Shown: one piece after another, positions 1 to 64,000 of the stretch | Position numbering within the stretch: position 1 is the stretch's first letter | Layout: every line of letters begins with the position of its first letter | Origin: Pseudomonadales bacterium | GTDB taxonomy: Bacteria; Pseudomonadota; Gammaproteobacteria; Pseudomonadales; Azotimanducaceae | Assembly: GCA_016763855.1 (NCBI GenBank) | Contig: JAESSY010000137.1 | Span: 1 to 64,000 of the forward strand | Direction: 5' to 3' | DNA length: 64,000 nucleotides | Made by a program: the position numbers and the translations under genes | Notes under the pieces: model-generated | The model's input: the letters and a program-made list of their open reading frames with translations, nothing else | Databases searched by the model: none | What the model was told of the DNA's origin: nothing

Positions 1-1
1 A

Positions 2-319
2 GTGACAAAAGCTGCGGCGGTTAAGATGGCCGAGTTTATGTCTATTACCCATGCTGATGATGGCATCAAGGTAAGCGTTTTATGCCCACAAGGTGTCAAT
101 ACCGCCATGGCCCCAAGAAGTTTGGGTAATGGCCAAACCGATGGGATATTGGAGCCAGAGGCGTTGGCACAAACCGTTGTTGATACGATTCGATCTGAAA
201 GATTCTACGTCTTGCCACATCCTGAAGTTGAAGATTATGTGCGGCGAAAAGGAGATGACATTGATCGCTGGTTGCACGGTATGCAGCGATTACGCAGACG
301 ATCTCTGGACGAAGTATGA
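2..319 (+). CDS. Short-chain dehydrogenase/reductase, C-terminal part (5' end outside window)
   Basis: ORF open at left edge; SDR-like C-terminal half (TKAAAVKMAEFMSITHADDGIKVSVLCPQGVNTAM). Confidence 0.8.
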   Translation: MTKAAAVKMAEFMSITHADDGIKVSVLCPQGVNTAMAPRSLGNGQTDGILEPEALAQTVVDTIRSERFYVLPHPEVEDYVRRKGDDIDRWLHGMQRLRRRSLDEV

Positions 320-723
320 CGGAATATAGTCTCTATGATCGAATAGGCGGTGAAGCCGGCGTGAGTCGATTGGTAAACCTGTTTTATGACTTTATGGCAT
401 CAGAGCCCGAGGCAAAGCAAATTCTAGATTTGCATCACGCCGACTTAGGTGAAACACGAGAGAAATTGTTTCAATATTTTACGGGATGGTTTGACGGCCC
501 CCCATTGTTTGTAGATCTATATGGTCATCCTCGATTGCGGGGGAGGCATATGCACATCAAGATTGGTTTGGCAGAGAGAGATGCCTGGTTGCTTTGTCTA
601 TATCACGCGCTTGATACGATGGCGTTAGATGCAGACCTCCATAAAGATCTACTAGAGAAAATAGTCCCCATGGCAGATCATATGCGAAATATGGCGGATG
701 AAGCACCACTATCTGATTGTTAG
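316..723 (+). CDS. Group II truncated hemoglobin-like protein
   Basis: LYDRIGGEAGVSRLVNLFYDFM ... LFQYFTGWFDGPPLFVDLYGHPRLRGRHMHIKIG pattern of the YjbI/trHbII family; ATGA overlap with upstream gene. Confidence 0.85.
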   Translation: MTEYSLYDRIGGEAGVSRLVNLFYDFMASEPEAKQILDLHHADLGETREKLFQYFTGWFDGPPLFVDLYGHPRLRGRHMHIKIGLAERDAWLLCLYHALDTMALDADLHKDLLEKIVPMADHMRNMADEAPLSDC

Positions 724-754
724 TAATATTGTTGAATGTTAGGAGAAAATGTTA

Positions 755-1753
755 ATGAGTGAATTAGTAAGTAAAGAAGTTCATCTGGTAGCGCGGCCAG
801 AAGGATTGCCAACAGTAGATGATTTTAAAATTGTAGAAACCAGAGTTGAACTAAAGCCGGATGATATCTTGGTGAAAAATATTTACATGTCTGTTGATCC
901 CGCCATGCGACCCGCACTGAGTAACAGTCAGACCAAACTCAATGAAGTCATGGCAGCAAGTGCCATTGGTAAAGTCTTAGAAAGTAATGAGGCGGATATA
1001 CCCGTTGGGTCTTATGTTTTTCATCGTTTTGGGTTCAGAGAGTACGTTGCATTGCCCAAAAAGGACCTCGAAGTGATCACGGCAGAAAATGAATCGATTA
1101 CGACTCATCTACATGTGCTGGGCATCACGGGTTTCACCGCCTGGGGCGGCCTGCTGATTACGGGTGAATTGAAAGAGAATGAAAATGTCTTTGTGTCTGC
1201 GGCAGCGGGTGCCGTCGGCAGTATTGCGGGTCAAATCGCGAAGATTAAAAATTGCCGCGTCGCCGGGTCTTGTGGTTCTGATGAAAAAGTCGATCATCTA
1301 TTGAATGATCTGGGTTTTGATTATGCCTTTAACTATAAGACCGCTAGCATTTCTAAAGCCCTTCATATTGGTTTACCAGAGGGTATTGATGTTTATTTCG
1401 AGAACGTCGGTGGCAAACATCTTGATGCCGCCTGTGGTCAAATGCGGCCCCTCGGCAGAATTCCTGTTTGCGGCATGATCTCCGCCTACAATAACAAGGG
1501 CGCCAGATCTGAAGGCGTCACCACGCTTTCTAATATGATTTATAACCGGGTCACCATGAAAGGTTTTGTTGTCTATGAATTCTTCGAAAGAAAAGCCGAA
1601 TTTCTTAGCGATATGCGTGGCTGGCTGGCAGATGGAAAGATCAAATACCAGGAAACCATTAAAGAGGGTATAGAATCTGCACCAAGCGCCTTAATTGGTT
1701 TGTTCAGAGGAGAAAACACCGGCAAAATGTTGGTTCAGCTAGCAGAAGAATAA
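755..1753 (+). CDS. NADP-dependent oxidoreductase, MDR superfamily (CurA/PTGR-like)
   Basis: SVDPAMRPALS, AAAGAVGSIAGQIAKIKNCRVAGSCGSDEKV, FENVGGKHLDA; AGGAGA upstream favours the second ATG (755) over 749. Confidence 0.85.
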   Translation: MSELVSKEVHLVARPEGLPTVDDFKIVETRVELKPDDILVKNIYMSVDPAMRPALSNSQTKLNEVMAASAIGKVLESNEADIPVGSYVFHRFGFREYVALPKKDLEVITAENESITTHLHVLGITGFTAWGGLLITGELKENENVFVSAAAGAVGSIAGQIAKIKNCRVAGSCGSDEKVDHLLNDLGFDYAFNYKTASISKALHIGLPEGIDVYFENVGGKHLDAACGQMRPLGRIPVCGMISAYNNKGARSEGVTTLSNMIYNRVTMKGFVVYEFFERKAEFLSDMRGWLADGKIKYQETIKEGIESAPSALIGLFRGENTGKMLVQLAEE

Positions 1754-1805
1754 TTAGTAATAAGACGACAACAGGTTTAAAACAGAGAGCTATTCTAGCG
1801 CTTCT

Positions 1806-2165
1806 TCACGCTTCTCCAGTATAAATACAGCCAGAGGTACAGGTTTCCTTAATCTCTAATCGGCTCAATTGAGGCAGGACAGGTTTGAGTTTTGCCCATA
1901 TCCATTTGGCAAGGACTTCACTGGTTGGGTTTTCAAGGCCGGGAATATCATTCAGGTAATAATGATCGAGTTCTTGTTCGATGGGTTTGAAAGCTGTTTT
2001 GATATCGGTGAAATCCATAATCCAACCTGATTCAACACCAATATCACCGGAAACTGCTACCCTCACTTTAAAAGAATGGCCATGTAGGCGAGCACACTTA
2101 TGCCCCTTTGGTACATTGGGTAGTAGATGCGCTGCTTCAAAAGTGAAGTCTTTGTAGATTTCCAT
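1806..2165 (-). CDS. queD: 6-carboxytetrahydropterin synthase
   Basis: [26 protein letters not shown] ... DFTDIK ... LDHYYLNDI ... [12 protein letters not shown] motifs of QueD/PTPS. Confidence 0.9.
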
Positions 2166-2213
2166 CAGGGTTCACGTAAAGGAGAAAATTCAATTATGCA
2201 CAGATTTAAATGC

Positions 2214-3920
2214 TCAGGCGGCTTGAGTAGCTTTGATTGTAGTACCGATTGTAGTACCGATACTCCAATCCATCCTCTCGACATGTATCGATTGGCAATG
2301 GGAAATTTCTGCCAGTTCTTTTTCCCTCGTCCACGTTAGCAGTTCGGCCATTTTCGAGGCGGCGATATGCAAGGAAGATAAGCCTGCATCAACATCAAAC
2401 AAGCTTCTGCCAGAGCGGCGAATCCAATAATCTTCAAGGCGAAGCGCGCCTTCCTTCAATACACTTTGTTCAATTTCGGCTTGAATGATATCTTCAGCTG
2501 AAAGTGCCTTTTCTAAAATGGATAATGCCTCGCTGCCATAATTGCGAATCAGCTTTTCACTGACATTTTTGTCGAGGCTGGCTATGCTGGTTTTTTGTCT
2601 TAGGACATCAGGATGTATTTCTCCGCCGGGTAAGGCTTCTGATGCCGTGGGACAAATGCTTGAGTTTTTACCTAGCTTTTGTTCAACAAGATCAATAACG
2701 CGTTCAGCCATTCTGCGATAGGCTGTGAGTTTGCCTCCGGCAATAGATAAAAGACCATCTTCGCTTTCCCAGGTTTCATCTTTTCTGGATATTTCTGAAG
2801 GTGATTTACCAGTCTGAGCAATTAAAGGGCGAATGCCTGTCCACAAAGAACAGATATCTTGGTGCTGAATATTCTTCACCTTTGTGGCTCTGTTGGCGGT
2901 ATCTAATAAATATTCAATATCACTTATATCCGCCTTCGGCCAATAATCTGACGAGGAATAAAACGTATCCGTCGTCCCAATATAAGTGATGTCTTCTTTA
3001 GGGATGATAAATAAGGTTCGCTTGTCGCTGGCAGTTGCAATCAAAGGATTGTTAAGCGGTAAGACTTTATGAGGTACGACGATGTGTACGCCTTTCGTGA
3101 GTTGCAGTTTAGTAGGAGTTTCCCCCTTTCTTTTCTGAGAGCCCATTTTAGAAATCAAGTCCACCCAGGGACCTGCTGCATTCACAATAACCTTTGCCTT
3201 GATTTCGAATATCTCACTATCTTGGCTTAGGGCATCTTGATCCAGGGTGTCCTGCACTAGTACACCGGATACTTTCTCGCCGTTCTTCTCGCCTCGCTTC
3301 TCACTTCGATAACAAAATCCCGTTACCTTGCAGTAGTTAGCAAGAATAGCGCCCGCTTTATGGGCAGATCGGATATTGGCGAGGGTTAGGCGGGCGTCTT
3401 CAGTAATGCATTCTCCATAAGTAATTGCGCTGTGCCAACCGTTGGTTTGAAGAGCAGGTTCCTGAGAATGGATTTCGTTCATGGAAAGGACTTTGTGGGT
3501 ATCAATGTCTGCCACATTACCTAGTTTTTCATAAGCCCAGAGCCCGGTTCTGAATTTGATCTGTGCTGCTTTACTGGGTACGGGTAAAAGAAAATGTTGG
3601 GTTTGTGCAAGGTGGGGCGCGGGTATTTCAAGCACGGCTCGCTCGCTGGCAGATTCTCGGACGAGATTGATGTCGCCCTGAGCAAGATACCTTAAGCCCC
3701 CATGAATGAGTTTGGTAGATCTGCTGCTCGTGCCAGAGGCAAAATCCTGAGCTTCAACAAGGGCGACATGCAAGCCTCTCATTGCGGCGTCTCTTGCGAT
3801 GCCGGCGCCGGTGATGCCGCCGCCGATGACGAGTAGATCAAATTGCTCTGTTTTTAACTTCCTAAAAAGACCTGATCGATCTCGAAGGTCCAATGCGCTG
3901 CCATCCAATTGCTTCATCAC
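2214..3920 (-). CDS. glpD: Aerobic glycerol-3-phosphate dehydrogenase
   Basis: FDLLVIGGGITGAGIARDAAMRGLHVALVEAQDFASGTSSRSTKLIHGGLRYL; C-terminal GlpD domain. Confidence 0.9.
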   Translation of the reverse strand: MMKQLDGSALDLRDRSGLFRKLKTEQFDLLVIGGGITGAGIARDAAMRGLHVALVEAQDFASGTSSRSTKLIHGGLRYLAQGDINLVRESASERAVLEIPAPHLAQTQHFLLPVPSKAAQIKFRTGLWAYEKLGNVADIDTHKVLSMNEIHSQEPALQTNGWHSAITYGECITEDARLTLANIRSAHKAGAILANYCKVTGFCYRSEKRGEKNGEKVSGVLVQDTLDQDALSQDSEIFEIKAKVIVNAAGPWVDLISKMGSQKRKGETPTKLQLTKGVHIVVPHKVLPLNNPLIATASDKRTLFIIPKEDITYIGTTDTFYSSSDYWPKADISDIEYLLDTANRATKVKNIQHQDICSLWTGIRPLIAQTGKSPSEISRKDETWESEDGLLSIAGGKLTAYRRMAERVIDLVEQKLGKNSSICPTASEALPGGEIHPDVLRQKTSIASLDKNVSEKLIRNYGSEALSILEKALSAEDIIQAEIEQSVLKEGALRLEDYWIRRSGRSLFDVDAGLSSLHIAASKMAELLTWTREKELAEISHCQSIHVERMDWSIGTTIGTTIKATQAA

Positions 3921-4035
3921 TGATTTTCTACCAACCTCTTATTATCCGTTTTCTCCACCAAAAATTATTCCCTTCATTTTAGCGTAGGCCCAATTTCGAA
4001 TCGCTATTTTCCATTCAATAAACTAGCATTGGTAT

Positions 4036-4059
4036 TGAATTGTATTCATGAGCAATTCA
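4036..4059. promoter_or_regulatory. Candidate LysR-type operator: inverted repeat TGAATTG-N10-CAATTCA
   Basis: Perfect 7-bp inverted repeat, 36 bp upstream of the LysR-type gene start. Confidence 0.4.
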
Positions 4060-4095
4060 CCGCCTTGAGATGGCAAGCAACAGTGGGGTTCGAAG

Positions 4096-5013
4096 ATGCC
4101 AATTGATATCAGACAGCTAAAGCATTTTGATGCCTTGCTTCGCACGGGCTCTTTTGTTCGAGCAGCTGAGGATCAGCATTTGAGCCAGTCTGCCTTAACC
4201 AAAAGTATTAAGAGCCTGGAAGCCAATCTCGGCACGATACTTTTTGACCGAACAACACACTCTGTGGTGACAACGGACGCTGCAACCCAATTGATGCCAT
4301 TTGCGCAGGATGTATTGGGTTCGCTGCTGAGTCTTGAAGAAGAAGCTTCCAAAATAAAAGGACTGCATAGTGGTGAGATTAGGGCGGGTTCAGGTCCGTT
4401 CCCATTGCAGGGTTTAATGACTACAACCCTAACGCAATTTGCAAACAACTATCCCGATATCAAGATCAATATTCAAACGGGGCAAGCTAATGATCTGCTG
4501 GATCACCTAGAAAGAAGAGAATTGGATTTAGTTGTCTGTGATCAGAGTAAGTTTGAATCCCGCCCACGAGCGAGCGATATTGAAATTATTACCTTGCCCC
4601 CTGAACCCATCGTTGTGGTGCATGATGCCGCTCACCCAATTGGCGAGGAGAAGGTAGCCTTGAATGATTTTCGACAATTTCCTTGGGCTGCTCCTAGTGC
4701 TTCGCCGCATTTTCAAAGGCTGTTTCGGCAGGGTAAACAGTCAATTCCCCTTCAACCTACCTACCGACTCGAAGTGACTAGCGCCTGTATCGATATGGTG
4801 AAGGACTCTGAAGTACTAACAGTTGTTCCCTTGTCTCTTGCTCGCAAGGTGTGTGAGTCACAACAATTGTCATGGTCTCACTTTGCAAGGCCTGCATTTA
4901 CAAATGATGGTATTCATTTGTTACGGAGGAAAACACCGTCCTCGGCATTAAAGTTATTTATCGAACAGATATTCAAAAATGCCACTTTGTTAGCTGAGGA
5001 CAGAGGTCGTTAG
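4096..5013 (+). CDS. LysR-family transcriptional regulator
   Basis: N-terminal wHTH (MPIDIRQLKHFDALLRTGSFVRAAEDQHLSQSALTKSIKSLEANLGTILFDR) and substrate-binding domain. Confidence 0.9.
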   Translation: MPIDIRQLKHFDALLRTGSFVRAAEDQHLSQSALTKSIKSLEANLGTILFDRTTHSVVTTDAATQLMPFAQDVLGSLLSLEEEASKIKGLHSGEIRAGSGPFPLQGLMTTTLTQFANNYPDIKINIQTGQANDLLDHLERRELDLVVCDQSKFESRPRASDIEIITLPPEPIVVVHDAAHPIGEEKVALNDFRQFPWAAPSASPHFQRLFRQGKQSIPLQPTYRLEVTSACIDMVKDSEVLTVVPLSLARKVCESQQLSWSHFARPAFTNDGIHLLRRKTPSSALKLFIEQIFKNATLLAEDRGR

Positions 5014-5022
5014 AATTTCGAG

Positions 5023-6439
5023 CTAGAATTTTGGATCGATGGGCGTAATTTGACCGATTTTGCTTTCGACAATAGCGGCACCCTCAAGGCACAAATCTTC
5101 TCGCCATCGATCGGCATAAATTTGTACGCCAGTTGGCAAACCATCTGCAACACCAGTTGGCACACAAGTTGATGGCAGGCCGAGAAAATTACCTGGCGTG
5201 ATAAAGCCGAGCATGTTGGCCGTCACTTCACTTCCATCTTCACCTAGATCCGCATCATGAAGGAAGGGGATGTCTGTCCATGTAGGTCCAACCACAAGTG
5301 GAAATTGATTGAAAAATTCAGACCACTGACAACTTAGTCCCCAACGTTCTGCATGAAGTTGTGGTGAGGAAATAGCGGAGGGATCAAATTGTTCTATTAA
5401 GCCTCTTAACATTTTCATTGGCCCTGGGGACATAATCATTTCCATCTCATTAATGCCGGGTTGTATATCAGAGGTTAACAAGTAGGCCCAAAGTTCGGAT
5501 ATCCGTGCTAGTTCAGGTGGTTGTGCCTCTTCAACCTGCATCTTTTAAAATATCCCCTGCATGCCTGATAGATTTGATAGTGGATTCTGGAAGCTCAGTA
5601 CCGGGGATTTCTGTAACCAGTGCGACTCTCTTTTCCCCGGGTATGGGTCCGTAGAGAGGGGTATCGACCGAAACAGGATCTCTGGCATCGCGACCCGCAA
5701 GAATAGAATAAGCGAGTTTAAGGTCTTTGACATGCCGTGCCATAGGGCCTTCGACCAACATGATTTGAGCGCCCAGACCTAGCTCAGATGGGGGCAGGGA
5801 TGTTGCGTGGGGAATTCTCCCAGTTGTTGGCTTAAGGGAGGCAATGCCGCAACAGTAAGCGGGGTTTCTAAGTGAACCACCAATGTCATTTCCGAGCCCT
5901 ATAGGAGACATGCCTGTTGCAAGTGCAGATCCTTCGCCACCGCTAGAGCCCCCTGCTGTTCGCTCGGCTGTCCAGGGGTTTAGCGTTCGCCCCCTGAGAG
6001 GGTTGTCAGTTGTAATTCTCAAACCCAATTCTGGTAAATTAGTTCTCGCGAGAGGAATGGCGCCTGCGGCCTTCATTCTAGAAACGACGGGAGAGTCCCT
6101 AAGGGGCAAGGCATGTTCAAGCGCAGGTATACCGTTGGTCGTGGCTGATCCAACACAATCAATATTTTCTTTAATGGTGAATGGCACACCGTGCAGGGGG
6201 CCGACCGCCGCCGATTGGCCTGCTCGATCAGCAGCTTCCAGAGCAGATTCTGCAAGAACAACGGTGATGGCATTGACCTTGTCGTTAACGGCATCGATTC
6301 TGCCTAAAAAAGATTCAACAACTTGTCGTGAAGTGGCGTCCTTATCTCTAATTAACCTTGCTAGGTCGCCCGCCGAGTTTTTCCAAAGATCGTCCGCCAT
6401 CTTGTCACCTTCCGCTTGATTAAAAGCGCTATATTGCAC
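5023..6439 (-). pseudogene. Amidase (amidase signature family), interrupted by a frameshift near 5531-5541
   Basis: ORF 5531..6439 carries GGSSGGEGSALATGMSPIGLGNDIGGSLRNPAYCCGIASLKPT; ORF 5023..5541 carries the continuous C-terminal amidase part (FINFLGLPSTCVPTG-like GNFLGLPSTCVPTGVADGLPTGVQIYADRWREDLCLEGA). They join in different frames. Confidence 0.75.
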
Positions 6440-6519
6440 TGAATTAATAAAAAGGAAAAGTCTAGCATTATTTTGTGAAACCCGTTATAAATCGGTGCTA
6501 ATTTTCTGAAGGATCTCCT

Positions 6520-7740
6520 GTGAAAAAAATCTCACTTATTGTCATAATGATAGTGATTACCGGTGGCACGCTCTTTTATGTGTTTAACCAAAAAGATGTA
6601 GGTAGACTTGCCTTCATAGGCACCCTGTTTACCGGCGTAGAACAATATGAAAACTTTAGTCGTGTAGCAGAATTATTTCCTGTGACGACGCTCAACAAAT
6701 CTACTCACCCTTATCAATTTGAAGACGGTGAAGCGCTTTCTTTGCCTCAGGAGTTTATCTACGGAGATAAAGCGATATCGACAGAGACCTTTCTAAGTGA
6801 GACAGATACGGGTGGTCTGTTCATTCTGCATCAAGGCAAAACTCGATTCGAGGAGTACTATTTAACAGGTGGTCGTAGTGTAAATTGGCTATCCATGTCC
6901 GTAGCAAAAAGCTTTATTTCAGCTTTGCTAGGTATTGCAGTCGAAGAGGGAAAGATAGAGAGCATAGAAGATCCCATTACAAAATATGTTCCAAAACTGA
7001 TCGGTTCGGGATACGAAAATGTTCGGATAAAAGACATTATGCAAATGTCATCTGGTGCTCGCTGGAATGAAGATTACGGCGATCCTGAATCGGATATCAA
7101 TCGCATGGGGAGGATCATGGCTATCGGCGGATCTCTGAACGATTTCGCGACGACCCTGACGAACGAGCGAGAACCGGGCACCTTTAATTTGTACAATTCC
7201 ACAGATACACAAACCCTGGGTATGTTGCTGACCAAGGCAACCGGCCGTAGCGTAACGGATTACATGCAAGAGAAACTGTGGGAGCCTTTGGGTATGGAAT
7301 CTCCAGCTTACTGGATGATAGATGATGAAAATATGGAAATGGTTTTTGGCGGTCTAAACGCAACAGCACGAGACTATGCAAAATTAGGGGAGTTGTATCG
7401 CAATAAAGGGCTATGGAATGGTAAGCAAATTGTTTCCTCTGATTGGATAGAAGCGTCCACTACACCGGATGCTCCTCATCTAATGCCGGGTGACAACCCG
7501 AATTCAGACTTCCCTCTAGGTTACGGCTATCAATGGTGGATTATGGATGGGACACAGCATGAATACGCAGCGATTGGGGTTTACAATCAGTTCATATATG
7601 TGAATCCGACGCATGAGGTGGTGATTGTTAAACTGTCGGCGAATAGCGATTATGCCTCAACATCTGACGAGTCGAGCTTTAGAGAATTAGAGACCATAGA
7701 ATTTTTCCGTGCCATAGTGGCTAGGCTAGATGATAAATAA
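6520..7740 (+). CDS. Serine hydrolase, beta-lactamase/class C-like family
   Basis: SVAKSFISALLGIAVEEGKI (SxxK), YNS, N-terminal membrane anchor; GTG start. Confidence 0.8.
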   Translation: MKKISLIVIMIVITGGTLFYVFNQKDVGRLAFIGTLFTGVEQYENFSRVAELFPVTTLNKSTHPYQFEDGEALSLPQEFIYGDKAISTETFLSETDTGGLFILHQGKTRFEEYYLTGGRSVNWLSMSVAKSFISALLGIAVEEGKIESIEDPITKYVPKLIGSGYENVRIKDIMQMSSGARWNEDYGDPESDINRMGRIMAIGGSLNDFATTLTNEREPGTFNLYNSTDTQTLGMLLTKATGRSVTDYMQEKLWEPLGMESPAYWMIDDENMEMVFGGLNATARDYAKLGELYRNKGLWNGKQIVSSDWIEASTTPDAPHLMPGDNPNSDFPLGYGYQWWIMDGTQHEYAAIGVYNQFIYVNPTHEVVIVKLSANSDYASTSDESSFRELETIEFFRAIVARLDDK

Positions 7741-7828
7741 GGCTTAAGGCATTCATGATTGAGTTTCTCCCCTTTGTCGCTTTGGTATAGTCAGGTAAGG
7801 GTTTTAGGCTTAGTATTAACGTAGTTTA

Positions 7829-8122
7829 ATGCCTCGGGCAAAGAATGTGATAGAGAAGCTGAAAAACTTGTTAGGGATCGACAATTATTCATCGGAAGAT
7901 GAAAATTTTGTGCGCCTGATTCAGTTAGCAAAAGAAGATGAATCCATTCGGGAGCGCTTACTCGCCATTCTGGCAATGCAGGGTGTACATCGCCAAATTG
8001 CATTGAATTCCATATTAGAATCCTCTCGTTTGAGCGATGCTCCAAATGAATTTGTCAGTGCAATAGAAGTACTTCAAAATTCAAAAGTCGCCGATAGAGC
8101 TTTCGAAATTCTACAAAATTAG
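7829..8122 (+). CDS. Hypothetical protein, 97 aa
   Basis: ATG start, open frame with ordinary amino-acid composition; no family recognised. Confidence 0.5.
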   Translation: MPRAKNVIEKLKNLLGIDNYSSEDENFVRLIQLAKEDESIRERLLAILAMQGVHRQIALNSILESSRLSDAPNEFVSAIEVLQNSKVADRAFEILQN

Positions 8123-8297
8123 CTACAAAAAAGGTGGCGGCCTATAGTGTATTTAGTTTTTTGAAGTTGCCAATATCCCCCTAGAGATAGCTTCCCTCCC
8201 CCCTTCTTACAATGCTCACATTTGCGATGCCAGTCGATTCTGATACTCTGGTTAGAATCAAAAAATATTAAGCCTTCAAATCCCTCAGGAAAATATT

Positions 8298-9494
8298 ATG
8301 GCCTGGTTATCTTATCGCCCCATTGGTCTAACGCATACTGGAGAGGGAACTTATTCAGGATACACCCTGTTTTGTTCTGTTCGCGGACATCATGCCACCA
8401 TTATTGATATGGCGGGTCAGATAGTGCATCAGTGGCATCATGATGAAGGCATTCAACACGTAAAATTATTGGAGAACGGCAACCTTTTAATCCAGACCTT
8501 GCCCCCTGAAGATGCAGGTGGCCGCGAGAAGATAGGCGGTTCCGCTGGTGCCATGATCGAGCTTACTCCTGAGGGCAAAACCGTTTGGGAGCATCGTGAT
8601 ATTCATCAACATCATGATTACATCCGCTTAGATACTGGCAATACGGTTTATCTCGCTTGGGAACCCATGCCGGGAGATGTGTGTAGACAAGTTCGGGGTG
8701 CGCATAAACATGAAGATGATCCGGAATTTATGTGGGGAGATGTCGTTCGAGAAATTGACGCAACAGGCAAGTTGCTTAGGGAATGGCGCAGCTGGGAGCA
8801 TCTTGATTTTGATGAAGAAATTATCTGTCCTCTCGAAAGTTTTAAAGAATGGACGCATATCAATTCTATTGAAGTCCTAGAAAATGGTGATTGGCTAATG
8901 AGCCTGCGCCTGACAAGCACCGTTATTATTGTTGATGGGAAAAGTGGCGAAGTTAAATGGCGTTGGGGTGGTACACAAATAAACTCGGACCATGATCCTA
9001 AAAAATGGGGCCCTGCGGAATTATCTCATCAGCATAATGCTCAGATGTTGGAAAACGGAAATATTCTGGTGTTCGACAATGGCTGTCACCGTAAGAGAGG
9101 GCCTGGTTTTTCAAGGATTGTCGAGATTGATCCAGAAACCCGTGCCTTTGTTTGGTCCTATACAGATCCTACGGTATTGGCATTTTATAGTTTTATGGTG
9201 AGTGGCTGTGAGCGATTGCCTAACGGTAATACCTTGATCACAGAAGGCGCGAGCGGTCGTATCATGGAAGTAAGTCAAAAACACAAAGTAGTTTGGGAAT
9301 ACATTTCTCCTTGGACTGTTGTCAGTAGCTTTGGGCCAACCCCTGCAGTATTTCGATCTTACCGAATTGCAGAAGATGATCCGAGACTGGCGTCATACAA
9401 TCTGTCTCGTGAAAAATATGCCGATCTAAATCAAGCGATTGCAAAGGGCGAAGTGCAAACCGAAAAGGAATATCTACCCCCTGAAACTGATTAG
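8298..9494 (+). CDS. Arylsulfotransferase (ASST)-like beta-propeller protein
   Basis: Repeated LENGNLLIQ / LENGDWLMS / LENGNILVFDNG / LPNGNTLITEG and QHHDYIRLDTGNTVYL, typical of the ASST family. Confidence 0.75.
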   Translation: MAWLSYRPIGLTHTGEGTYSGYTLFCSVRGHHATIIDMAGQIVHQWHHDEGIQHVKLLENGNLLIQTLPPEDAGGREKIGGSAGAMIELTPEGKTVWEHRDIHQHHDYIRLDTGNTVYLAWEPMPGDVCRQVRGAHKHEDDPEFMWGDVVREIDATGKLLREWRSWEHLDFDEEIICPLESFKEWTHINSIEVLENGDWLMSLRLTSTVIIVDGKSGEVKWRWGGTQINSDHDPKKWGPAELSHQHNAQMLENGNILVFDNGCHRKRGPGFSRIVEIDPETRAFVWSYTDPTVLAFYSFMVSGCERLPNGNTLITEGASGRIMEVSQKHKVVWEYISPWTVVSSFGPTPAVFRSYRIAEDDPRLASYNLSREKYADLNQAIAKGEVQTEKEYLPPETD

Positions 9495-9618
9495 AAAGGA
9501 TTAATTTAACTTATATACAAAAAATCGACCCCTTTGTGACCTTTCTGCGTTACTAATATTAACTGGTTCTTGAAATCTCAAAAGGAAGGCATTCATCTTT
9601 AATCGTCCTAGCAAATTG

Positions 9619-10152
9619 ATGTCCGATGACCAGTTGCTGCACGCTTATGTGCGAGGGCAAGATAAAGCCTTCGATATATTGTATGAAAAATATAAACAAT
9701 CCCTTTACGGCTATTTTTACCGTAACTGTGATTCATCGATGGTGGATGAGTTATTCCAAGATGTTTGGTTACGTGTGATCGCATCAAGTAGACGTTATCA
9801 GAATCAAAATAAATTTCGGTCTTGGTTGTTTACTCTTGCCCACAATTGTTTGGTTGATCATTACCGACGGCAAAGCTTACGAGTAAGTGTGAGTAGTGAT
9901 GAGTCTGAGGTAATAGATGCCGAGTTCAATACACCTCGGTTAGTCGAAAGTGAGAAATTGGGTTTAGATTTGCTGAAGGCAATTGATAGTTTGCCCTTTG
10001 AACAAAAAGAAGTGTTCTTCCTGCGAGAAGAGTCTGGGTTTTCTATAAAGGACATTGCGAAGATTCAGGATATATCGAATGAAGCAGCGAAGAGTCGTTT
10101 GCGTTATGCCTATGGAAAGCTGAGAATTTTATTAAAGGAGGCTTCAATTTGA
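9619..10152 (+). CDS. RNA polymerase sigma factor, ECF subfamily
   Basis: sigma2 (YGYFYRNCDSSMVDELFQDVWLRVIASSRRYQNQNKFRSWLFTLAHNCLVDHYRR) and sigma4 (LPFEQKEVFFLREESGFSIKDIAKIQDISNEAAKSRLRYAYGKLR). Confidence 0.9.
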   Translation: MSDDQLLHAYVRGQDKAFDILYEKYKQSLYGYFYRNCDSSMVDELFQDVWLRVIASSRRYQNQNKFRSWLFTLAHNCLVDHYRRQSLRVSVSSDESEVIDAEFNTPRLVESEKLGLDLLKAIDSLPFEQKEVFFLREESGFSIKDIAKIQDISNEAAKSRLRYAYGKLRILLKEASI

Positions 10153-10475
10153 ACGCCGAAGAAAGATTTGACTGGGAGGAGGAGGATGAACTATTTCAAG
10201 CTGAGTTTCTTGAGATTTCAAGTATCTATCGTGCAAGTCAAAATATGCCGCCCAAGGTGCCTTCCAAATTAAGCCGTTTGATTCGACAGCAAGCTAAGAA
10301 CAGTCCTGTAGATGATCTGGCAAAAAACTGGATCTTTAGTAAAGCGATGATGTTGCTCTTAGCTGTATTGATCCTATTCAGTGTCGGATTAGTATTTGTA
10401 TTCGCCGCTGATGCTAATTCAGATCAGAAAATAAACCCAAATCCAAATAAAGTGGGACAGCATCTAAAGCAATAG
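10149..10475 (+). CDS. Small single-pass membrane protein, possible anti-sigma factor
   Basis: TTG start overlapping the sigma-factor TGA; AAAGGAGG upstream; one TM segment (AMMLLLAVLILFSVGLVFVFAA). Confidence 0.6.
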   Translation: MNAEERFDWEEEDELFQAEFLEISSIYRASQNMPPKVPSKLSRLIRQQAKNSPVDDLAKNWIFSKAMMLLLAVLILFSVGLVFVFAADANSDQKINPNPNKVGQHLKQ

Positions 10476-10542
10476 TCGCGATTGGTTATATTCCATGCAA
10501 AACAATATACTTGACAGCATATCTTCTTCGGATGTTAGTTGA

Positions 10543-11280
10543 ATGCAAGCTGTGGCCTTGGGCTTTGATCACGTCACCAAATACTATGGTGATATACGCG
10601 TTATTGACGATCTCTCTCTTGGGATAAAGGACAAGGTGACAACCGCCATTGTAGGGGAAAGCGGTAGTGGTAAGTCCACCTTACTGCAGCTTGCCAACGG
10701 CCTTATTAAGCCGGAAAGAGGTAGCGTCACAGTATTTCATAAAGTACTTGATTATCGATACTTGCCTAAAGTAAGAAGGACCATGGGCTACGCGGTTCAG
10801 GGAGCAGGTCTTTTTCCTCACCTCACGGTCTACCAAAACATTGTATTAATGGCTCAGCGTGAAGCTTGGCTTACTGATAAGATTGATGAGCGTTTTACAT
10901 TCCTTATCGAGCTCTTGGGCCTCGATCCTGAATTCGCCACTCGTTATCCCCATAGCTTATCTGGTGGTCAACAACAAAGAGTCAGTTTGTGTCGTGCAAT
11001 GATGTTGAACCCACCCTTATTGTTGCTGGATGAGCCTTTCTCTGCATTAGATCCACTGACGCGAGAATCTATCCATGGAGAATTTCTTAAACTACAGGCT
11101 GCTGAATCAAGAGCCATTGTCTTAGTGACCCATGATATGGAAGAAGCGTTAAAGCTGGCTGAGGATCTTGTTATTCTTAAAGATGGTCAGATTCTGCAGC
11201 ATGGCTCCGTTGATTCAATAAAAGAGAATCCTGTTAATGAATATGTAGAGCGTTTGTTCGTCTCGCGTGTGAGCCAATGA
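10543..11280 (+). CDS. ABC transporter ATP-binding protein, OpuCA/ProV-like
   Basis: Walker A GESGSGKSTLL, LSGGQQQRVSLCRAMMLNPPLLLLDEPFSALD. Confidence 0.9.
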   Translation: MQAVALGFDHVTKYYGDIRVIDDLSLGIKDKVTTAIVGESGSGKSTLLQLANGLIKPERGSVTVFHKVLDYRYLPKVRRTMGYAVQGAGLFPHLTVYQNIVLMAQREAWLTDKIDERFTFLIELLGLDPEFATRYPHSLSGGQQQRVSLCRAMMLNPPLLLLDEPFSALDPLTRESIHGEFLKLQAAESRAIVLVTHDMEEALKLAEDLVILKDGQILQHGSVDSIKENPVNEYVERLFVSRVSQ

Positions 11281-12758
11281 GATATCTTTTGTGCGCGATG
11301 GTCATGTTGTTGGTTTCCATGCCTCTGAATGGGAAAGACTTGGTTCGGGTCGCAAGTAAAAATTTTAGTGAAAACTATTTACTAGCCGAAATACTATCGC
11401 AGTTGCTTGAGATTGAAGGATACGAAGTTGAACGTAGATTTGGTCTTGGGGGAACGTTGGTTTGTTACGAGGCGCTACTAAATGATGAGGTTGATGTATA
11501 CGTAGAGTACAGCGGCACAATGGAACAGGTCATTCTAAAGGGCAGCCAAAAAACACCTACCGTTGAATCACTCAATCAACGATTTCAGAAAATGAACCTT
11601 AGTGTTTTGGGTTCTCTTGGTTTCAATAACACTTTTGCCATGGCAGTTAAAAGCACGCTTGCAGAAAGCCGAAATCTTAAAACCGTCTCTGACCTCAAAA
11701 ATGAAACTGATTTGAAGATAGCCTTTGGTTTAGAGTTTTTGAACAGAGAAGATGGCTGGCCGGGCCTGGCACTGACCTATGGATTAACACAGAATCCCAT
11801 CGGAATCGATCACGGGCTAGCTTACAAAGCCATAGATGATGGCGAGATTGATCTTACCGATGCCTACTCTACTGATGGTGACTTAGAACGGTATCAATTA
11901 TCCATTTTAGAAGACGATAAAGGATATTTTCCTCAATACTTTGCTGTGCCTTTTGTTAGAAATGATCTCGATCAGAATGTGATAAGTATATTATCGAAAC
12001 TTGAAGGGCTCATAGATGACAACAAGATGCGCCAATTAAATTCCCGTGTCGTCGTTGATGGTAATAGCTTTGCCTTCGTTGCAAAAGAGTTTCTTTTTGA
12101 AACCCAACTTGGGACGAGTGAAATAGATGAGAATCAAATGTGGAAGAACATGGGTAAGAATGTTCTTGTTCATCTAAAGTTGACCTCTATTGCTTTGGGT
12201 TTGGGTTGTTTAATTGGTTTGCCTTTGGGTATTTTTGTCTATCGTTTTAGTCGAGCTGCGAGAGTCACTGTTTACATTGCTGGACTGTTGCAAACCATCC
12301 CCTCAATTGCTTTGTTGGCATTGATGATTCCCGTTTTTGGTATAGGACAGACGCCGGCCATTATTGCCTTGTTTCTATATTCGCTTTTACCCATTTTACG
12401 TAACACGATAACGGCGCTGATTACGATTGATCCTCTTCTGAAGCGAATAGCAGAGGGGATTGGATTAACAAGAATTGAACAGTTGAGGTTTGTGCTGGTG
12501 CCATTGGCATTACCCAATATACTTGCTGGGATTAAAACTGCGGCGATAATTAGCATCGGAACTGCGACCCTTGCAGCATTTATTGGTGCCGGCGGTTTGG
12601 GAGAGCCTATAGTGACAGGGCTTGCGCTCAATGATAGCAACCTTATATTGCAAGGAGCGCTCCCAGCTGCGGGGCTCGCGATCTTAACTGAATTATTCTT
12701 TGAGACATTAGAAAAACTGTTGGTTAAAGAGCATATGCTGAAAGAACTACCACAGTAA
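11277..12758 (+). CDS. Fused substrate-binding protein and permease of an OpuC/YehYZ-type ABC transporter
   Basis: N-terminal signal and glycine-betaine-type binding domain (VRVASKNFSENYLLAEILSQLLE ... DVYVEYSGTM); C-terminal permease (KLTSIALGLGCLIGLPLG ... QTIPSIALLALMIPVFGIGQTPAIIALFLYSLLPILRN). Confidence 0.85.
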   Translation: MRYLLCAMVMLLVSMPLNGKDLVRVASKNFSENYLLAEILSQLLEIEGYEVERRFGLGGTLVCYEALLNDEVDVYVEYSGTMEQVILKGSQKTPTVESLNQRFQKMNLSVLGSLGFNNTFAMAVKSTLAESRNLKTVSDLKNETDLKIAFGLEFLNREDGWPGLALTYGLTQNPIGIDHGLAYKAIDDGEIDLTDAYSTDGDLERYQLSILEDDKGYFPQYFAVPFVRNDLDQNVISILSKLEGLIDDNKMRQLNSRVVVDGNSFAFVAKEFLFETQLGTSEIDENQMWKNMGKNVLVHLKLTSIALGLGCLIGLPLGIFVYRFSRAARVTVYIAGLLQTIPSIALLALMIPVFGIGQTPAIIALFLYSLLPILRNTITALITIDPLLKRIAEGIGLTRIEQLRFVLVPLALPNILAGIKTAAIISIGTATLAAFIGAGGLGEPIVTGLALNDSNLILQGALPAAGLAILTELFFETLEKLLVKEHMLKELPQ

Positions 12759-13051
12759 CGAAATTTTTGTGCTTCTGAAACCGACTTAGAATAAGTTCTT
12801 TGTGAATAGATCTACCCGTGGTCAAATGTAAGGATCGCCAAGATCAATACCTAAGCTTTCAGCCTTTATTGATAGGGAACTATGGCTTGTTCTGGCCATT
12901 AATCGATACCATTGATAAAAGGTACTCGATACAAGCTTGAGCTGGTCTTAAGATAGGATTTTAGCGCCCTAATACAAAAAATACTGTGCTTAGATTGTAA
13001 GATGTGAAAAATCGCTTTATTCAAGCCCGCCTTGGGGTACAATGCCGCGCG

Positions 13052-13909
13052 ATGAAAATACCTAAGAGAATCAAACCCTTAATCGAAGATGGCCTGATTG
13101 ATGAAGTCTTGAGCCGATTAATGAGCGGAAAGGAGGCTGATGTCTTCGTTGTCCGATGTGGTCAAAATATTCGTTGTGCGAAAGTTTATAAGGAAGCTCG
13201 AAAACGTAGCTTCAAACAAGCTGTGCATTACACTGAAGGCAGAAAAGTCCGCAATAGTCGCCGTGCCCGGGCCATGGAAAGAGGCTCAAAATACGGTCGC
13301 CAGCAACAAGAAGAAGTTTGGCAAAATGCTGAAGTAGACGCCTTGTATCGACTTGCCGCGACTGAAGTACGTGTTCCTGAAACCTATGGTTGCGTAGATG
13401 GTGTTCTGATAATGGAATTAATCGTTGACGAAGATGGTGATGTCGCGCCCCGACTAAGTGATGTCACGATGTCCGAAGAGCAAGCCATAGAAGATCATGA
13501 ATTAATGATGCACTATGTCAAATTGATGCTCTGCATTGGCATGGTTCACGGTGACCTCAGTGAATTCAATGTCTTGGTAGATGCTGATGGTCCTGTCATT
13601 ATCGATCTACCTCAGGCAGTTGATGCTGCGGCCAATAACCATGCCGAATCTATGTTCGCGAGAGACGTTGGTAATATCACGGCTTACTACGGTCAATTTG
13701 CACCTGAGCTTAACGCGAGTCGTTATGCCAAAGAAATGTGGGCGCTATATGAAGATGGAAAACTACTCCCTGAAACAGAATTGACGGGCAACTTTGATGA
13801 GGATACTAAATCAGCTGATGTTGATGCGGTACTGGCAGATATCAACGCAGTGATCGCAGAGGAAGAAGAGCGAATAGCCCGACTTCAAGAATTGAATGAT
13901 CCTGAGTAA
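13052..13909 (+). CDS. RIO1-family serine kinase
   Basis: SGKEADVFVV, MVHGDLSEFNVLVDADGPVIIDLPQAVD; ORF opens at 13004, ATG at 13052 likely. Confidence 0.85.
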   Translation: MKIPKRIKPLIEDGLIDEVLSRLMSGKEADVFVVRCGQNIRCAKVYKEARKRSFKQAVHYTEGRKVRNSRRARAMERGSKYGRQQQEEVWQNAEVDALYRLAATEVRVPETYGCVDGVLIMELIVDEDGDVAPRLSDVTMSEEQAIEDHELMMHYVKLMLCIGMVHGDLSEFNVLVDADGPVIIDLPQAVDAAANNHAESMFARDVGNITAYYGQFAPELNASRYAKEMWALYEDGKLLPETELTGNFDEDTKSADVDAVLADINAVIAEEEERIARLQELNDPE

Positions 13910-15009
13910 TTATTCAAAATAATCAATACTAACCACTCGATCCCCATGAGCACTACCCATAAAAATCTCATCTCCTACCCTTAAAGCCACAGTAGAATAT
14001 CCCATAGGTGTTCCGTTGTGGCTTAATATTACCTCAGCTTCCATTGTCTCAGGATCAGCCCTGACAATATCAAATGGTAATAAACAAGGCCCGAATTCAA
14101 CGTTATTGCAATTCTGCTCAATAGGATTGTGTTTATGAGATGCTATCCACAATTGCCCATGATCATCCAAGGTAATATTGTCCGGTTGTTGGACCGCAAA
14201 CTCACCAAGTAACTCGCCGCTCAAACGATCAAGCTTAATCGTCTTATTGCCAATGTAAATATTCACGAAAACTGATCTGTTATCTTTGCTAACAACAATT
14301 CCATTTGGCATCTGTTCTTCAGATCCAGCGAGCTTACTAAAGCCTGCCTCAGGATCCCACGCCCAGACCCAACCTGTTTTCACCCCCGCAAGAATTTGGT
14401 CGACTACTGCTTCAAAAGGTTGTGACTTGTTCCACATATGGGTTACAAGAAAGCCGCCATCTGATAGACCTGCGACATCATTGATGAAGGGGTCTTCTGG
14501 GGGTAGGGCGCACCCCTTCCATTCAAGTTGCCAGCTTCCTTCTGAATCATTCAAAGCGAAAAACTCAACAGCTTCTCGTCCGCCGTGATTGACAACCAAT
14601 AGTTGATGTATGCCGTCGGTACGGGTCATGAGGTCGATGCCGTGGGGGCTAAAAGCGCTATGTTAGGTGAAGGGCAATCTACCTCGCCCCAGGAAACTCC
14701 AGCATTATCCCACTCGATATGAATGCTCTCCTTTTTACGAGAAGCAAGATTTAGTAATACCAAGGCACCCGGCGTGTCGAGCATGAACGTTCCCATTTCA
14801 CTGATGAGTAGTTTCTGGCCGTCTGGTAACAAAACGATGTCTTCTGGATTCTTGAAGCCGCAATAGGGGGTCATACCCTGTAGCACGTTGCAGTCAATCG
14901 TGTCTGCGGAGGCAATTTCTGGGGCTGCCTTTTTTAAGACGGTTTCTTCCTTAGTGCAGGCGTTTGTTAGTGCGACAAGTAGAAAAAGTAAAACTAATTT
15001 TAGCATCAC
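13910..15009 (-). pseudogene. SMP-30/strictosidine-synthase-like beta-propeller lipoprotein interrupted by a -1 frameshift near 14644-14654
   Basis: ORF 14626..15009 has a lipoprotein signal (MLKLVLLFLLVALTNACTKE); ORF 13910..14629 continues the propeller (PNGIVVSKDNRSVFVNIYIGNKTIKLDRLSGELLGEF). One added base restores ...IAL-F/L-S/A-PHGIDLMTRTDGIHQLLVVNHGG. Confidence 0.75.
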
Positions 15010-15113
15010 AAAATTCTCAAAAGTGAATAGACGAAAGCCAGTGTAAAAACAGAGCCTATCTCTTTTTGCCTTAAAGCTCTATATTTGATTCTTCTATTCC
15101 AAGGTATAACGCT

Positions 15114-15893
15114 ATGCCAATGCTTAAATGTCAGGGTGTGGACATCTACTATGAAGTACATGGTCGAGGGGAGCGCACATTGGTTTTCGCTCATGGCATG
15201 GGGGGTAATGGAGCAATTTGGTACAAGCAGTTAGCAGAGTTTTATCGGGACTATCAGATTATAGTGTTTGATCATCGTTATTTTGCTCGTTCAAGTTGTC
15301 ATAAGGACTTGTTCGACCCTTCGAAATTTCCAGATGATATTATTGCGATACTGAATAGAGAAAAAATTGACTCCGCTATTTTTATTTGTCAGTCGATGGG
15401 AGGTTGGACTGGAAGCCAAATGGCAGTTCATCATAGTGAGCGAGTAGAAGGACTTATTATGAGTCATACCCCGGGTATCTTTTATCACCCAGATGTAATC
15501 AATGAACGGGATGTCAATGCGCTTGCGAGTGGCATAGGTGATATTTATACGACACCGGCACTCGGCTCCAATTATCTTAGTACTAATATCGCCGGCGCGA
15601 TATTGTATTCTCAGATCAGTGGTTTTAACGGAATCGAAAATGAAGTTATTCCTCAGAAGATAGCAGAAGCTCGAATTGGTCTCAATACCGATATGCTAAC
15701 TGATTATGCTGTACCCACTTTATTTATAACGGGTAATCTCGATCTGCTCTTTCCAGCAGTCTATATAGAGGCGCTGTCTTCCCGTGTCCCTGGGGCTGGA
15801 TTTTGTAACTTAGGAGAGGTAGGTCACAGTAGTTATTTTGAAACTCCAGAAGAGTTTAACAAGCAGGTTCGGTATTTTCTCGCCAAAATATAA
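15114..15893 (+). CDS. Alpha/beta hydrolase
   Basis: TLVFAHGMGGNGAIWYKQL, FICQSMGGWTGSQMA nucleophile elbow, LFITGNLDLLFP, GEVGHSSYFETPEEF. Confidence 0.85.
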   Translation: MPMLKCQGVDIYYEVHGRGERTLVFAHGMGGNGAIWYKQLAEFYRDYQIIVFDHRYFARSSCHKDLFDPSKFPDDIIAILNREKIDSAIFICQSMGGWTGSQMAVHHSERVEGLIMSHTPGIFYHPDVINERDVNALASGIGDIYTTPALGSNYLSTNIAGAILYSQISGFNGIENEVIPQKIAEARIGLNTDMLTDYAVPTLFITGNLDLLFPAVYIEALSSRVPGAGFCNLGEVGHSSYFETPEEFNKQVRYFLAKI

Positions 15894-16055
15894 GCACTAA
15901 AACTGGTATGTCGCTTCAATCATTAGTTTTTTAAGCCCTGCCATAGACCAAGGATTTGATAACAGTATAGATTCTTCTAAAGGGGCTCATTTTGAGTGTT
16001 AGTAATTTTGAATGATATTGTGAAGATCAAATTATGGTGTATCTGAGCGCATTCG

Positions 16056-16532
16056 TTATTTCAATCTGCGGACGGTGGTAAATCGACCCTTACCGTCAAC
16101 TTTGAGTTTGTAACTCCCCATCCATCCGCGATTTATCTCAATATTGAAAGATTGTTTTCTGGGATACCAAAATTGATCATCTTCTATTTGCCGCCAAACA
16201 TGTCCTTCTTCAGTGTAGAAATAAAGAACGCCAAAATTGCCTTCTTCCACTTTTGTAACGGTGGCATGATAAGTTGTATCATCATTGACTTTCTTATCTT
16301 TTTTTCTTAATTTCCCCAGTCCAAACATAAAGCCTTTTTTCTCTTCTGCCTTTTGTTGATCAGGGCCTTCAAGGCTAACTGTCGGCATTTCCTGAATTAG
16401 AGATTCAAAACAATTTAGTTTCTCCGTTGCATTGTCAAAATTGGCACATCGTATTAGTTCAAGTTGACTTACGTCTCTGGCATCGGCTAAAGACGCTGCA
16501 ACAATTAAGGATGCAAATATTACTATTCTCAT
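16056..16532 (-). CDS. Hypothetical secreted protein, 158 aa
   Basis: Signal peptide; RCANFDNATEKLNCFESL small-periplasmic-protein motif; 4-nt overlap with the upstream large-subunit gene. Confidence 0.6.
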   Translation of the reverse strand: MRIVIFASLIVAASLADARDVSQLELIRCANFDNATEKLNCFESLIQEMPTVSLEGPDQQKAEEKKGFMFGLGKLRKKDKKVNDDTTYHATVTKVEEGNFGVLYFYTEEGHVWRQIEDDQFWYPRKQSFNIEINRGWMGSYKLKVDGKGRFTTVRRLK

Positions 16533-18754
16533 ACTTCATTCTGCTCAATAAATTCTATGTTAAAGTCGTAATTACTAACGGGCAACTTCCGAACCCGGGT
16601 TCCTGTTGCATCGAAAATCGCATTGGCGAGAGCGGGTGCAGTACCTGGCGTGCCAGGTTCTCCGGCACCGCCCCAGCTCTCCATGCTATTGATGATATGG
16701 GTTTCAATCACAGGAGAGTCAGACATTCGTACCATGGGATAATCGTCAAAGTTACTTTGTTTGACTTTGCCTGCTTCTATCTCGACATCACCGTACAAAG
16801 CGGCCGTTAAGCCATATATAACCCCTGATTCCATTTGGGCTGTTAGTCCATCTGGTGAAACTGCGAAACCGGCATCGACAGCAACAACGACGCGATCAAC
16901 CTTAATCTTGCCTTCTATCAGCGAGACCTCAACTACTTCGGCAACGATTGAGCCAAATGATGCTTGCAAGGAAATTCCTCTACCCTGATGCTTTCCAAGT
17001 GGCCTGCCCCAGTCAGATCTTTCAGCAGCAAGATCTAGTACTTTCAGGTGTCTTGGATGATGGCTTAATAGCTTTTGCCTGAAGTGATACGGGTCTTCCT
17101 TTGCTTCTATTGCGAGTTCGTCGATAAATGATTCTGTGAAAAAACCATGTTGACTATGATCAACGCTGCGCCATGGGCCAAAAGGAATATGTGTGGGGCT
17201 ATCGACATAACTAATCTGTTGGTTATCAATGGAATAGGGGATATATGGTGCTTCAACAGGCTCGTGTTTATCCACATATTGATTCAACCAGGCAGTAGGT
17301 AAGGATTCTTCATCAAGCGCTGCTTGAAAATGAGAAACAACTGCAGGACGATAATGATCGTGCTGGGTATCTTCCTCTCTGGACCAGATAAGTTTGACCG
17401 GAGCGCCAAGGGCTTTTGAAATCAATGCTGCTTGAATTGCAGTGTCCGCTATAGAGCGTCTGCCAAATCCGCCACCCATAAAATAGTTGTTCACTGTGAC
17501 ATTGCTGGCATCGATATCGAGTGCGGCAGCAAGATCGTACTTGCAACCTAGTGGGTTTTGAGTGCCTGTCCAAACCTCACACTTGCCATTTGCAACACTT
17601 GCAACGGCATTCATCGGTTCCATACATGCGTGGGCCAGATAAGGGACGCGATATTTGCGAGAAATTACCTTGCCTTGTTTTAAAGCACTGTCGCTATCGC
17701 CAGTAGAGATATCGGTGTTTGTCTCACCCTTTTCTAATGCCCCGATGATTGCGTCGTCAAATTGCTTATAGATAGCGTCGCTGTTGAGTTGATCATTATC
17801 AGTTTTTGACCAAGTGATTTTTGTTGCGGCAAGGGCTTGCGTTGCCTGCCAATAACCCTCTGCAACAACGGCCACAGCATTTTCTAGCTCAATTATCTTC
17901 ACAACGCCCGGCATTTTTTTAGCATCACTGGTGTCGACTTTTTCCAGTTTCGCCCCAAATACGGGTGCCGCTGCAATGCTCGCGATTTTCATATTATCAA
18001 CGACGACATCCACGCCAAACATCGCGCTGCCATCGACTTTGGAAGGGATATCTAATCTCGGTTTGCTCTTGCCCATGATGGTGAATTGATCTGGGGATTT
18101 TAAAATTGGTGAACGTGGTGCGCTGATGTGTCCCGCAGCCACGGCGAAATTAGCATAAGGCGCTTCTTTACCGCTTGCTTTATGTTTAATGATGCCTTTG
18201 TCAGTCGTGAGTTCAGAAGTTTTGACATTCCATTCCTTGGCAGCCGCTTCTTTTAATACTTCTTTTGCTGCAGCGCCCGCAACTCGCATACCGTAAACGC
18301 CAGTTGATCTAATGCTTAAACTGCCTCCGGTAATTTGTAAGTGCATTGCCTTACTGACTTGTATAAATAATCCATCTACAGAGCCTGCAAAAATCTTTGG
18401 TATAGGCGTATCACCTAAAACAAAGCCCTTCCCCAAAGCCCAATTGGCGTATTCGTCTTCCGCTGGAGCTTCCATAAAGCTAACGTCTTCCCAGTTGGCA
18501 TCTAGTTCATCTGCTAGCATTTGAGTTAAGGCTGTCTGCGCTCCCTGTCCCATTTCTGAGTGGGGAACAATGGCAGTGACTTTATTGTCGGCATCAATTT
18601 TTACCCAAGCGTTGATAAGAGATTCACTACCTTCGGTTGTGAGGCCAGAAAGTGCAGTTGCTCTATTTCCAGGTCGAATTGCAACACCGATAATCAGTGC
18701 GGAGCCGCCAAGGACACCAGCGGTGATAAATCCTCTACGAGTCCACTTACCCAT
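16529..18754 (-). CDS. Xanthine dehydrogenase family molybdopterin-binding subunit, IorB-like, TAT-exported
   Basis: [24 protein letters not shown] signal; [65 protein letters not shown]. Confidence 0.88.
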
Positions 18755-19292
18755 GTTGCACCTCCTCGGTAATTCCAGTTGCGGGGTCGCTTTCTTTTGC
18801 TTCGCCGTTTGTTGGGTTGTAGATCGATACCATTGCTTTTGAATCTGCGGCAACCCGTTTTATGCCGCGCTTTATTCTGGCATACATTCCGCAACGACAA
18901 ACGTTGCCAGACATGGCTGAATCGATATCGGCATCTGTTGGATCAGGTTTGTCTCGAAGCAAGGCGACAGCAGACATGATTTGACCAGATTGACAATAGC
19001 CACATTGCGGCACCTGTTCGTCAATCCATGCTTGTTGTATTGGATGTAGGCCGGACTCGTCCGCTATGCCTTCAATTGTTGTAATTTCAGCGCCGTCGGC
19101 TGCAGCAACGGGTATTATGCAAGATCGAACGGGTACACCATTAAGGTGGACTGTGCAGGCTCCACATTGAGAAATACCACAACCAAATTTTGTGCCGGTA
19201 AGACCGACGTTTTCTCTTATAGCCCATAAAAGTGGGGTGTCTGGGTCGATATCGAGCGAATGTTGCTTACCGTTTATCTTAAAATTAATCAT
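18747..19292 (-). CDS. (2Fe-2S)-binding small subunit, IorA-like
   Basis: [16 protein letters not shown] and [16 protein letters not shown]...[13 protein letters not shown] double [2Fe-2S] motifs. Confidence 0.9.
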
Positions 19293-19415
19293 GCTTAGGC
19301 CTGCTGATGGTTTGGAAACGTTTACTCTATATTTAATCCTTAATATGACACTATCTACAATTTTTAGCGTTGTTACCAGTCTATTGAAAGTAATCGTTAC
19401 TTTAATCTAGTTGTT

Positions 19416-21578
19416 TTATGGATTGACCGTCGCCATTGCTTTGGCAAGATCGTCTCTATTAAAAGGCTTTCGCAGGATCTGTAGTTTGGTGTGATCAGCG
19501 AGTCTTTTTATTCTATCTCCGCTACTAAAGCCGCTCATCATCACTACTGGCATTTCTGGATCAAATTTGCGAATTTCCCTTAGCGTTTCTTCCCCGTCCA
19601 ATTCCGGCATCAATATGTCTAATAAGACGCAAGTGATACTACTATCAGCCTTGAACATGCCGAGTGCTACCAGACCGTTTTCCGCTTTGGATACTTTAAA
19701 ACCCAGCGTCCTAAGCATTTTCTCGCTAATCTCCCTAACCAGCAGTTCGTCGTCGACCAGTAGTATGTGACCATTAAAATTGTGTTCACGAATGTCGAGT
19801 GCGTCATCACGGACAAGAGGCAATTCCACTGAGATGGGAAAGTAGATGGTAAAAGTAGATCCTTTACCCACAATTGATTCGACCTCAACACCCCCCTCGT
19901 GGTCTGTCACGATTCCGAGAACGGCAGAAAGACCAAGACCTCGTCCTGTAAACTTAGTGGTGTAAAATGGATTGAAAAGGTTGAGTCGAGTCGATTCTGT
20001 CATTCCGCACCCAGTGTCCGAGACGCTTAGAAAAACATATTCTCCGGGTACTAAGTTCTCGTGATGTACGAATCTCTGAATATCGCTCTTTTTGAGTGTT
20101 TTTGTACCTGTCTCAATAGTAACTTCACCCTCTTGCCCTTCCAAAGATTCCGAAGCATTGAATAACAAATTCATGATGACTTGAATGCTTTGAGCCTTGT
20201 TTGCCATAATCGTTGGTAAGTTCATAGAGAGGGATTGCTTTAGGATGGTTTTTTTGTCCAAGGTGCTTCGAAGCAACTTGTTGAGTTCGGAGATTTCTTC
20301 ACTTAGGTCAATGGTTATTTTTTCAGATGAGCCCTCGCCTGTATAGGTCAGCATTTGATTGCACAGTTCAGCCGCCCTAATGGATGCTGACATAATACCC
20401 TCTACATATTCTTGGTGAGGTGAGTCATCTGGTAGCTCCAAAGCTAACAATTCTGCATTGCCGTGAATAGGCATCAAAAGATTGTTGAAGTCGTGCGCTA
20501 TTCCTCCTGCCATGATCCCGAGGCTTTCAAGTTTCTGGTTCTGTAGAATTTGTTTGTTAAGTATTTCCTTTTCGTCTTCTGCATTTTTTGCCTCTGTTAC
20601 ATTTTGTAAAACCAAAACAACTTCTTGAATTTCGTCATTGTCGTTTCGCAAGGGGAAAACAACTGCTTCGAGCCAGAGATTATTTGTTGATATTTCTGAG
20701 TGACCGTATTCGAATCGTGATATATGCGTCGCTTCTTTAAATCCCTGAGTGATAAGTGACATAACTGTTGAGTCAGAGATTAAGGTGTCCTTAAATATAT
20801 TGTACTCGGGTTTCAAAGTTGATTTTGTGCTGTCATTTTGATTCATGATTGAAATGAAAGCAGCGTTAGCGTAAACTAATAGACCGTCATTCTGAAATAT
20901 GGCATTGGGAAAAGGGGATTGATTGATTAACTCTCTGAAATTGGATTCGATGGTTTTTAAAGACCTCGTCCTACCTGTAACAACCGCTAGTGCAAAGAGA
21001 AGGCCTGCGCCGAGTAAAACACTGAAAAAACCTAAAATGTATTGTTTGAATAAACGGCTATCAATCTGATCGAAGCGATCTGAGTAATCTATTTCAAAGT
21101 ATATTCCCCCGATGATATTGTTGTCGAATTCAATACCACCGACGATGGCCAATTGTTGTCCTTGCCAATGGGTTGAAGTCCCAATATTCTTAGTTACCAA
21201 GTCAAACAAGCTGGAATCGATTTCTCCCACAGGTACTTTTTCCTGCGCTAAATCGAAGATCAAAGTACCTTCATCTGTGAATATGGAAAATTGCGAAATC
21301 TGGTTTTGGGTGACAAATATATCTACATATTTCCGGATGGTTTCCGCATCGTTAAAATAGAGTGCGTCTGACAGAAGCGGCCTCATTATTCTAAACTGAG
21401 AACTGCTTTCTTGTTCAGCGAGTTCTCTAACGCTATTTTTAAGGTTGTTAGTCTGAATCCAGAGAGCTGAAGTCACTATGACGGAGAGCATGATTGAAAT
21501 TTGTACTGCGAGCCTTAGTGACCATCTAGGGTTACGATTAGAAACTTGGATTGCCGCCTTATTTTTTTGCGCGATCAA
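19416..21578 (-). CDS. Hybrid sensor histidine kinase with PAS and C-terminal receiver domain
   Basis: MAGGIAHDFNNLLMPIHGNAELLA H-box; GRGLGLSAVLGIV; receiver HILLVDDELLVREI...CVLLDILMPELDGEE. Confidence 0.9.
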   Translation of the reverse strand: MIAQKNKAAIQVSNRNPRWSLRLAVQISIMLSVIVTSALWIQTNNLKNSVRELAEQESSSQFRIMRPLLSDALYFNDAETIRKYVDIFVTQNQISQFSIFTDEGTLIFDLAQEKVPVGEIDSSLFDLVTKNIGTSTHWQGQQLAIVGGIEFDNNIIGGIYFEIDYSDRFDQIDSRLFKQYILGFFSVLLGAGLLFALAVVTGRTRSLKTIESNFRELINQSPFPNAIFQNDGLLVYANAAFISIMNQNDSTKSTLKPEYNIFKDTLISDSTVMSLITQGFKEATHISRFEYGHSEISTNNLWLEAVVFPLRNDNDEIQEVVLVLQNVTEAKNAEDEKEILNKQILQNQKLESLGIMAGGIAHDFNNLLMPIHGNAELLALELPDDSPHQEYVEGIMSASIRAAELCNQMLTYTGEGSSEKITIDLSEEISELNKLLRSTLDKKTILKQSLSMNLPTIMANKAQSIQVIMNLLFNASESLEGQEGEVTIETGTKTLKKSDIQRFVHHENLVPGEYVFLSVSDTGCGMTESTRLNLFNPFYTTKFTGRGLGLSAVLGIVTDHEGGVEVESIVGKGSTFTIYFPISVELPLVRDDALDIREHNFNGHILLVDDELLVREISEKMLRTLGFKVSKAENGLVALGMFKADSSITCVLLDILMPELDGEETLREIRKFDPEMPVVMMSGFSSGDRIKRLADHTKLQILRKPFNRDDLAKAMATVNP

Positions 21579-22537
21579 TGGGAAGTCAAATGTGATATTT
21601 GGTCGATCATCTTATCTATTGCCAACATGCCAGCATGGCTTTCTTTGTCCAGGGTAATAAACTCCCAGTTCCAGCCGCTTTCTGAAACCATCTTCCGGCG
21701 ATCTTCATCCGTAATTGAAAGTAGGATGTTGATGATCTTCAGTTTAAGTTCGGGGTCGAAACCGTTTCTCATTGTGGCCATTTTTCTAGGTATATGGCGA
21801 GTTTTCGCAAGTATGACAAATTCTTGTTTCAGCGCATTGGGAAGATGTTCGTAGTCTGTGCTTGAGACTGCCCCGGCAGCAACCTTGCGGTTACGAATCA
21901 TCGCGATAGTATTTTCTTCATCTCCGGAAAAGAAGAACCCAATAGTGCCCTTTGGGGGTCTAGTATCTTGTACCGGCATAAAAGTAAGCGGCAATTTTTG
22001 TTCAACCAAAAATGCTGCAGGCAGTAAGTACCCAGAAGTAGAGTAACGCTCTTGCAATGCAATCTTGTGATCAATCAAGTCTTCCAAGATCTTCATTCCT
22101 CCTGTGGAAGAAGCCAGAATGAAGGCTTGATATCGCCTTTCTCCATTCACCAAGGCTTCGAGTATTACTTCCGAATTTGAAGCGCGTCTAGCCAAAAGAT
22201 TTGGATAACTGCTATCCACAAATATATCGACACGACCGTCTTCGAGCAAAACGGATATCTCTTCAACGGATCTTGCGATGCGAACTTTGACACGTGAAGA
22301 ATCCCAACCTAATCCAGCAGCAATAAAATTAGCAAGGGGACGAATTTTGTGCATGCGATCTGTCGGAGTGTCAGGGTCGACATCGCTCAAGGTAATTGTG
22401 GTTTCCCCTGAGCTGAAATTTTGCTTTCGCTCGGTACCACTACTCTGCCAAGGCTCATTCTTCTGCTCGCCGCCACAGGCCGCGAGGAGTAAAATAAGGC
22501 AGAGAGGCCATATTGATCTAAACTTTGACTTGATCAC
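21575..22537 (-). CDS. PhnD-like phosphate/phosphonate-type substrate-binding lipoprotein
   Basis: Lipobox LLLAACGG; MHKIRPLANFIAAGLGWDSSRVKVRIARSVEEISVLLEDGRVDIFVDSSYP; 4-nt overlap with downstream kinase. Confidence 0.75.
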   Translation of the reverse strand: MIKSKFRSIWPLCLILLLAACGGEQKNEPWQSSGTERKQNFSSGETTITLSDVDPDTPTDRMHKIRPLANFIAAGLGWDSSRVKVRIARSVEEISVLLEDGRVDIFVDSSYPNLLARRASNSEVILEALVNGERRYQAFILASSTGGMKILEDLIDHKIALQERYSTSGYLLPAAFLVEQKLPLTFMPVQDTRPPKGTIGFFFSGDEENTIAMIRNRKVAAGAVSSTDYEHLPNALKQEFVILAKTRHIPRKMATMRNGFDPELKLKIINILLSITDEDRRKMVSESGWNWEFITLDKESHAGMLAIDKMIDQISHLTSH

Positions 22538-22832
22538 GAAGCTTGACCTTCTTCACAAAGGTGAATTTACCGAAGAATTGTAGCAGAAAAAGCGGTTAAT
22601 TTATGAACTATCCTTTTGGGTGTGATTCATAGGATTGTATCAATTTCTGTAGCAGATAATGTAATTCAAATGCGTCCATTGAATTGCATACTCATTTCCT
22701 AAGTCAGCTGAAATTTGGGAAGTTTCTGGGGGTCGGATATTATAGAGTGCTTCTTGGATATAGAAAAATGGAGTTGAGCTTCCCGGAGGCAATGCTTCAC
22801 TTTGAGCATTAATCTCTTTTCAAAAATGACTG

Positions 22833-23372
22833 TCAAAAAGACGAACCCGGCTTTGTCAGAAATTCGATTTCAGCGGGTTTGGATGTTCGGCCTAGAATAT
22901 CATTGCGATGAGGATATCGACCAAATTGCGCGATGATTTCTTTATGTCTTTGTTCAAATCGGTAATTGTCTTCTAGACCAGGTGCGCTGAATAATTTAAG
23001 CGCTTCTTCATGGATTAGAAGAGATTCGGAATGCATGTAAGGCATATATAAAAAGGAGCGATAACTTGGCCTAAGATCTATATCCAAGTGTTGAGCAACG
23101 GCTTCCTGAGCGAGACATAGGGCAAGCTTGTCATTTGAGAATGCTGCCGATTGATCGCGAAAAATGTTTCTTGAGAACTGATCGAGGAGAATTATTTCGG
23201 CCAATCTTCCCTCTATTGTTGTTCTCCAGTGATAGAGTTCATTGTTTGAGGCGGCATGGAGTAAATCCGAATAATTATTTCGCAACAATTGATCAAATTC
23301 ATCGTCTTTTTTGAACCAAAGTTTTTTGTCTATTTCGATGAACCAAAAGTTCAGGATATTCTCAGAATTCAT
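22833..23372 (-). CDS. DUF924 family protein
   Basis: ILNFWFIEIDKKLWFKKDDEFDQLL ... LAEIILLDQFSRNIFRDQSAAFSNDKLAL ... FLYMPYMHSESL ... FGRYPHRNDILGR. Confidence 0.88.
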   Translation of the reverse strand: MNSENILNFWFIEIDKKLWFKKDDEFDQLLRNNYSDLLHAASNNELYHWRTTIEGRLAEIILLDQFSRNIFRDQSAAFSNDKLALCLAQEAVAQHLDIDLRPSYRSFLYMPYMHSESLLIHEEALKLFSAPGLEDNYRFEQRHKEIIAQFGRYPHRNDILGRTSKPAEIEFLTKPGSSF

Positions 23373-23760
23373 AATTGATTCTTGTCTTGTGTAATTGTTT
23401 TTTTTCCCGTATTCGAGTAACAAGTATCCAAGCAGTAAATGCTCAAGCAAGTCTTATTTTCTCGAAAATAACAAAATTGTCACTCAGTGTCACTACTCCG
23501 TTCGTTTCTTCTTGCGCCACGGTGATTACCCATACTGGCTGAATTTTTTAACAAACTGATATCTACTTTTTCGAGTTTCATCCGAATTAACCTATTTATG
23601 GATGGGAACTAGATAGCCTCCAATAAATTATCTTGATGTGACTAAGCGTTCCTCTCGTGGTGTAATGTGCGGAAAGCTGGAGTGACTGACTCGGACAGGC
23701 CCCTAGGGTATAAGTAGGTGAGTTACCCTTTTGATAAGTATATTGACGGAATTATAGAAT

Positions 23761-25431
23761 ATGGTAGGGAAAATTTCTCGAAGGCAGGTATTAGTTGGAG
23801 CGTCACTTCTTCTGCCCGTGGCAGGTGGTATGTCTGCTAAAGCTTCATCAGAAGTCAAATTTTCTCATGGTGTCGCTAGTGGTGATCCGGATAGCACAAG
23901 TGTCGTTATCTGGACCCGTGTAAGTCAGTTTGACAAGCCGGTCGCTGTTAAGTGGTTAGTCTCGATGGATAGAACATTTAAAACCGTCGTTGGTGAAGGA
24001 ACTTACCAAACATCCATCGACAGGGATTACACTGTTAAGGTTATTGTTGGTAATCTGAAAGCGGGGCAAACCTACTATTACAAGTTCATTGCTGAAGGCA
24101 CTAGCTCCTGTATAGGAAGAACTAAAACACTGCCTGTGGGTCATGTGGATCAACTGGTATTGGCGGTTGCGAGTTGTTCTAATTTTTCTTTTGGGTATTT
24201 CAATGCCTATGAAGCTATTGCGCGAGATGAGTCGGTTGATGTCGTTGTTCATCTGGGTGATTACATTTATGAAAATGGGGTAGATGGTTACGGCGGAAAG
24301 ATGGGAAAACAACTGGGACGTAATCATGAGCCCCGACATGAAACGGTTAGTCTGAAAGATTACCGAATACGTCATGGGCAATACAAGGCTGATGAATGCT
24401 CCCAAATGATGCACGCACAACATCCTTTGATTGTTATGTGGGATGACCATGAGTCAACCAATAATCCTTGGATGCAAGGTGCGCAAAGCCACCAAGCTGC
24501 AGAAGGAGAGTGGTTGGAGCGACGCGAAGCATCACTGAAAGCGTATTTTGAATGGATGCCTATTCGAGACCCAGCTGAGGGAGTAGCCTTGGAAGAATAC
24601 TGGCGGCATTATAAGTTTGGCGATTTGATCAGTTTAATTACTTTAGAAAGTCGACATACTGGCCGAAGTGAACAAATTCGTTATCAAGATCATCTTGAAA
24701 AAATTCCGACAGAAAAGAATGCCGAAACATTTTTGCAAACAGTATTAGGTGAAGAAAAACGTGAAATGTTGTCAGAACTAATGAAGGGTTTTCTCGCAAG
24801 TGAATTGGTAGAATCAGTGAGCGCAGGACGAACTTGGCGAATCATAGGAAACCAAACCATAATGGCAAAATCAGTTGTACCTGATATATCGGCTCCCATT
24901 TTTGAAGGAGTGTTCTCTAACCTGTTGAGTAAGTTAACAGGATATAGTCTTAGAATGCTTGATGGTTTGTTACGTTTGGGGAAGTTAGGCTTACCTAGTA
25001 ACCTCGATGCTTGGAATGGATATCCCGTTGCGAGAGAAGGTTTTTACAAAATAGCAAAAGAAGCTGGTGTGAGGGATTTACTCGTTCTATCAGGTGATAG
25101 TCACAGCTATTGGGCTAATGCTTTGTTTGATAATGAAGATCAAGCAATGGGTTTAGAGTTAGGTACTACGGGGATTAGTTCACCGGGTTCACTTTTGTCT
25201 TTTGGTAAAGAAACACATAAACAATTTGATGATGCAAATATTGCACGGAACAAAGAGATCATGTGGGCTGATGGTCGCCATGTAGGATACATTCGACTTG
25301 TCGTAAGCCATGAAGTCGCACATGCTGATTTTGTGACGGTGTCTAATGTCAAATCTAGAAAATATGAAGTTAACATTGTTCATAAGCTGGATATCAAAAA
25401 TGTAAACGGAATACTAGAATACTTATCATAA
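23761..25431 (+). CDS. phoD: Alkaline phosphatase D-type metallophosphoesterase, TAT-exported
   Basis: KISRRQVLVGASLL TAT signal; FSHGVASGDPDSTSVVIWTRVS; VVHLGDYIYE; MWDDHES. Confidence 0.88.
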   Translation: MVGKISRRQVLVGASLLLPVAGGMSAKASSEVKFSHGVASGDPDSTSVVIWTRVSQFDKPVAVKWLVSMDRTFKTVVGEGTYQTSIDRDYTVKVIVGNLKAGQTYYYKFIAEGTSSCIGRTKTLPVGHVDQLVLAVASCSNFSFGYFNAYEAIARDESVDVVVHLGDYIYENGVDGYGGKMGKQLGRNHEPRHETVSLKDYRIRHGQYKADECSQMMHAQHPLIVMWDDHESTNNPWMQGAQSHQAAEGEWLERREASLKAYFEWMPIRDPAEGVALEEYWRHYKFGDLISLITLESRHTGRSEQIRYQDHLEKIPTEKNAETFLQTVLGEEKREMLSELMKGFLASELVESVSAGRTWRIIGNQTIMAKSVVPDISAPIFEGVFSNLLSKLTGYSLRMLDGLLRLGKLGLPSNLDAWNGYPVAREGFYKIAKEAGVRDLLVLSGDSHSYWANALFDNEDQAMGLELGTTGISSPGSLLSFGKETHKQFDDANIARNKEIMWADGRHVGYIRLVVSHEVAHADFVTVSNVKSRKYEVNIVHKLDIKNVNGILEYLS

Positions 25432-25433
25432 TC

Positions 25434-26024
25434 CTAGAGCGTGCTGGCTAACAGCTCCATGCGGTCAGCACCAAAATAAAGTTGTTCATTGTGAATAAAA
25501 GTGGGTGTGCCGAAAACACTGAGCTTGTAGGCATTTTCTGTATTTTCAATCAATATACGCATCCCCTTCTCAATATCCATGTCAGATAATGACACGTCCT
25601 TTAATGATTCCTTTTGGCAAGCCTCTAGAAAACGAGTGCTTTCCGCGTCTTCTTGTTCCTGCCAAACCGCTCTAAATACTCGCTCTATAAATTCAAATTG
25701 GTCTTTTCCTTCTGCGGCCAAAATAGCTGCCATCGCCATTGCTTTGTTGCAAACAGGCGGTGTGGGTTGTGGGGGCGCAAATGGAATTTCCCAATGCGCT
25801 ATTAAGCGAAAAATGTCTGACATAAAATGCGATCTTTTTGCAGGGCTCATTGGATCAATTACCACATCTAATGGCTGCCGATCTACTTGAAGATTTATCA
25901 AGGCGCTGACTAAAACGGGTTTCCAGTTTATTTCAGCACCTTTATCTAAAAATAGATGTCTTCTGTGGAATGCAAAATAGGCAAAGGGACTTCTGAAATC
26001 ATAGTAGAAATCGATTTTGTTCAT
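25434..26024 (-). CDS. 2-hydroxychromene-2-carboxylate isomerase / DsbA-family protein
   Basis: MNKIDFYYDFRSPFAYFA; FGTPTFIHNEQLYFGADRMELL. Confidence 0.85.
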   Translation of the reverse strand: MNKIDFYYDFRSPFAYFAFHRRHLFLDKGAEINWKPVLVSALINLQVDRQPLDVVIDPMSPAKRSHFMSDIFRLIAHWEIPFAPPQPTPPVCNKAMAMAAILAAEGKDQFEFIERVFRAVWQEQEDAESTRFLEACQKESLKDVSLSDMDIEKGMRILIENTENAYKLSVFGTPTFIHNEQLYFGADRMELLASTL

Positions 26025-26295
26025 ATACAGTAATCCGCTGAAGAATGAGGAAGCGCCATTGTATTAAGTAAAGATCGATACGACTAGCCGAAATCGGACT
26101 TGATCATATTTTGGAATTTAATGATGCTTAGCTGGATTTTCTTGTCCGTATAATGCGCTAAACAGCAGTTCCATTTTGTTCTGGCATTCATTGACTTCTT
26201 ATTAGCGACCTCTTATTGGTTGGCAAGAAAAGTCGGTCTGCCCCACATAGCGTTTAGATAGCGCTTGAAGTTTTTTTGGAATAGCGCTGAATTAA

Positions 26296-27195
26296 TTAAA
26301 GACTGTGTTCTGCTTTTTGCTGGTGGCCCATGTAGCTTTGAACATAGTCGACAAATACCTGAACCTTTCTCGGTATACGACGATGTCGATACAGTACGGA
26401 AAGGCTCAATGCGATCATAGCTTCAGGTAGTTGAAGCCTGACAAGCTTGCCATCTTGAACCATCGACTCAACTCGATAGTCAGTAAAACGCGCCAAGCCA
26501 AATCCCCTCAAGCAAGCTTGCAAACGCATTTCATGACTGTCCATGATGATGGCGGCTTGTGTTTTGATGCTCAATCGTTGCTTTGATTTGGAGCGAAAAT
26601 GCCAGAATTCTTCCATTGAGTGCAGTACTAGCTTTTCGCTCTCAATATCTTCGGTCTTCAGCTTGCCCTGGATTTTAGTGTTTGAAAAAACAGATTGAGG
26701 AAAGCTCGCCAGCGTAATAGCAACAACATCCATGTCAGGTAGTGGCGCGTCATGAAAAACAAAACTAATATCCTGCTCTTCCGGATGCAGGGGAATAAGA
26801 CCAGTGTACTCCGTTACGGAAAGTTGTATGTCGGGATAACGTGACAAAAAACCGAGACACAGATCTGAGATATCCTCACCCAGAAATTCTGTAGGTATTT
26901 GAATGCGTAATGAGCCCCTCGGTGATGTTCTTAGTTTTTCAAGACTTTCCTTTGCCTCGTTGATGCCAGATAACAAAGGTTCGACATCGGAGTATAACTG
27001 CTTGCCGGCTTCAGTTGTTTCTAAATGCCGTGGGCGACGATCAAGCAACGTCATGCCCAGTTCTTGTTCCAGTTGGCTTAGTTGTCGGCTTAAGCTCGAT
27101 TTTGGCATCTCCAAACGCTTCGCAGCGGCTGTGATAGAGCCTGCTTTGACTGTCATTACAAATTTATGAAGGTGGTTTAAATTCATTCTGGGCAC
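26296..27195 (-). CDS. LysR-family transcriptional regulator
   Basis: LNHLHKFVMTVKAGSITAAAKRLEMPKSSLSRQLSQLEQELGMTLLDRRPRHLETTEAG; GTG at 27195 or ATG at 27186. Confidence 0.9.
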   Translation of the reverse strand: MPRMNLNHLHKFVMTVKAGSITAAAKRLEMPKSSLSRQLSQLEQELGMTLLDRRPRHLETTEAGKQLYSDVEPLLSGINEAKESLEKLRTSPRGSLRIQIPTEFLGEDISDLCLGFLSRYPDIQLSVTEYTGLIPLHPEEQDISFVFHDAPLPDMDVVAITLASFPQSVFSNTKIQGKLKTEDIESEKLVLHSMEEFWHFRSKSKQRLSIKTQAAIIMDSHEMRLQACLRGFGLARFTDYRVESMVQDGKLVRLQLPEAMIALSLSVLYRHRRIPRKVQVFVDYVQSYMGHQQKAEHSL

Positions 27196-27204
27196 TTTGT
27201 ACGT

Positions 27205-27222
27205 TGTTCCATTTATGGAACA
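27205..27222. promoter_or_regulatory. Candidate operator: TGTTCCAT-TT-ATGGAACA
   Basis: Perfect 8-bp inverted repeat with 2-nt centre between divergent LysR and thioredoxin genes. Confidence 0.5.
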
Positions 27223-27308
27223 TAATATTCCAAATCACCTATCTAGTAGGCTTTATTGAGACGAGTATACTCCAAATAAATCAAAAGGAACCAAAGGGAG
27301 TCAAAGCA

Positions 27309-27665
27309 ATGAGTCAAGTAGTTAGCATCAATCCAGAACAATTTGAAGATAAGGTGACCAATGCTAAGGGCCTAAAGCTGGTCGATTTCTATGCCGAGTG
27401 GTGTGGACCCTGTAAAGTGATGGATCCTGTGATGGATCAACTGCAAGTCGACCTAGAGGGTAAGGTCGATATTTTGAAGATCAATGTCGATAACTATCCT
27501 GAGATCCCCGCCAGATATGCGGTGCGGGGAATGCCAACACTGATGGTATTTAAGGATGGCCATCCCGAAGATGTCATTATCGGCGCTCAAAGTTATAAGG
27601 CACTACGTGAAAAGCTCGATAAGCATCTGATGCAGATGAGGGACATCATTCCACAGACCAATTAG
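27309..27665 (+). CDS. Thioredoxin
   Basis: LKLVDFYAEWCGPCKVMDPVMDQL; start at ATG 27309. Confidence 0.9.
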   Translation: MSQVVSINPEQFEDKVTNAKGLKLVDFYAEWCGPCKVMDPVMDQLQVDLEGKVDILKINVDNYPEIPARYAVRGMPTLMVFKDGHPEDVIIGAQSYKALREKLDKHLMQMRDIIPQTN

Positions 27666-27710
27666 ATATTGTGTACTATTGCGCCTCTATAGTATCAAAG
27701 GAGTGGTGGT

Positions 27711-28784
27711 ATGAAAATTCATGCGGCGATTGCCAGATCAGCAAATGACGATTTCTCAATAGAAGAAGTTGATCTCAATGATCCTTTAGATGGGCAGGTT
27801 CGTGTAAAGATCAATGCTTGTGGAATATGCCGGAGTGACTTAAGCGCCTTAGAAGGTAAGGAAACTATTCAATATCCTGTTGTATTGGGCCACGAAGCGG
27901 CAGGTACGATTGCAGCTGTAGGTAAGGGTGTTAAACACCTAAAGGAAGGGGATAGTGTCGTACTGTCTTGGACGCCTGCTTGCGGAACTTGCCCTTCTTG
28001 CTCTCGAGGAAAAGTGCATTTATGTTCCGGCATTAACATGACGACACAAGGCAAAGGGCCCTTAAGTCAGGGCGGTAAAGGGCTTGATCGTTTCATGGGG
28101 CTTGGTGCTTTTGCAGAATATGTAGTTGTTCCTGAGGCCATGGCTATTCCCATAGAAACAAAATTACAGGCACATCATGCCTGTTTGATAGGGTGTGGCG
28201 TCACAACGGGTTTCGGCGCGGCAGTTAACACTGCTGCGATTCGTTGGGGGGAAACTGTCGCTGTATTGGGCTGCGGGGGTGTAGGTTTAGCTGCGATTCA
28301 AGGCGCGCGAATCGCAGGTGCAGAACGGATATTTGCAGTGGATCCCATCAAAGAACGACGACAAATTGCCTTAAGTGTTGGGGCAACTGATGCGCTAATA
28401 CCCGATGACATTACGCAGAAAATTATTGCCGCGACAAGTGGTGGTGTTGATTGCGCGATAGAATGTGTTGGGAATACTGCAACCATGCAGGATTGTTTTT
28501 CTATGATTCGGCAAGGCGGTCGTGCGGTAGTCGTTGGTTTGCCTGCCTACACAGATTTGTTATCTATTCCGGCCATTATGTTATTAGCTGAAAAAACCCT
28601 CACTGGTTCGATCTATGGATCAACAAACCCAAAAGTCGATTTCCAAAAAATTGCCTCTATGGGTGAGTCTGGTATTCTGCAATTTGAACCCTTGGTTGAT
28701 AAGACGATGGCATTTTCAGATATCAATCAGGGTTTTCAGGAAATGCAAGAAGGGCGCGTAGCCCGGGTTGTGCTGACGTTCTAG
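27711..28784 (+). CDS. Zinc-dependent alcohol dehydrogenase (MDR)
   Basis: GICRSDLSALEG, GHEAAGTIAAVGKGVKHLKEGDSVVLSWTPACGTCPSCSRGKVHLC, GCGGVGLAAIQGARIAGA. Confidence 0.9.
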   Translation: MKIHAAIARSANDDFSIEEVDLNDPLDGQVRVKINACGICRSDLSALEGKETIQYPVVLGHEAAGTIAAVGKGVKHLKEGDSVVLSWTPACGTCPSCSRGKVHLCSGINMTTQGKGPLSQGGKGLDRFMGLGAFAEYVVVPEAMAIPIETKLQAHHACLIGCGVTTGFGAAVNTAAIRWGETVAVLGCGGVGLAAIQGARIAGAERIFAVDPIKERRQIALSVGATDALIPDDITQKIIAATSGGVDCAIECVGNTATMQDCFSMIRQGGRAVVVGLPAYTDLLSIPAIMLLAEKTLTGSIYGSTNPKVDFQKIASMGESGILQFEPLVDKTMAFSDINQGFQEMQEGRVARVVLTF

Positions 28785-28852
28785 TGATGGCTAAGACATT
28801 TTTGACTGCTTAGTTTTCTGGCTGATTTAGAGAAGCGCAAAGCATCTGAATG

Positions 28853-30280
28853 CTAAGAAATTCTATCCGGTGAAGCGACATTCCTCCTGTCCATTAATAG
28901 CAATGTCACTACGCCTAAAACGAAAGTTCCTATGTACACCATCGAGATTGTTAAGAGGCTAAAAGTGGGTAAAATCGGCGCCATCACCATAAGGATATGA
29001 GCGCTGAGGACCAAAATCGCGATATTGAAGAAGGCGAGCTCTTTAGCGACAGGCGTGCTCAGATCAGGATCCATAATTCGAAGTAACAACAATCCACTTC
29101 CTGTAGATCCGCAACAACAACCGTAAGCGGTTAGCGCTCTTTCTGGCCCAAAGCTACGGAGCTTTTTTCCGAATCCAAAACAGAGTGCTGCCGTTGCAGC
29201 TGCGGCTGAAATCGACACAAGTAAGATCGGAATTGCAAAATCACTTAGGAAGCCGACACCTACACTCATCAATGTGCCAACTACCATTAGATCGACTGAT
29301 GAGCCGGTGATTCGCCTTTGAGTTTCGTTGTCAATCATATGGCCGTATCCGGCCTTATCCATTATTTTACGCATGATTAGACAAATCATAAGCCCATGGA
29401 TAAAGAAAAGATTGTGGCTGAAAATAATGCCAAAATTAATGCCGCCTATTTCAGTTGAACTTGCTATAGGGTTCATAAATAACAGGTATTGATCAGTAAT
29501 CAGATAAGCTAGGCCTAAGATCGAGATATGATAGACAAGAGAATCGACATTGGCTGGATGTGTTATTTGTTTGCCGCTCGATAAATGTGTTTGCATAATG
29601 CCTTTTAGAAATTCGTCATCAATACGAGCGGCTTGATTGTAATTAAGGCCCAAGCGAATGCTGCGTTTTGCGATAGGAATTCCAACGACAAAGGCGACAA
29701 AAAACCCGATTGAGGCGTAAACCAGCCCAAAATTGATGGCATGCTCAATGCCAAGTTGGTTTTGCCAAATATTGCCCATAGCAAGGGCTTGTCCCGGTCC
29801 CTGAGTGAAACCATGAGTCACAATAATACCGAGGAAATGGGATAGTTGACCGTCGCTCAATTCGTTGTATATGAGTATTGCCCCTAGCCCGACCATGGCT
29901 TGCAAGACTAAGCTCATCACCCAGATAATAGAAAGCCACATGCCTCCCGCTGCAATTTTGGTATCGTTTTTTGTCTTCGAATCTTTTGTTGCTGAGCCCG
30001 TTAATACCAGAGACATAAAGCTTAAGGTGAAGAAGTGAAATGCAAAAGCCGTGAAATCTGTATTGTTTAACCCAAAGCTGAGGCCGGTGGAGATAAGGAT
30101 AAATCCAAGCACGCCACCGATTAGACTTGCCGGTACAAGGTTGTTTTGGAAGAAAGAGATTCTTGCTCTAATGATGGTGCCAAACAAAATCATTGATACA
30201 AGAAAAGCAAAGGCAATTATGCCGGGGAAGGTCGCAGCCATGATGGATACCATAGATTTATTATTGTTGGAATAGACCAT
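28853..30280 (-). CDS. Sodium/glutamate symporter family (GltS-like) membrane protein
   Basis: Polytopic; VPASLIGGVLGFIL, THGFTQGPGQALAMG, CCGSTGSGLLLLRIMDPDLSTPVAKELAFFN. Confidence 0.75.
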   Translation of the reverse strand: MVYSNNNKSMVSIMAATFPGIIAFAFLVSMILFGTIIRARISFFQNNLVPASLIGGVLGFILISTGLSFGLNNTDFTAFAFHFFTLSFMSLVLTGSATKDSKTKNDTKIAAGGMWLSIIWVMSLVLQAMVGLGAILIYNELSDGQLSHFLGIIVTHGFTQGPGQALAMGNIWQNQLGIEHAINFGLVYASIGFFVAFVVGIPIAKRSIRLGLNYNQAARIDDEFLKGIMQTHLSSGKQITHPANVDSLVYHISILGLAYLITDQYLLFMNPIASSTEIGGINFGIIFSHNLFFIHGLMICLIMRKIMDKAGYGHMIDNETQRRITGSSVDLMVVGTLMSVGVGFLSDFAIPILLVSISAAAATAALCFGFGKKLRSFGPERALTAYGCCCGSTGSGLLLLRIMDPDLSTPVAKELAFFNIAILVLSAHILMVMAPILPTFSLLTISMVYIGTFVLGVVTLLLMDRRNVASPDRIS

Positions 30281-30342
30281 ACCTGAGCGGCATGTAGTTG
30301 TCGTTAGAATTGCTTTCTTTTGTTTTGATAAAAGAGTTAGAC

Positions 30343-30366
30343 AAAAAAAGGCTTCCAATAGAAGCC
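30343..30366 (-). terminator. Rho-independent terminator
   Basis: Minus strand GGCTTC-TATTG-GAAGCC-TTTTTTT just downstream of the 30394..30939 gene. Confidence 0.8.
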
Positions 30367-30393
30367 CTGAAAAAACTAGTTGAGACTAGTAAA

Positions 30394-30939
30394 TTATAAT
30401 GCGAGTTCAAAGAAATAAATGGTTGAACTTTTGCCTGAATTGTTTCCGACTATAGCGCTTTTCGACTTCGAGCGGTTCTTATGTTCTATAAAAAGAACTG
30501 CAAGTGTATTGGGCTTGCCGTCGATTGATGTTGTTAGATGCGTGATTTTAGATCTGTCAATGTCCATGCTATTGACGTCATAAAATGCAACATAGGCTTT
30601 CGCTCTTGGGGAAATTCGAGAGCCTGTAGTGAAAGCTTCAGATTCAGCTAGATTTGCGATACTTTTTGCGAGGCTTGTCCATCTTTGATCGGGAAAAGAT
30701 TTCTTCTCTTTCACTTTAGTAAAAGTAATTTTTTTGTTCCTAAACTTGCTATTTATTTGATAGAAGCCTTTGTATGGGGTGTTTAAGAGTGCGCCGGCGG
30801 TGTTTTCGTCAACTTGGCTTTCGATTAGTGCGTTGGGTACAGCGCTATTTTCGCCCAGAGTGTTTTCACCATAGGCCGCATGTAAGCCAGTAATGCTGAT
30901 GCAAGATAAAGCTAAAATAAGTGTAAGTTTCTTAAACAT
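30394..30939 (-). CDS. Hypothetical secreted protein, 181 aa
   Basis: Clear signal peptide (MFKKLTLILALSCISITGLHAAYG); followed by a terminator; no family recognised. Confidence 0.65.
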   Translation of the reverse strand: MFKKLTLILALSCISITGLHAAYGENTLGENSAVPNALIESQVDENTAGALLNTPYKGFYQINSKFRNKKITFTKVKEKKSFPDQRWTSLAKSIANLAESEAFTTGSRISPRAKAYVAFYDVNSMDIDRSKITHLTTSIDGKPNTLAVLFIEHKNRSKSKSAIVGNNSGKSSTIYFFELAL

Positions 30940-31566
30940 GATGTCGACCTCTTACGCCGTTAGATTCCTAAATTCGTTTAATTCTAAGTTCTTGTCTCTT
31001 TGACTTTCTTATTTGGCTTCACTGCCAAAAAAATCGCCTTTTAAATTATCATTGCATTTCTTTTCTACACTTCTTTTTTTCTGCGCTTCACTTCTCTTCA
31101 GTGCTTTCTTAATTAGGTATGACGCTATGTTCATACATTTGGTTGCATTTATCTTATAATTAAGTTGAATTGAGCAAAAGCGAAGCTGAAATGGCAGGAT
31201 TCAATGAAACTATATCCGAGGGTATTCTGTCCGTCGATTTTAAACATTTTGGATCCCGTGCAACTTTCTTTCTAGTAAGTTTCGTAGGCTGCCACATTTA
31301 GAAAACTAAACAGTGCTAGCGCTCTGTTCGGTGATCCAATTCCCCCTAACCCCAGGAAGCGCGAAATGATACTGCCCTTGAATATCATACGCCGTCTGAT
31401 ATGCTCAATCTTGTGTCGAATTCGCGTATCCCCCCTTCAAAGGGAAAGCACCCAAGTGCAGAATTTTCGGGGAGTCAACCTTCCCATTACTTGTTTTATC
31501 AAACCTTTAATAAGGGTAAAAAGCTAAAGAAGGGAATGCTTGATAAGCCCGTTATTGGAGGTTTCT

Positions 31567-32316
31567 ATGAAACTGTCTATGAAGTTATCAGCGCCCATTC
31601 ACAAACTGAAATCACGTGCTAAAGCGCTCCGAAAGTCAGAATCTATTCCACTCATTCAGGCATTAGACAAGATTGCCCTTGGCGAAGGCTATGCTTCTTG
31701 GAGTCTTTTACAGTCAAAGACAAAAGACCATTTGCCGGCTTGTCGGGAAGAGATACTGGATTATCTCAATCTAGGGGATCTCATGCTTTTGGGTGCGAGG
31801 CCGGGTCTAGGCAAAACTACTTTGGCGATTGATCTAATGATTCAGGCCGTAGAGGAAGAGAGAGATGCTTATCTTTTTTCCTTGGAATTTACTGACAAGG
31901 ACATGATGAAGAGAGTCGAACGCCTAGAGGATGTCGAAGCAAGCGCTAGGCTTAATTTTGATTTCTCCGATGAAATTTCTTCCGACTACATCATTAGGAA
32001 AACTGCAAGTAACTTGATGTCTGGCTCCCTAATGATTATCGATTATTTGCAATTGTTAGATCAGAGGCGCACTAATCCTGTGCTTCAAGATCAGGTGGCT
32101 GCTTTGAAATCTTATGCGGAAGAAAGTCGATGTATCATAATTTTTCTTTCTCAGATTGATAGGGCCTATGGAGGTTCGGATATCATAGCGCCTAGTCTCG
32201 AAGACATTCGAATGCCGAATTTTTTTGATCTGGAACTGTTCAATAAGATCTTGTTGTTTAATAGTGAAAAGATGGTGTTTTTAAAGCCGAGAAGTTTTGA
32301 CTTGAATTTACTGTAA
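31567..32316 (+). CDS. DnaB/RecA-like P-loop ATPase ('DNA helicase'-type), orphan
   Basis: LGARPGLGKTTLAIDLMIQAVEE (Walker A), LMIIDYLQLLDQRR (Walker B, DnaB-like); GGAGG 6 nt before ATG 31567. Confidence 0.75.
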   Translation: MKLSMKLSAPIHKLKSRAKALRKSESIPLIQALDKIALGEGYASWSLLQSKTKDHLPACREEILDYLNLGDLMLLGARPGLGKTTLAIDLMIQAVEEERDAYLFSLEFTDKDMMKRVERLEDVEASARLNFDFSDEISSDYIIRKTASNLMSGSLMIIDYLQLLDQRRTNPVLQDQVAALKSYAEESRCIIIFLSQIDRAYGGSDIIAPSLEDIRMPNFFDLELFNKILLFNSEKMVFLKPRSFDLNLL

Positions 32317-32349
32317 ATTTGAGCTGTGTTGGTGACTTTGAGGGCGCAA

Positions 32350-32580
32350 GCTCTTTTTGAGGATGGTCGCAGAGGATACCTAGGACTGCTCTCTTTCGTT
32401 AGCTTGCGACCTTCCGGGTTTCCCTCAATCGGCTAAAAGCCCCAAGCCAACGCGGTTGTCCGGCAACACTCGATCGGCGCTATGCCGAACGCGGCCCGGC
32501 TTGATACTCTTTCAATCAGCCCCAACCATCCTCTGCTCGGTGGCTGAATGCTCTGTGCCACAACCCTCCGTGGGTCAGCC
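32350..32580. other. Hairpin-rich noncoding segment; candidate structured RNA or element remnant
   Basis: At least six consecutive short perfect inverted repeats and no convincing ORF, GC-rich relative to flanks. Confidence 0.45.
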
Positions 32581-32876
32581 TATGAACAATTCGCAATTCA
32601 CAATTCACAAAACCAATACCAGCACAAAACCAAAATCAGAAAGCACAGAGAGATCAAGATTGTTTGCTTCATGTTAATCCTAATGTAAGTGATTATTTGG
32701 TCGCCAAATTGAATATTTTTTCAACATCTTCTAGAATGGGATCGTCACGATTATATGAGAGCAGAGTGTCAAATATCTTTACCGAAGTTTATTGAAAAAG
32801 TAAGGAAATTCTTCTCGCTAACAAAAAAGAAATAAGGCACAATCCTCTTTTTAATACGTGCCATTATGGAATTTAA

Positions 32877-33725
32877 ATGAATTTACTCCATATTTCTGAC
32901 ATGCACTTTGGGCCTCGTCATTGGACAGGCAATCAAGAAATGCTGTTAGATAAATTGAATTCATATCCCGCAGATATTGTGCTAAATACAGGTGATAGTA
33001 CGACCGATAGCCTTGAGAGTGAATTTGAAGATGCGGGGAATTTTCTTAAAGCTTTAAAAAGCCCTCATGTTATATCTGTTGTTGGGAATCACGATAAGCG
33101 CAATATGCGAAGTCAGGACTTTTTTCGAACCTATATCGATAAGGTTGATTTAATTCGTCCGAAAAGCCCAGAAGTCTGCGAAAAAAATAAAATTTTTCTA
33201 GATAAGTTTACCACTGGTATTAAAGAGAATTTTACTGATTGTAATTTTGTTAAAAGCATCATTGTTAAAGGAAAGAAAATAGCGGTTGTTGGTTTAGATA
33301 CAACGGAAATATTTCAAGACAATGGTTTTGTTGATGAAGAGATACTGACTGCTGTTTCTCGCGAAATCGAAAAGACAACATTCGACAATATTCTATTGCT
33401 TTATCATCATTCTATTTTTGATACTGACTCAGACCCCTTGTTTAATTCAGAACGCGTGATTAAGTTGATCCGAAAACATGGTATTCAGCACACTTTTTGT
33501 GGGCACACCCATCGTTTGGCATTAGTTCGATCTACAGATATCATCAACAAACATAGTTTTACTCAGTATAAAAATGGATCCTTGTCCTCCTGCAATATTC
33601 CAGAGGATAGCAATATGTTTTTGTATTTTGAGGATTTCGCAAGTGAAAATATGAAGATTCATTTAAACAGAGTGTTCATCGAGCAGAACAAACTAAGGTT
33701 TGAAGAAGAAATAATTACAGCCTAG
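32877..33725 (+). CDS. Calcineurin-like metallophosphoesterase
   Basis: LLHISDMHFGPRHW, VLNTGDSTTD, VVGNHDKR, LLYHHSIF, FCGHTHR. Confidence 0.9.
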   Translation: MNLLHISDMHFGPRHWTGNQEMLLDKLNSYPADIVLNTGDSTTDSLESEFEDAGNFLKALKSPHVISVVGNHDKRNMRSQDFFRTYIDKVDLIRPKSPEVCEKNKIFLDKFTTGIKENFTDCNFVKSIIVKGKKIAVVGLDTTEIFQDNGFVDEEILTAVSREIEKTTFDNILLLYHHSIFDTDSDPLFNSERVIKLIRKHGIQHTFCGHTHRLALVRSTDIINKHSFTQYKNGSLSSCNIPEDSNMFLYFEDFASENMKIHLNRVFIEQNKLRFEEEIITA

Positions 33726-33870
33726 GTAATTCCCGTCCATAAATAGACGAATTTCCTTATAAAGCGCAGAACTATGTTTGTGTTAGGTTGTAATTTCAAG
33801 CCCTTACGAGGGAAGTCCCGGGGACGCCTAGTTAGTTTCTGGATGGGCACTAGGTAGTAGGGCATTTAAC

Positions 33871-35187
33871 ATGACAATGAACACAAAGACTTCCCTAAGT
33901 TGGGAAATTCAAATTGTTGTTAGCATGTGTGTCGGCTATGGCATGTTGATGCTATGCCGTACTGTCATGGGTGTAGCGGGTCCGGCGATGTTAATTGATC
34001 CTGAGCTGCAACTAGATACCGCAAGCTTTGGTGCAATATTGGGTTGGGGTACGGCTGGAAACCTAGTGGGCAAACTCACCAATGGTGTGCTGGCTGATAG
34101 ATTGGGCGGAAGCAAGGTATTTATAGCCTCAATAGGATTCGCGGCGGTTACCACCTTTGCATTAGGCACCTTGTCGACTAACACTGCATTTTTCGCGCTT
34201 TATTTCCTCACCGTTTTTGCCAAGTCTGCTGGCTGGCCTTCGATGGCAAACATCATTCGTAGCTGGTTTACTCAGAACAAACATGGTCGAGTTTGGGGGT
34301 TTATCGCCACAAGCTCACGCATAAGTTCCGTTGCGACTACCCTGTTGCTCAGTAGTTTGCTATTGGTGATGTCTTGGCGGGGCCTCTTTTTTATTGCTGG
34401 TATCATTGCGATAATCATTGCGATTACCTTACCGAAATTTTTGAAAAACGTGAGAAGTGATTTTGGTGAAGTTGATCCAGAAACTGACGAATCGGTAAAA
34501 TCCTCAAGCTTATCGAAGTCGGCGGATGAGCATCCACTCAAAGAATCAGAGACATTAGCTGCATTCCTATTCTTCGTAAAAAGTCCACGTTTCTGGTTAA
34601 TCAGCCTCGGGGTTTCCTCCTTGGCAGTGCTATTTGAATTCCAGGTATTTATTCCGATTTACCTCAGTCAGACTTTCGGATTAATGCCAGCGCATGCCGG
34701 TATGGCATCTGCTGCATTTCCGATGGGTTGTCTGGTTGCTGTGTTTTCCGGTGGTTTTATCTATGACAAATTATCGAAGAAAAATATCGTTGTCGTAATG
34801 TGCGGCACACTGCTCGTCGCTATTCTATGCCTTGTCAGTTTGAGGTTTCTTGGTGCGAATGACTTTGGTGATCAATTCGAATTGATCCTCACGATTGGTT
34901 TGATTTTTGTATTTGGTTTTGCTATCTCCCCTGCCTACTATATTCCAATGAGTGTATTTTCTATCAGTTTTGGAGGGCGGCATTGTGGCTTGTTAGTTGG
35001 TTTGATTGATGCCTTTGCTTATTTTGGTGCAATGATATTCGATTTTGTTGGAGGAGCTGTTGCCAACAAAGAAGGTGGTTGGCAGGATTTTCTGCTTATA
35101 TTGATGGTGACTTCCGTTTTGGCTACAATCATTATGACCACATTTCTCTACCTGGATTACAGGGATGAAAGAAATGCTAAAGCTTAA
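33871..35187 (+). CDS. MFS transporter
   Basis: Polytopic, GNLVGKLTNGVLADRLGGSKVFIASIG MFS motif. Confidence 0.85.
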   Translation: MTMNTKTSLSWEIQIVVSMCVGYGMLMLCRTVMGVAGPAMLIDPELQLDTASFGAILGWGTAGNLVGKLTNGVLADRLGGSKVFIASIGFAAVTTFALGTLSTNTAFFALYFLTVFAKSAGWPSMANIIRSWFTQNKHGRVWGFIATSSRISSVATTLLLSSLLLVMSWRGLFFIAGIIAIIIAITLPKFLKNVRSDFGEVDPETDESVKSSSLSKSADEHPLKESETLAAFLFFVKSPRFWLISLGVSSLAVLFEFQVFIPIYLSQTFGLMPAHAGMASAAFPMGCLVAVFSGGFIYDKLSKKNIVVVMCGTLLVAILCLVSLRFLGANDFGDQFELILTIGLIFVFGFAISPAYYIPMSVFSISFGGRHCGLLVGLIDAFAYFGAMIFDFVGGAVANKEGGWQDFLLILMVTSVLATIIMTTFLYLDYRDERNAKA

Positions 35188-35239
35188 GCGGTTTGTCTAA
35201 TTCGTTTAAGGTCAATTTCTTAACTGCAAACACGGCATC

Positions 35240-35476
35240 TTACTGATTGTGACTACCGTCACATAAAGGCTGGGTTTTTGTCTCTTTACACCCGCAAAAG
35301 AACAAGGTTTTTGTTTCTTTAGCTTCAAAGGCGAAAGGGGTGAATTCACTTCCGCTGTGAGATCCGTCGCAGAAAGGCTGTTTCTTGCTTTTCCCGCAAG
35401 CGCACCAATAGTAAGTCTTGCCCATAGTGACATTCACTGAATATGGAGTGTCAGCGGCTCGCTCAGGATTGCTCAT
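35240..35476 (-). CDS. Tandem CDGSH iron-sulfur domain protein
   Basis: YYWCACGKSKKQPFCDGSHSG and FFCGCKETKTQPLCDGSH, two CxCx2(S/T)x3PxCDGxH motifs. Confidence 0.93.
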   Translation of the reverse strand: MSNPERAADTPYSVNVTMGKTYYWCACGKSKKQPFCDGSHSGSEFTPFAFEAKETKTLFFCGCKETKTQPLCDGSHNQ

Positions 35477-35660
35477 AATAAATTCTCCAAAGTTACGCTT
35501 ATATATTAGCATCGATTCATGTTGCTATCTATTTGACATCAATCATACTTGGGCGAAAATTACTGATCCCGTTGTCAAGATTAAGGATAAAATCAATAAA
35601 AGAGTTGTCGGCTATGATCGGTCACCTTTTATACAATCTTGATAAAAACTAAGGAGTTAC

Positions 35661-36440
35661 ATGATGTATTTACAAAATGTTTTGAAAGTTCTACTTGTTG
35701 TTATATGTAGTACGAGCGGCGTGGCGTATTCTGAAGAGAATACGGCGCCCAAGATGTTTTACATCGATGTTTTCCAAATTGCGCCGGGTACGGAAGGGGC
35801 GTTCGAAGAAGCGTCCGCAAAATTTAAAGCTGCTGCTGGTCAAGTTGAGGGCTTTCCAGCTTATGGCGTATTTTCCAACGCGATTGGAAATAGCGGTCAG
35901 TATTCTTTTGGATCTGGGTTTGGCTCGTTCGGTGAATTGGCTATTCAGCGACAACTTTTTGCTGAAGTTTATAAGCCTGAAGAAGTAGAAAGGTTAGTTG
36001 GGCTGATACAAAAATCTGTTGTGAGCTCGAATTCATTTATCGTAGTACAACGTATAGATTTGAGTAATCCCGCGCCGGATAGCGATACGCTCCCTGAGGT
36101 TGTCTTGGCGATCAGTATTGATGTTGATCGAAATAAAACTGCACAGTTTGAGGATTACCTTAGGAGTGTGGTTGAGGCGACAAAGGCAACAGATCCAGGG
36201 ACAACCTGGAGTACGTATCAACCAGGGTTAGGTGCGCGTGGTATATGGGGTGTGCGGGTAGGGATGAAATGGAAAGACTTGGATTCCCAGCCAAAACCCA
36301 TTCTTCAGCGTTTGATCGAACACTTTGGTAATCGTAAAGGAGAGAAAATATTTGCAAGTGGGCAGGATGCGATCAACAACATTGAATCTAATGTTGAGCG
36401 GGTTCGAGTAGACCTTAGTCATTTTTCGGCAGCAAATTAG
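35661..36440 (+). CDS. Hypothetical secreted protein with two antibiotic-biosynthesis-monooxygenase-like halves
   Basis: Signal peptide; MFYIDVFQIAPGTEGAFEEASAKFKAAA and VVLAISIDVDRNKTAQFEDYLRSVVEATK resemble each other. Confidence 0.55.
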   Translation: MMYLQNVLKVLLVVICSTSGVAYSEENTAPKMFYIDVFQIAPGTEGAFEEASAKFKAAAGQVEGFPAYGVFSNAIGNSGQYSFGSGFGSFGELAIQRQLFAEVYKPEEVERLVGLIQKSVVSSNSFIVVQRIDLSNPAPDSDTLPEVVLAISIDVDRNKTAQFEDYLRSVVEATKATDPGTTWSTYQPGLGARGIWGVRVGMKWKDLDSQPKPILQRLIEHFGNRKGEKIFASGQDAINNIESNVERVRVDLSHFSAAN

Positions 36441-36526
36441 AAGCGATGTTTTTGAAAAGATGGAAGAAACGGTAAAGGACTAATAAACGGCAGAAGGCAA
36501 TACCCTCCGCTAATCCAGATCACCAT

Positions 36527-37717
36527 TTAACGCGAATGCAGTACCAACGCTTCCAACCCGTGGAAGTGGTAACGATCTGCGTAAACGGGTTCTGAACCGA
36601 TCCTAACTTTCGGCAATCGTTCAAACAGCACACTAAGGGCTATTTCAATTTCCAAGCGCGCGAGGGGTGCTCCTACACAAAAATGAATGCCGGCCCCGAA
36701 GCTGGTATGACCAATACCGCCTCGTGTTGGATTAAAGAGGTGGGCATCGCTAAATTTCTCCTCATCCCTATTGGCTGAACCTAACAATAATCCAATGACA
36801 TCGCCTTGTTTAAATGCTTGTCCCTGGTATTCAAGATCTTCAAGCACAAAACGCGTAAACATATGCAAGGGCGGATCAAAACGTAGGCATTCTTCTGTTA
36901 GGGCCCGGGCACCTTCCTCGGTAGATGTTACATCAATACTATTTTCTAGAATTGCTTTAACGCCATTACCGATACCATGTACAGTGGCTTCGTGACCGGC
37001 ATTGAGCAATAAAATGGATGTTGCGATCAACTCTTCAATGTTGAGCCTTTCACCCTCTTCCTCGACTTTAATCAGTGCGGAAAGTAAATCGTTTGATGGT
37101 TTTCGTTTCTTGTTCTCAATCTCAGATTCTATAAATGCTTCGAAGGATAACGTTGCCTCGTTGGCAATGCGTTCAACTTCTTTGTTATTGCCGTGTTCGT
37201 AAATCGCTACCATCTTATGAGACCAGTCGAGAAGTTGGTCTGCCATTTCCGTCGGCACACCAAGAAGCTTGCAAATAACAATAACTGGGATGACTTCTGC
37301 GTAGCTGCTTAATAGATCAAATGGTTGGTTAGTGTCGATTTTATCAATCAGAGTGTTGGCGAGTGTCGTGATTTCCTCTCGCTGGGTTTCAACTTGACGA
37401 GAGACGAAAGCACGACTAACCAAACGCCTAAGGCGGGTATGTGTCGGTGGTTCCATTTCGAGTAGTGAATTTTGATCAAAACGAACGAGGGCGGGACAAC
37501 GTTCTTCTTTTTCTGCATTATCAACATCGACTAAATGGTTAATTTGCCGACCAAAACGCCGGTCACGCAATAATTTATTTACTTCCTTGAATCGAGGGAA
37601 GCAATAATAGCCGTATTCTTCCCAAAAGAAACAAGAACCCATGGAACGCATTTTATTATAGACGGGGTAGGGGTTTTGAAAGAATACTGGATCTGACGGA
37701 TTCTGGGAAAATCGCAC
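36527..37717 (-). CDS. Cytochrome P450
   Basis: LLNAGHEATVHGIGNG I-helix, EECLRFDPP, FGAGIHFCVGAPLARLEIEIAL heme loop. Confidence 0.95.
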   Translation of the reverse strand: MRFSQNPSDPVFFQNPYPVYNKMRSMGSCFFWEEYGYYCFPRFKEVNKLLRDRRFGRQINHLVDVDNAEKEERCPALVRFDQNSLLEMEPPTHTRLRRLVSRAFVSRQVETQREEITTLANTLIDKIDTNQPFDLLSSYAEVIPVIVICKLLGVPTEMADQLLDWSHKMVAIYEHGNNKEVERIANEATLSFEAFIESEIENKKRKPSNDLLSALIKVEEEGERLNIEELIATSILLLNAGHEATVHGIGNGVKAILENSIDVTSTEEGARALTEECLRFDPPLHMFTRFVLEDLEYQGQAFKQGDVIGLLLGSANRDEEKFSDAHLFNPTRGGIGHTSFGAGIHFCVGAPLARLEIEIALSVLFERLPKVRIGSEPVYADRYHFHGLEALVLHSR

Positions 37718-37778
37718 GCTTACGTCAGATATCTAAAAACGGTGCAGGCTTGAATGAACTCGTCTTCATGCTTGTACG

Positions 37779-38381
37779 TCATGGTTGTGCGCTGGGTCTT
37801 TGTTTAAAGGATTCATACCAGCGTGCCAAGTTTTTATATTCTAAGCAGATGTCTAGTTCACAGAGTTCAGCAAAGAACAAGGCGGAAAATAAAGTGCAAT
37901 CAACGATTGTGGGTTTTTGACCCATGACAAAAGGGTTGCCACTGATAAGTTTATCTGTGCGTGCTAAGGCATCGGGTAAGTGGTTCAATTCATTTTCTGC
38001 GATTGCAGGATTCTCAGGGAAACCTAAAGGAGAATTTGTTGTATGGACAATGCGAATCACGCGCAACAATATTTCGTGTTCTATTTGCCTCTCAGCCTCT
38101 CTGACATTGGCTCGATCTATTGGGGTCGAGCCTATCATGTTAGGTGTCGGGTATAGTTCCTCTAGGTATTCTATAATGGTCAGGCTTTCAGTTAGATATT
38201 TTCCGTCATTCAACTCAAGAACGGGCAAGGTACCTGTAGGATTACGCTGTAAGTGAGCTTCTGACTTTTGTTCATCTTCGCGGATATTAACTAATACTTG
38301 CTCGATTTCTATGCCTTTTTCAGCGATATAGGTTCGCACCTTTGTGGGGTTGGGTGCGTAAGGAAAATAATATAATTTCAT
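37779..38381 (-). CDS. Glutathione S-transferase family protein
   Basis: MKLYYFPYAPNPTKVRTYIAEKGIEIEQV ... NPTGTLPVLELNDGKYLTESLTIIEYLEELYP. Confidence 0.92.
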   Translation of the reverse strand: MKLYYFPYAPNPTKVRTYIAEKGIEIEQVLVNIREDEQKSEAHLQRNPTGTLPVLELNDGKYLTESLTIIEYLEELYPTPNMIGSTPIDRANVREAERQIEHEILLRVIRIVHTTNSPLGFPENPAIAENELNHLPDALARTDKLISGNPFVMGQKPTIVDCTLFSALFFAELCELDICLEYKNLARWYESFKQRPSAQP

Positions 38382-38440
38382 AGCTTCGTCCTAGATGTTC
38401 TCTGAAATTAGGGTGCCGTGACTTTTGGAGCGCCGCGACT

Positions 38441-38887
38441 TTAAGGTGCTGCGATAGCGTGCCCGATCATGGTATTACCTTCAAAGACCGCGCGATCCAT
38501 TACGTTGATCTCGTCTATAAACACGAAATCAAAAATTTTATTCTGATTGCTATCTTTGTGTAGCATGACAATGAACATTTCCCCCTTACTAATACCCTTA
38601 TGCACTTTTATTTCAACATTGTTATGTACGCCGTTTTCAACGAAGGTTGCTGCAACATATTTGTCACCGTTGGGTGCGCCGTTCTCGAATGGGTGCATTA
38701 CAAGCCAGCCGTCGCCATCGATATTGACTTCACTAAACGTCAGTGTTGATCCGTTACGTTTGACGCCTTCGGTGATGATCCAATTGTTCTCACCGTTTCC
38801 GATGCTGATCTTAGGGGCGGATTCAGCCTGGACGATAGTAGTGGTCAAGACACTACAACTCAGTAACATGCTTCGAATTATTTTCAT
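38441..38887 (-). CDS. Hypothetical secreted protein, 148 aa (DUF7282-like)
   Basis: Signal peptide; DGDGWLVMHPFENGAPNGDKYVAATFVENGVHNNVEIKV pattern; family call tentative. Confidence 0.5.
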   Translation of the reverse strand: MKIIRSMLLSCSVLTTTIVQAESAPKISIGNGENNWIITEGVKRNGSTLTFSEVNIDGDGWLVMHPFENGAPNGDKYVAATFVENGVHNNVEIKVHKGISKGEMFIVMLHKDSNQNKIFDFVFIDEINVMDRAVFEGNTMIGHAIAAP

Positions 38888-38903
38888 TGCTAATACCCAA
38901 GGT

Positions 38904-40202
38904 TTACATCATATTGTTTTTCGCTTCCAAATCTACCCTTATGGTTTTAGAGGCAAAATAGTAATGGAGCGCTGACCAAAGATTGCCCGCCACTGCCAAT
39001 ATAAAGAGTGAATAGCGGATCGACTCCTCTCCATAGGCTTCCTTAAAGAAATCTGAAAGTGCGCCAGCGAACACGGGCCCTAGGCCGAGGCCGATTAAAT
39101 TAAGAATAAACAAAAGTATTGCTGACGCGAGTGCGCGCATAGAAGGTGGCACCATCGATTGTGTCATCGCAAAAGTGGGGCCAAGATACATGGCGCCTAA
39201 TATGGTGCTTGGAACAGCAACGAGCAATGCCAATTGAGCATTGTCGGTTGTGTACAAAATCATAGCGAATGGGACCGTCAATACCGTTGCGATACAAGGT
39301 ATGCCCATGTACCAGCGCTTATCCGTCATGCCAAGCTTGTCACCGAGATATCCCCCGAAAAAAGTACCAATCGCCCCACTAAGACCAATTAGAAATAAAT
39401 AAGTAGATGTTTCCTTCAATCCAAATCCATGTACGCGCATAAAGAATGCTGGTAAAAATAGTGCGACGCCATAGCCGACAAAAGCGTGTAAAGCACTTGC
39501 CAACGACATATGACGAAATGCCTTCATGCCCCACATAAAGCGAACAACCTTCTTAAGGGGTATTTTTTCTATAATTGCTGCTTTCTTTTCAGAGAAGCCG
39601 CGCTGCGGTTCCTTAATGGTGAAAAAGACGATAGCTGAAACAATTATACCTGGGAGCCCAACAAGAAAAAAGGCTGCCCGCCAACCAAAGTAAGCGCCTA
39701 TCCAACCCCCAGCGAGGGTGCCTATCGCACCACCAATAGGGATGCCAAGGGAATAAATTGAAAGCGCAGTACCTCGTTTTTCTTCGGGAAACAAATCTGA
39801 AATCATCGAATGAATGGGTGGGGAGCAACCTGCTTCACCGATGCCAACACCTATTCGAGCGAGCAGGAGGGTGCCAAAAGATTTAGCAGTACCTGTGAAC
39901 ATTGTCATGCCGCTCCAGATTAAAATGGCACCTGCGACAATGTTCTTACGTGTACCTACATCAGCCCAACGAGCGATTGGAATCCCTGCAAAGGTATAAA
40001 ATAGTGCAAAGGCAATGCCGCCTAACAAACCCAATTGTGTATCTGAGAGATCAATATCTTGACGAATGGGTTCAATGAGAATGCCGAATATTTGCCGATC
40101 AATGAAGTTAACAATATAGACCAGTAGGAATATACCCAAGGCATATCGTTTGTAACCTGGACTCGCCGTAAATGGCTCTGAATTCTTCAATGTCTCTCCC
40201 AA
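38904..40202 (-). CDS. MFS transporter (spinster-like)
   Basis: NFIDRQIFGILIEPIRQDIDLSDTQLGLLGGIAFALFYTFAGIPIARWADVGTRKNI. Confidence 0.9.
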   Translation of the reverse strand: MGETLKNSEPFTASPGYKRYALGIFLLVYIVNFIDRQIFGILIEPIRQDIDLSDTQLGLLGGIAFALFYTFAGIPIARWADVGTRKNIVAGAILIWSGMTMFTGTAKSFGTLLLARIGVGIGEAGCSPPIHSMISDLFPEEKRGTALSIYSLGIPIGGAIGTLAGGWIGAYFGWRAAFFLVGLPGIIVSAIVFFTIKEPQRGFSEKKAAIIEKIPLKKVVRFMWGMKAFRHMSLASALHAFVGYGVALFLPAFFMRVHGFGLKETSTYLFLIGLSGAIGTFFGGYLGDKLGMTDKRWYMGIPCIATVLTVPFAMILYTTDNAQLALLVAVPSTILGAMYLGPTFAMTQSMVPPSMRALASAILLFILNLIGLGLGPVFAGALSDFFKEAYGEESIRYSLFILAVAGNLWSALHYYFASKTIRVDLEAKNNMM

Positions 40203-40518
40203 TTTGCGCTTTTTGATAATTCACCATAACACTAGCCACTGTTTGGATCGAATATGATTACAAACTCGTTTATGGGCTTTGTTTAAACCCTTATAGACAT
40301 TGCTTTGTTGTTAACTTCTTTTAGCGAGTTCTTGTCTAGAAACTAGGTTCGGCGGGGTTATACCTTTGAGCATGATTGAATTTGTTGGGCTCGGAGTGCA
40401 ACAGCGTCGAACCTTTTATGAAAAATATACGCTCAACGAACAGAAATTAACTACTTGAATCATCGTTTTTTAGCTGATATTTTGGCTTCTCTGTCTTAGT
40501 GAAGGTCGAAGGCTCGAC

Positions 40519-41439
40519 ATGGCAAAATCAAAACACCAAATTCTGATTGTTGATGACGAGGTAGATATTCACAGTGTCACTCAGTTAGGACTAAGGGGAT
40601 TAAAATATAAGGATAAACGTTGTGAATTCCTGTCAGCCTATACTGGCCATGAGGCTTTGGATATGATCCGCCAAAATCCCAATATCGCCGTTATATTACT
40701 GGACGTAGTCATGGAATCCGATCATGCGGGTTTGGAGGCTTGTCGTAGTATTCGAAATGAGCTGGGTAATCAATCGGTTCGTATTATTCTACGAACAGGG
40801 CAGCCTGGTAGCTGCCCAGAAAAAGAAACGATTGATAATTACGACATTGATGGCTATTTGGCAAAAACAGAAATTACAGCCACAAAACTCTACACCACAG
40901 TTCGTACAGCCATCAAAGCCTATTCAGAATTAATTGAGCTTGAGCGCCACAAAGAGAGTCTCGCTTTGATTCACGATTGTGCAATGTCTTTCCGTTCCTT
41001 TGATCCCCTAGAAAACGCCCTTAATCAGATATTGAATGCAGCGTCGACCATTGCTAAAACTGAATTTGCCGTATTGTCCCTCGAAACATTTGAACAATCT
41101 GATACAGCCAGTCAGTACCAGCTACATTTGGCTACCCCAAGAGATGATCTAACAGAGCAAATTGAAGATGTTGTTACAACGGTTAACGAACTGATTCTTT
41201 ACGAGGCTCAGGCCATGGCTATCGAGGCGAAAGGCGGTATGGTATTTTCATTTTCACTGCTCCGGGAATTGGGTCATGGTTGGATATATCTCGAAACCCT
41301 TGAATTGGACGACCTTCAGCAACAGGCCCTGTCGCTTCTGTGTGGGCACGCTGCTAATGCGCTTTACTCGACCGTTGCTCTGGGTGTGTTGGCAGCAAAA
41401 TTAGATGATGATGATGATTTTAATTTAATGGTGATTTAA
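40519..41439 (+). CDS. Response regulator with DUF3369-like C-terminal domain
   Basis: ILIVDDEVDIHSVTQLGL...ILLDVVMESDHAGLEACRSIRNE...RIILRTGQPG receiver followed by a GAF-like region. Confidence 0.8.
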   Translation: MAKSKHQILIVDDEVDIHSVTQLGLRGLKYKDKRCEFLSAYTGHEALDMIRQNPNIAVILLDVVMESDHAGLEACRSIRNELGNQSVRIILRTGQPGSCPEKETIDNYDIDGYLAKTEITATKLYTTVRTAIKAYSELIELERHKESLALIHDCAMSFRSFDPLENALNQILNAASTIAKTEFAVLSLETFEQSDTASQYQLHLATPRDDLTEQIEDVVTTVNELILYEAQAMAIEAKGGMVFSFSLLRELGHGWIYLETLELDDLQQQALSLLCGHAANALYSTVALGVLAAKLDDDDDFNLMVI

Positions 41440-41541
41440 AGGGAAATTGGCCCCTAGAAAATGTGCTCCATCTATAAGCAAATGTGAGAGCATATTGAGC
41501 TCGGTATGGATAAAGACCTAATAATAAGAACGAGATGAGTA

Positions 41542-44364
41542 ATGGTACTAATCAACCAAGCGTACCCAAAGCGCCAAGCGAATAGAGCACTTTTTCTAAC
41601 AACACTGTCTTTTTCAATCTGTTTTGCCTGCTGGGTAGTGAATGCCATGTTGGTGACCTATCTTATTCAAAATGGCGTATTTGACTTTTCTGCCCAGGAA
41701 GTAGGATGGTTAATTGCGGCGCCAATTCTAACGGGCGCTATTAGTCGTGTACCTTTAGGTGTTTTGACAGATAAATATGGTGGTCGAATTGTGATGGCCG
41801 CCTTAATGCTATTTTGTGCTTTACCAATGTATCTTTTGTCTTATGCCGATAGTTTTACAGACTTCCTTGTTTGTAGCCTCGGTTTTGGAATGTGTGGCGG
41901 CGGCTTTGCGGTTGGAGCAGGATATGTTTCGACATGGTTTCCCCAAGAAACACAGGGAACTGTTTTAGGCATATTTGGTATGGGCAATGCGGGGGCTGCA
42001 ATCACTAGTCTGGCTGCCCCTCAACTTCTTAGTTATTTTGCGCTTAATAAAAGCCCAGCAGAAGCCTGGCAAATGCTACCGAAAATTTACGCCGCCATGT
42101 TGGTGCTGATGGCCTTGATTTTCTTTGTTGGCTGTGGAACGCGCTTAGCCGCTAATTCGGCAGAAAAAACACTAAGCCAGCGATTATCTCTGTTCAAATC
42201 CATGGTTGTTTGGCGCTTCGGAATGTACTACGCATTGCTTTTTGGCTCCTTCATAGCGATGTCTCAATGGTTGGTTCCTTACACTGTTAATGTCTATCAA
42301 ATTACCCTTGCACAAGCGGGGGTGTTGGCAGCAATATTTAGTCTGCCCTCAGGAGTGATTAGAGGTGTAGGCGGCTGGCTGTCAGATCGATACGGTGCGC
42401 GTAGCTTAATGACTACGGTGTTTTTAGGTAGCGCTATCTGCTGTACATTACTCGCGATTCCTAAAATGAATATTTTTATACCCGGTGTGGGAGTCAGTGC
42501 TAAAACATCAGGATTAGTTACCTTAATAGATTCAAACAGAATTATAGTAAGTGGTCGAGAATACAATTTAACGCCCAAGCCCGCAGGATTAACTTCTGAA
42601 AATGATGCAGGTACTCATAGTCTATTTTTACCTAGTTTGAAAAACTGGCACGAAGCTAATGTAAAAGTAGGGGAGCAGGTCAAGAAGGATCAGTTGATAG
42701 CGTCGGGGGTAAGTAATTTGTACTATCCCGCGAACATTTGGATTTTTGTTGGATTGGTGTTCATCTTTGGCATACTAACAGGGGTGGGTAAGGCGGGCGT
42801 ATTTAAGTACATCCCAGAGCATTTTCCTGACGATGTTGGAGCTGTTGCTGGTATCGTTGGGTTAATCGGTGCTATGGGTGGCTTTATACTACTTGTGATC
42901 TTTAGTGTGCTGCTGACATCGACTGGTATTTGGGCGACTTCTTGGATTGTAATCGCGATACTTTCTGTCATTTGCTTGATTTGGATGCAATCGAACATCA
43001 GGCGCATTATGGAAAGCGAAGCTCCTAATCTGGCTAAACTGATAGAGAGCAGTGCCCACAGATTGATATCCCGCCCTTCTGATCATCGATCTCAGATACC
43101 CGCCGATGTCGAGGCGCTTTTACAAGGCCTTCCTTTCTTCCATGATCTTAGTCATGAAGAACTCCATGCAGTCGCTAAGATAGGCGAGTTTAAATCAATG
43201 GCAGAAGGAGAGCTGATATTTAAGCAGGGTGACCCGGGAGATGCACTTTATGTACTAATAACAGGCAAGGTCGCAATCTATCTTATTGGTGAAGATGGCA
43301 ACCGTATTGATCTGGCCCAACTGGGTGATGGCGCATACTTTGGAGATCTGGCATTGATTGATGGTCAGCCTCGATCTGCCAGTGCAACGACCAGCGAACA
43401 CTGCGAATTCTTTTTGGTGGGTCGTCAGCAGTTTTTGTCTTTGATGACAGATTCTCCACGCATTCTTGCCGATGTTTTGATTGGCTTATCTGAGCACATT
43501 CGAAATACGAATCAAAGATATGTAGACATCAATGAGAAGAAAGAGAGATTACAGCTTCAGGCTGAATTAGATCGCCATCAGTCCATTGCTCAAATGGTCG
43601 CAGGCGTCGCTCACGAAATTAATACACCCCTTGGCATCGTAAATCATGCAGCGAGCATTATTACAGAAGAAATTAATAATGGTACGATTGAAGAGATTGC
43701 GAAGGATGAAGATGCAGAAGAAATACTAGAAAGTATCGCCCTTGCAGGCCAATTAATCCAAGACAATATCCGCCGGGCAGATAAGTTGATTACGTCCTTC
43801 AAGAATTTGTCCGTTAGGCAAATAGTAGATCAAAAGGAAAAAGTTAGTATTGGCGAAGTCATTGAGGATGTATTACGACTTTACAGCTTGAAAGCCCAGG
43901 CTTCCAATTTGGACTTAAGCTTTGAAAATGAACTAGAAAATTCAGATCTGTGGGACGGCTATGCGGGCCCATTAAGTCAGATAATGTTAAATATCATTTC
44001 AAATGCAGATCGTTATGCTTACCCAGAGGGCAATGGTGGCAAGTTAGAAGTAAAATTAATTGCTGCTGGGCCTGAACATGCCAAATTTGACTATGTGATT
44101 AGTGTGAAAGACTTTGGCGTAGGTATTGCTGAATCCGAACAAGAAAAAGTTTTCGAGGCGTTTTTTACAACAGGGAGATCCATTGGTGGAACCGGGATTG
44201 GCCTATCGGTTGTCTACAATCTGGTAACTTATCAGTTGGACGGTGCAATTGAACTGGATTCAGAGGTGGGTAAGTGGAGTCGATTCACCATCTATCTGCC
44301 TAAGTTTGTTAAGGAAAAACATAAACAAACCGAGCTGCTCAAGGATGCTCATGAGCCTGTTTAA
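41542..44364 (+). CDS. MFS (NarK-like) transporter - cyclic-nucleotide-binding domain - sensor histidine kinase fusion
   Basis: Continuous 940-codon ORF: GVLTDKYGGRIVMAAL MFS motif; GEFKSMAEGELIFKQGDPGDALYVLITGKVAIYLI...GDLALIDGQPRSASATT CNBD; MVAGVAHEINTPLGIVNHA H-box; NADRYAYPEGNGGK / GVGIAESEQEKVFEAFFTTGRSIGGTGIGLSVVYNLV ATPase. Confidence 0.92.
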   Translation: MVLINQAYPKRQANRALFLTTLSFSICFACWVVNAMLVTYLIQNGVFDFSAQEVGWLIAAPILTGAISRVPLGVLTDKYGGRIVMAALMLFCALPMYLLSYADSFTDFLVCSLGFGMCGGGFAVGAGYVSTWFPQETQGTVLGIFGMGNAGAAITSLAAPQLLSYFALNKSPAEAWQMLPKIYAAMLVLMALIFFVGCGTRLAANSAEKTLSQRLSLFKSMVVWRFGMYYALLFGSFIAMSQWLVPYTVNVYQITLAQAGVLAAIFSLPSGVIRGVGGWLSDRYGARSLMTTVFLGSAICCTLLAIPKMNIFIPGVGVSAKTSGLVTLIDSNRIIVSGREYNLTPKPAGLTSENDAGTHSLFLPSLKNWHEANVKVGEQVKKDQLIASGVSNLYYPANIWIFVGLVFIFGILTGVGKAGVFKYIPEHFPDDVGAVAGIVGLIGAMGGFILLVIFSVLLTSTGIWATSWIVIAILSVICLIWMQSNIRRIMESEAPNLAKLIESSAHRLISRPSDHRSQIPADVEALLQGLPFFHDLSHEELHAVAKIGEFKSMAEGELIFKQGDPGDALYVLITGKVAIYLIGEDGNRIDLAQLGDGAYFGDLALIDGQPRSASATTSEHCEFFLVGRQQFLSLMTDSPRILADVLIGLSEHIRNTNQRYVDINEKKERLQLQAELDRHQSIAQMVAGVAHEINTPLGIVNHAASIITEEINNGTIEEIAKDEDAEEILESIALAGQLIQDNIRRADKLITSFKNLSVRQIVDQKEKVSIGEVIEDVLRLYSLKAQASNLDLSFENELENSDLWDGYAGPLSQIMLNIISNADRYAYPEGNGGKLEVKLIAAGPEHAKFDYVISVKDFGVGIAESEQEKVFEAFFTTGRSIGGTGIGLSVVYNLVTYQLDGAIELDSEVGKWSRFTIYLPKFVKEKHKQTELLKDAHEPV

Positions 44365-44443
44365 AATGAGTATTTACGCACCGATGTAAAAGTTTGCACA
44401 AAACTGAATGTGAATTTAGAATGTATTAAAAGTTGTAGTTTAA

Positions 44444-45334
44444 ATGTCTGAAGCAAAAGTAGATGAAGGTCAGCGAATGACCCTCCGCAGGATGCCTTTT
44501 TCGTATGCAGAAAAAGCCGATGCCCATTGGAATAAAAACAAACCCGAGTTCTCTCAAGTCGTTAACGCGGCTTCCTTAGCAATGCCTTATCTTGAACCCT
44601 ACCTAATTCGTTCTATGCGAAAGGCACGGTCGCTTATTAGTGATAAGACCTTACAGGAAGAATTAGATCAATATGTTTTTCAGGAGGCGCAACACTATAA
44701 ACAACATAAAATGTATAACGATAGCATTTCAGCAAACTATAAATGCGCACCAACTATCGAACAACGCTATTTTGATGACTATAAGCGCTTAGGTGAAAAC
44801 AAATCCCTTAGGTTTAATTTGGCCTATGCCGAAGGATTTGAATCGATGGCCCTTGCAATTGGGCAGATGCTAATTGAGGAGCGTGAGCTTCTATTTGGTG
44901 ATAGTGAATCCACAACCGCGTCATTGGTGCTTTGGCATTTTGTTGAGGAAATTGAACATAAGAATGTCGCCTTCGATGTATTTGATCATATTTATGGCAA
45001 CTATTTTTGGAGAATGTGGGGTCTAATCTACGCGACGGGACATATATTCCTGAGAACAGGTCAGTCTTATCGAGCGCTACTGAAAGAAGATGGTTTGTGG
45101 GAAAATTATCAGAGTCGAAAAAAGTTGTTAAAAGTATTATTCCGAATATTTGCCAACCTCACGCCGCGTTTTCTAAAAATCTGCAAGCCCAATTATCATC
45201 CTAGTCAGATCGCGGATCCCACCTGGGCGCTTGATTGGGCGGAACTCTATAGGCTGAATCCTGATCATGCTGCTAAATTGGATACGGGCCGCTTGGATGA
45301 TGCATCTCCTCAGCCGCTAAGCAATTCACTTTAA
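44444..45334 (+). CDS. Predicted metal-dependent hydrolase (PF10118-like)
   Basis: RRMPFSYAEKADAHWNKNKPEFSQVVNAASLAMPYLEPYLIR; FQEAQHYKQHKMYN; HFVEEIEHKNVAFDVFD. Confidence 0.8.
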   Translation: MSEAKVDEGQRMTLRRMPFSYAEKADAHWNKNKPEFSQVVNAASLAMPYLEPYLIRSMRKARSLISDKTLQEELDQYVFQEAQHYKQHKMYNDSISANYKCAPTIEQRYFDDYKRLGENKSLRFNLAYAEGFESMALAIGQMLIEERELLFGDSESTTASLVLWHFVEEIEHKNVAFDVFDHIYGNYFWRMWGLIYATGHIFLRTGQSYRALLKEDGLWENYQSRKKLLKVLFRIFANLTPRFLKICKPNYHPSQIADPTWALDWAELYRLNPDHAAKLDTGRLDDASPQPLSNSL

Positions 45335-45376
45335 GCAAAGCCCGCTGGGTCAATCTCACAAAAAAAAGGACACATC

Positions 45377-45886
45377 ATGTCATTACCTCATTTAGAAACG
45401 ATACAACCTAGAATGCAGGCCCTATTTTCTCTAAATGGCCTTGGCTTATTTACAATCGGTATTCTTTTCGGATGGGCTTGGTTTTTTCATCTTTTGGAAG
45501 CTATTGTTGTTTGGCCTTTACCTGTTCAGATTGAAGTCAATATTCCTGGGGATTCCAGAGGGTTTCGCATGGGGCATATGGAGGCGATTACTCAGGGCTT
45601 GCTCTTGATGGCATTGGCCTTTGGGGGGCAATTTATGCACCTGAGTAAAGTTCAATTCAACGTGTTGTTTTGGTCAGCGCTAATCACAGCTTGGCTTTTT
45701 ACTGTGCCGGCGATGGCGAATACCTTTTTTGGCACTCGTGGTTTGGCCTTTGGTGGTGGGCCATTTAAAGCGAGCTTAGCCAACGATATTATTTTTCTTT
45801 TTGGATGGCCACCTATTGTTGCAGTACATGTCCTATTTGGCATCGCAATTTTAGGGGTTTATCGATTCGTTCGTAATACTAAATAG
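45377..45886 (+). CDS. Small integral membrane protein, weak resemblance to hydroxylaminobenzene mutase (HabA)
   Basis: Four hydrophobic segments; RMGHMEAITQGLLLMALAFGGQF. Confidence 0.5.
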   Translation: MSLPHLETIQPRMQALFSLNGLGLFTIGILFGWAWFFHLLEAIVVWPLPVQIEVNIPGDSRGFRMGHMEAITQGLLLMALAFGGQFMHLSKVQFNVLFWSALITAWLFTVPAMANTFFGTRGLAFGGGPFKASLANDIIFLFGWPPIVAVHVLFGIAILGVYRFVRNTK

Positions 45887-45914
45887 CCTGGTATAAGGCC
45901 AAGTCAGACTCGGC

Positions 45915-46598
45915 TTAAGCCGTTTCTCCCAAAAATGTCACGGATTCCCCAAGTGGAGCGCGACTGGTGCGGGCTGTGTTCACTTTATTCCCTTTATCTT
46001 CGTAACCGAAGCTAATACCGAACAAGACTTTGATATCTGAAGGTATGTCAAAAGTTTCACGAACCAAGTCTGGATAATGGGCCATCGTGCCTTGTGCGCA
46101 AGAGGCGAGTCCATTGGCTGTCATAGACAGCATCAGCGTTTGGGCATACATACCGACGTCAGCGGCAGACTGTCCTCCAAAGACCTCATTCATGCAAAGA
46201 AACGCGACATGAGGAGCATCAAACATCTCAAAATTTCTAAAAGCGGCTTTGCCTCTTGCTGGCTTATCCTCCCAAGCAATATCCATCGCTTTGTATAGGG
46301 CGCGAGCACAATCTCGACGGCGTTCTTTAAAAATTTCTGCCAATTTACCCTTATCGGTATGATCAGCGCGAGAAGGTTCTTTTGCTTGTATCTTGGCGAT
46401 AATTTGTTCTCTCAAATGGTCGCGTACAGTGCCAGACGCGACATACACTTGCCAAGGTTGAATATTGGTACCAGAAGGCGACCACTGGGCGAGCTCAAAA
46501 ACTTTGTTGAGTACATCTTGGGGAACTTGTTTGGGTAAGAATCCTCTTACTGAATGCCGGCCGCGTATGCCATCTTCGAGACTGATAACTGTCATCAT
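45915..46598 (-). CDS. Nitroreductase
   Basis: RHSVRGFLPKQVPQDVLNKVFELAQWSPSGTNIQPWQVYVASG; GMYAQTLMLSMTANGLASCAQGTMAHYPDLVRE. Confidence 0.92.
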   Translation of the reverse strand: MMTVISLEDGIRGRHSVRGFLPKQVPQDVLNKVFELAQWSPSGTNIQPWQVYVASGTVRDHLREQIIAKIQAKEPSRADHTDKGKLAEIFKERRRDCARALYKAMDIAWEDKPARGKAAFRNFEMFDAPHVAFLCMNEVFGGQSAADVGMYAQTLMLSMTANGLASCAQGTMAHYPDLVRETFDIPSDIKVLFGISFGYEDKGNKVNTARTSRAPLGESVTFLGETA

Positions 46599-46696
46599 GA
46601 TCCTGTTAGTCTATAAATTTCGCGTACTATAGCGTATTTTATATCCTGCCCAAGCAGTATAACGAATGGCAAATCAATATTATTGAGCAGATCAAT

Positions 46697-48580
46697 ATGA
46701 CTACGACTTCTAAACCATTAAATGAGCCTATTCAGCGCGACCCGGATACGGGTTTTAAAGTATTCAATACAAAGGCTGAGAATATCACTGGGATCTACGG
46801 ACGCGGCTATGGCGTAGTCACGGATGAATCATTAAAGACCTTGCCGCAGGCTTCGGCAGATGCAGTGTTTGATGCTGATGAGCAAGCAAAATACCAGCAG
46901 TTCAAGGAAGAGAGACGAGGCTCAGCTGATTATATGGCGATGGAAGGAGTGTTTAGTCGTTATTTAGAAGATGCCTATTCCTCTCCGCCAATACCGCGAG
47001 ATGCTTTGAAGGATGAGTGTGAAATACTGGTAGTCGGCGCTGGTTTTGCCGGTCTGCTTCTTTGGTATAAATTGCAAAAAGCGGGCTTTAAGGATGTCAG
47101 GTTTTGTGAGAAAGGCGGTGATGTAGGGGGTACATGGTATTGGAATCGCTATCCCGGCATTGCCTGTGATGTTGAGGCCTATAGCTATCTGCCTCTACTC
47201 GAAGAAATGGGATATATCCCCTCGATGAAATTCGCTGGTGGATTTGAAATCATGGCTTATTGCCAGAAAATGGCAGAGAAATTTTCTTTCTATGACCACT
47301 GTTTATTCCATACAACTGTTGAGAAAACGCAATGGAATGAAGATGAAGGTCGCTGGAGTGTTTTTACCGATCGAGGCGATGAAATGAAGTCGCGATTTGT
47401 CATTCTAGCAAACGGCATATTAACGACACCAAAATTGGCTCGAATAGAGGGCATGGAAGAATTCAAGGGGGATTCGTTTCACACTTCACGTTGGAATTAT
47501 AAACTGGATCTGAAAGATAAACGGATCGGGATTATAGGCACCGGAGCGACAGCGGTGCAGGTGATACCACCGCTTGCAAAGATCGCAAAGGAATTGACGA
47601 TTTTTCAGCGCACGCCATCTTCTATTGATGTTCGAGATCAGAGAGAGACAACAGCCGAGGAGCGAGAAACATGGTCTCAAGAACCGGGTTGGGCCAGAGC
47701 AAGGCGAGCGCGCTTTGCCAAGATTTCAGCCGGTCGAACAGCAATGAAGGCCAACGATGACTATTTAGCGGGCAAAGTGCCAGATTTTAAAGAGCGTAAA
47801 GAGCACGCAAAATCCCTTTCAATGCCTGAGTTGGTCGAAAAACAATTACAATCTAACTTTCGGATTATGGAGCAAATTCGGGGTCGAGTAGATGCCATCG
47901 TTAAAGACCCAGTAACGGCGGCGGCACTCAAGCCTTATTATCCCTACGGATGCAAAAGGCCTACTTTTCATGATGAATATCTACCGGTTTTCAATTTACC
48001 CCACGTAAAATTGGTTGATGCAGCACCTCGTGGTATCAATAAAATTACTGCTACAGGCGTCGTGCATGAAGGAAAAACTTATCCCCTTGATGTGCTTATT
48101 TATGCTACCGGTTTTCAGTGGATGGCAACGTCGACCTTCAACATGGTTGTAGGTTGTGACGGAATCTCTCTAAATGAAAAGTGGCAGCAACAGGGCACTA
48201 AAACTTTTCTGGGTTTGCACAGCAAAGGATTTCCTAACTTGTTCATTGTGTCTGGTCCTCAGGGTGGTGGCGGGAGTTTCAATTTTACAGACGCGATTGA
48301 TGAGCATGCTGACTATATCCTCTGGATGCTAGAAACCCTGCGAGAGAAAGATCTTAATCGCGTTGATATCACGGCGGAGTCAGAAAACGAATATGCAGCA
48401 CATTGCCAGAGTGCTGATATCGTCACAAGTCCATTAAGAGATTGTATTTCCTATTACAACGGACACGGTGAATCAGAGCCTGGAAGTCTCGCTTATTATG
48501 GAGGGGGTGATTGGCACAAGTATCGCTTGAAAGCCCAAAAGACGCTTGAACCGTATATCTTTCAAAAGTCTAAACCCTGA
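46697..48580 (+). CDS. Type I Baeyer-Villiger monooxygenase-like flavoprotein
   Basis: GAGFAGLLLWYKL, GGTWYWNRYPGIACDVEAYSY, FKGDSFHTSRW matches FxGxxxHxxxW, GTGATA. Confidence 0.92.
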   Translation: MTTTSKPLNEPIQRDPDTGFKVFNTKAENITGIYGRGYGVVTDESLKTLPQASADAVFDADEQAKYQQFKEERRGSADYMAMEGVFSRYLEDAYSSPPIPRDALKDECEILVVGAGFAGLLLWYKLQKAGFKDVRFCEKGGDVGGTWYWNRYPGIACDVEAYSYLPLLEEMGYIPSMKFAGGFEIMAYCQKMAEKFSFYDHCLFHTTVEKTQWNEDEGRWSVFTDRGDEMKSRFVILANGILTTPKLARIEGMEEFKGDSFHTSRWNYKLDLKDKRIGIIGTGATAVQVIPPLAKIAKELTIFQRTPSSIDVRDQRETTAEERETWSQEPGWARARRARFAKISAGRTAMKANDDYLAGKVPDFKERKEHAKSLSMPELVEKQLQSNFRIMEQIRGRVDAIVKDPVTAAALKPYYPYGCKRPTFHDEYLPVFNLPHVKLVDAAPRGINKITATGVVHEGKTYPLDVLIYATGFQWMATSTFNMVVGCDGISLNEKWQQQGTKTFLGLHSKGFPNLFIVSGPQGGGGSFNFTDAIDEHADYILWMLETLREKDLNRVDITAESENEYAAHCQSADIVTSPLRDCISYYNGHGESEPGSLAYYGGGDWHKYRLKAQKTLEPYIFQKSKP

Positions 48581-48741
48581 GGTTTGTCCTAAGCTCTGAT
48601 ATTTGACGCTAAATACTTGATTCCGAAAAACTGGGGATTTCAGTGGTAGAGGCCAAACATGATCTCGAATTCTAGGTCGAAGTAGTAGAAACTGCCAAGA
48701 ATTGCTCAAATAACAACTATTTTTAATAAACGGAGGGTTTG

Positions 48742-50094
48742 ATGGCTGTACAACATTTGGAAGCAGACAATACAAAGCGTGAGGCACTAGCGGCGCGACT
48801 GTCCACCGGTGACATGACAGTTTCTAACAAGGAAATCGCCGATGCATTTGAGATTGATCCGCATTTTGATGTCAATAAAATCCCCTTGGATGATATAGAC
48901 CCATCTCACCCTGCCCTATTTGCGAATGATACCGTATGGGATCATTTTGCGAGATTACGTAAAGAAGATCCTGTCCACTATCATAAAGAAAGCAGTGTTG
49001 GCCCTTACTGGTCCGTGACCAAGTATAAAGACATCATGGAAGTGGATAGACAGCATGATGTATTTTCTTCTCAACAAAGATTGGGCGGTATTGTCCTAGG
49101 TGGCGTCGCCAGAGAAGCAGATGATGCATTTGCTTTGCCTATGTTTATTCAGGAAGACCCACCTAAGCACGATGATCAGCGTAAGGTGGTAACACCCATG
49201 TTTATACCCCGTAATCTGGCTGAACTTGAGCCTCTCATTCGAGAACGAATCGGGGTGATCTTGGATGGCCTTCCACGCAATGAAGAGTTCAATTGGGTAG
49301 AACATGTATCAGTTGATCTGACAGCACAGATGTTGGCAACGATATTTGGTATTCCTCAAGAAGATAGAATGAAATTAATACATTGGTCAGATACTGTATC
49401 AAGTTTGCAGGATCCAGAAGTTTTTGAAAATACAGAAGAGGGTTTTAAGGTATTGTTTGAATGCTTGGCTTACTTTACTGAACATTACGAAGCACGTAAA
49501 AAAGAACCCCCCAGATTTGATCTGCTTTCCATGATGGCCCATGATCCTGCTACCAGCAATATGTCACCACAAGAATTGTTGGGGAATGTCCTTTTGTTGA
49601 TTGTCGGTGGAAATGACACCACACGTAATTCAATATCAGGTGGCGTATTAGCCTTGAATAAAAATCCTGATCAATATGAAAAGTTATTACAAAATCCAGG
49701 CTTGATACCCAAGATGATTCCAGAGATTATCCGTTGGCAAACGCCTTTAGCCCATATGGCAAGAACAGCACTGAGAGATGTTGAGCTTGGCGGAAAGCAA
49801 ATTAAGGAAGGAGACCGCGTTGCGATGTGGTATATCTCCGGAAACAGAGATGAAGACTATATTGAGAATGCCGATAAGTTCATTATCGATCGCCCTAATC
49901 CAAGAACCCACACTTCCTTTGGCTACGGTGTCCATCGCTGTGTAGGCAATCGATTAGCAGAAATGCAGTTGAATGTGACTTGGGAAGAGATTAATAAACG
50001 CTTTTCAAAAGTTGAAGTGACGGGTGAACCATTATTACAAAGATCGAGTTTTGTGCATGGTATTCGGGATTTGCCCATTACCCTTCGCGAATAA
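48742..50094 (+). CDS. Cytochrome P450, CYP153-like (alkane hydroxylase type)
   Basis: FANDTVWDHFARLRKEDPVHYHKESSVGPYWSVTKYKDIMEVDRQHDVFSS; GGNDTTRNSISGG; HTSFGYGVHRCVGNRLAEMQLNVTWEEI. Confidence 0.88.
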   Translation: MAVQHLEADNTKREALAARLSTGDMTVSNKEIADAFEIDPHFDVNKIPLDDIDPSHPALFANDTVWDHFARLRKEDPVHYHKESSVGPYWSVTKYKDIMEVDRQHDVFSSQQRLGGIVLGGVAREADDAFALPMFIQEDPPKHDDQRKVVTPMFIPRNLAELEPLIRERIGVILDGLPRNEEFNWVEHVSVDLTAQMLATIFGIPQEDRMKLIHWSDTVSSLQDPEVFENTEEGFKVLFECLAYFTEHYEARKKEPPRFDLLSMMAHDPATSNMSPQELLGNVLLLIVGGNDTTRNSISGGVLALNKNPDQYEKLLQNPGLIPKMIPEIIRWQTPLAHMARTALRDVELGGKQIKEGDRVAMWYISGNRDEDYIENADKFIIDRPNPRTHTSFGYGVHRCVGNRLAEMQLNVTWEEINKRFSKVEVTGEPLLQRSSFVHGIRDLPITLRE

Positions 50095-50102
50095 TTTATA
50101 AC

Positions 50103-52529
50103 TCACTCGTATCGCAATGCTTTGATTGGATTGGCTGTGGCGATTCTAATGGCGTGTATGCCAACGATAAGCCAGGCAAATAGGATGGAGATAAGGCCGG
50201 CCATCGCGATGATCACTGCTTGCATCGTTATCCTGTCAGAAAAGAAATTGAGATATTGCTCAGATGCGAAATAGGCTAAGGGTAAGGCAATGAGCAAGGC
50301 CCACATCACAGGTTTGGAGAACTGAATGATGAGCAGGCTAATAATTTGAAGCATATTGGCACCCATTACTTTTCTGATGCCGATCTCCTTTGTTCGACTC
50401 TGGGCCATAAAGGCTGCGAGTCCGAATAGCCCAATCAAACTCAAAATTAAAGCAACCGCTGCAAACAGTCCCAGTGATTTCATCATGGTATCGAATATCC
50501 GAAACATATCATTGAATACCTTATCTAGAAAAGATGTTTGGATGGGATAGTCTGTAATGACCCTGTCCCAGGTTTCTTCTATTAGTACCAGCGTTTCGGA
50601 TAAGTCCTGATGACTGACTCTAACTGAAGCGTAATCGAAAAAACTAGGACGCAAGTAAAACACCATCGGCTTGTTGGCATTATGAAATCCCACAAAGTTT
50701 TGTGTTGGGGTTACCCCTTTGATAGTGTACGCGCGAGGTTCTCGGGAATTGGGGAAATCGTAAAAGGTTTTACCTAAGGCTTCATTAGCTGATGCATACC
50801 CTAACTTTTCTATTGCTAATTGATTTAGGACCACATTAATGGCAAGCATGTCTTTCAGAAAGATATCGGCTGAATAATCCCTGGATAATGCTCGACCAGC
50901 GATCAATGGAATTTCATAGGTCGATAAAAAGTCTTCATCGACAGAAAGCTGCTTTAATAAAAAGGATAAGTCCTTATTACCTAGCACAGGTCCCGCAGTG
51001 AATGAAGAATTGCCCTGACGATAGGGCAGATCGCTAGAATAGCTTACGTGGCTAACACCAGGGATTTTTTTAAGCTCATTTTTGAGTGAGTCCAATTTAT
51101 TCTGAATTTCTTCAACATCTAGTCTTTGTAAGGTAATAATTTGTGATCGTGGGTAGATATCCCCAGCGTCTTGTACCTTCTTGTTTTGGAAGTAGACTAT
51201 TAAAACGGTTGCCAAAATAAAGATGGATATCGAAAATTGTAGTCCGAGCATAACGCTACGGAATAGGCTTCCTTTTACGCCACTAGCCCCGGCATCTCGT
51301 AAGGCTTCAATGGGCTTTACTCTTGTGACCATATAGGCTGGATAAGCGCCTGCAACCAATCCAACAATGGTTGTTGTTGCAAGCAACCATGGTAAGGTAT
51401 GTAAGTAATTAATTTGAAGTGATTTTTCTGTTAGGTTATTGAAAAGCGGAATGATTATTTCTAGTATGGCCATGGCAATAAACATTGAGATAAAGGCGAT
51501 GACTAATCCTTCGATAAGAAACTGTGCCAACAGTTGTTTCTTATCAGCGCCCATTGTTTTTCTCAAGCCCACTTCTCTGGCTCTACTTAAGGATTGTGCG
51601 GTAGCCAGATTTGTGTAATTGACGATAGCGATTACGAGTACCATGATCGCTAACAATTTGATTGACTCCATAATCGGCAGGCCGATCATTGACCAGATAA
51701 AGGTGTTTGCCTTTGCAAGTGGTAGTACTTTTAATCCTGTAACGAATTCCTTGTGGTCCTCATTCAGATGTTTTTTCCAGATATTATCCATTTGTGTCTG
51801 TAGCCAGGAAAGTGTTTTAGCTGCAGGCAAAAGTATGTAGGTATAATTCCCAGAAGATAGGTTGTTGAAATTTCCTGCAAGATCCCAATCAGCTGCTTTG
51901 TTGAGCGCTGTCAAGGGTGCAACAACTTCGAATTCAAGTCCGCCAATGAGTGCGGAATTAAAATGAGTATTTCGAGGTAGGTTTTTAAACACTGCAGTGA
52001 CATGGAGCGTAGTTTTATGATCGAGCGTAATGAGCTCCCCAATGACGGAGGTGGACCCAAATAGTTTCCTAGCAGTGTTTTCACTTAACAGCACGCCTTC
52101 GGGTTCCTTCAAGGCGTCGCTATTTCCTTCAATGTAATCAAGGTCAAAAATGGTGAGCAGGGCAGGATCAGCGAATCGAATGTCTTGATAATAATTGTCG
52201 TCCCCGACTGTCAGTAAAAATTTTCTGTGTATCGTTCTTGCGATTGATTCTATTTCTTCCACTTCGGCTTTGATAAAGGGAGTGAACCCTGAATAGATAC
52301 TGGGGTCCTGAGAAACGCCTATATTCGCAGTCGGAGAAAAGACGGTACCAACGGTAAATATGCGTTCGAAATTCTTATAAAAAGCATCGTGGTTTTCTTC
52401 ATAGTCGACCAAAAGCGTACCAAAAAGATAGACCGTAAGACCCGTGACAAGGCCCAACATGTTAATGGTGGTATAGAGTTTATTTTTGAATAATTGTCGC
52501 CAGGCGATAAGAATATAATTGTTTAGCAT
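50103..52529 (-). CDS. ABC transporter permease, MacB/FtsX family
   Basis: Two FtsX-type 4-TM blocks (SRAREVGLRKTMGADKKQLLAQFLIE; SRTKEIGIRKVMGANMLQIISLLI) and a MacB-type periplasmic domain. Confidence 0.9.
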   Translation of the reverse strand: MLNNYILIAWRQLFKNKLYTTINMLGLVTGLTVYLFGTLLVDYEENHDAFYKNFERIFTVGTVFSPTANIGVSQDPSIYSGFTPFIKAEVEEIESIARTIHRKFLLTVGDDNYYQDIRFADPALLTIFDLDYIEGNSDALKEPEGVLLSENTARKLFGSTSVIGELITLDHKTTLHVTAVFKNLPRNTHFNSALIGGLEFEVVAPLTALNKAADWDLAGNFNNLSSGNYTYILLPAAKTLSWLQTQMDNIWKKHLNEDHKEFVTGLKVLPLAKANTFIWSMIGLPIMESIKLLAIMVLVIAIVNYTNLATAQSLSRAREVGLRKTMGADKKQLLAQFLIEGLVIAFISMFIAMAILEIIIPLFNNLTEKSLQINYLHTLPWLLATTTIVGLVAGAYPAYMVTRVKPIEALRDAGASGVKGSLFRSVMLGLQFSISIFILATVLIVYFQNKKVQDAGDIYPRSQIITLQRLDVEEIQNKLDSLKNELKKIPGVSHVSYSSDLPYRQGNSSFTAGPVLGNKDLSFLLKQLSVDEDFLSTYEIPLIAGRALSRDYSADIFLKDMLAINVVLNQLAIEKLGYASANEALGKTFYDFPNSREPRAYTIKGVTPTQNFVGFHNANKPMVFYLRPSFFDYASVRVSHQDLSETLVLIEETWDRVITDYPIQTSFLDKVFNDMFRIFDTMMKSLGLFAAVALILSLIGLFGLAAFMAQSRTKEIGIRKVMGANMLQIISLLIIQFSKPVMWALLIALPLAYFASEQYLNFFSDRITMQAVIIAMAGLISILFAWLIVGIHAIRIATANPIKALRYE

Positions 52530-52533
52530 AATA

Positions 52534-53217
52534 TCATCCTGTCGCTCTAAGGTTTTCTGTCACGACATGTCCGTCGAAAAGATTGATTGTTCTTCTTGCG
52601 TAATCCGAGTGGGTAGGACTGTGGGTGACCATCACAATGGTTGTGCCTTCACTGTTCAAGCCTTGCAGCATTTCCATGACTTCCTGGCCATGAGCACTGT
52701 CAAGGTTTCCGGTTGGTTCGTCTGCCAGAATGAGCTTTTGATTGCCGACTACCGCACGGGCAACGGCAACCCGTTGTTGTTGGCCACCAGACAATTGACT
52801 CGGCATGTGTTTCGCTCTGTGCGCGATGCCGACCTTATCCATAATTTGGGCAACCCTGTCTTTACGCTCTTTTTTAGCCATGTCATGGTAAAGAAGCGCC
52901 AGTTCAATATTTTCTGAAACATTTAGCTCGTCAATCAGATTGAATGATTGAAAGATAAAACCGATATTCCTTTTTCGGATTTGACTGAGTTGAGATTCAG
53001 AATGGTTGGATATGTCCTCGTCATTAAAGAAGTATTGTCCTTCTGATGCGGTATCAAGCATGCCGATGATGTTAAGGAGGGTAGATTTTCCACAGCCAGA
53101 CGGGCCCATAATGGCGACAAATTCTCCGGTATCTATTTCGATATTGATGCAATTTAATGCGATGGTTTCGATATCGTTGGTGCGATAAAGTTTTGACAAA
53201 TTGTGCATTTTTAACAT
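52534..53217 (-). CDS. ABC transporter ATP-binding protein, LolD/MacB-like
   Basis: GPSGCGKSTLLNIIGMLD, LSGGQQQRVAVARAVVGNQKLILADEPTGNLD. Confidence 0.95.
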   Translation of the reverse strand: MLKMHNLSKLYRTNDIETIALNCINIEIDTGEFVAIMGPSGCGKSTLLNIIGMLDTASEGQYFFNDEDISNHSESQLSQIRKRNIGFIFQSFNLIDELNVSENIELALLYHDMAKKERKDRVAQIMDKVGIAHRAKHMPSQLSGGQQQRVAVARAVVGNQKLILADEPTGNLDSAHGQEVMEMLQGLNSEGTTIVMVTHSPTHSDYARRTINLFDGHVVTENLRATG

Positions 53218-53241
53218 GACTCGGTACCTGTTTGTTAATAC

Positions 53242-54546
53242 TTAATTATTAGACAAATTCAATCTATCCATTTTTTTAAATCCTGAATACGCGCTCGTGA
53301 CGACCTCTTCTCCAACATCCAAGCCTTCAAGCACTTCGATATAACGAGAATTTCTTCGTCCAAGTTTGATGTTCCTTTTATTGGCTTCAGTACCATTTTG
53401 GGAGAGGGCGAAAATCCAGTTGCCACCGGTATCCTGATAGAATGACCCGTTTGGAATCAGAATGGCATCGCTTGAATCCCCCAGTGTTAAGCGGGTTTGA
53501 ATTGTCTGACCCCTGCGTATGCTTGTTGGCTCGGCACCGGTAAAGAGTAAATCGATGTCAAATTGACTGTTATTGACCTGGGGGTATATTTTACCAATTC
53601 TTAATTGGAATCGATCACCGTCCTTATCAAAGTAAGCGAATTGGCCAATATCTACTCGACCTAAATAGAACTCATCAATGCTGGCGCGTAACTTGAAACT
53701 GTCAGGGTCATCGATTTGCCCAAGGCGTCCGCCTCTTTGAATGCTCTGTCCGACTTCAACATCGAGTCCAGACAATCTGCCAGTGACGGGGGCTCGGACA
53801 TTGAGGGCATCAAGGTTTTGTCTTGCATAAGCAAGATTATTTTCAAGCTGGGCACCCGTCGTTTTTAAGAAATCAAGTTGGGTTTCCTGCAAACGTGCAT
53901 CGGTAGCTTGACTCTCAAGGGTGATAACTTGGCGAGCTTGATGGTATTCGAGTTCATCCTCGGCATCCTCCAACTGGCTTTTTATCACGAGTCCTGCAGA
54001 GTCAAGATCTGATAATCGCTCAACCTGTCGGTTAAGCCGTTTAATTTGATAACTTGTTTCGACCAGGCTGCGTTTGTGTGCGAGTCTGTTTTGTTCTAAT
54101 TGCAATTCGAGGGTGCGCATATTGTTCAGTTGTTCTGTGATCACAGCTTCGTTTCGTGTTACATCGAGTTGAAGAGAAATATTAGAAAGAACAACAATCA
54201 GATCGCCTGCTTCCACATCGGCACCATCTTCTACGAGGCGTTGTTGCACTTGCCCACCTTCCATGACATCGAGGAAAACAGTTTTACGAGGAGTGACCCG
54301 TCCTCGGACGGGAATAAAATCTTCAAACACGCCCTTAGTGACGGGAGAGATAATGATCCGATTGCTGCCAATAACGAGGGATCGCCCGGTATTTGATGAA
54401 ACGCTCATCCAGATCAGAACTGTTCCGGAAAAAATGCCAAGTAAGATGAGAAGTGTTCGAATGGGCAATTTCTTATTCTCTATCACGCGATCCATTCCTG
54501 CTCCAGATATTGCGCTTGGATTTCTCTTTTTGTTCTCAGCTACCAT
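53242..54546 (-). CDS. HlyD/MacA-family periplasmic adaptor
   Basis: N-terminal TM; VRGRVTPRKTVFLDVMEGGQVQQRLVEDGADVEAGDLIVVLSN; coiled-coil; LNVRAPVTGRLSGLDVEVGQSIQRGGRLGQI. Confidence 0.9.
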   Translation of the reverse strand: MVAENKKRNPSAISGAGMDRVIENKKLPIRTLLILLGIFSGTVLIWMSVSSNTGRSLVIGSNRIIISPVTKGVFEDFIPVRGRVTPRKTVFLDVMEGGQVQQRLVEDGADVEAGDLIVVLSNISLQLDVTRNEAVITEQLNNMRTLELQLEQNRLAHKRSLVETSYQIKRLNRQVERLSDLDSAGLVIKSQLEDAEDELEYHQARQVITLESQATDARLQETQLDFLKTTGAQLENNLAYARQNLDALNVRAPVTGRLSGLDVEVGQSIQRGGRLGQIDDPDSFKLRASIDEFYLGRVDIGQFAYFDKDGDRFQLRIGKIYPQVNNSQFDIDLLFTGAEPTSIRRGQTIQTRLTLGDSSDAILIPNGSFYQDTGGNWIFALSQNGTEANKRNIKLGRRNSRYIEVLEGLDVGEEVVTSAYSGFKKMDRLNLSNN

Positions 54547-54603
54547 CTCGAACTTCTTTTCCCTTTTCTTTGTTTTTTAATGTCTGTCTCTTGCTCTAGC
54601 TAC

Positions 54604-54618
54604 GCAATCGGCGTGCCA
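54604..54618 (-). promoter_or_regulatory. Sigma-54 (-24/-12) promoter for the exporter operon
   Basis: Minus strand TGGCACGCCGATTGC, matching TGGCACG-N4-TTGC, ~58 bp upstream of the adaptor start codon. Confidence 0.85.
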
Positions 54619-54680
54619 TATCCTATCTGATTGATTATATTGACTATTATTTTTTAGGTCTGATGCTGAAGCGGGAATAG

Positions 54681-54717
54681 TGTTCATTAACGGACAGGAA
54701 GTGTACGATATCGCACG
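54681..54717. promoter_or_regulatory. Two candidate enhancer-binding-protein sites, 21 bp apart
   Basis: TGTTCATTAACGGACA (54681-54696, dyad) and TGTACGATATCGCACG (54702-54717, dyad-containing), upstream of the sigma-54 promoter. Confidence 0.55.
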
Positions 54718-54801
54718 GTGTGGGTAGTATAAGCTCTATAGACAGGTTAGCCCCAGTGACAACCTCTTTTTATAAAACCGCCAAAGAAAAAATGATTTGA
54801 T

Positions 54802-56211
54802 ATGACTGCAAGTAAAAATAGTCAAAAGGATACATCTATTACTTTTAATACTACGATTCTAATCGTTGATGACGATGAGGATATTCTGGTCGCAGGTAAG
54901 TTGTTATTAAAACGCCACTATACAAAGATCGATACCTGCAACAATCCTACAGACTTGCCCCGACTAATTTCTCTTAATAATTACACCGCTATCATGTTGG
55001 ATATGAATTTTGGCCCAGGAAAATCGAGCGGTGCGGAGGGATTTTACTGGCTAAAGAAAATTCTTGAAATAGATAACGATGCAGTCGTGGTGCTAATTAC
55101 AGCTCATGGGGATGTCGAACTTGCGGTTGAAGCAATGAAGCAAGGCGCGACTGATTTTATATCGAAACCTTGGCAGAATGAAAAATTGGTTGCAACACTT
55201 TCTGCCAGCGTCAAACTTCGTCAGTCTCGATCTGAAACAGCAAAGTTAAAACAAACTAATATTGCCCTCGTCGAAGCAACCGGAGAATCCCGACAATCCA
55301 TGTTGGGGTGCTCTCAGAAAATGAACGAATTGAAAGCCATGATCGCTAAAACAGCGCCAAGCGACGCAAATGTATTGATACTGGGTGAAAATGGTACAGG
55401 TAAAGAATTGGTGGCGAGATTGATCCACCAGCAATCGAGCCGACATAGTGAAGTATTCATGTCGGTTGATTTAGGCGCGATATCGGAATCTCTATTTGAA
55501 TCGGAGTTATTTGGCCATAAAAAAGGTGCGTTTACCGATGCTAATCAAGACAAAGTAGGTAGGATTCAGGCCGCCGATGGCGGCACGTTGTTCTTAGACG
55601 AAATTGGGAATCTACCACTGCATTTACAAGCTAAATTACTTTCTGTTCTGGAGCAAAGACAAGTGATACCAGTTGGATCACACTCTGCCGTTAATTTTGA
55701 TGTCAGGATTGTCGCCGCAACCAATCTCAAAAAAGAAACCTTACAAGATGAAAATTACTTTAGGCAAGATCTACTATTTCGCCTGAATACAGTTGAGCTT
55801 TTACTGCCTTCTTTAAGAGAGCGCTCAGAAGATATTCCTGAGATAGCCAATTACTATCTAGACTACTATTGTAAAAAATATGCTCGGGAGGCGATGACCT
55901 TTTCAGGTCAAGCTTTGGCGAACCTTACTCAATATCATTGGCCGGGTAATGTCAGAGCGCTGAGACATGCTATTGAACGTGCTGTCATACTTGCTGATAA
56001 GAGAATGCTTGATGTGTCCGATTTTCAAACTGAAGCTGAACCTGTTGAGCCTACACCGAGGGCTGAAAGTGAACTTAATTTACAGGAAATCGAAAAAGCA
56101 ACGATAAAACAAGCACTTCTTAAGCGTCGGTATAACATTAGTCATACAGCGAAAGAACTCGGACTAACGCGTGCAGCTTTGTATCGCCGCATGGAAAAGT
56201 ATGGGTTTTAA
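54802..56211 (+). CDS. NtrC-family sigma-54-dependent response regulator
   Basis: Receiver ILIVDDDEDILVAG; GENGTGKELVARLIHQQS; FGHKKGAFTDANQDKVGRI (GAFTDA); Fis-type HTH NISHTAKELGLTRAALYRRMEKYGF. Confidence 0.95.
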   Translation: MTASKNSQKDTSITFNTTILIVDDDEDILVAGKLLLKRHYTKIDTCNNPTDLPRLISLNNYTAIMLDMNFGPGKSSGAEGFYWLKKILEIDNDAVVVLITAHGDVELAVEAMKQGATDFISKPWQNEKLVATLSASVKLRQSRSETAKLKQTNIALVEATGESRQSMLGCSQKMNELKAMIAKTAPSDANVLILGENGTGKELVARLIHQQSSRHSEVFMSVDLGAISESLFESELFGHKKGAFTDANQDKVGRIQAADGGTLFLDEIGNLPLHLQAKLLSVLEQRQVIPVGSHSAVNFDVRIVAATNLKKETLQDENYFRQDLLFRLNTVELLLPSLRERSEDIPEIANYYLDYYCKKYAREAMTFSGQALANLTQYHWPGNVRALRHAIERAVILADKRMLDVSDFQTEAEPVEPTPRAESELNLQEIEKATIKQALLKRRYNISHTAKELGLTRAALYRRMEKYGF

Positions 56212-57565
56212 TCATTTCATTGTTAGTCTGAGTATTCGCCTGGCATTTATCATGCTCAGTCTAGCCGTGGCAGTTTACTTAATGATCACTCCAGGCTATC
56301 CCGTTGCGACCTTGGTCATGATGACAATTATTGCTGCGCTCATATTTAATCTGTTTAGATTTATTACGCGAACCAATCAAGAACTAGCTAGGTTTTTAGG
56401 TGCGACTCGTTATGCTGATTTTAGTCAGCGTTTTGTATTTGATGATGTGGGCGCTGGTTTCAATGAATTGGGAGACACATTTACTCAAATATTAGATCGT
56501 TTTCGACAGGATAGAAAAGAGCAAGAAAGCGAGCTGCGTCACCTAAAAGCCTTGCTTGAACACGTGCCAGTTCCTTTGATCTCGCTCCACGGGGATGAGA
56601 CAATTACACTCTGGAATAACGCATCGAGGAGACTATTTGGTACTGCGAAAATAGCAGTTCGTGATGATCTGAAATTGTTTGGTCACGCATTACACGATCA
56701 GGTTTCCGACGTTCAGCCGGGTGAAAAACGTTTGGTAGAAGTGACATTTGATGGTGAAAAACAGAGGCTCAATGTTACGGCGAGTGAAATCATCATTTCA
56801 TCTAAACACGAAAAATTAATTGCCCTACAAAATATTCAAAGTGAACTTGATGGGATGCAAATGCATGCCTGGCAGGATTTGCTAAGAGTGCTTACCCATG
56901 AAATAGTTAATTCAATCACGCCTGTCTCTTCTCTCGCTTATACCGCTGCGGATCTTGTTGAAGATGCCAAGAATAAATTCTCCGATCACCCAGAGATTCA
57001 GGTAGATCTGAAAGATGTAAAAGAAGCAGTTATGATCGTTGCTCGCCGCTCAGATGGATTGTTAAATTTCATACGAAGTTATCGGCGTTTTTCTGATTTT
57101 ACTGCTCCTAAAGTAGAACGATTTCCTATAAAAGATCTTTTCAGCGATATCACAAAACTTATTAATGCTGATTGGCAAGGCAACATTAAAGGCGGCGAAA
57201 TCCATTTAACGGTTCGAGTGAATCCCTCAACCTTAGCCCTTGATGCTGATAGGCAGATGATAGAGCAGCTGCTGATTAATCTATTGCAAAATTCAGAACA
57301 AGCACTACGAGAATCTGACACCAAAAAGGTGGAGTTGTATGCGTACATTAATAAACAAGGGCGTATTAGCATTGAAGTGAGTGACACAGGCCCTGGAATC
57401 ACTGATGAACATGTGGACAAAATATTTGTGCCTTTTTTTACGACACGTAAGCATGGTAGCGGCGTGGGTTTAGCTTTGAGCCGACAAATTATGAATGCCC
57501 ACGGTGGCACGATTAACTATACTAGTCAGTCCAAAGAGGGAGCTAAGTTTCTCTTGGTATTTTGA
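56201..57565 (+). CDS. Sensor histidine kinase
   Basis: Two N-terminal TMs, PAS-like region, LLRVLTHEIVNSITPVSSL H-box, GPGITDEHVDKIFVPFFTTRKHGSGVGLALSRQI; start overlaps upstream stop by 11 nt. Confidence 0.92.
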   Translation: MGFNHFIVSLSIRLAFIMLSLAVAVYLMITPGYPVATLVMMTIIAALIFNLFRFITRTNQELARFLGATRYADFSQRFVFDDVGAGFNELGDTFTQILDRFRQDRKEQESELRHLKALLEHVPVPLISLHGDETITLWNNASRRLFGTAKIAVRDDLKLFGHALHDQVSDVQPGEKRLVEVTFDGEKQRLNVTASEIIISSKHEKLIALQNIQSELDGMQMHAWQDLLRVLTHEIVNSITPVSSLAYTAADLVEDAKNKFSDHPEIQVDLKDVKEAVMIVARRSDGLLNFIRSYRRFSDFTAPKVERFPIKDLFSDITKLINADWQGNIKGGEIHLTVRVNPSTLALDADRQMIEQLLINLLQNSEQALRESDTKKVELYAYINKQGRISIEVSDTGPGITDEHVDKIFVPFFTTRKHGSGVGLALSRQIMNAHGGTINYTSQSKEGAKFLLVF

Positions 57566-57670
57566 TCCTTTTTCCATCTCTTTCTATGCCGTCACCTTGA
57601 TATGGGTCATTGAATTAGCTCGCATCCTATTGCAATCTTAAAGGACAATATTTGTCTATATGGAGTTGCT

Positions 57671-59173
57671 ATGTCTGTTGACCATTCCTCGGAGCAATCA
57701 CCGAGTACTGCCGAAAACATTTTTGACGTTCTCATTGTTGGTGCGGGGATCTCAGGAATTGGAGCAGCTTATCACTTGCAGGATCAGACCCCAGGGACTT
57801 CTTTTCTAGTATTGGAAACCCTTGATGACTTTGGTGGAACTTGGCTGACCCACACCTATCCAGGCATAAGGTCAGATAGTGATCTCTACACCTTCGGGTA
57901 TCGCTTTAAACCCTGGGTTGGAGCGCCGATAGCGTCTGCAGAGGAAATTCTTAACTATATGGGTGAGGTCATTGATGAAAATGACTTAGATAAACATATT
58001 CGATATCAACATCATATCGATTCAGCGAATTGGTGCAGTACCCATAAACAATGGACCCTCAAAGGTCACCGGAAAGATACTGGGGAATCTGTGACTTTTA
58101 TCAGTAATTTTCTATGGATGTGTCAGGGCTATTATGAGCATGCCAAAGGATATACCCCGGAATGGCCTGGCATGGATAAGTTTGAAGGAGAGATTATTCA
58201 TCCTCAAACCTGGCCTAAAGATCTGGATTACAAAAACAAGAAAGTTATTGTCATTGGCTCTGGAGCTACTGCCGCAACATTGGTTCCTGCGATTGCTGCT
58301 GACTGTGAACACGTTACCGTCTTACAGCGTTCACCAACTTATTTTATTCCTGGTCGAAATGAGAATGAAATGGCAGATCAATTGAGACGTCTTGAAATTG
58401 ATGAGACATGGATTCATGAAATTGTCCGGCGTCAAATTTTGTTTGATCAAGCAGAGTTCACTCGTCTGGCTATAGAAGAACCCGAGTTTGCAAAAACCGA
58501 ATTACTCAATGGTGTAAGAGAATATCTGGGCCCAGACTACGATATCGATAAACACTTTACTCCGCGCTACCGACCATGGCGACAACGAATTGCTTTTGTA
58601 CCAGATGGAGATATCTTTAAAGGCATCACCTCCGGTGCAGCGAGTATGGTTACCGATGAAATTGAATCATTTACAAAAGAAGGTATCTTGTTGAAATCTG
58701 GTGATTTACTAAAAGCTGATATTATTATGACAGCGACGGGTTTCAATCTAAGCGTTCTCGGCGGAATCGAATTCTCTGTTGACGATAAACAGGTTGATTT
58801 TGCTGATACAGTAACTTATCGCGGAATGATGTTTACCGGCGTCCCTAACATGGTTTGGATTTTTGGGTATTTTCGTGCCAGTTGGACACTGCGAGTCGAT
58901 ATTATCGCAGATTTTGTGTGTCGTTTACTGACGCACATGAAGTCTAATGATGTGAGTTCGGTTGAAGCAGCACTCCGACCAGAAGACATGGATATGCCCA
59001 AACTGCCTTGGATGGATCCTGAAAACTTTAATCCGGGTTACCTAATGCGTTCCATGCATTTAATGCCCAAACGAGGAGATAAACCTGAATGGCAGCACAC
59101 TCAGGATTATTGGCTTGAGAAAGATGAGCTGCCGAAGATTGACCTTAAGGACAGCGTGTTTGTGTACAAATAG
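57671..59173 (+). CDS. Flavin-containing monooxygenase, AlmA/BVMO-like
   Basis: DVLIVGAGISGIGAAYHL, GGTWLTHTYPGIRSDSDLYTFGYRFKPW, FEGEIIHPQTW (FxGxxxHxxxW). Confidence 0.9.
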   Translation: MSVDHSSEQSPSTAENIFDVLIVGAGISGIGAAYHLQDQTPGTSFLVLETLDDFGGTWLTHTYPGIRSDSDLYTFGYRFKPWVGAPIASAEEILNYMGEVIDENDLDKHIRYQHHIDSANWCSTHKQWTLKGHRKDTGESVTFISNFLWMCQGYYEHAKGYTPEWPGMDKFEGEIIHPQTWPKDLDYKNKKVIVIGSGATAATLVPAIAADCEHVTVLQRSPTYFIPGRNENEMADQLRRLEIDETWIHEIVRRQILFDQAEFTRLAIEEPEFAKTELLNGVREYLGPDYDIDKHFTPRYRPWRQRIAFVPDGDIFKGITSGAASMVTDEIESFTKEGILLKSGDLLKADIIMTATGFNLSVLGGIEFSVDDKQVDFADTVTYRGMMFTGVPNMVWIFGYFRASWTLRVDIIADFVCRLLTHMKSNDVSSVEAALRPEDMDMPKLPWMDPENFNPGYLMRSMHLMPKRGDKPEWQHTQDYWLEKDELPKIDLKDSVFVYK

Positions 59174-59218
59174 TCGGAGTTGATTGTGCCAGTTAGCGAT
59201 TACATTTTCAGCACTTGG

Positions 59219-59659
59219 CTACATCAATGCAAGTGCCCCTCGAATGATCATTGCTAACAATGCAAGTGAGGCGAGGGCGAAGATTGAAAATCTTACAAGC
59301 ACGTGATTTGTGGTGCCGTGAACTACACTGTGAACGACTCGTGCTGCAACGTAAAACCAGGCTAACCCTGTATTGATCTCATCTCCGAGCCCGGCTACTG
59401 CCAGGGCAATTACAATTGCGTAGAAAAGAGTCGGTTGTTCTAAGAGATGGTTGTAATTGTCAGCTTTCCACTGAACTTCTTTGGGTAGTTGTGCGGCCAA
59501 TTCAGATGTACGTTGTCCTGCATCGGGACCTAGTTTTGCGGCGCTAATCGCCGGTAGACGCGTGACTACCATCCATGTCATTACAACAAAAGTCCAAAGA
59601 CCCAGACAAAAAACGGGTAACAGGATAGGAGAGGCGCCAAGACCAAGAGAATCTAACAT
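59219..59659 (-). CDS. MAPEG family protein
   Basis: Four TM segments; VQWKADNYNHLLEQPTLFYAIVIALAVAG ... AWFYVAARVVHSVVHGTTNHVLVRFSIFALA. Confidence 0.85.
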   Translation of the reverse strand: MLDSLGLGASPILLPVFCLGLWTFVVMTWMVVTRLPAISAAKLGPDAGQRTSELAAQLPKEVQWKADNYNHLLEQPTLFYAIVIALAVAGLGDEINTGLAWFYVAARVVHSVVHGTTNHVLVRFSIFALASLALLAMIIRGALALM

Positions 59660-59706
59660 AAGTGTTTCCTTTTAGTTATTTTTAAGCATTATGGCGTGTT
59701 GTTGAC

Positions 59707-60828
59707 TTAGATGGAACACCTTTGCTTGCACCATGCCGTGATCATATCAGCGTGTTTGTCTCGTGCATCGACAGGATATGTCAGATAATGATCGCCTTCA
59801 GTTAATGCGAGTTCTTTATCCTTGCTGCCTATTAAATCAAATATGTTTCTTGCATCTCCAGGGAAAACGCCCGTATCGGACAAAGATTGGATGACAAGCG
59901 TAGGTAAAGTGATTTTCGCCAAGTGCGGCGCGCCGCGACAAGGTGAGCTCTTAAGGCTCCACATGCTGAGCCAGGTTCTCAAAGTATTATTCAGGCCGAT
60001 TCCTCGGGGCCCAAAATTAGATTTTTCTGGATTACCCGCATAACATATGCCGACCTTTCTATCCGATGGGTCAATAGTGCCATCCATCAAGCGAAGATCT
60101 GCCCAGGTTCTGTACATATTGAATGCACGATCGACCATACCGTGTTCCTGAAGGCGGTCGAGTTCAGCATATACCCAATCAGTAATTTTGTGATTTCTTG
60201 TTACCTGGGCAGCGCGATATTTTGAGATAAATTCAGGAGAGTAAGGAGGGCCATTTTCAGGATTGTACATATTGAGCGCTTGATCAATACTACAAGGGTC
60301 GTTTTCATTGCTAATGGATGGATCCATCCAGTCGGTGAGTACTTCCGGTCGACCTGAGTGCGCACAAAGAGACACATAGTAATCCCCGGGTATTAGCTCA
60401 CTAGCCGCATCGGGCACCTTTAGCCCCGGTGTTGCTTCAAGAATCGGATCAACTGCTTGAGAGTGATAAGCCGCCATAAGTGATCCTCCGCCAGAGTTGC
60501 CGAGCAGGACTACATGTTCAACACCTGCAACTTCTTTTAACCATCGCACCCCCGCACCAATGTCAATCAGCGCATACTCAAGCAAAAAGAAAGCCTCGTT
60601 GCCTCTAAAACGTGTGTTCCAACCAAGGAAGCCGAATCCACGTTTCGCCAAGTACTCTCCAAGATAATGTTCACTGAAATCGACATTGTAGTGGCTAGCG
60701 ATAAATGCAGTTTTAGGCTTTTCACCGCTTGGGCTTAGATAGAGTCCCTGACAGGGATGAAAGCCCGCGCCATTTCGACGACCCTTAGGGGATTCAATAG
60801 CAACAAACTGACGATCTATGTTGTGCAT
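59707..60828 (-). CDS. Alpha/beta hydrolase family protein
   Basis: VVLLGNSGGGSLMAAYHSQAV nucleophile region; LPTLVIQSLSDTGVFPGDARNIFDLIGSKDKELALTEGDHYLTYP. Confidence 0.8.
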   Translation of the reverse strand: MHNIDRQFVAIESPKGRRNGAGFHPCQGLYLSPSGEKPKTAFIASHYNVDFSEHYLGEYLAKRGFGFLGWNTRFRGNEAFFLLEYALIDIGAGVRWLKEVAGVEHVVLLGNSGGGSLMAAYHSQAVDPILEATPGLKVPDAASELIPGDYYVSLCAHSGRPEVLTDWMDPSISNENDPCSIDQALNMYNPENGPPYSPEFISKYRAAQVTRNHKITDWVYAELDRLQEHGMVDRAFNMYRTWADLRLMDGTIDPSDRKVGICYAGNPEKSNFGPRGIGLNNTLRTWLSMWSLKSSPCRGAPHLAKITLPTLVIQSLSDTGVFPGDARNIFDLIGSKDKELALTEGDHYLTYPVDARDKHADMITAWCKQRCSI

Positions 60829-61043
60829 GTATTAAAGTCTCCGATGGGATGTCCTTACTTCGATAAGCTTCATTCTTGCAGTTAACAATGCTGTTGGAAA
60901 AAAATCCGATTTTTGGACTTGTGTTTTTACGCTTATATACTGGAATACCTATTGAGATACTTCCGCTTAGTGATAAATAACTCAGGTCTGAATTTCCATC
61001 TGCGATAACTGAGAGTCAGACCTGAGCAAGCTTAATGGTTTAG

Positions 61044-61412
61044 TTAGCCCATGTGATAGAAAACGGCCTTATTGCCATCTGGATCTCTGAAATATGCGCC
61101 ATAGAAAGTAGCCATTCGCTCACCTGGTTCACCCTCGTCCGTTGCACCCATAGCAATGGCCTTTGCGTAGAGTTCGTCGGCTTTTTCTCTAGATCCAGCT
61201 GCGAATGCAAGCATATTGCCATTGCCTGGTGCTGGGTCGCTTTCATCAAAAGGGACGCATACAGCAAGCATGGGTTGGTCAGGCCCTGTTCCCATTAAAG
61301 CTATTCTGCCCATATCCATTAATATTTTCGCACCTAAGGGTGCCAACAATTCTGACCAAAATGCTTTTCCTTTCTCCATATCGCTAACACCGATAGTGAC
61401 ATATCCAATCAT
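61044..61412 (-). CDS. VOC (glyoxalase/bleomycin-resistance) family protein
   Basis: MIGYVTIGVSDMEKGKAFWSELLAPLGAK ... FYGAYFRDPDGNKAVFYHMG. Confidence 0.92.
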   Translation of the reverse strand: MIGYVTIGVSDMEKGKAFWSELLAPLGAKILMDMGRIALMGTGPDQPMLAVCVPFDESDPAPGNGNMLAFAAGSREKADELYAKAIAMGATDEGEPGERMATFYGAYFRDPDGNKAVFYHMG

Positions 61413-61629
61413 ATATTTGCTCCATAAAAATAGTTCCGCCATTGAGATTTACCCTAATGGCTTGTGGTCGGGATGTCAGCATAACGCTGGTCTGATAAAA
61501 GAAACAGTATGCAATAGGAGATATGCCTCAATGGAATACGCTTACTAATATCAAATTGGGCTTATATTAAGTTGCCGCTATACTGGTATCTAAGGTATAA
61601 CATAGCTTCTGGGCAAGCGTAGGTCGTTA

Positions 61630-64000
61630 ATGAAGCAGGATCAATTTCAACGCTGGAAGACGAAGCTGAGTAAAAGGCTTACTCGAGTTTTATTGATCCT
61701 TTGTGCCCCAGTTATTATCTACAGCTCCATGGTTGCCAATGAACTTGACTGGCAAGTTGGTTTGGGTGCGTTTTGTCTATTAATAGTCCTGTCTTTTTCC
61801 AGACAGATTCCAAACTTTGTTAAAACTTACGCATTGATTATTATGCCCATGATTATAGGGACGGCTATTCTCATCAAATTTGGTGTGGTCGGTGGAGCTC
61901 GCTTGTACTTCGGTCTTTCCATCTTACTGGCGGTCGTTTTGCTCGGGCAACACATAGGCAACCTATTTCTAATAATATCCGTAGGGCTTATTGCCATTGT
62001 TGGAACACTGTCCCTACGTGGATTTCTGGAACACGACGACACCGCCTATCCCTTATCTCAAGAACTGACATGGTGGTTCTGGTTTGGTATCTCTTTCATT
62101 ATTTCTATTGGAGTTGCCTTTTATTCAGTGGCTTATCTAATTAAAAAGCTCGAAAAAAACTTTGGCGAACTCGAATCTCTTCTAGCATCAAAAGAACATA
62201 CCATTGAAGCGGAAAAGCAAAGTAAAGAGTTGTATCAACTCCTTGCGGACAATGTGACGGATGTAATTTGGACCATGAATCTGAAATTGGAACTGACTTA
62301 TGTTAGTCCCTCTGTATTTGCAGCACGAGGGTATACACCAGAAGAAGTGATTCAGATGGGTGTGTCTGAAATGATGGTTTCAATACCACGAGAAAAAATC
62401 GACGAGATGTTACTTACTGAGCTTGAAAATGCTGAGAAGAGTGATATCGGCAAGCCGATACTCAGAATTGACACGCAACTTAGTCATAAGGATGGGCATT
62501 GGGTTGAAGTTGAATTTCTCCTTAGTTTTTTGAGAGATGAGGGGGGCGAGATCGCTGGTATTCTCGGCGTCAGTCGAGAAATTGGAGATCGAAAACGCCT
62601 TGAAACAGCAATGGATACTGTGCTCTCCGGGACTAAACAAAGATACGGGATTGATTTTTTTGATGCCCTAACCGGAAAACTGCAAGAAGCATTGGCAGTG
62701 CAAATGGTATTTGTCGGCAAAGTAAATGAAGACAAGACCATCTCTACTCTTGCGGTCTCAGAACAGGGTGTTAAAGGTGAAAATTTCAGCTATGACTTGG
62801 AAAACACACCCTGTCAAATAGTCGGTCAAGATGGTACATGCATTTATCCTTCCAATATCCAGAGCTTATTTCCAAAGGATAAAGCTTTGGTGGAAATGGG
62901 GGTGGAAAGTTACTTAGGTATTTCCATTCATGATAATAAAGAGCAGCCCATTGCAATATTAGTCGCGATGGATGATAAAGAAATGAAAGATGTTCAGCTT
63001 GGAGAGAGACTTTTTAATATATTTGCGTCTCACGTTCGCGCCGAGATTTTAAGACAGGAAGAAGAAGCGGATAAATACTCAATACAACAACAGTTGAATC
63101 AAGCTCAAAAGATTGAATCTATCGGCCAGTTGTCTGGCGGCATAGCCCATGACTTTAATAACCTCTTGGTAGTGATAAATGGATATGTCGAACTTGCAAA
63201 AGAACATTTGGATGATGATGACGAGGAAGATGAAGAGCTAAATAAATACTTGTCTGAAATAGAAAAATCTGCAAACCGAGCAACTGTTCTTACTCGTCAG
63301 TTGTTATCTTTTAGCAGAAGACAGATCATGGAATTAAAGCCCCTGAATCTGAACGAGCTAATAGTTGGCTTGAGTGGTTTATTAACACGCCTTATACCTG
63401 AAAATATTGAATATCAGTTCATTCCAGTTTCAGATCTTGGCACTATAAATGCCGATGCGGGTCAGCTAGAACAGGCAATTGTTAATTTGGCAGTTAATGC
63501 GCGGGATGCAATGCCTGATGGTGGAAAGCTCACCATTGAAACAGAAAATATTTTGATTGATCAAAATTATGTTAATACTCATCCTTGGGCGAAGCTCGGA
63601 AGATATGTTCTGTTTAGGGTTTCTGATACCGGCTTTGGCATAAGCTTGGAAATGCAGGAGCGGATATTCGAACCCTTTTTTACGACTAAAGCTGAAGGGG
63701 AGGGAACGGGGCTGGGCTTATCAGTTTTCTTTGGTATCGTGAAACAACATGACGGGTTTACTCACCTTTATAGCGAGGTTGGTAAGGGCTCTGAATTCAG
63801 AACTTACTTACCTATTGTTGAAAGAAATGCCGGTAGTCTGGAGAGAAAACTTGAACCAAAGTTAACTAGGGGGCAGGGACTCATATTGATTGTCGAGGAT
63901 GAGGAGCAAGTTTGTCGCCTAGCAACAACCATATTGACGCGAGCAGGGTATGAAGTACTTGCCGCCGAAGATGGCGAACGTGCGGTTGAGGTGTTTAGTC
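61630..64000 (+). CDS. PAS-containing hybrid sensor histidine kinase with receiver (3' end outside window)
   Basis: My translation from ATG 61630 (MKQDQFQRWKTKLSKRLTRVLLILCAPVIIYSSMVANELDW...) stays open; IGQLSGGIAHDFNNLLVVINGYVELAKEH; ILIVEDEEQVCRLATTILTRAGYEVLAAEDGERAVEVF at the edge. Not in the supplied ORF track, probably because no stop codon occurs in the window. Confidence 0.88.
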   Translation, partial: MKQDQFQRWKTKLSKRLTRVLLILCAPVIIYSSMVANELDWQVGLGAFCLLIVLSFSRQIPNFVKTYALIIMPMIIGTAILIKFGVVGGARLYFGLSILLAVVLLGQHIGNLFLIISVGLIAIVGTLSLRGFLEHDDTAYPLSQELTWWFWFGISFIISIGVAFYSVAYLIKKLEKNFGELESLLASKEHTIEAEKQSKELYQLLADNVTDVIWTMNLKLELTYVSPSVFAARGYTPEEVIQMGVSEMMVSIPREKIDEMLLTELENAEKSDIGKPILRIDTQLSHKDGHWVEVEFLLSFLRDEGGEIAGILGVSREIGDRKRLETAMDTVLSGTKQRYGIDFFDALTGKLQEALAVQMVFVGKVNEDKTISTLAVSEQGVKGENFSYDLENTPCQIVGQDGTCIYPSNIQSLFPKDKALVEMGVESYLGISIHDNKEQPIAILVAMDDKEMKDVQLGERLFNIFASHVRAEILRQEEEADKYSIQQQLNQAQKIESIGQLSGGIAHDFNNLLVVINGYVELAKEHLDDDDEEDEELNKYLSEIEKSANRATVLTRQLLSFSRRQIMELKPLNLNELIVGLSGLLTRLIPENIEYQFIPVSDLGTINADAGQLEQAIVNLAVNARDAMPDGGKLTIETENILIDQNYVNTHPWAKLGRYVLFRVSDTGFGISLEMQERIFEPFFTTKAEGEGTGLGLSVFFGIVKQHDGFTHLYSEVGKGSEFRTYLPIVERNAGSLERKLEPKLTRGQGLILIVEDEEQVCRLATTILTRAGYEVLAAEDGERAVEVFS

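Follow-up and report, generated by a model that had tools for sequence, protein, structure and literature searches.

The window, a stretch of 64,000 nucleotides from a Pseudomonadales bacterium, encodes a protein of 940 amino acids in which a NarK1-type MFS carrier, a cyclic-nucleotide-binding domain (CNBD) and a histidine kinase form a single chain (41542-44364, forward strand). This fusion architecture is genuine, conserved and rare. On balance, we favor a reading of the protein as a nitrate/nitrite transceptor kinase that is gated through the C-helix of its CNBD and signals to a response regulator with receiver and DUF3369 domains (RR-DUF3369). The more specific proposal, that in this MFS-fold single-chain kinase signaling to a regulator that does not bind DNA is gated jointly by nitrate occupancy or flux of the NarK1 carrier and by a second messenger that the CNBD reads, is put forward more tentatively. 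An earlier note on this DNA had also suggested a transceptor kinase; this stands as the best reading, with its domains confirmed and nitrate/nitrite as a well supported substrate class.

The open reading frame starts with ATG, runs for 940 codons and contains no internal stop, in agreement with the single uninterrupted frame described in the earlier note. The NarK-like MFS region, CNBD and histidine kinase named there were matched by Pfam and NCBIfam, and the Pfam domains follow in the order MFS_1 (5.4e-40), cNMP_binding (3.8e-23), HisKA and HATPase_c (1.7e-20). A species-genome scan revealed a homologous protein of 940 amino acids with identical junctions in the Thiotrichaceae bacterium UBA7357 MAG (locus L010, 5983-8805). 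Overall protein identity is 67%, while the third codon positions of the two genes are 30-43% identical, which is near saturation. The identity was 69% in TM1-9, 52% in an insert between TM9 and TM10, 71% in TM10-12, 74% in the CNBD, 76% in DHp and 58% in the ATPase region; it was lowest in the linker from carrier to CNBD (48%) and highest in the helix that leads from the CNBD into DHp (86%). A third locus (L030), from a genome of the window's own family (G738), carries the upstream regulator gene and encodes about the first 267 residues of the fusion at 68% identity. Beyond this point the similarity is lost, the contig ends in ~140 unrelated bases, and at a cutoff of 1e-60 the CNBD-kinase piece was listed at no other site in that genome.

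The carrier (residues 1-490 including the insert; 41542-43011, forward strand) has 12 TM. Its best NCBIfam match is TIGR00886, the NarK nitrate/nitrite transporters (5.9e-59, residues 15-306), with 200 bits against a family cut-off of 311.7 bits, so that no full-score call is made. The only solved carriers that the fusion matched in a PDB comparison were NarU and NarK of E. coli. In E. coli NarK, the nitrate site consists of F49, R89, F147, N175, Y263, F267 and R305 (Fukuda et al., PMC4432589). All seven residues are kept in alignments with the fusion (F28, R69, F122, N149, Y230, F234 and R274) and likewise with the L010 carrier; the earlier note had proposed such a check of substrate residues. 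By its MFS fold, its nearest family and its full nitrate site, the carrier is assigned to the NarK/NNP nitrate-nitrite carriers. Nitrate/nitrite is well supported as the substrate class because of these seven residues, the placement in the NarK1 clade and a nitrate-reductase-like neighbor in L010, and the carrier is predicted to transport these ions.

It is also conceivable, though rather unlikely, that the carrier no longer transports, or is in the course of losing this ability, and works as a sensor that binds nitrate, a relation like that of UhpC to UhpT. UhpC is an MFS protein that acts as the sensor for the histidine kinase UhpB, and the sugar-phosphate carrier is UhpT; that system differs from the fusion in its separate polypeptides, its sugar-phosphate ligand and its lack of a CNBD. 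Such a loss would fit two changes in TM11 of the window copy: a proline that is retained in 15 of 15 other NarK-type sequences aligned there is replaced by Leu451, and the Gly or Ala that the other aligned sequences have at position 455 is Ser here. It would also fit the presence of dedicated NarK1 and NarK2 carriers in the window's genome. However, the whole substrate site is kept together with the NS2 glycines G437, G443, G446 and G447, and the TM11 proline is still present in the L010 homologue.

The CNBD (residues 524-636; 43111-43449, forward strand) matches PF00027 over residues 551-636 and is similar to cAMP/cGMP-binding proteins in the PDB. In its signature, FGDLALIDGQPRSASA, the phosphate-binding cassette retains Arg611, which would contact the phosphate, and has Asp602 in place of the ribose-binding Glu, a replacement also found in L010. 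A cyclic nucleotide is the presumed ligand. The helix that connects this domain to the kinase dimerization domain (residues 637-680; 43450-43581, forward strand) is the best conserved segment mentioned above, which is consistent with coupling through the C-helix but does not prove it. The HisKA/DHp domain (43582-43821, forward strand) contains the H-box AHEINTPLG at residue 690 with H691 as the predicted phosphate acceptor; the HisKA match (7.2e-6) of 26.4 bits is marginally below the curated cut-off of 26.9. In the HATPase_c catalytic domain (residues 810-921; 43969-44304, forward strand) the N (817), G1 (857), F (871) and G2 (882) boxes are intact. Judged by these motifs, the HisKA/HATPase core of the histidine kinase is complete.

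The RR-DUF3369 gene lies directly upstream of the fusion (40519-41439, forward strand; Response_reg 3.5e-10, DUF3369 4.2e-5), a conserved feature that was overlooked in the earlier note. The DUF3369 match of the window regulator is below the cut-off, and that of its homologue in L030 is above it. The gene is immediately upstream in all three genomes, with 65% identity in L010 and 60% in L030, and the gap to the fusion is about 102 bp in the window, about 45 bp in L010 and about 44 bp in L030. The receiver motifs VDD, LLDVVM, LRTGQ and the K in DGYLxK occur in all three regulators; domain searches found no DNA-binding, HD-GYP or GGDEF domain in any of them. We infer from gene adjacency that the fusion and the regulator form a two-component pair, in which phosphotransfer is predicted. 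Since no DNA-binding domain was detected in RR-DUF3369, contact with other proteins or a place in a relay is a more likely mode of action for it than direct gene control.

The genes further along differ between the genomes. In L010, the fusion is followed by a gene (8856-12602, forward strand) for a 1248-amino-acid protein with molybdopterin-dinucleotide-binding, FAD/NAD reductase and 2Fe-2S domains. The best solved match of its N-terminal part, a divergent molybdopterin oxidoreductase, is periplasmic nitrate reductase (E 1.8e-5), and the protein may be a nitrate reductase that is self-contained and NAD(P)H-linked. No full-length counterpart was found in the window's genome. In the window, the genes that follow the fusion have no nitrate link: one product is predicted to be a metal-dependent hydrolase (PF10118), and the other is weakly similar to styrene-oxide isomerase. 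The latter, a membrane-type protein of 169 amino acids (45377-45886), scored 28 bits with StyC, for which the family cut-off is 150, and matched nothing in Pfam. Around the locus there are two cytochrome-P450-like genes and a flavin monooxygenase gene of the FMO/Baeyer-Villiger-like type (36527-37717 and 46697-50094), and therefore the fusion is surrounded by genes of oxidative catabolism rather than nitrate genes. Elsewhere in the same genome (G000, contig C98; L036, 525-11470), a narGH-narK2-narK1 cluster is accompanied by a NarX-like kinase and a NarL-like regulator, and several class III cyclase domains are encoded. It is therefore plausible that both proposed ligands, nitrate and a cyclic nucleotide, occur in the cell.

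In NarK, R89 and R305 repel each other until nitrate relieves this repulsion and allows the carrier to close, and TM7, TM10 and TM11 are bent in the inward-open state (PMC4432589). By analogy, the binding of nitrate or nitrite and the alternation of carrier states would move TM12 and the cytoplasmic linker of the fusion, through which the motion would travel to the CNBD. Carrier motion and cyclic-nucleotide occupancy together would shift the C-helix of the CNBD. This helix runs on into the DHp helices of the dimeric kinase, and its new position would set the balance between autokinase and phosphatase. From H691, phosphate would then be transferred to RR-DUF3369 at its aspartate, and this regulator would act by contact with other proteins or as part of a relay. 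In this way the kinase would weigh nitrate at the membrane against the second-messenger state of the cell, alongside the NarX/NarL pair of the genome. We favor this nitrate/nitrite transceptor kinase because the nitrate site is intact, the fusion clade lies beside NarK1 carriers of narGHJI operons and the kinase motifs are complete. The conservation of all domains despite near-saturated third positions, with its maximum between CNBD and DHp, argues for it too, as do the upstream regulator in three genomes, the nitrate-reductase-like gene next in L010, and the cyclase domains and nitrate-respiration cluster in the genome. It is weakened by the altered proline at 451 and small residue at 455, by the Glu to Asp602 replacement, by the downstream genes of the window and by the lack of a significant ligand effect on CbrA described below.

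The contrast between the best conserved CNBD-to-DHp segment and the poorly conserved linker from carrier to CNBD (86% vs 48%) would also be expected if the kinase read the ligand of the CNBD, or another ligand, but not nitrate, with the carrier mainly as an anchor or working independently. We consider this improbable: the carrier is constrained like the kinase, its nitrate site is intact and a nitrate-reductase-like gene follows the pair in L010. That an assembly chimera or an annotation artefact joined two genes is ruled out, even though the window comes from a fragmented assembly of 207 contigs, because an independent assembly (L010) has the same full architecture and junctions at 67% identity and equal length, with a codon pattern of coding constraint; a frameshift at the MFS/CNBD junction, which the earlier note had named as a possible refutation, is excluded on the same grounds.

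In a survey of phylogenetic spread of the kind the earlier note had advised, the fusion was found only in the window's genome and in UBA7357, with the broken-off copy in G738. The overlapping genome draws covered 207 genomes of the window's family, 295 of its order, 369 of its class, 399 of its phylum and 53 of the order of UBA7357, and a single contig scan used exact peptide patterns. This spread is a lower bound, as the limits were 1e-60 to 1e-90 with few candidates scored per genome, and distant fusions may be missed. A search with the CNBD-kinase part in 274 genomes of the class (1e-40) and one with the response regulator in 196 genomes of the order (1e-50) each returned only the window's own gene, and a plasmid search gave no match spanning 80% of the query. 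An AlphaFold model from the two-sequence alignment had a mean pLDDT of 35.9 and was not relied on.

Carrier-kinase chains are a known kind of protein. In the SLC5/STAC histidine kinases CbrA, CrbS/MxtR and RpuS, a secondary carrier and a kinase share one chain and work with a cognate response regulator (PMC7918813, PMC9100948, PMC7096432), which confirms the precedent that the earlier note had seen in CbrA. The SLC5 domain of CbrA transports histidine and its kinase phosphorylates CbrB, although histidine had no significant effect on any measured CbrA activity (PMC7096432). In a cryo-EM preprint, STAC is packed against the carrier and is likely the coupling element (PMC13022988). The fusion resembles these proteins in its single chain and cognate regulator but has an MFS/NarK carrier instead of an SLC5 carrier with LeuT-type fold and 13 TM, and a CNBD instead of STAC (and PAS); moreover, the partner of CbrA binds DNA, unlike RR-DUF3369. 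No SSS (SLC5) match was obtained with Pfam or NCBIfam. A Pfam scan at E 0.01 matched neither PAS nor, as far as Pfam has a model for it, STAC; what separates the carrier from the kinase is the CNBD. Because the SLC5 carrier is absent and a CNBD takes the place of STAC/PAS, the fusion, as far as its domains tell, is similar to CbrA/CrbS in its working yet outside their family.

The NarK1 carriers of narGHJI operons share with the fusion the fold, the substrate-site residues and, in a subset, the insert between TM9 and TM10, but NarK/NNP carriers stand alone and lack signaling domains. NarX and NarQ sense through a periplasmic domain, not a carrier. As set out in part of a review of NarX/NarQ diversity (PMC8199190), they are histidine kinases that report nitrate/nitrite, as proposed for the fusion, and have nar genes nearby; no NarK fusion turned up in that part of the review. 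The open-licence literature on carrier-kinase and NarK fusions, CNBD kinases and transceptors yielded no described MFS-CNBD-kinase, in line with the earlier note, which knew of no characterized example, although such an absence is not proof. The combination of an MFS/NarK carrier with a CNBD and a kinase is new as far as we found no earlier description. In the searched literature, fused carrier-kinases have SLC5 carriers only, and the route from carrier motion to kinase is unsolved. If the proposal is true, the MFS fold acquired its coupling of carrier to kinase separately, by way of another linker domain, and the fusion would be a bacterial counterpart of plant nitrate transceptors such as NRT1.1. 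Since nitrate-bound and inward-open structures of E. coli NarK exist, the coupling question is directly testable on a NarK-type fusion.

The insert of ~85 amino acids between TM9 and TM10 (residues 309-396; 42466-42729, forward strand), also overlooked in the earlier note, is common to some other NarK1s and absent from the rest. NarK topology would place it in the periplasm. Its sequence (VKVGEQVKKDQLIASG) is similar to barrel-sandwich/lipoyl-type domains, and library matches were weak (E 0.023 for Biotin_lipoyl_2, and 0.13); such a fold is therefore offered as a suggestion. A 13th membrane-like hydropathy peak within it (311-329) was not counted as TM, as relatives are not strongly hydrophobic there. 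In a maximum-likelihood tree, one clade (support 99/99) united the carriers from all three fusion loci and lay beside the insert-bearing NarK1s, and four NarK1 sequences without insert, the form also present in the nar cluster of the window's genome, lay across a branch with support 94/100. Insert columns were left out of this tree, which included one long-branch NarK2-like row (L028), and mainly the fusion-clade support was relied on. All ten stand-alone insert-bearing NarK1 genes examined (L012, L013, L031, L032, L033, L037, L038, L039, L040 and L041) adjoin narI of a nar operon, with narK2 adjacent in nine. The most likely origin of the carrier is therefore a respiratory nitrate operon, with the CNBD-kinase tail acquired afterwards; by these comparisons, the insert predates the fusion.

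Among other long MFS frames (914-926 amino acids), L027/L029 was rejected as a further example since L029 is a NarK1-NarK2 fusion beside narGH; L042 and L043 were taken as the same type from frame length alone. A different fusion was observed in genome G155. There, L009 (1045-2949, reverse strand) encodes a protein of 634 amino acids in which an insert-bearing NarK1-type carrier is followed by hemerythrin at the C-terminus (Pfam Hemerythrin 1.3e-11), and L035 (5403-7307, reverse strand) holds the same gene. It shares with the window protein the carrier type and a cytoplasmic C-terminal domain, but has hemerythrin in place of the CNBD and kinase. Fusion of insert-bearing carriers to cytoplasmic domains of a regulatory type has thus occurred at least twice, and the hemerythrin fusion is possibly an oxygen- or NO-responsive nitrate carrier.

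Follow-up and report, generated by a model that had tools for sequence, protein, structure and literature searches.

The window, by which we mean the whole 64-kb stretch of DNA analysed here, carries a five-gene module in which genes for a sensor histidine kinase and an NtrC-type response regulator are read divergently from a predicted operon encoding a periplasmic adaptor, an ABC ATPase and a duplicated permease (Table 1). A predicted sigma-54 promoter and two predicted regulator-binding dyads lie in the intergenic region, between the regulator and adaptor genes.

Table 1. Genes and predicted control features of the exporter module (window coordinates)
Feature	Position	Strand	Basis
Duplicated FtsX/MacB-type permease (ADOP/DarB-like), last operon gene	50103..52529	minus	Two FtsX domains and MacB_PCD
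ABC ATPase, MacB/LolD/DarD type	52534..53217	minus	Domain and family matches
Membrane-fusion (periplasmic adaptor) protein, first operon gene	53242..54546	minus	HlyD/RND_mfp matches; best NCBIfam score DarC, under cut-off
Sigma-54 (-24/-12) promoter, predicted	54604..54618	minus	TGGCACGCCGATTGC; exact consensus
Promoter-proximal dyad, predicted NtrC-type regulator site	54681..54696	minus	TGTTCATTAACGGACA; exporter-strand reading TGTCCGTTAATGAACA; conserved in orthologues
Promoter-distal dyad	54702..54717	minus	TGTACGATATCGCACG; exporter-strand reading CGTGCGATATCGTACA; 21 bp from proximal dyad
NtrC-type response regulator / enhancer-binding protein	54802..56211	plus	Pfam: receiver, sigma-54 AAA+ (GAFTDA), Fis-type HTH
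Sensor histidine kinase	56171..57565	plus	Two N-terminal TM helices, very short loop, PAS, HATPase

The exporter proteins form the same set of components (adaptor, ATPase and FtsX/MacB-type permease) as those of DarBCD, ADOP and MacAB systems. Their best NCBIfam scores were to DarC for the adaptor, DarD for the ATPase and ADOP, followed by DarB, for the permease, which also matched MacB by sequence in the PDB. All of these scores lie under the equivalog or subfamily cut-offs (221 bits against an equivalog cut-off of 450 for DarC, 282 against 375 for DarD and 90 against 700 for DarB), which places the genes outside DarBCD as these models define it. In MacB, one protein combines the ATPase with a single four-helix FtsX permease, whereas the window encodes its ATPase in a separate gene and its permease has a pair of FtsX domains. 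The substrate is probably a peptide or membrane-active compound, and 'efflux', the term used in the original prediction, is a fair one, although the cargo might be a product for export instead of a drug. Genes for a P450, two Baeyer-Villiger-type flavin monooxygenases, a MAPEG protein and a hydrolase flank the module (46697-50094 and 57671-60828). None of the window's outer neighbours is conserved among the 80 orthologous loci described below, hence the P450, flavin monooxygenase and MAPEG genes give no guide to the substrate, and the P450 and flavin monooxygenase genes were rejected as parts of the module.

The promoter element fits TGGCAC-N5-TTGC exactly, with the GG and GC of the -24 and -12 elements correctly spaced, as is expected of sigma-54 promoters, and is the sole exact occurrence of this pattern in the window; the 4.14-Mb genome contains nine, versus three for a reversed control pattern. 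The start codon of the adaptor gene, at 54546, lies 58 nt 3′ of this site, and the start-to-start step of the two dyads is exactly 21 bp. The -24/-12 site with its leader of about 58 bp, and the dyads two helical turns apart, are thus all where the original prediction had placed them. The consensus of the orthologues is TGTTCG-N4-CGTACA, present twice, compared with which the window dyads are weaker (9 and 10 of 12 half-site letters); single dyads equally loose occur in the window at chance level (19 found, 20.2 expected). The window alone is therefore no proof, and the decisive evidence must come from relatives; it is because of their conservation in orthologues that we accept the dyads as real.

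The domain composition of the divergent gene product confirms the predicted NtrC-type activator with GAFTDA, a variant of the canonical sigma-54-contact loop, GAFTGA. Among the named NCBIfam equivalogs shown, the regulator scored under the cut-off of every one. In 74 regulators (the orthologues in loci L106-L185), the second glycine of the loop is replaced by D in 29 and by N in two, with at least seven such changes on the regulator tree. The substitutions G266D and G266N at the equivalent position of NorR lead to constitutive activity (PMC2941729), and one could speculate, although we think it unlikely, that in the GAFTDA and GAFTNA orthologues the basal activity of the AAA+ domain is likewise raised. 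An association of the GAFT[D/N]A loop with the identity of the -12 base was considered and rejected: all 31 D/N loci have GC at the -12 element, yet this pattern is confounded by descent, because the non-GC promoters nearly all belong to one Alteromonadales-type clade.

The kinase gene is listed with a GTG start that overlaps the regulator gene; a conserved Met (MGF...) lies about ten codons inward. Its two hydrophobic N-terminal helices are joined by few residues, around TPGY in the window and around PGYHAAT in many orthologues; hydropathy indicates a protein without a periplasmic domain. The genome itself encodes RpoN, as judged by a Sigma54_DBD match in a 515-aa frame on contig C78, and gives ten strong sigma-54-activator matches, i.e. 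about ten enhancer-binding proteins. Sigma54_DBD is matched a second time by a 239-aa frame located at the end of a contig (L054; G000 contig C176:9198-9671); this frame is either another rpoN copy or an assembly fragment.

Orthologous loci (80, from named genomes) were collected by an adaptor-protein alignment scan, being picked by adaptor similarity alone with DNA motifs ignored. They come from Gammaproteobacteria (Pseudomonadales and Halieaceae MAGs, Woeseiaceae, Colwellia, Thalassotalea, Paraglaciecola, Neiella and Psychrosphaera) and Alphaproteobacteria (Kordiimonas, Eilatimonas and Pseudokordiimonas). Cultured environmental strains with the module include Kordiimonas marina, Colwellia demingiae and Thalassotalea algicola. 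A divergent regulator orthologue is present in 74 loci and a kinase orthologue in 73, and the full order, with kinase and regulator divergent from adaptor, ATPase and permease, is seen in 70. Ten loci do not show this order: L113, L114 and L117 lack the regulator despite ample DNA, and the remaining seven are truncated at or close to the end of a contig.

One outcome that the original prediction named as refuting it was lack of conservation of the motif in orthologous intergenic regions, and the prediction withstood this test. Conservation was examined in the 78 loci with 450 bp upstream, a pair being scored where at least 18 of the 24 half-site letters agreed. The pair was found in 75, upstream of a sigma-54-like site, with a score of at least 21 in 71 regions and of 20-24 in most; its spacing is exactly 21 bp in 67 of the 75, and a -24/-12-like element occupies the equivalent position in 75 of the 78. 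Among 390 first-order shuffles the highest score was 18, reached once, and the reversed motif gave at most 17. These locus counts are not independent, since the loci are related by descent. Alignment of 59 non-redundant loci on the dyads gave an average of 1.75 bits for the half-sites versus 0.16 for the flanks; because this alignment is anchored on the motif, the shuffle test is the fair control. Orthologues from the same family repeat both dyads and the -24/-12 site, as in L014, where TGTTCGTAATCGTACA and TGTTCGGAATCGAACA lie 21 bp apart and are accompanied by TGGCACGGCTGTTGC. The three regions lacking dyads are those of L113, L114 and L117, complete loci without the regulator, where loss of the dyads and of the promoter is not independent because the whole upstream region has been lost. 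More distant adaptor homologues without a divergent regulator (L018-L020 and L101-L103) are also without dyads.

In loci of the Colwellia/Thalassotalea/Paraglaciecola type the -12 element is TTGT, TTGA or TTGG in place of TTGC (L133, L137, L138, L142, L146, L148-L150, L152, L153, L156, L157, L159, L160, L163, L164, L166, L167, L169, L171, L174, L175, L177, L179 and L185), and most of these have dyads at the same distance; use of sigma-54 is less certain in such loci because the element departs from the consensus.

The separation of enhancer and promoter, taken as the distance between the distal dyad's start and the -24 T, is 99 bp in the window. It falls at 98-102 bp in 52 loci and at 88-92 bp in 18, so that the main classes, at about 89 and 100 bp, are roughly one helical turn apart; distances of 80 and 113 bp (one locus each) and 121-124 bp (three loci) are rarer. 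The class changes at least seven times on the regulator tree, which provides about seven natural shifts of enhancer position, mostly following the helical repeat. Shifts of about one to two helical turns would fit an activator and polymerase placed on one face of the DNA, an argument that is suggestive, since the independent shifts are few (about seven) and some are off by 2-3 bp.

The dyad pair occurs at one site in its own genome, that of the window, and no second pair was found there with up to three mismatches allowed, on which ground a wider regulon in this genome was rejected. Searches using the dyad pair alone gave matches in 12 of 392 genomes of the order, five beside the regulator and seven inside coding frames, and eight matches in 399 genomes of the phylum, six of them in regulator/adaptor intergenic regions; a few matches to the reversed control pattern likewise turned up in the phylum sample. 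The 'self-contained, locally wired' arrangement that had been proposed is supported, in that the pair is unique in its own genome and convincing sites elsewhere, in both pattern-only searches, lie only beside the regulator. In one genome (G318), the dyads at L204 adjoin the regulator, and the divergent genes include an ATPase and permease with no adaptor orthologue. Other matches in G318, of which one (L205) is near a gene start, were set aside as background because they score below L204 and none is followed by a good sigma-54 site. At L209 (G095 contig C3, 1-9000) a dyad pair and a perfect -24/-12 site stand beside a regulator of the same type; downstream come small frames and then large unrelated proteins, one of 586 aa whose N-terminus is repeat-like (QQKRDGSWG) and one of more than 1850 aa, with no exporter genes within the 9 kb. 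L204 and L209 show predicted dyads following the regulator where the divergent genes differ.

On this evidence, 54604-54717 is very likely to be the control element of the five-gene module, acting as a single-target, two-component sigma-54 switch for a MacB/DarBCD-like exporter; the switch as such is deeply conserved, very probably real and probably single-target, and both the original observation and the reading given to it stand. Alternatively, the dyads could be mainly autoregulatory, with the regulator controlling its own divergent promoter and the exporter sigma-54 promoter being activated from another location or by looping from an arbitrary site. The dyads do always adjoin the regulator gene, even with the other divergent genes of L204 and L209; however, the distance that is held is to the exporter promoter and not obviously to the regulator start, and a search for a sigma-70 promoter for the regulator in the intergenic region found nothing above chance (one weak match, 0.5 expected). 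We consider autoregulation improbable as the main function of the dyads, and it may coexist with exporter control. A still less probable explanation is that another transcription factor binds the dyads, the divergent NtrC-type gene being a linked passenger. Consistent with this, the motif was not found described for any sigma-54 activator in open-licence PMC papers, but dyads and regulator accompany each other in both Alpha- and Gammaproteobacteria and are also missing together, and two phased dyads upstream of a -24/-12 site are the standard layout for enhancer-binding proteins. The intergenic region might also be an ordinary divergent one in which the -24/-12 and dyad matches arose by chance, as could be argued from the chance-level single dyads of the window and from exact -24/-12 matches occurring about once per 460 kb of the genome; this is scarcely credible and was rejected given the fixed-spacing conservation in 75 of 78 regions against shuffled and reversed-motif controls.

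For the exporter switch, the parts and their order, the conserved dyads and their spacing, the promoter, rpoN in the genome and the uniqueness of the site can be read directly from sequence, and the co-occurrence of dyads and regulator argues strongly that the regulator binds the predicted sites. In the mechanism that we propose, the kinase, with its two-helix membrane anchor and almost no periplasmic domain, would sense a signal in or at the inner membrane and phosphorylate the regulator; the active regulator would then occupy the two dyads next to each other on the same face of the helix. The later steps are modelled on the protein families concerned: the AAA+ ring would assemble and loop to the RNA polymerase-sigma-54 complex waiting at 54618-54604, promoter opening would allow the adaptor, ATPase and permease genes to be transcribed as one operon from a presumed start near 54592, about 12 nt beyond the -12 element, and the exporter would pump its putative substrate out.

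Like NtrC, ZraR, AtoC and PrsR, the regulator combines receiver, AAA+ and Fis HTH domains with paired upstream dyads and a -24/-12 promoter; unlike these named members of the NtrC family, the module has its own predicted dyad, TGTTCG-N4-CGTACA, and about a third of the orthologues carry GAFTDA. The pairing of a two-TM, short-loop kinase with an FtsX-family ABC transporter is also found in the Bce modules of Firmicutes (BceRS-BceAB). Unlike those modules, that of the window has an NtrC-type, predicted sigma-54-dependent regulator, an adaptor and a duplicated FtsX/MacB-type permease. The Bce permease has ten TM helices with a large loop between TM7 and TM8, whereas two FtsX domains and a MacB-type periplasmic core, seen as domain matches, suggest a different topology for the window permease. 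Intramembrane-sensing kinases have a loop of 3-11 residues (PMC3023708), and the window kinase, judged by hydropathy and by eye around TPGY, has two TM helices and a loop in about this range; we take its likeness to Bce kinases as resemblance, not membership. One could speculate that the exporter itself, or a substrate caught in it, is the sensor, the kinase reading its state through the membrane and adjusting exporter synthesis via one dedicated enhancer, as a Gram-negative, sigma-54-wired counterpart of Bce; we think this unlikely.

A 2025 survey reported that FtsX-like permeases (COG0577) are enriched for sigma-54 promoters in Gammaproteobacteria, Opitutia and Bacteroidia, and described this as the first evidence of such a link; its passages on these permeases name no regulator, upstream dyads or two-component wiring (PMC12316311). 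For the sigma-54 control of FtsX-like exporters that the survey predicts, the present module would supply both a regulator and an enhancer. No paper on the regulator, the motif or the module was found among open-licence PMC papers, and the module appears to be uncharacterised, with parts of known types; the novelty is modest, since all of the parts are of known kinds. A two-component system recurrent in many marine Alpha- and Gammaproteobacteria thereby gains a predicted motif, a fixed enhancer geometry and a single target, which should make direct tests of the inducing signal and exporter cargo easy.

Some relatives have two permeases: at least two large FtsX-type permease genes follow the ATPase gene in 23 of the 65 loci with enough downstream DNA (L106, L108, L110, L118, L125, L141 and others), and the window has one.
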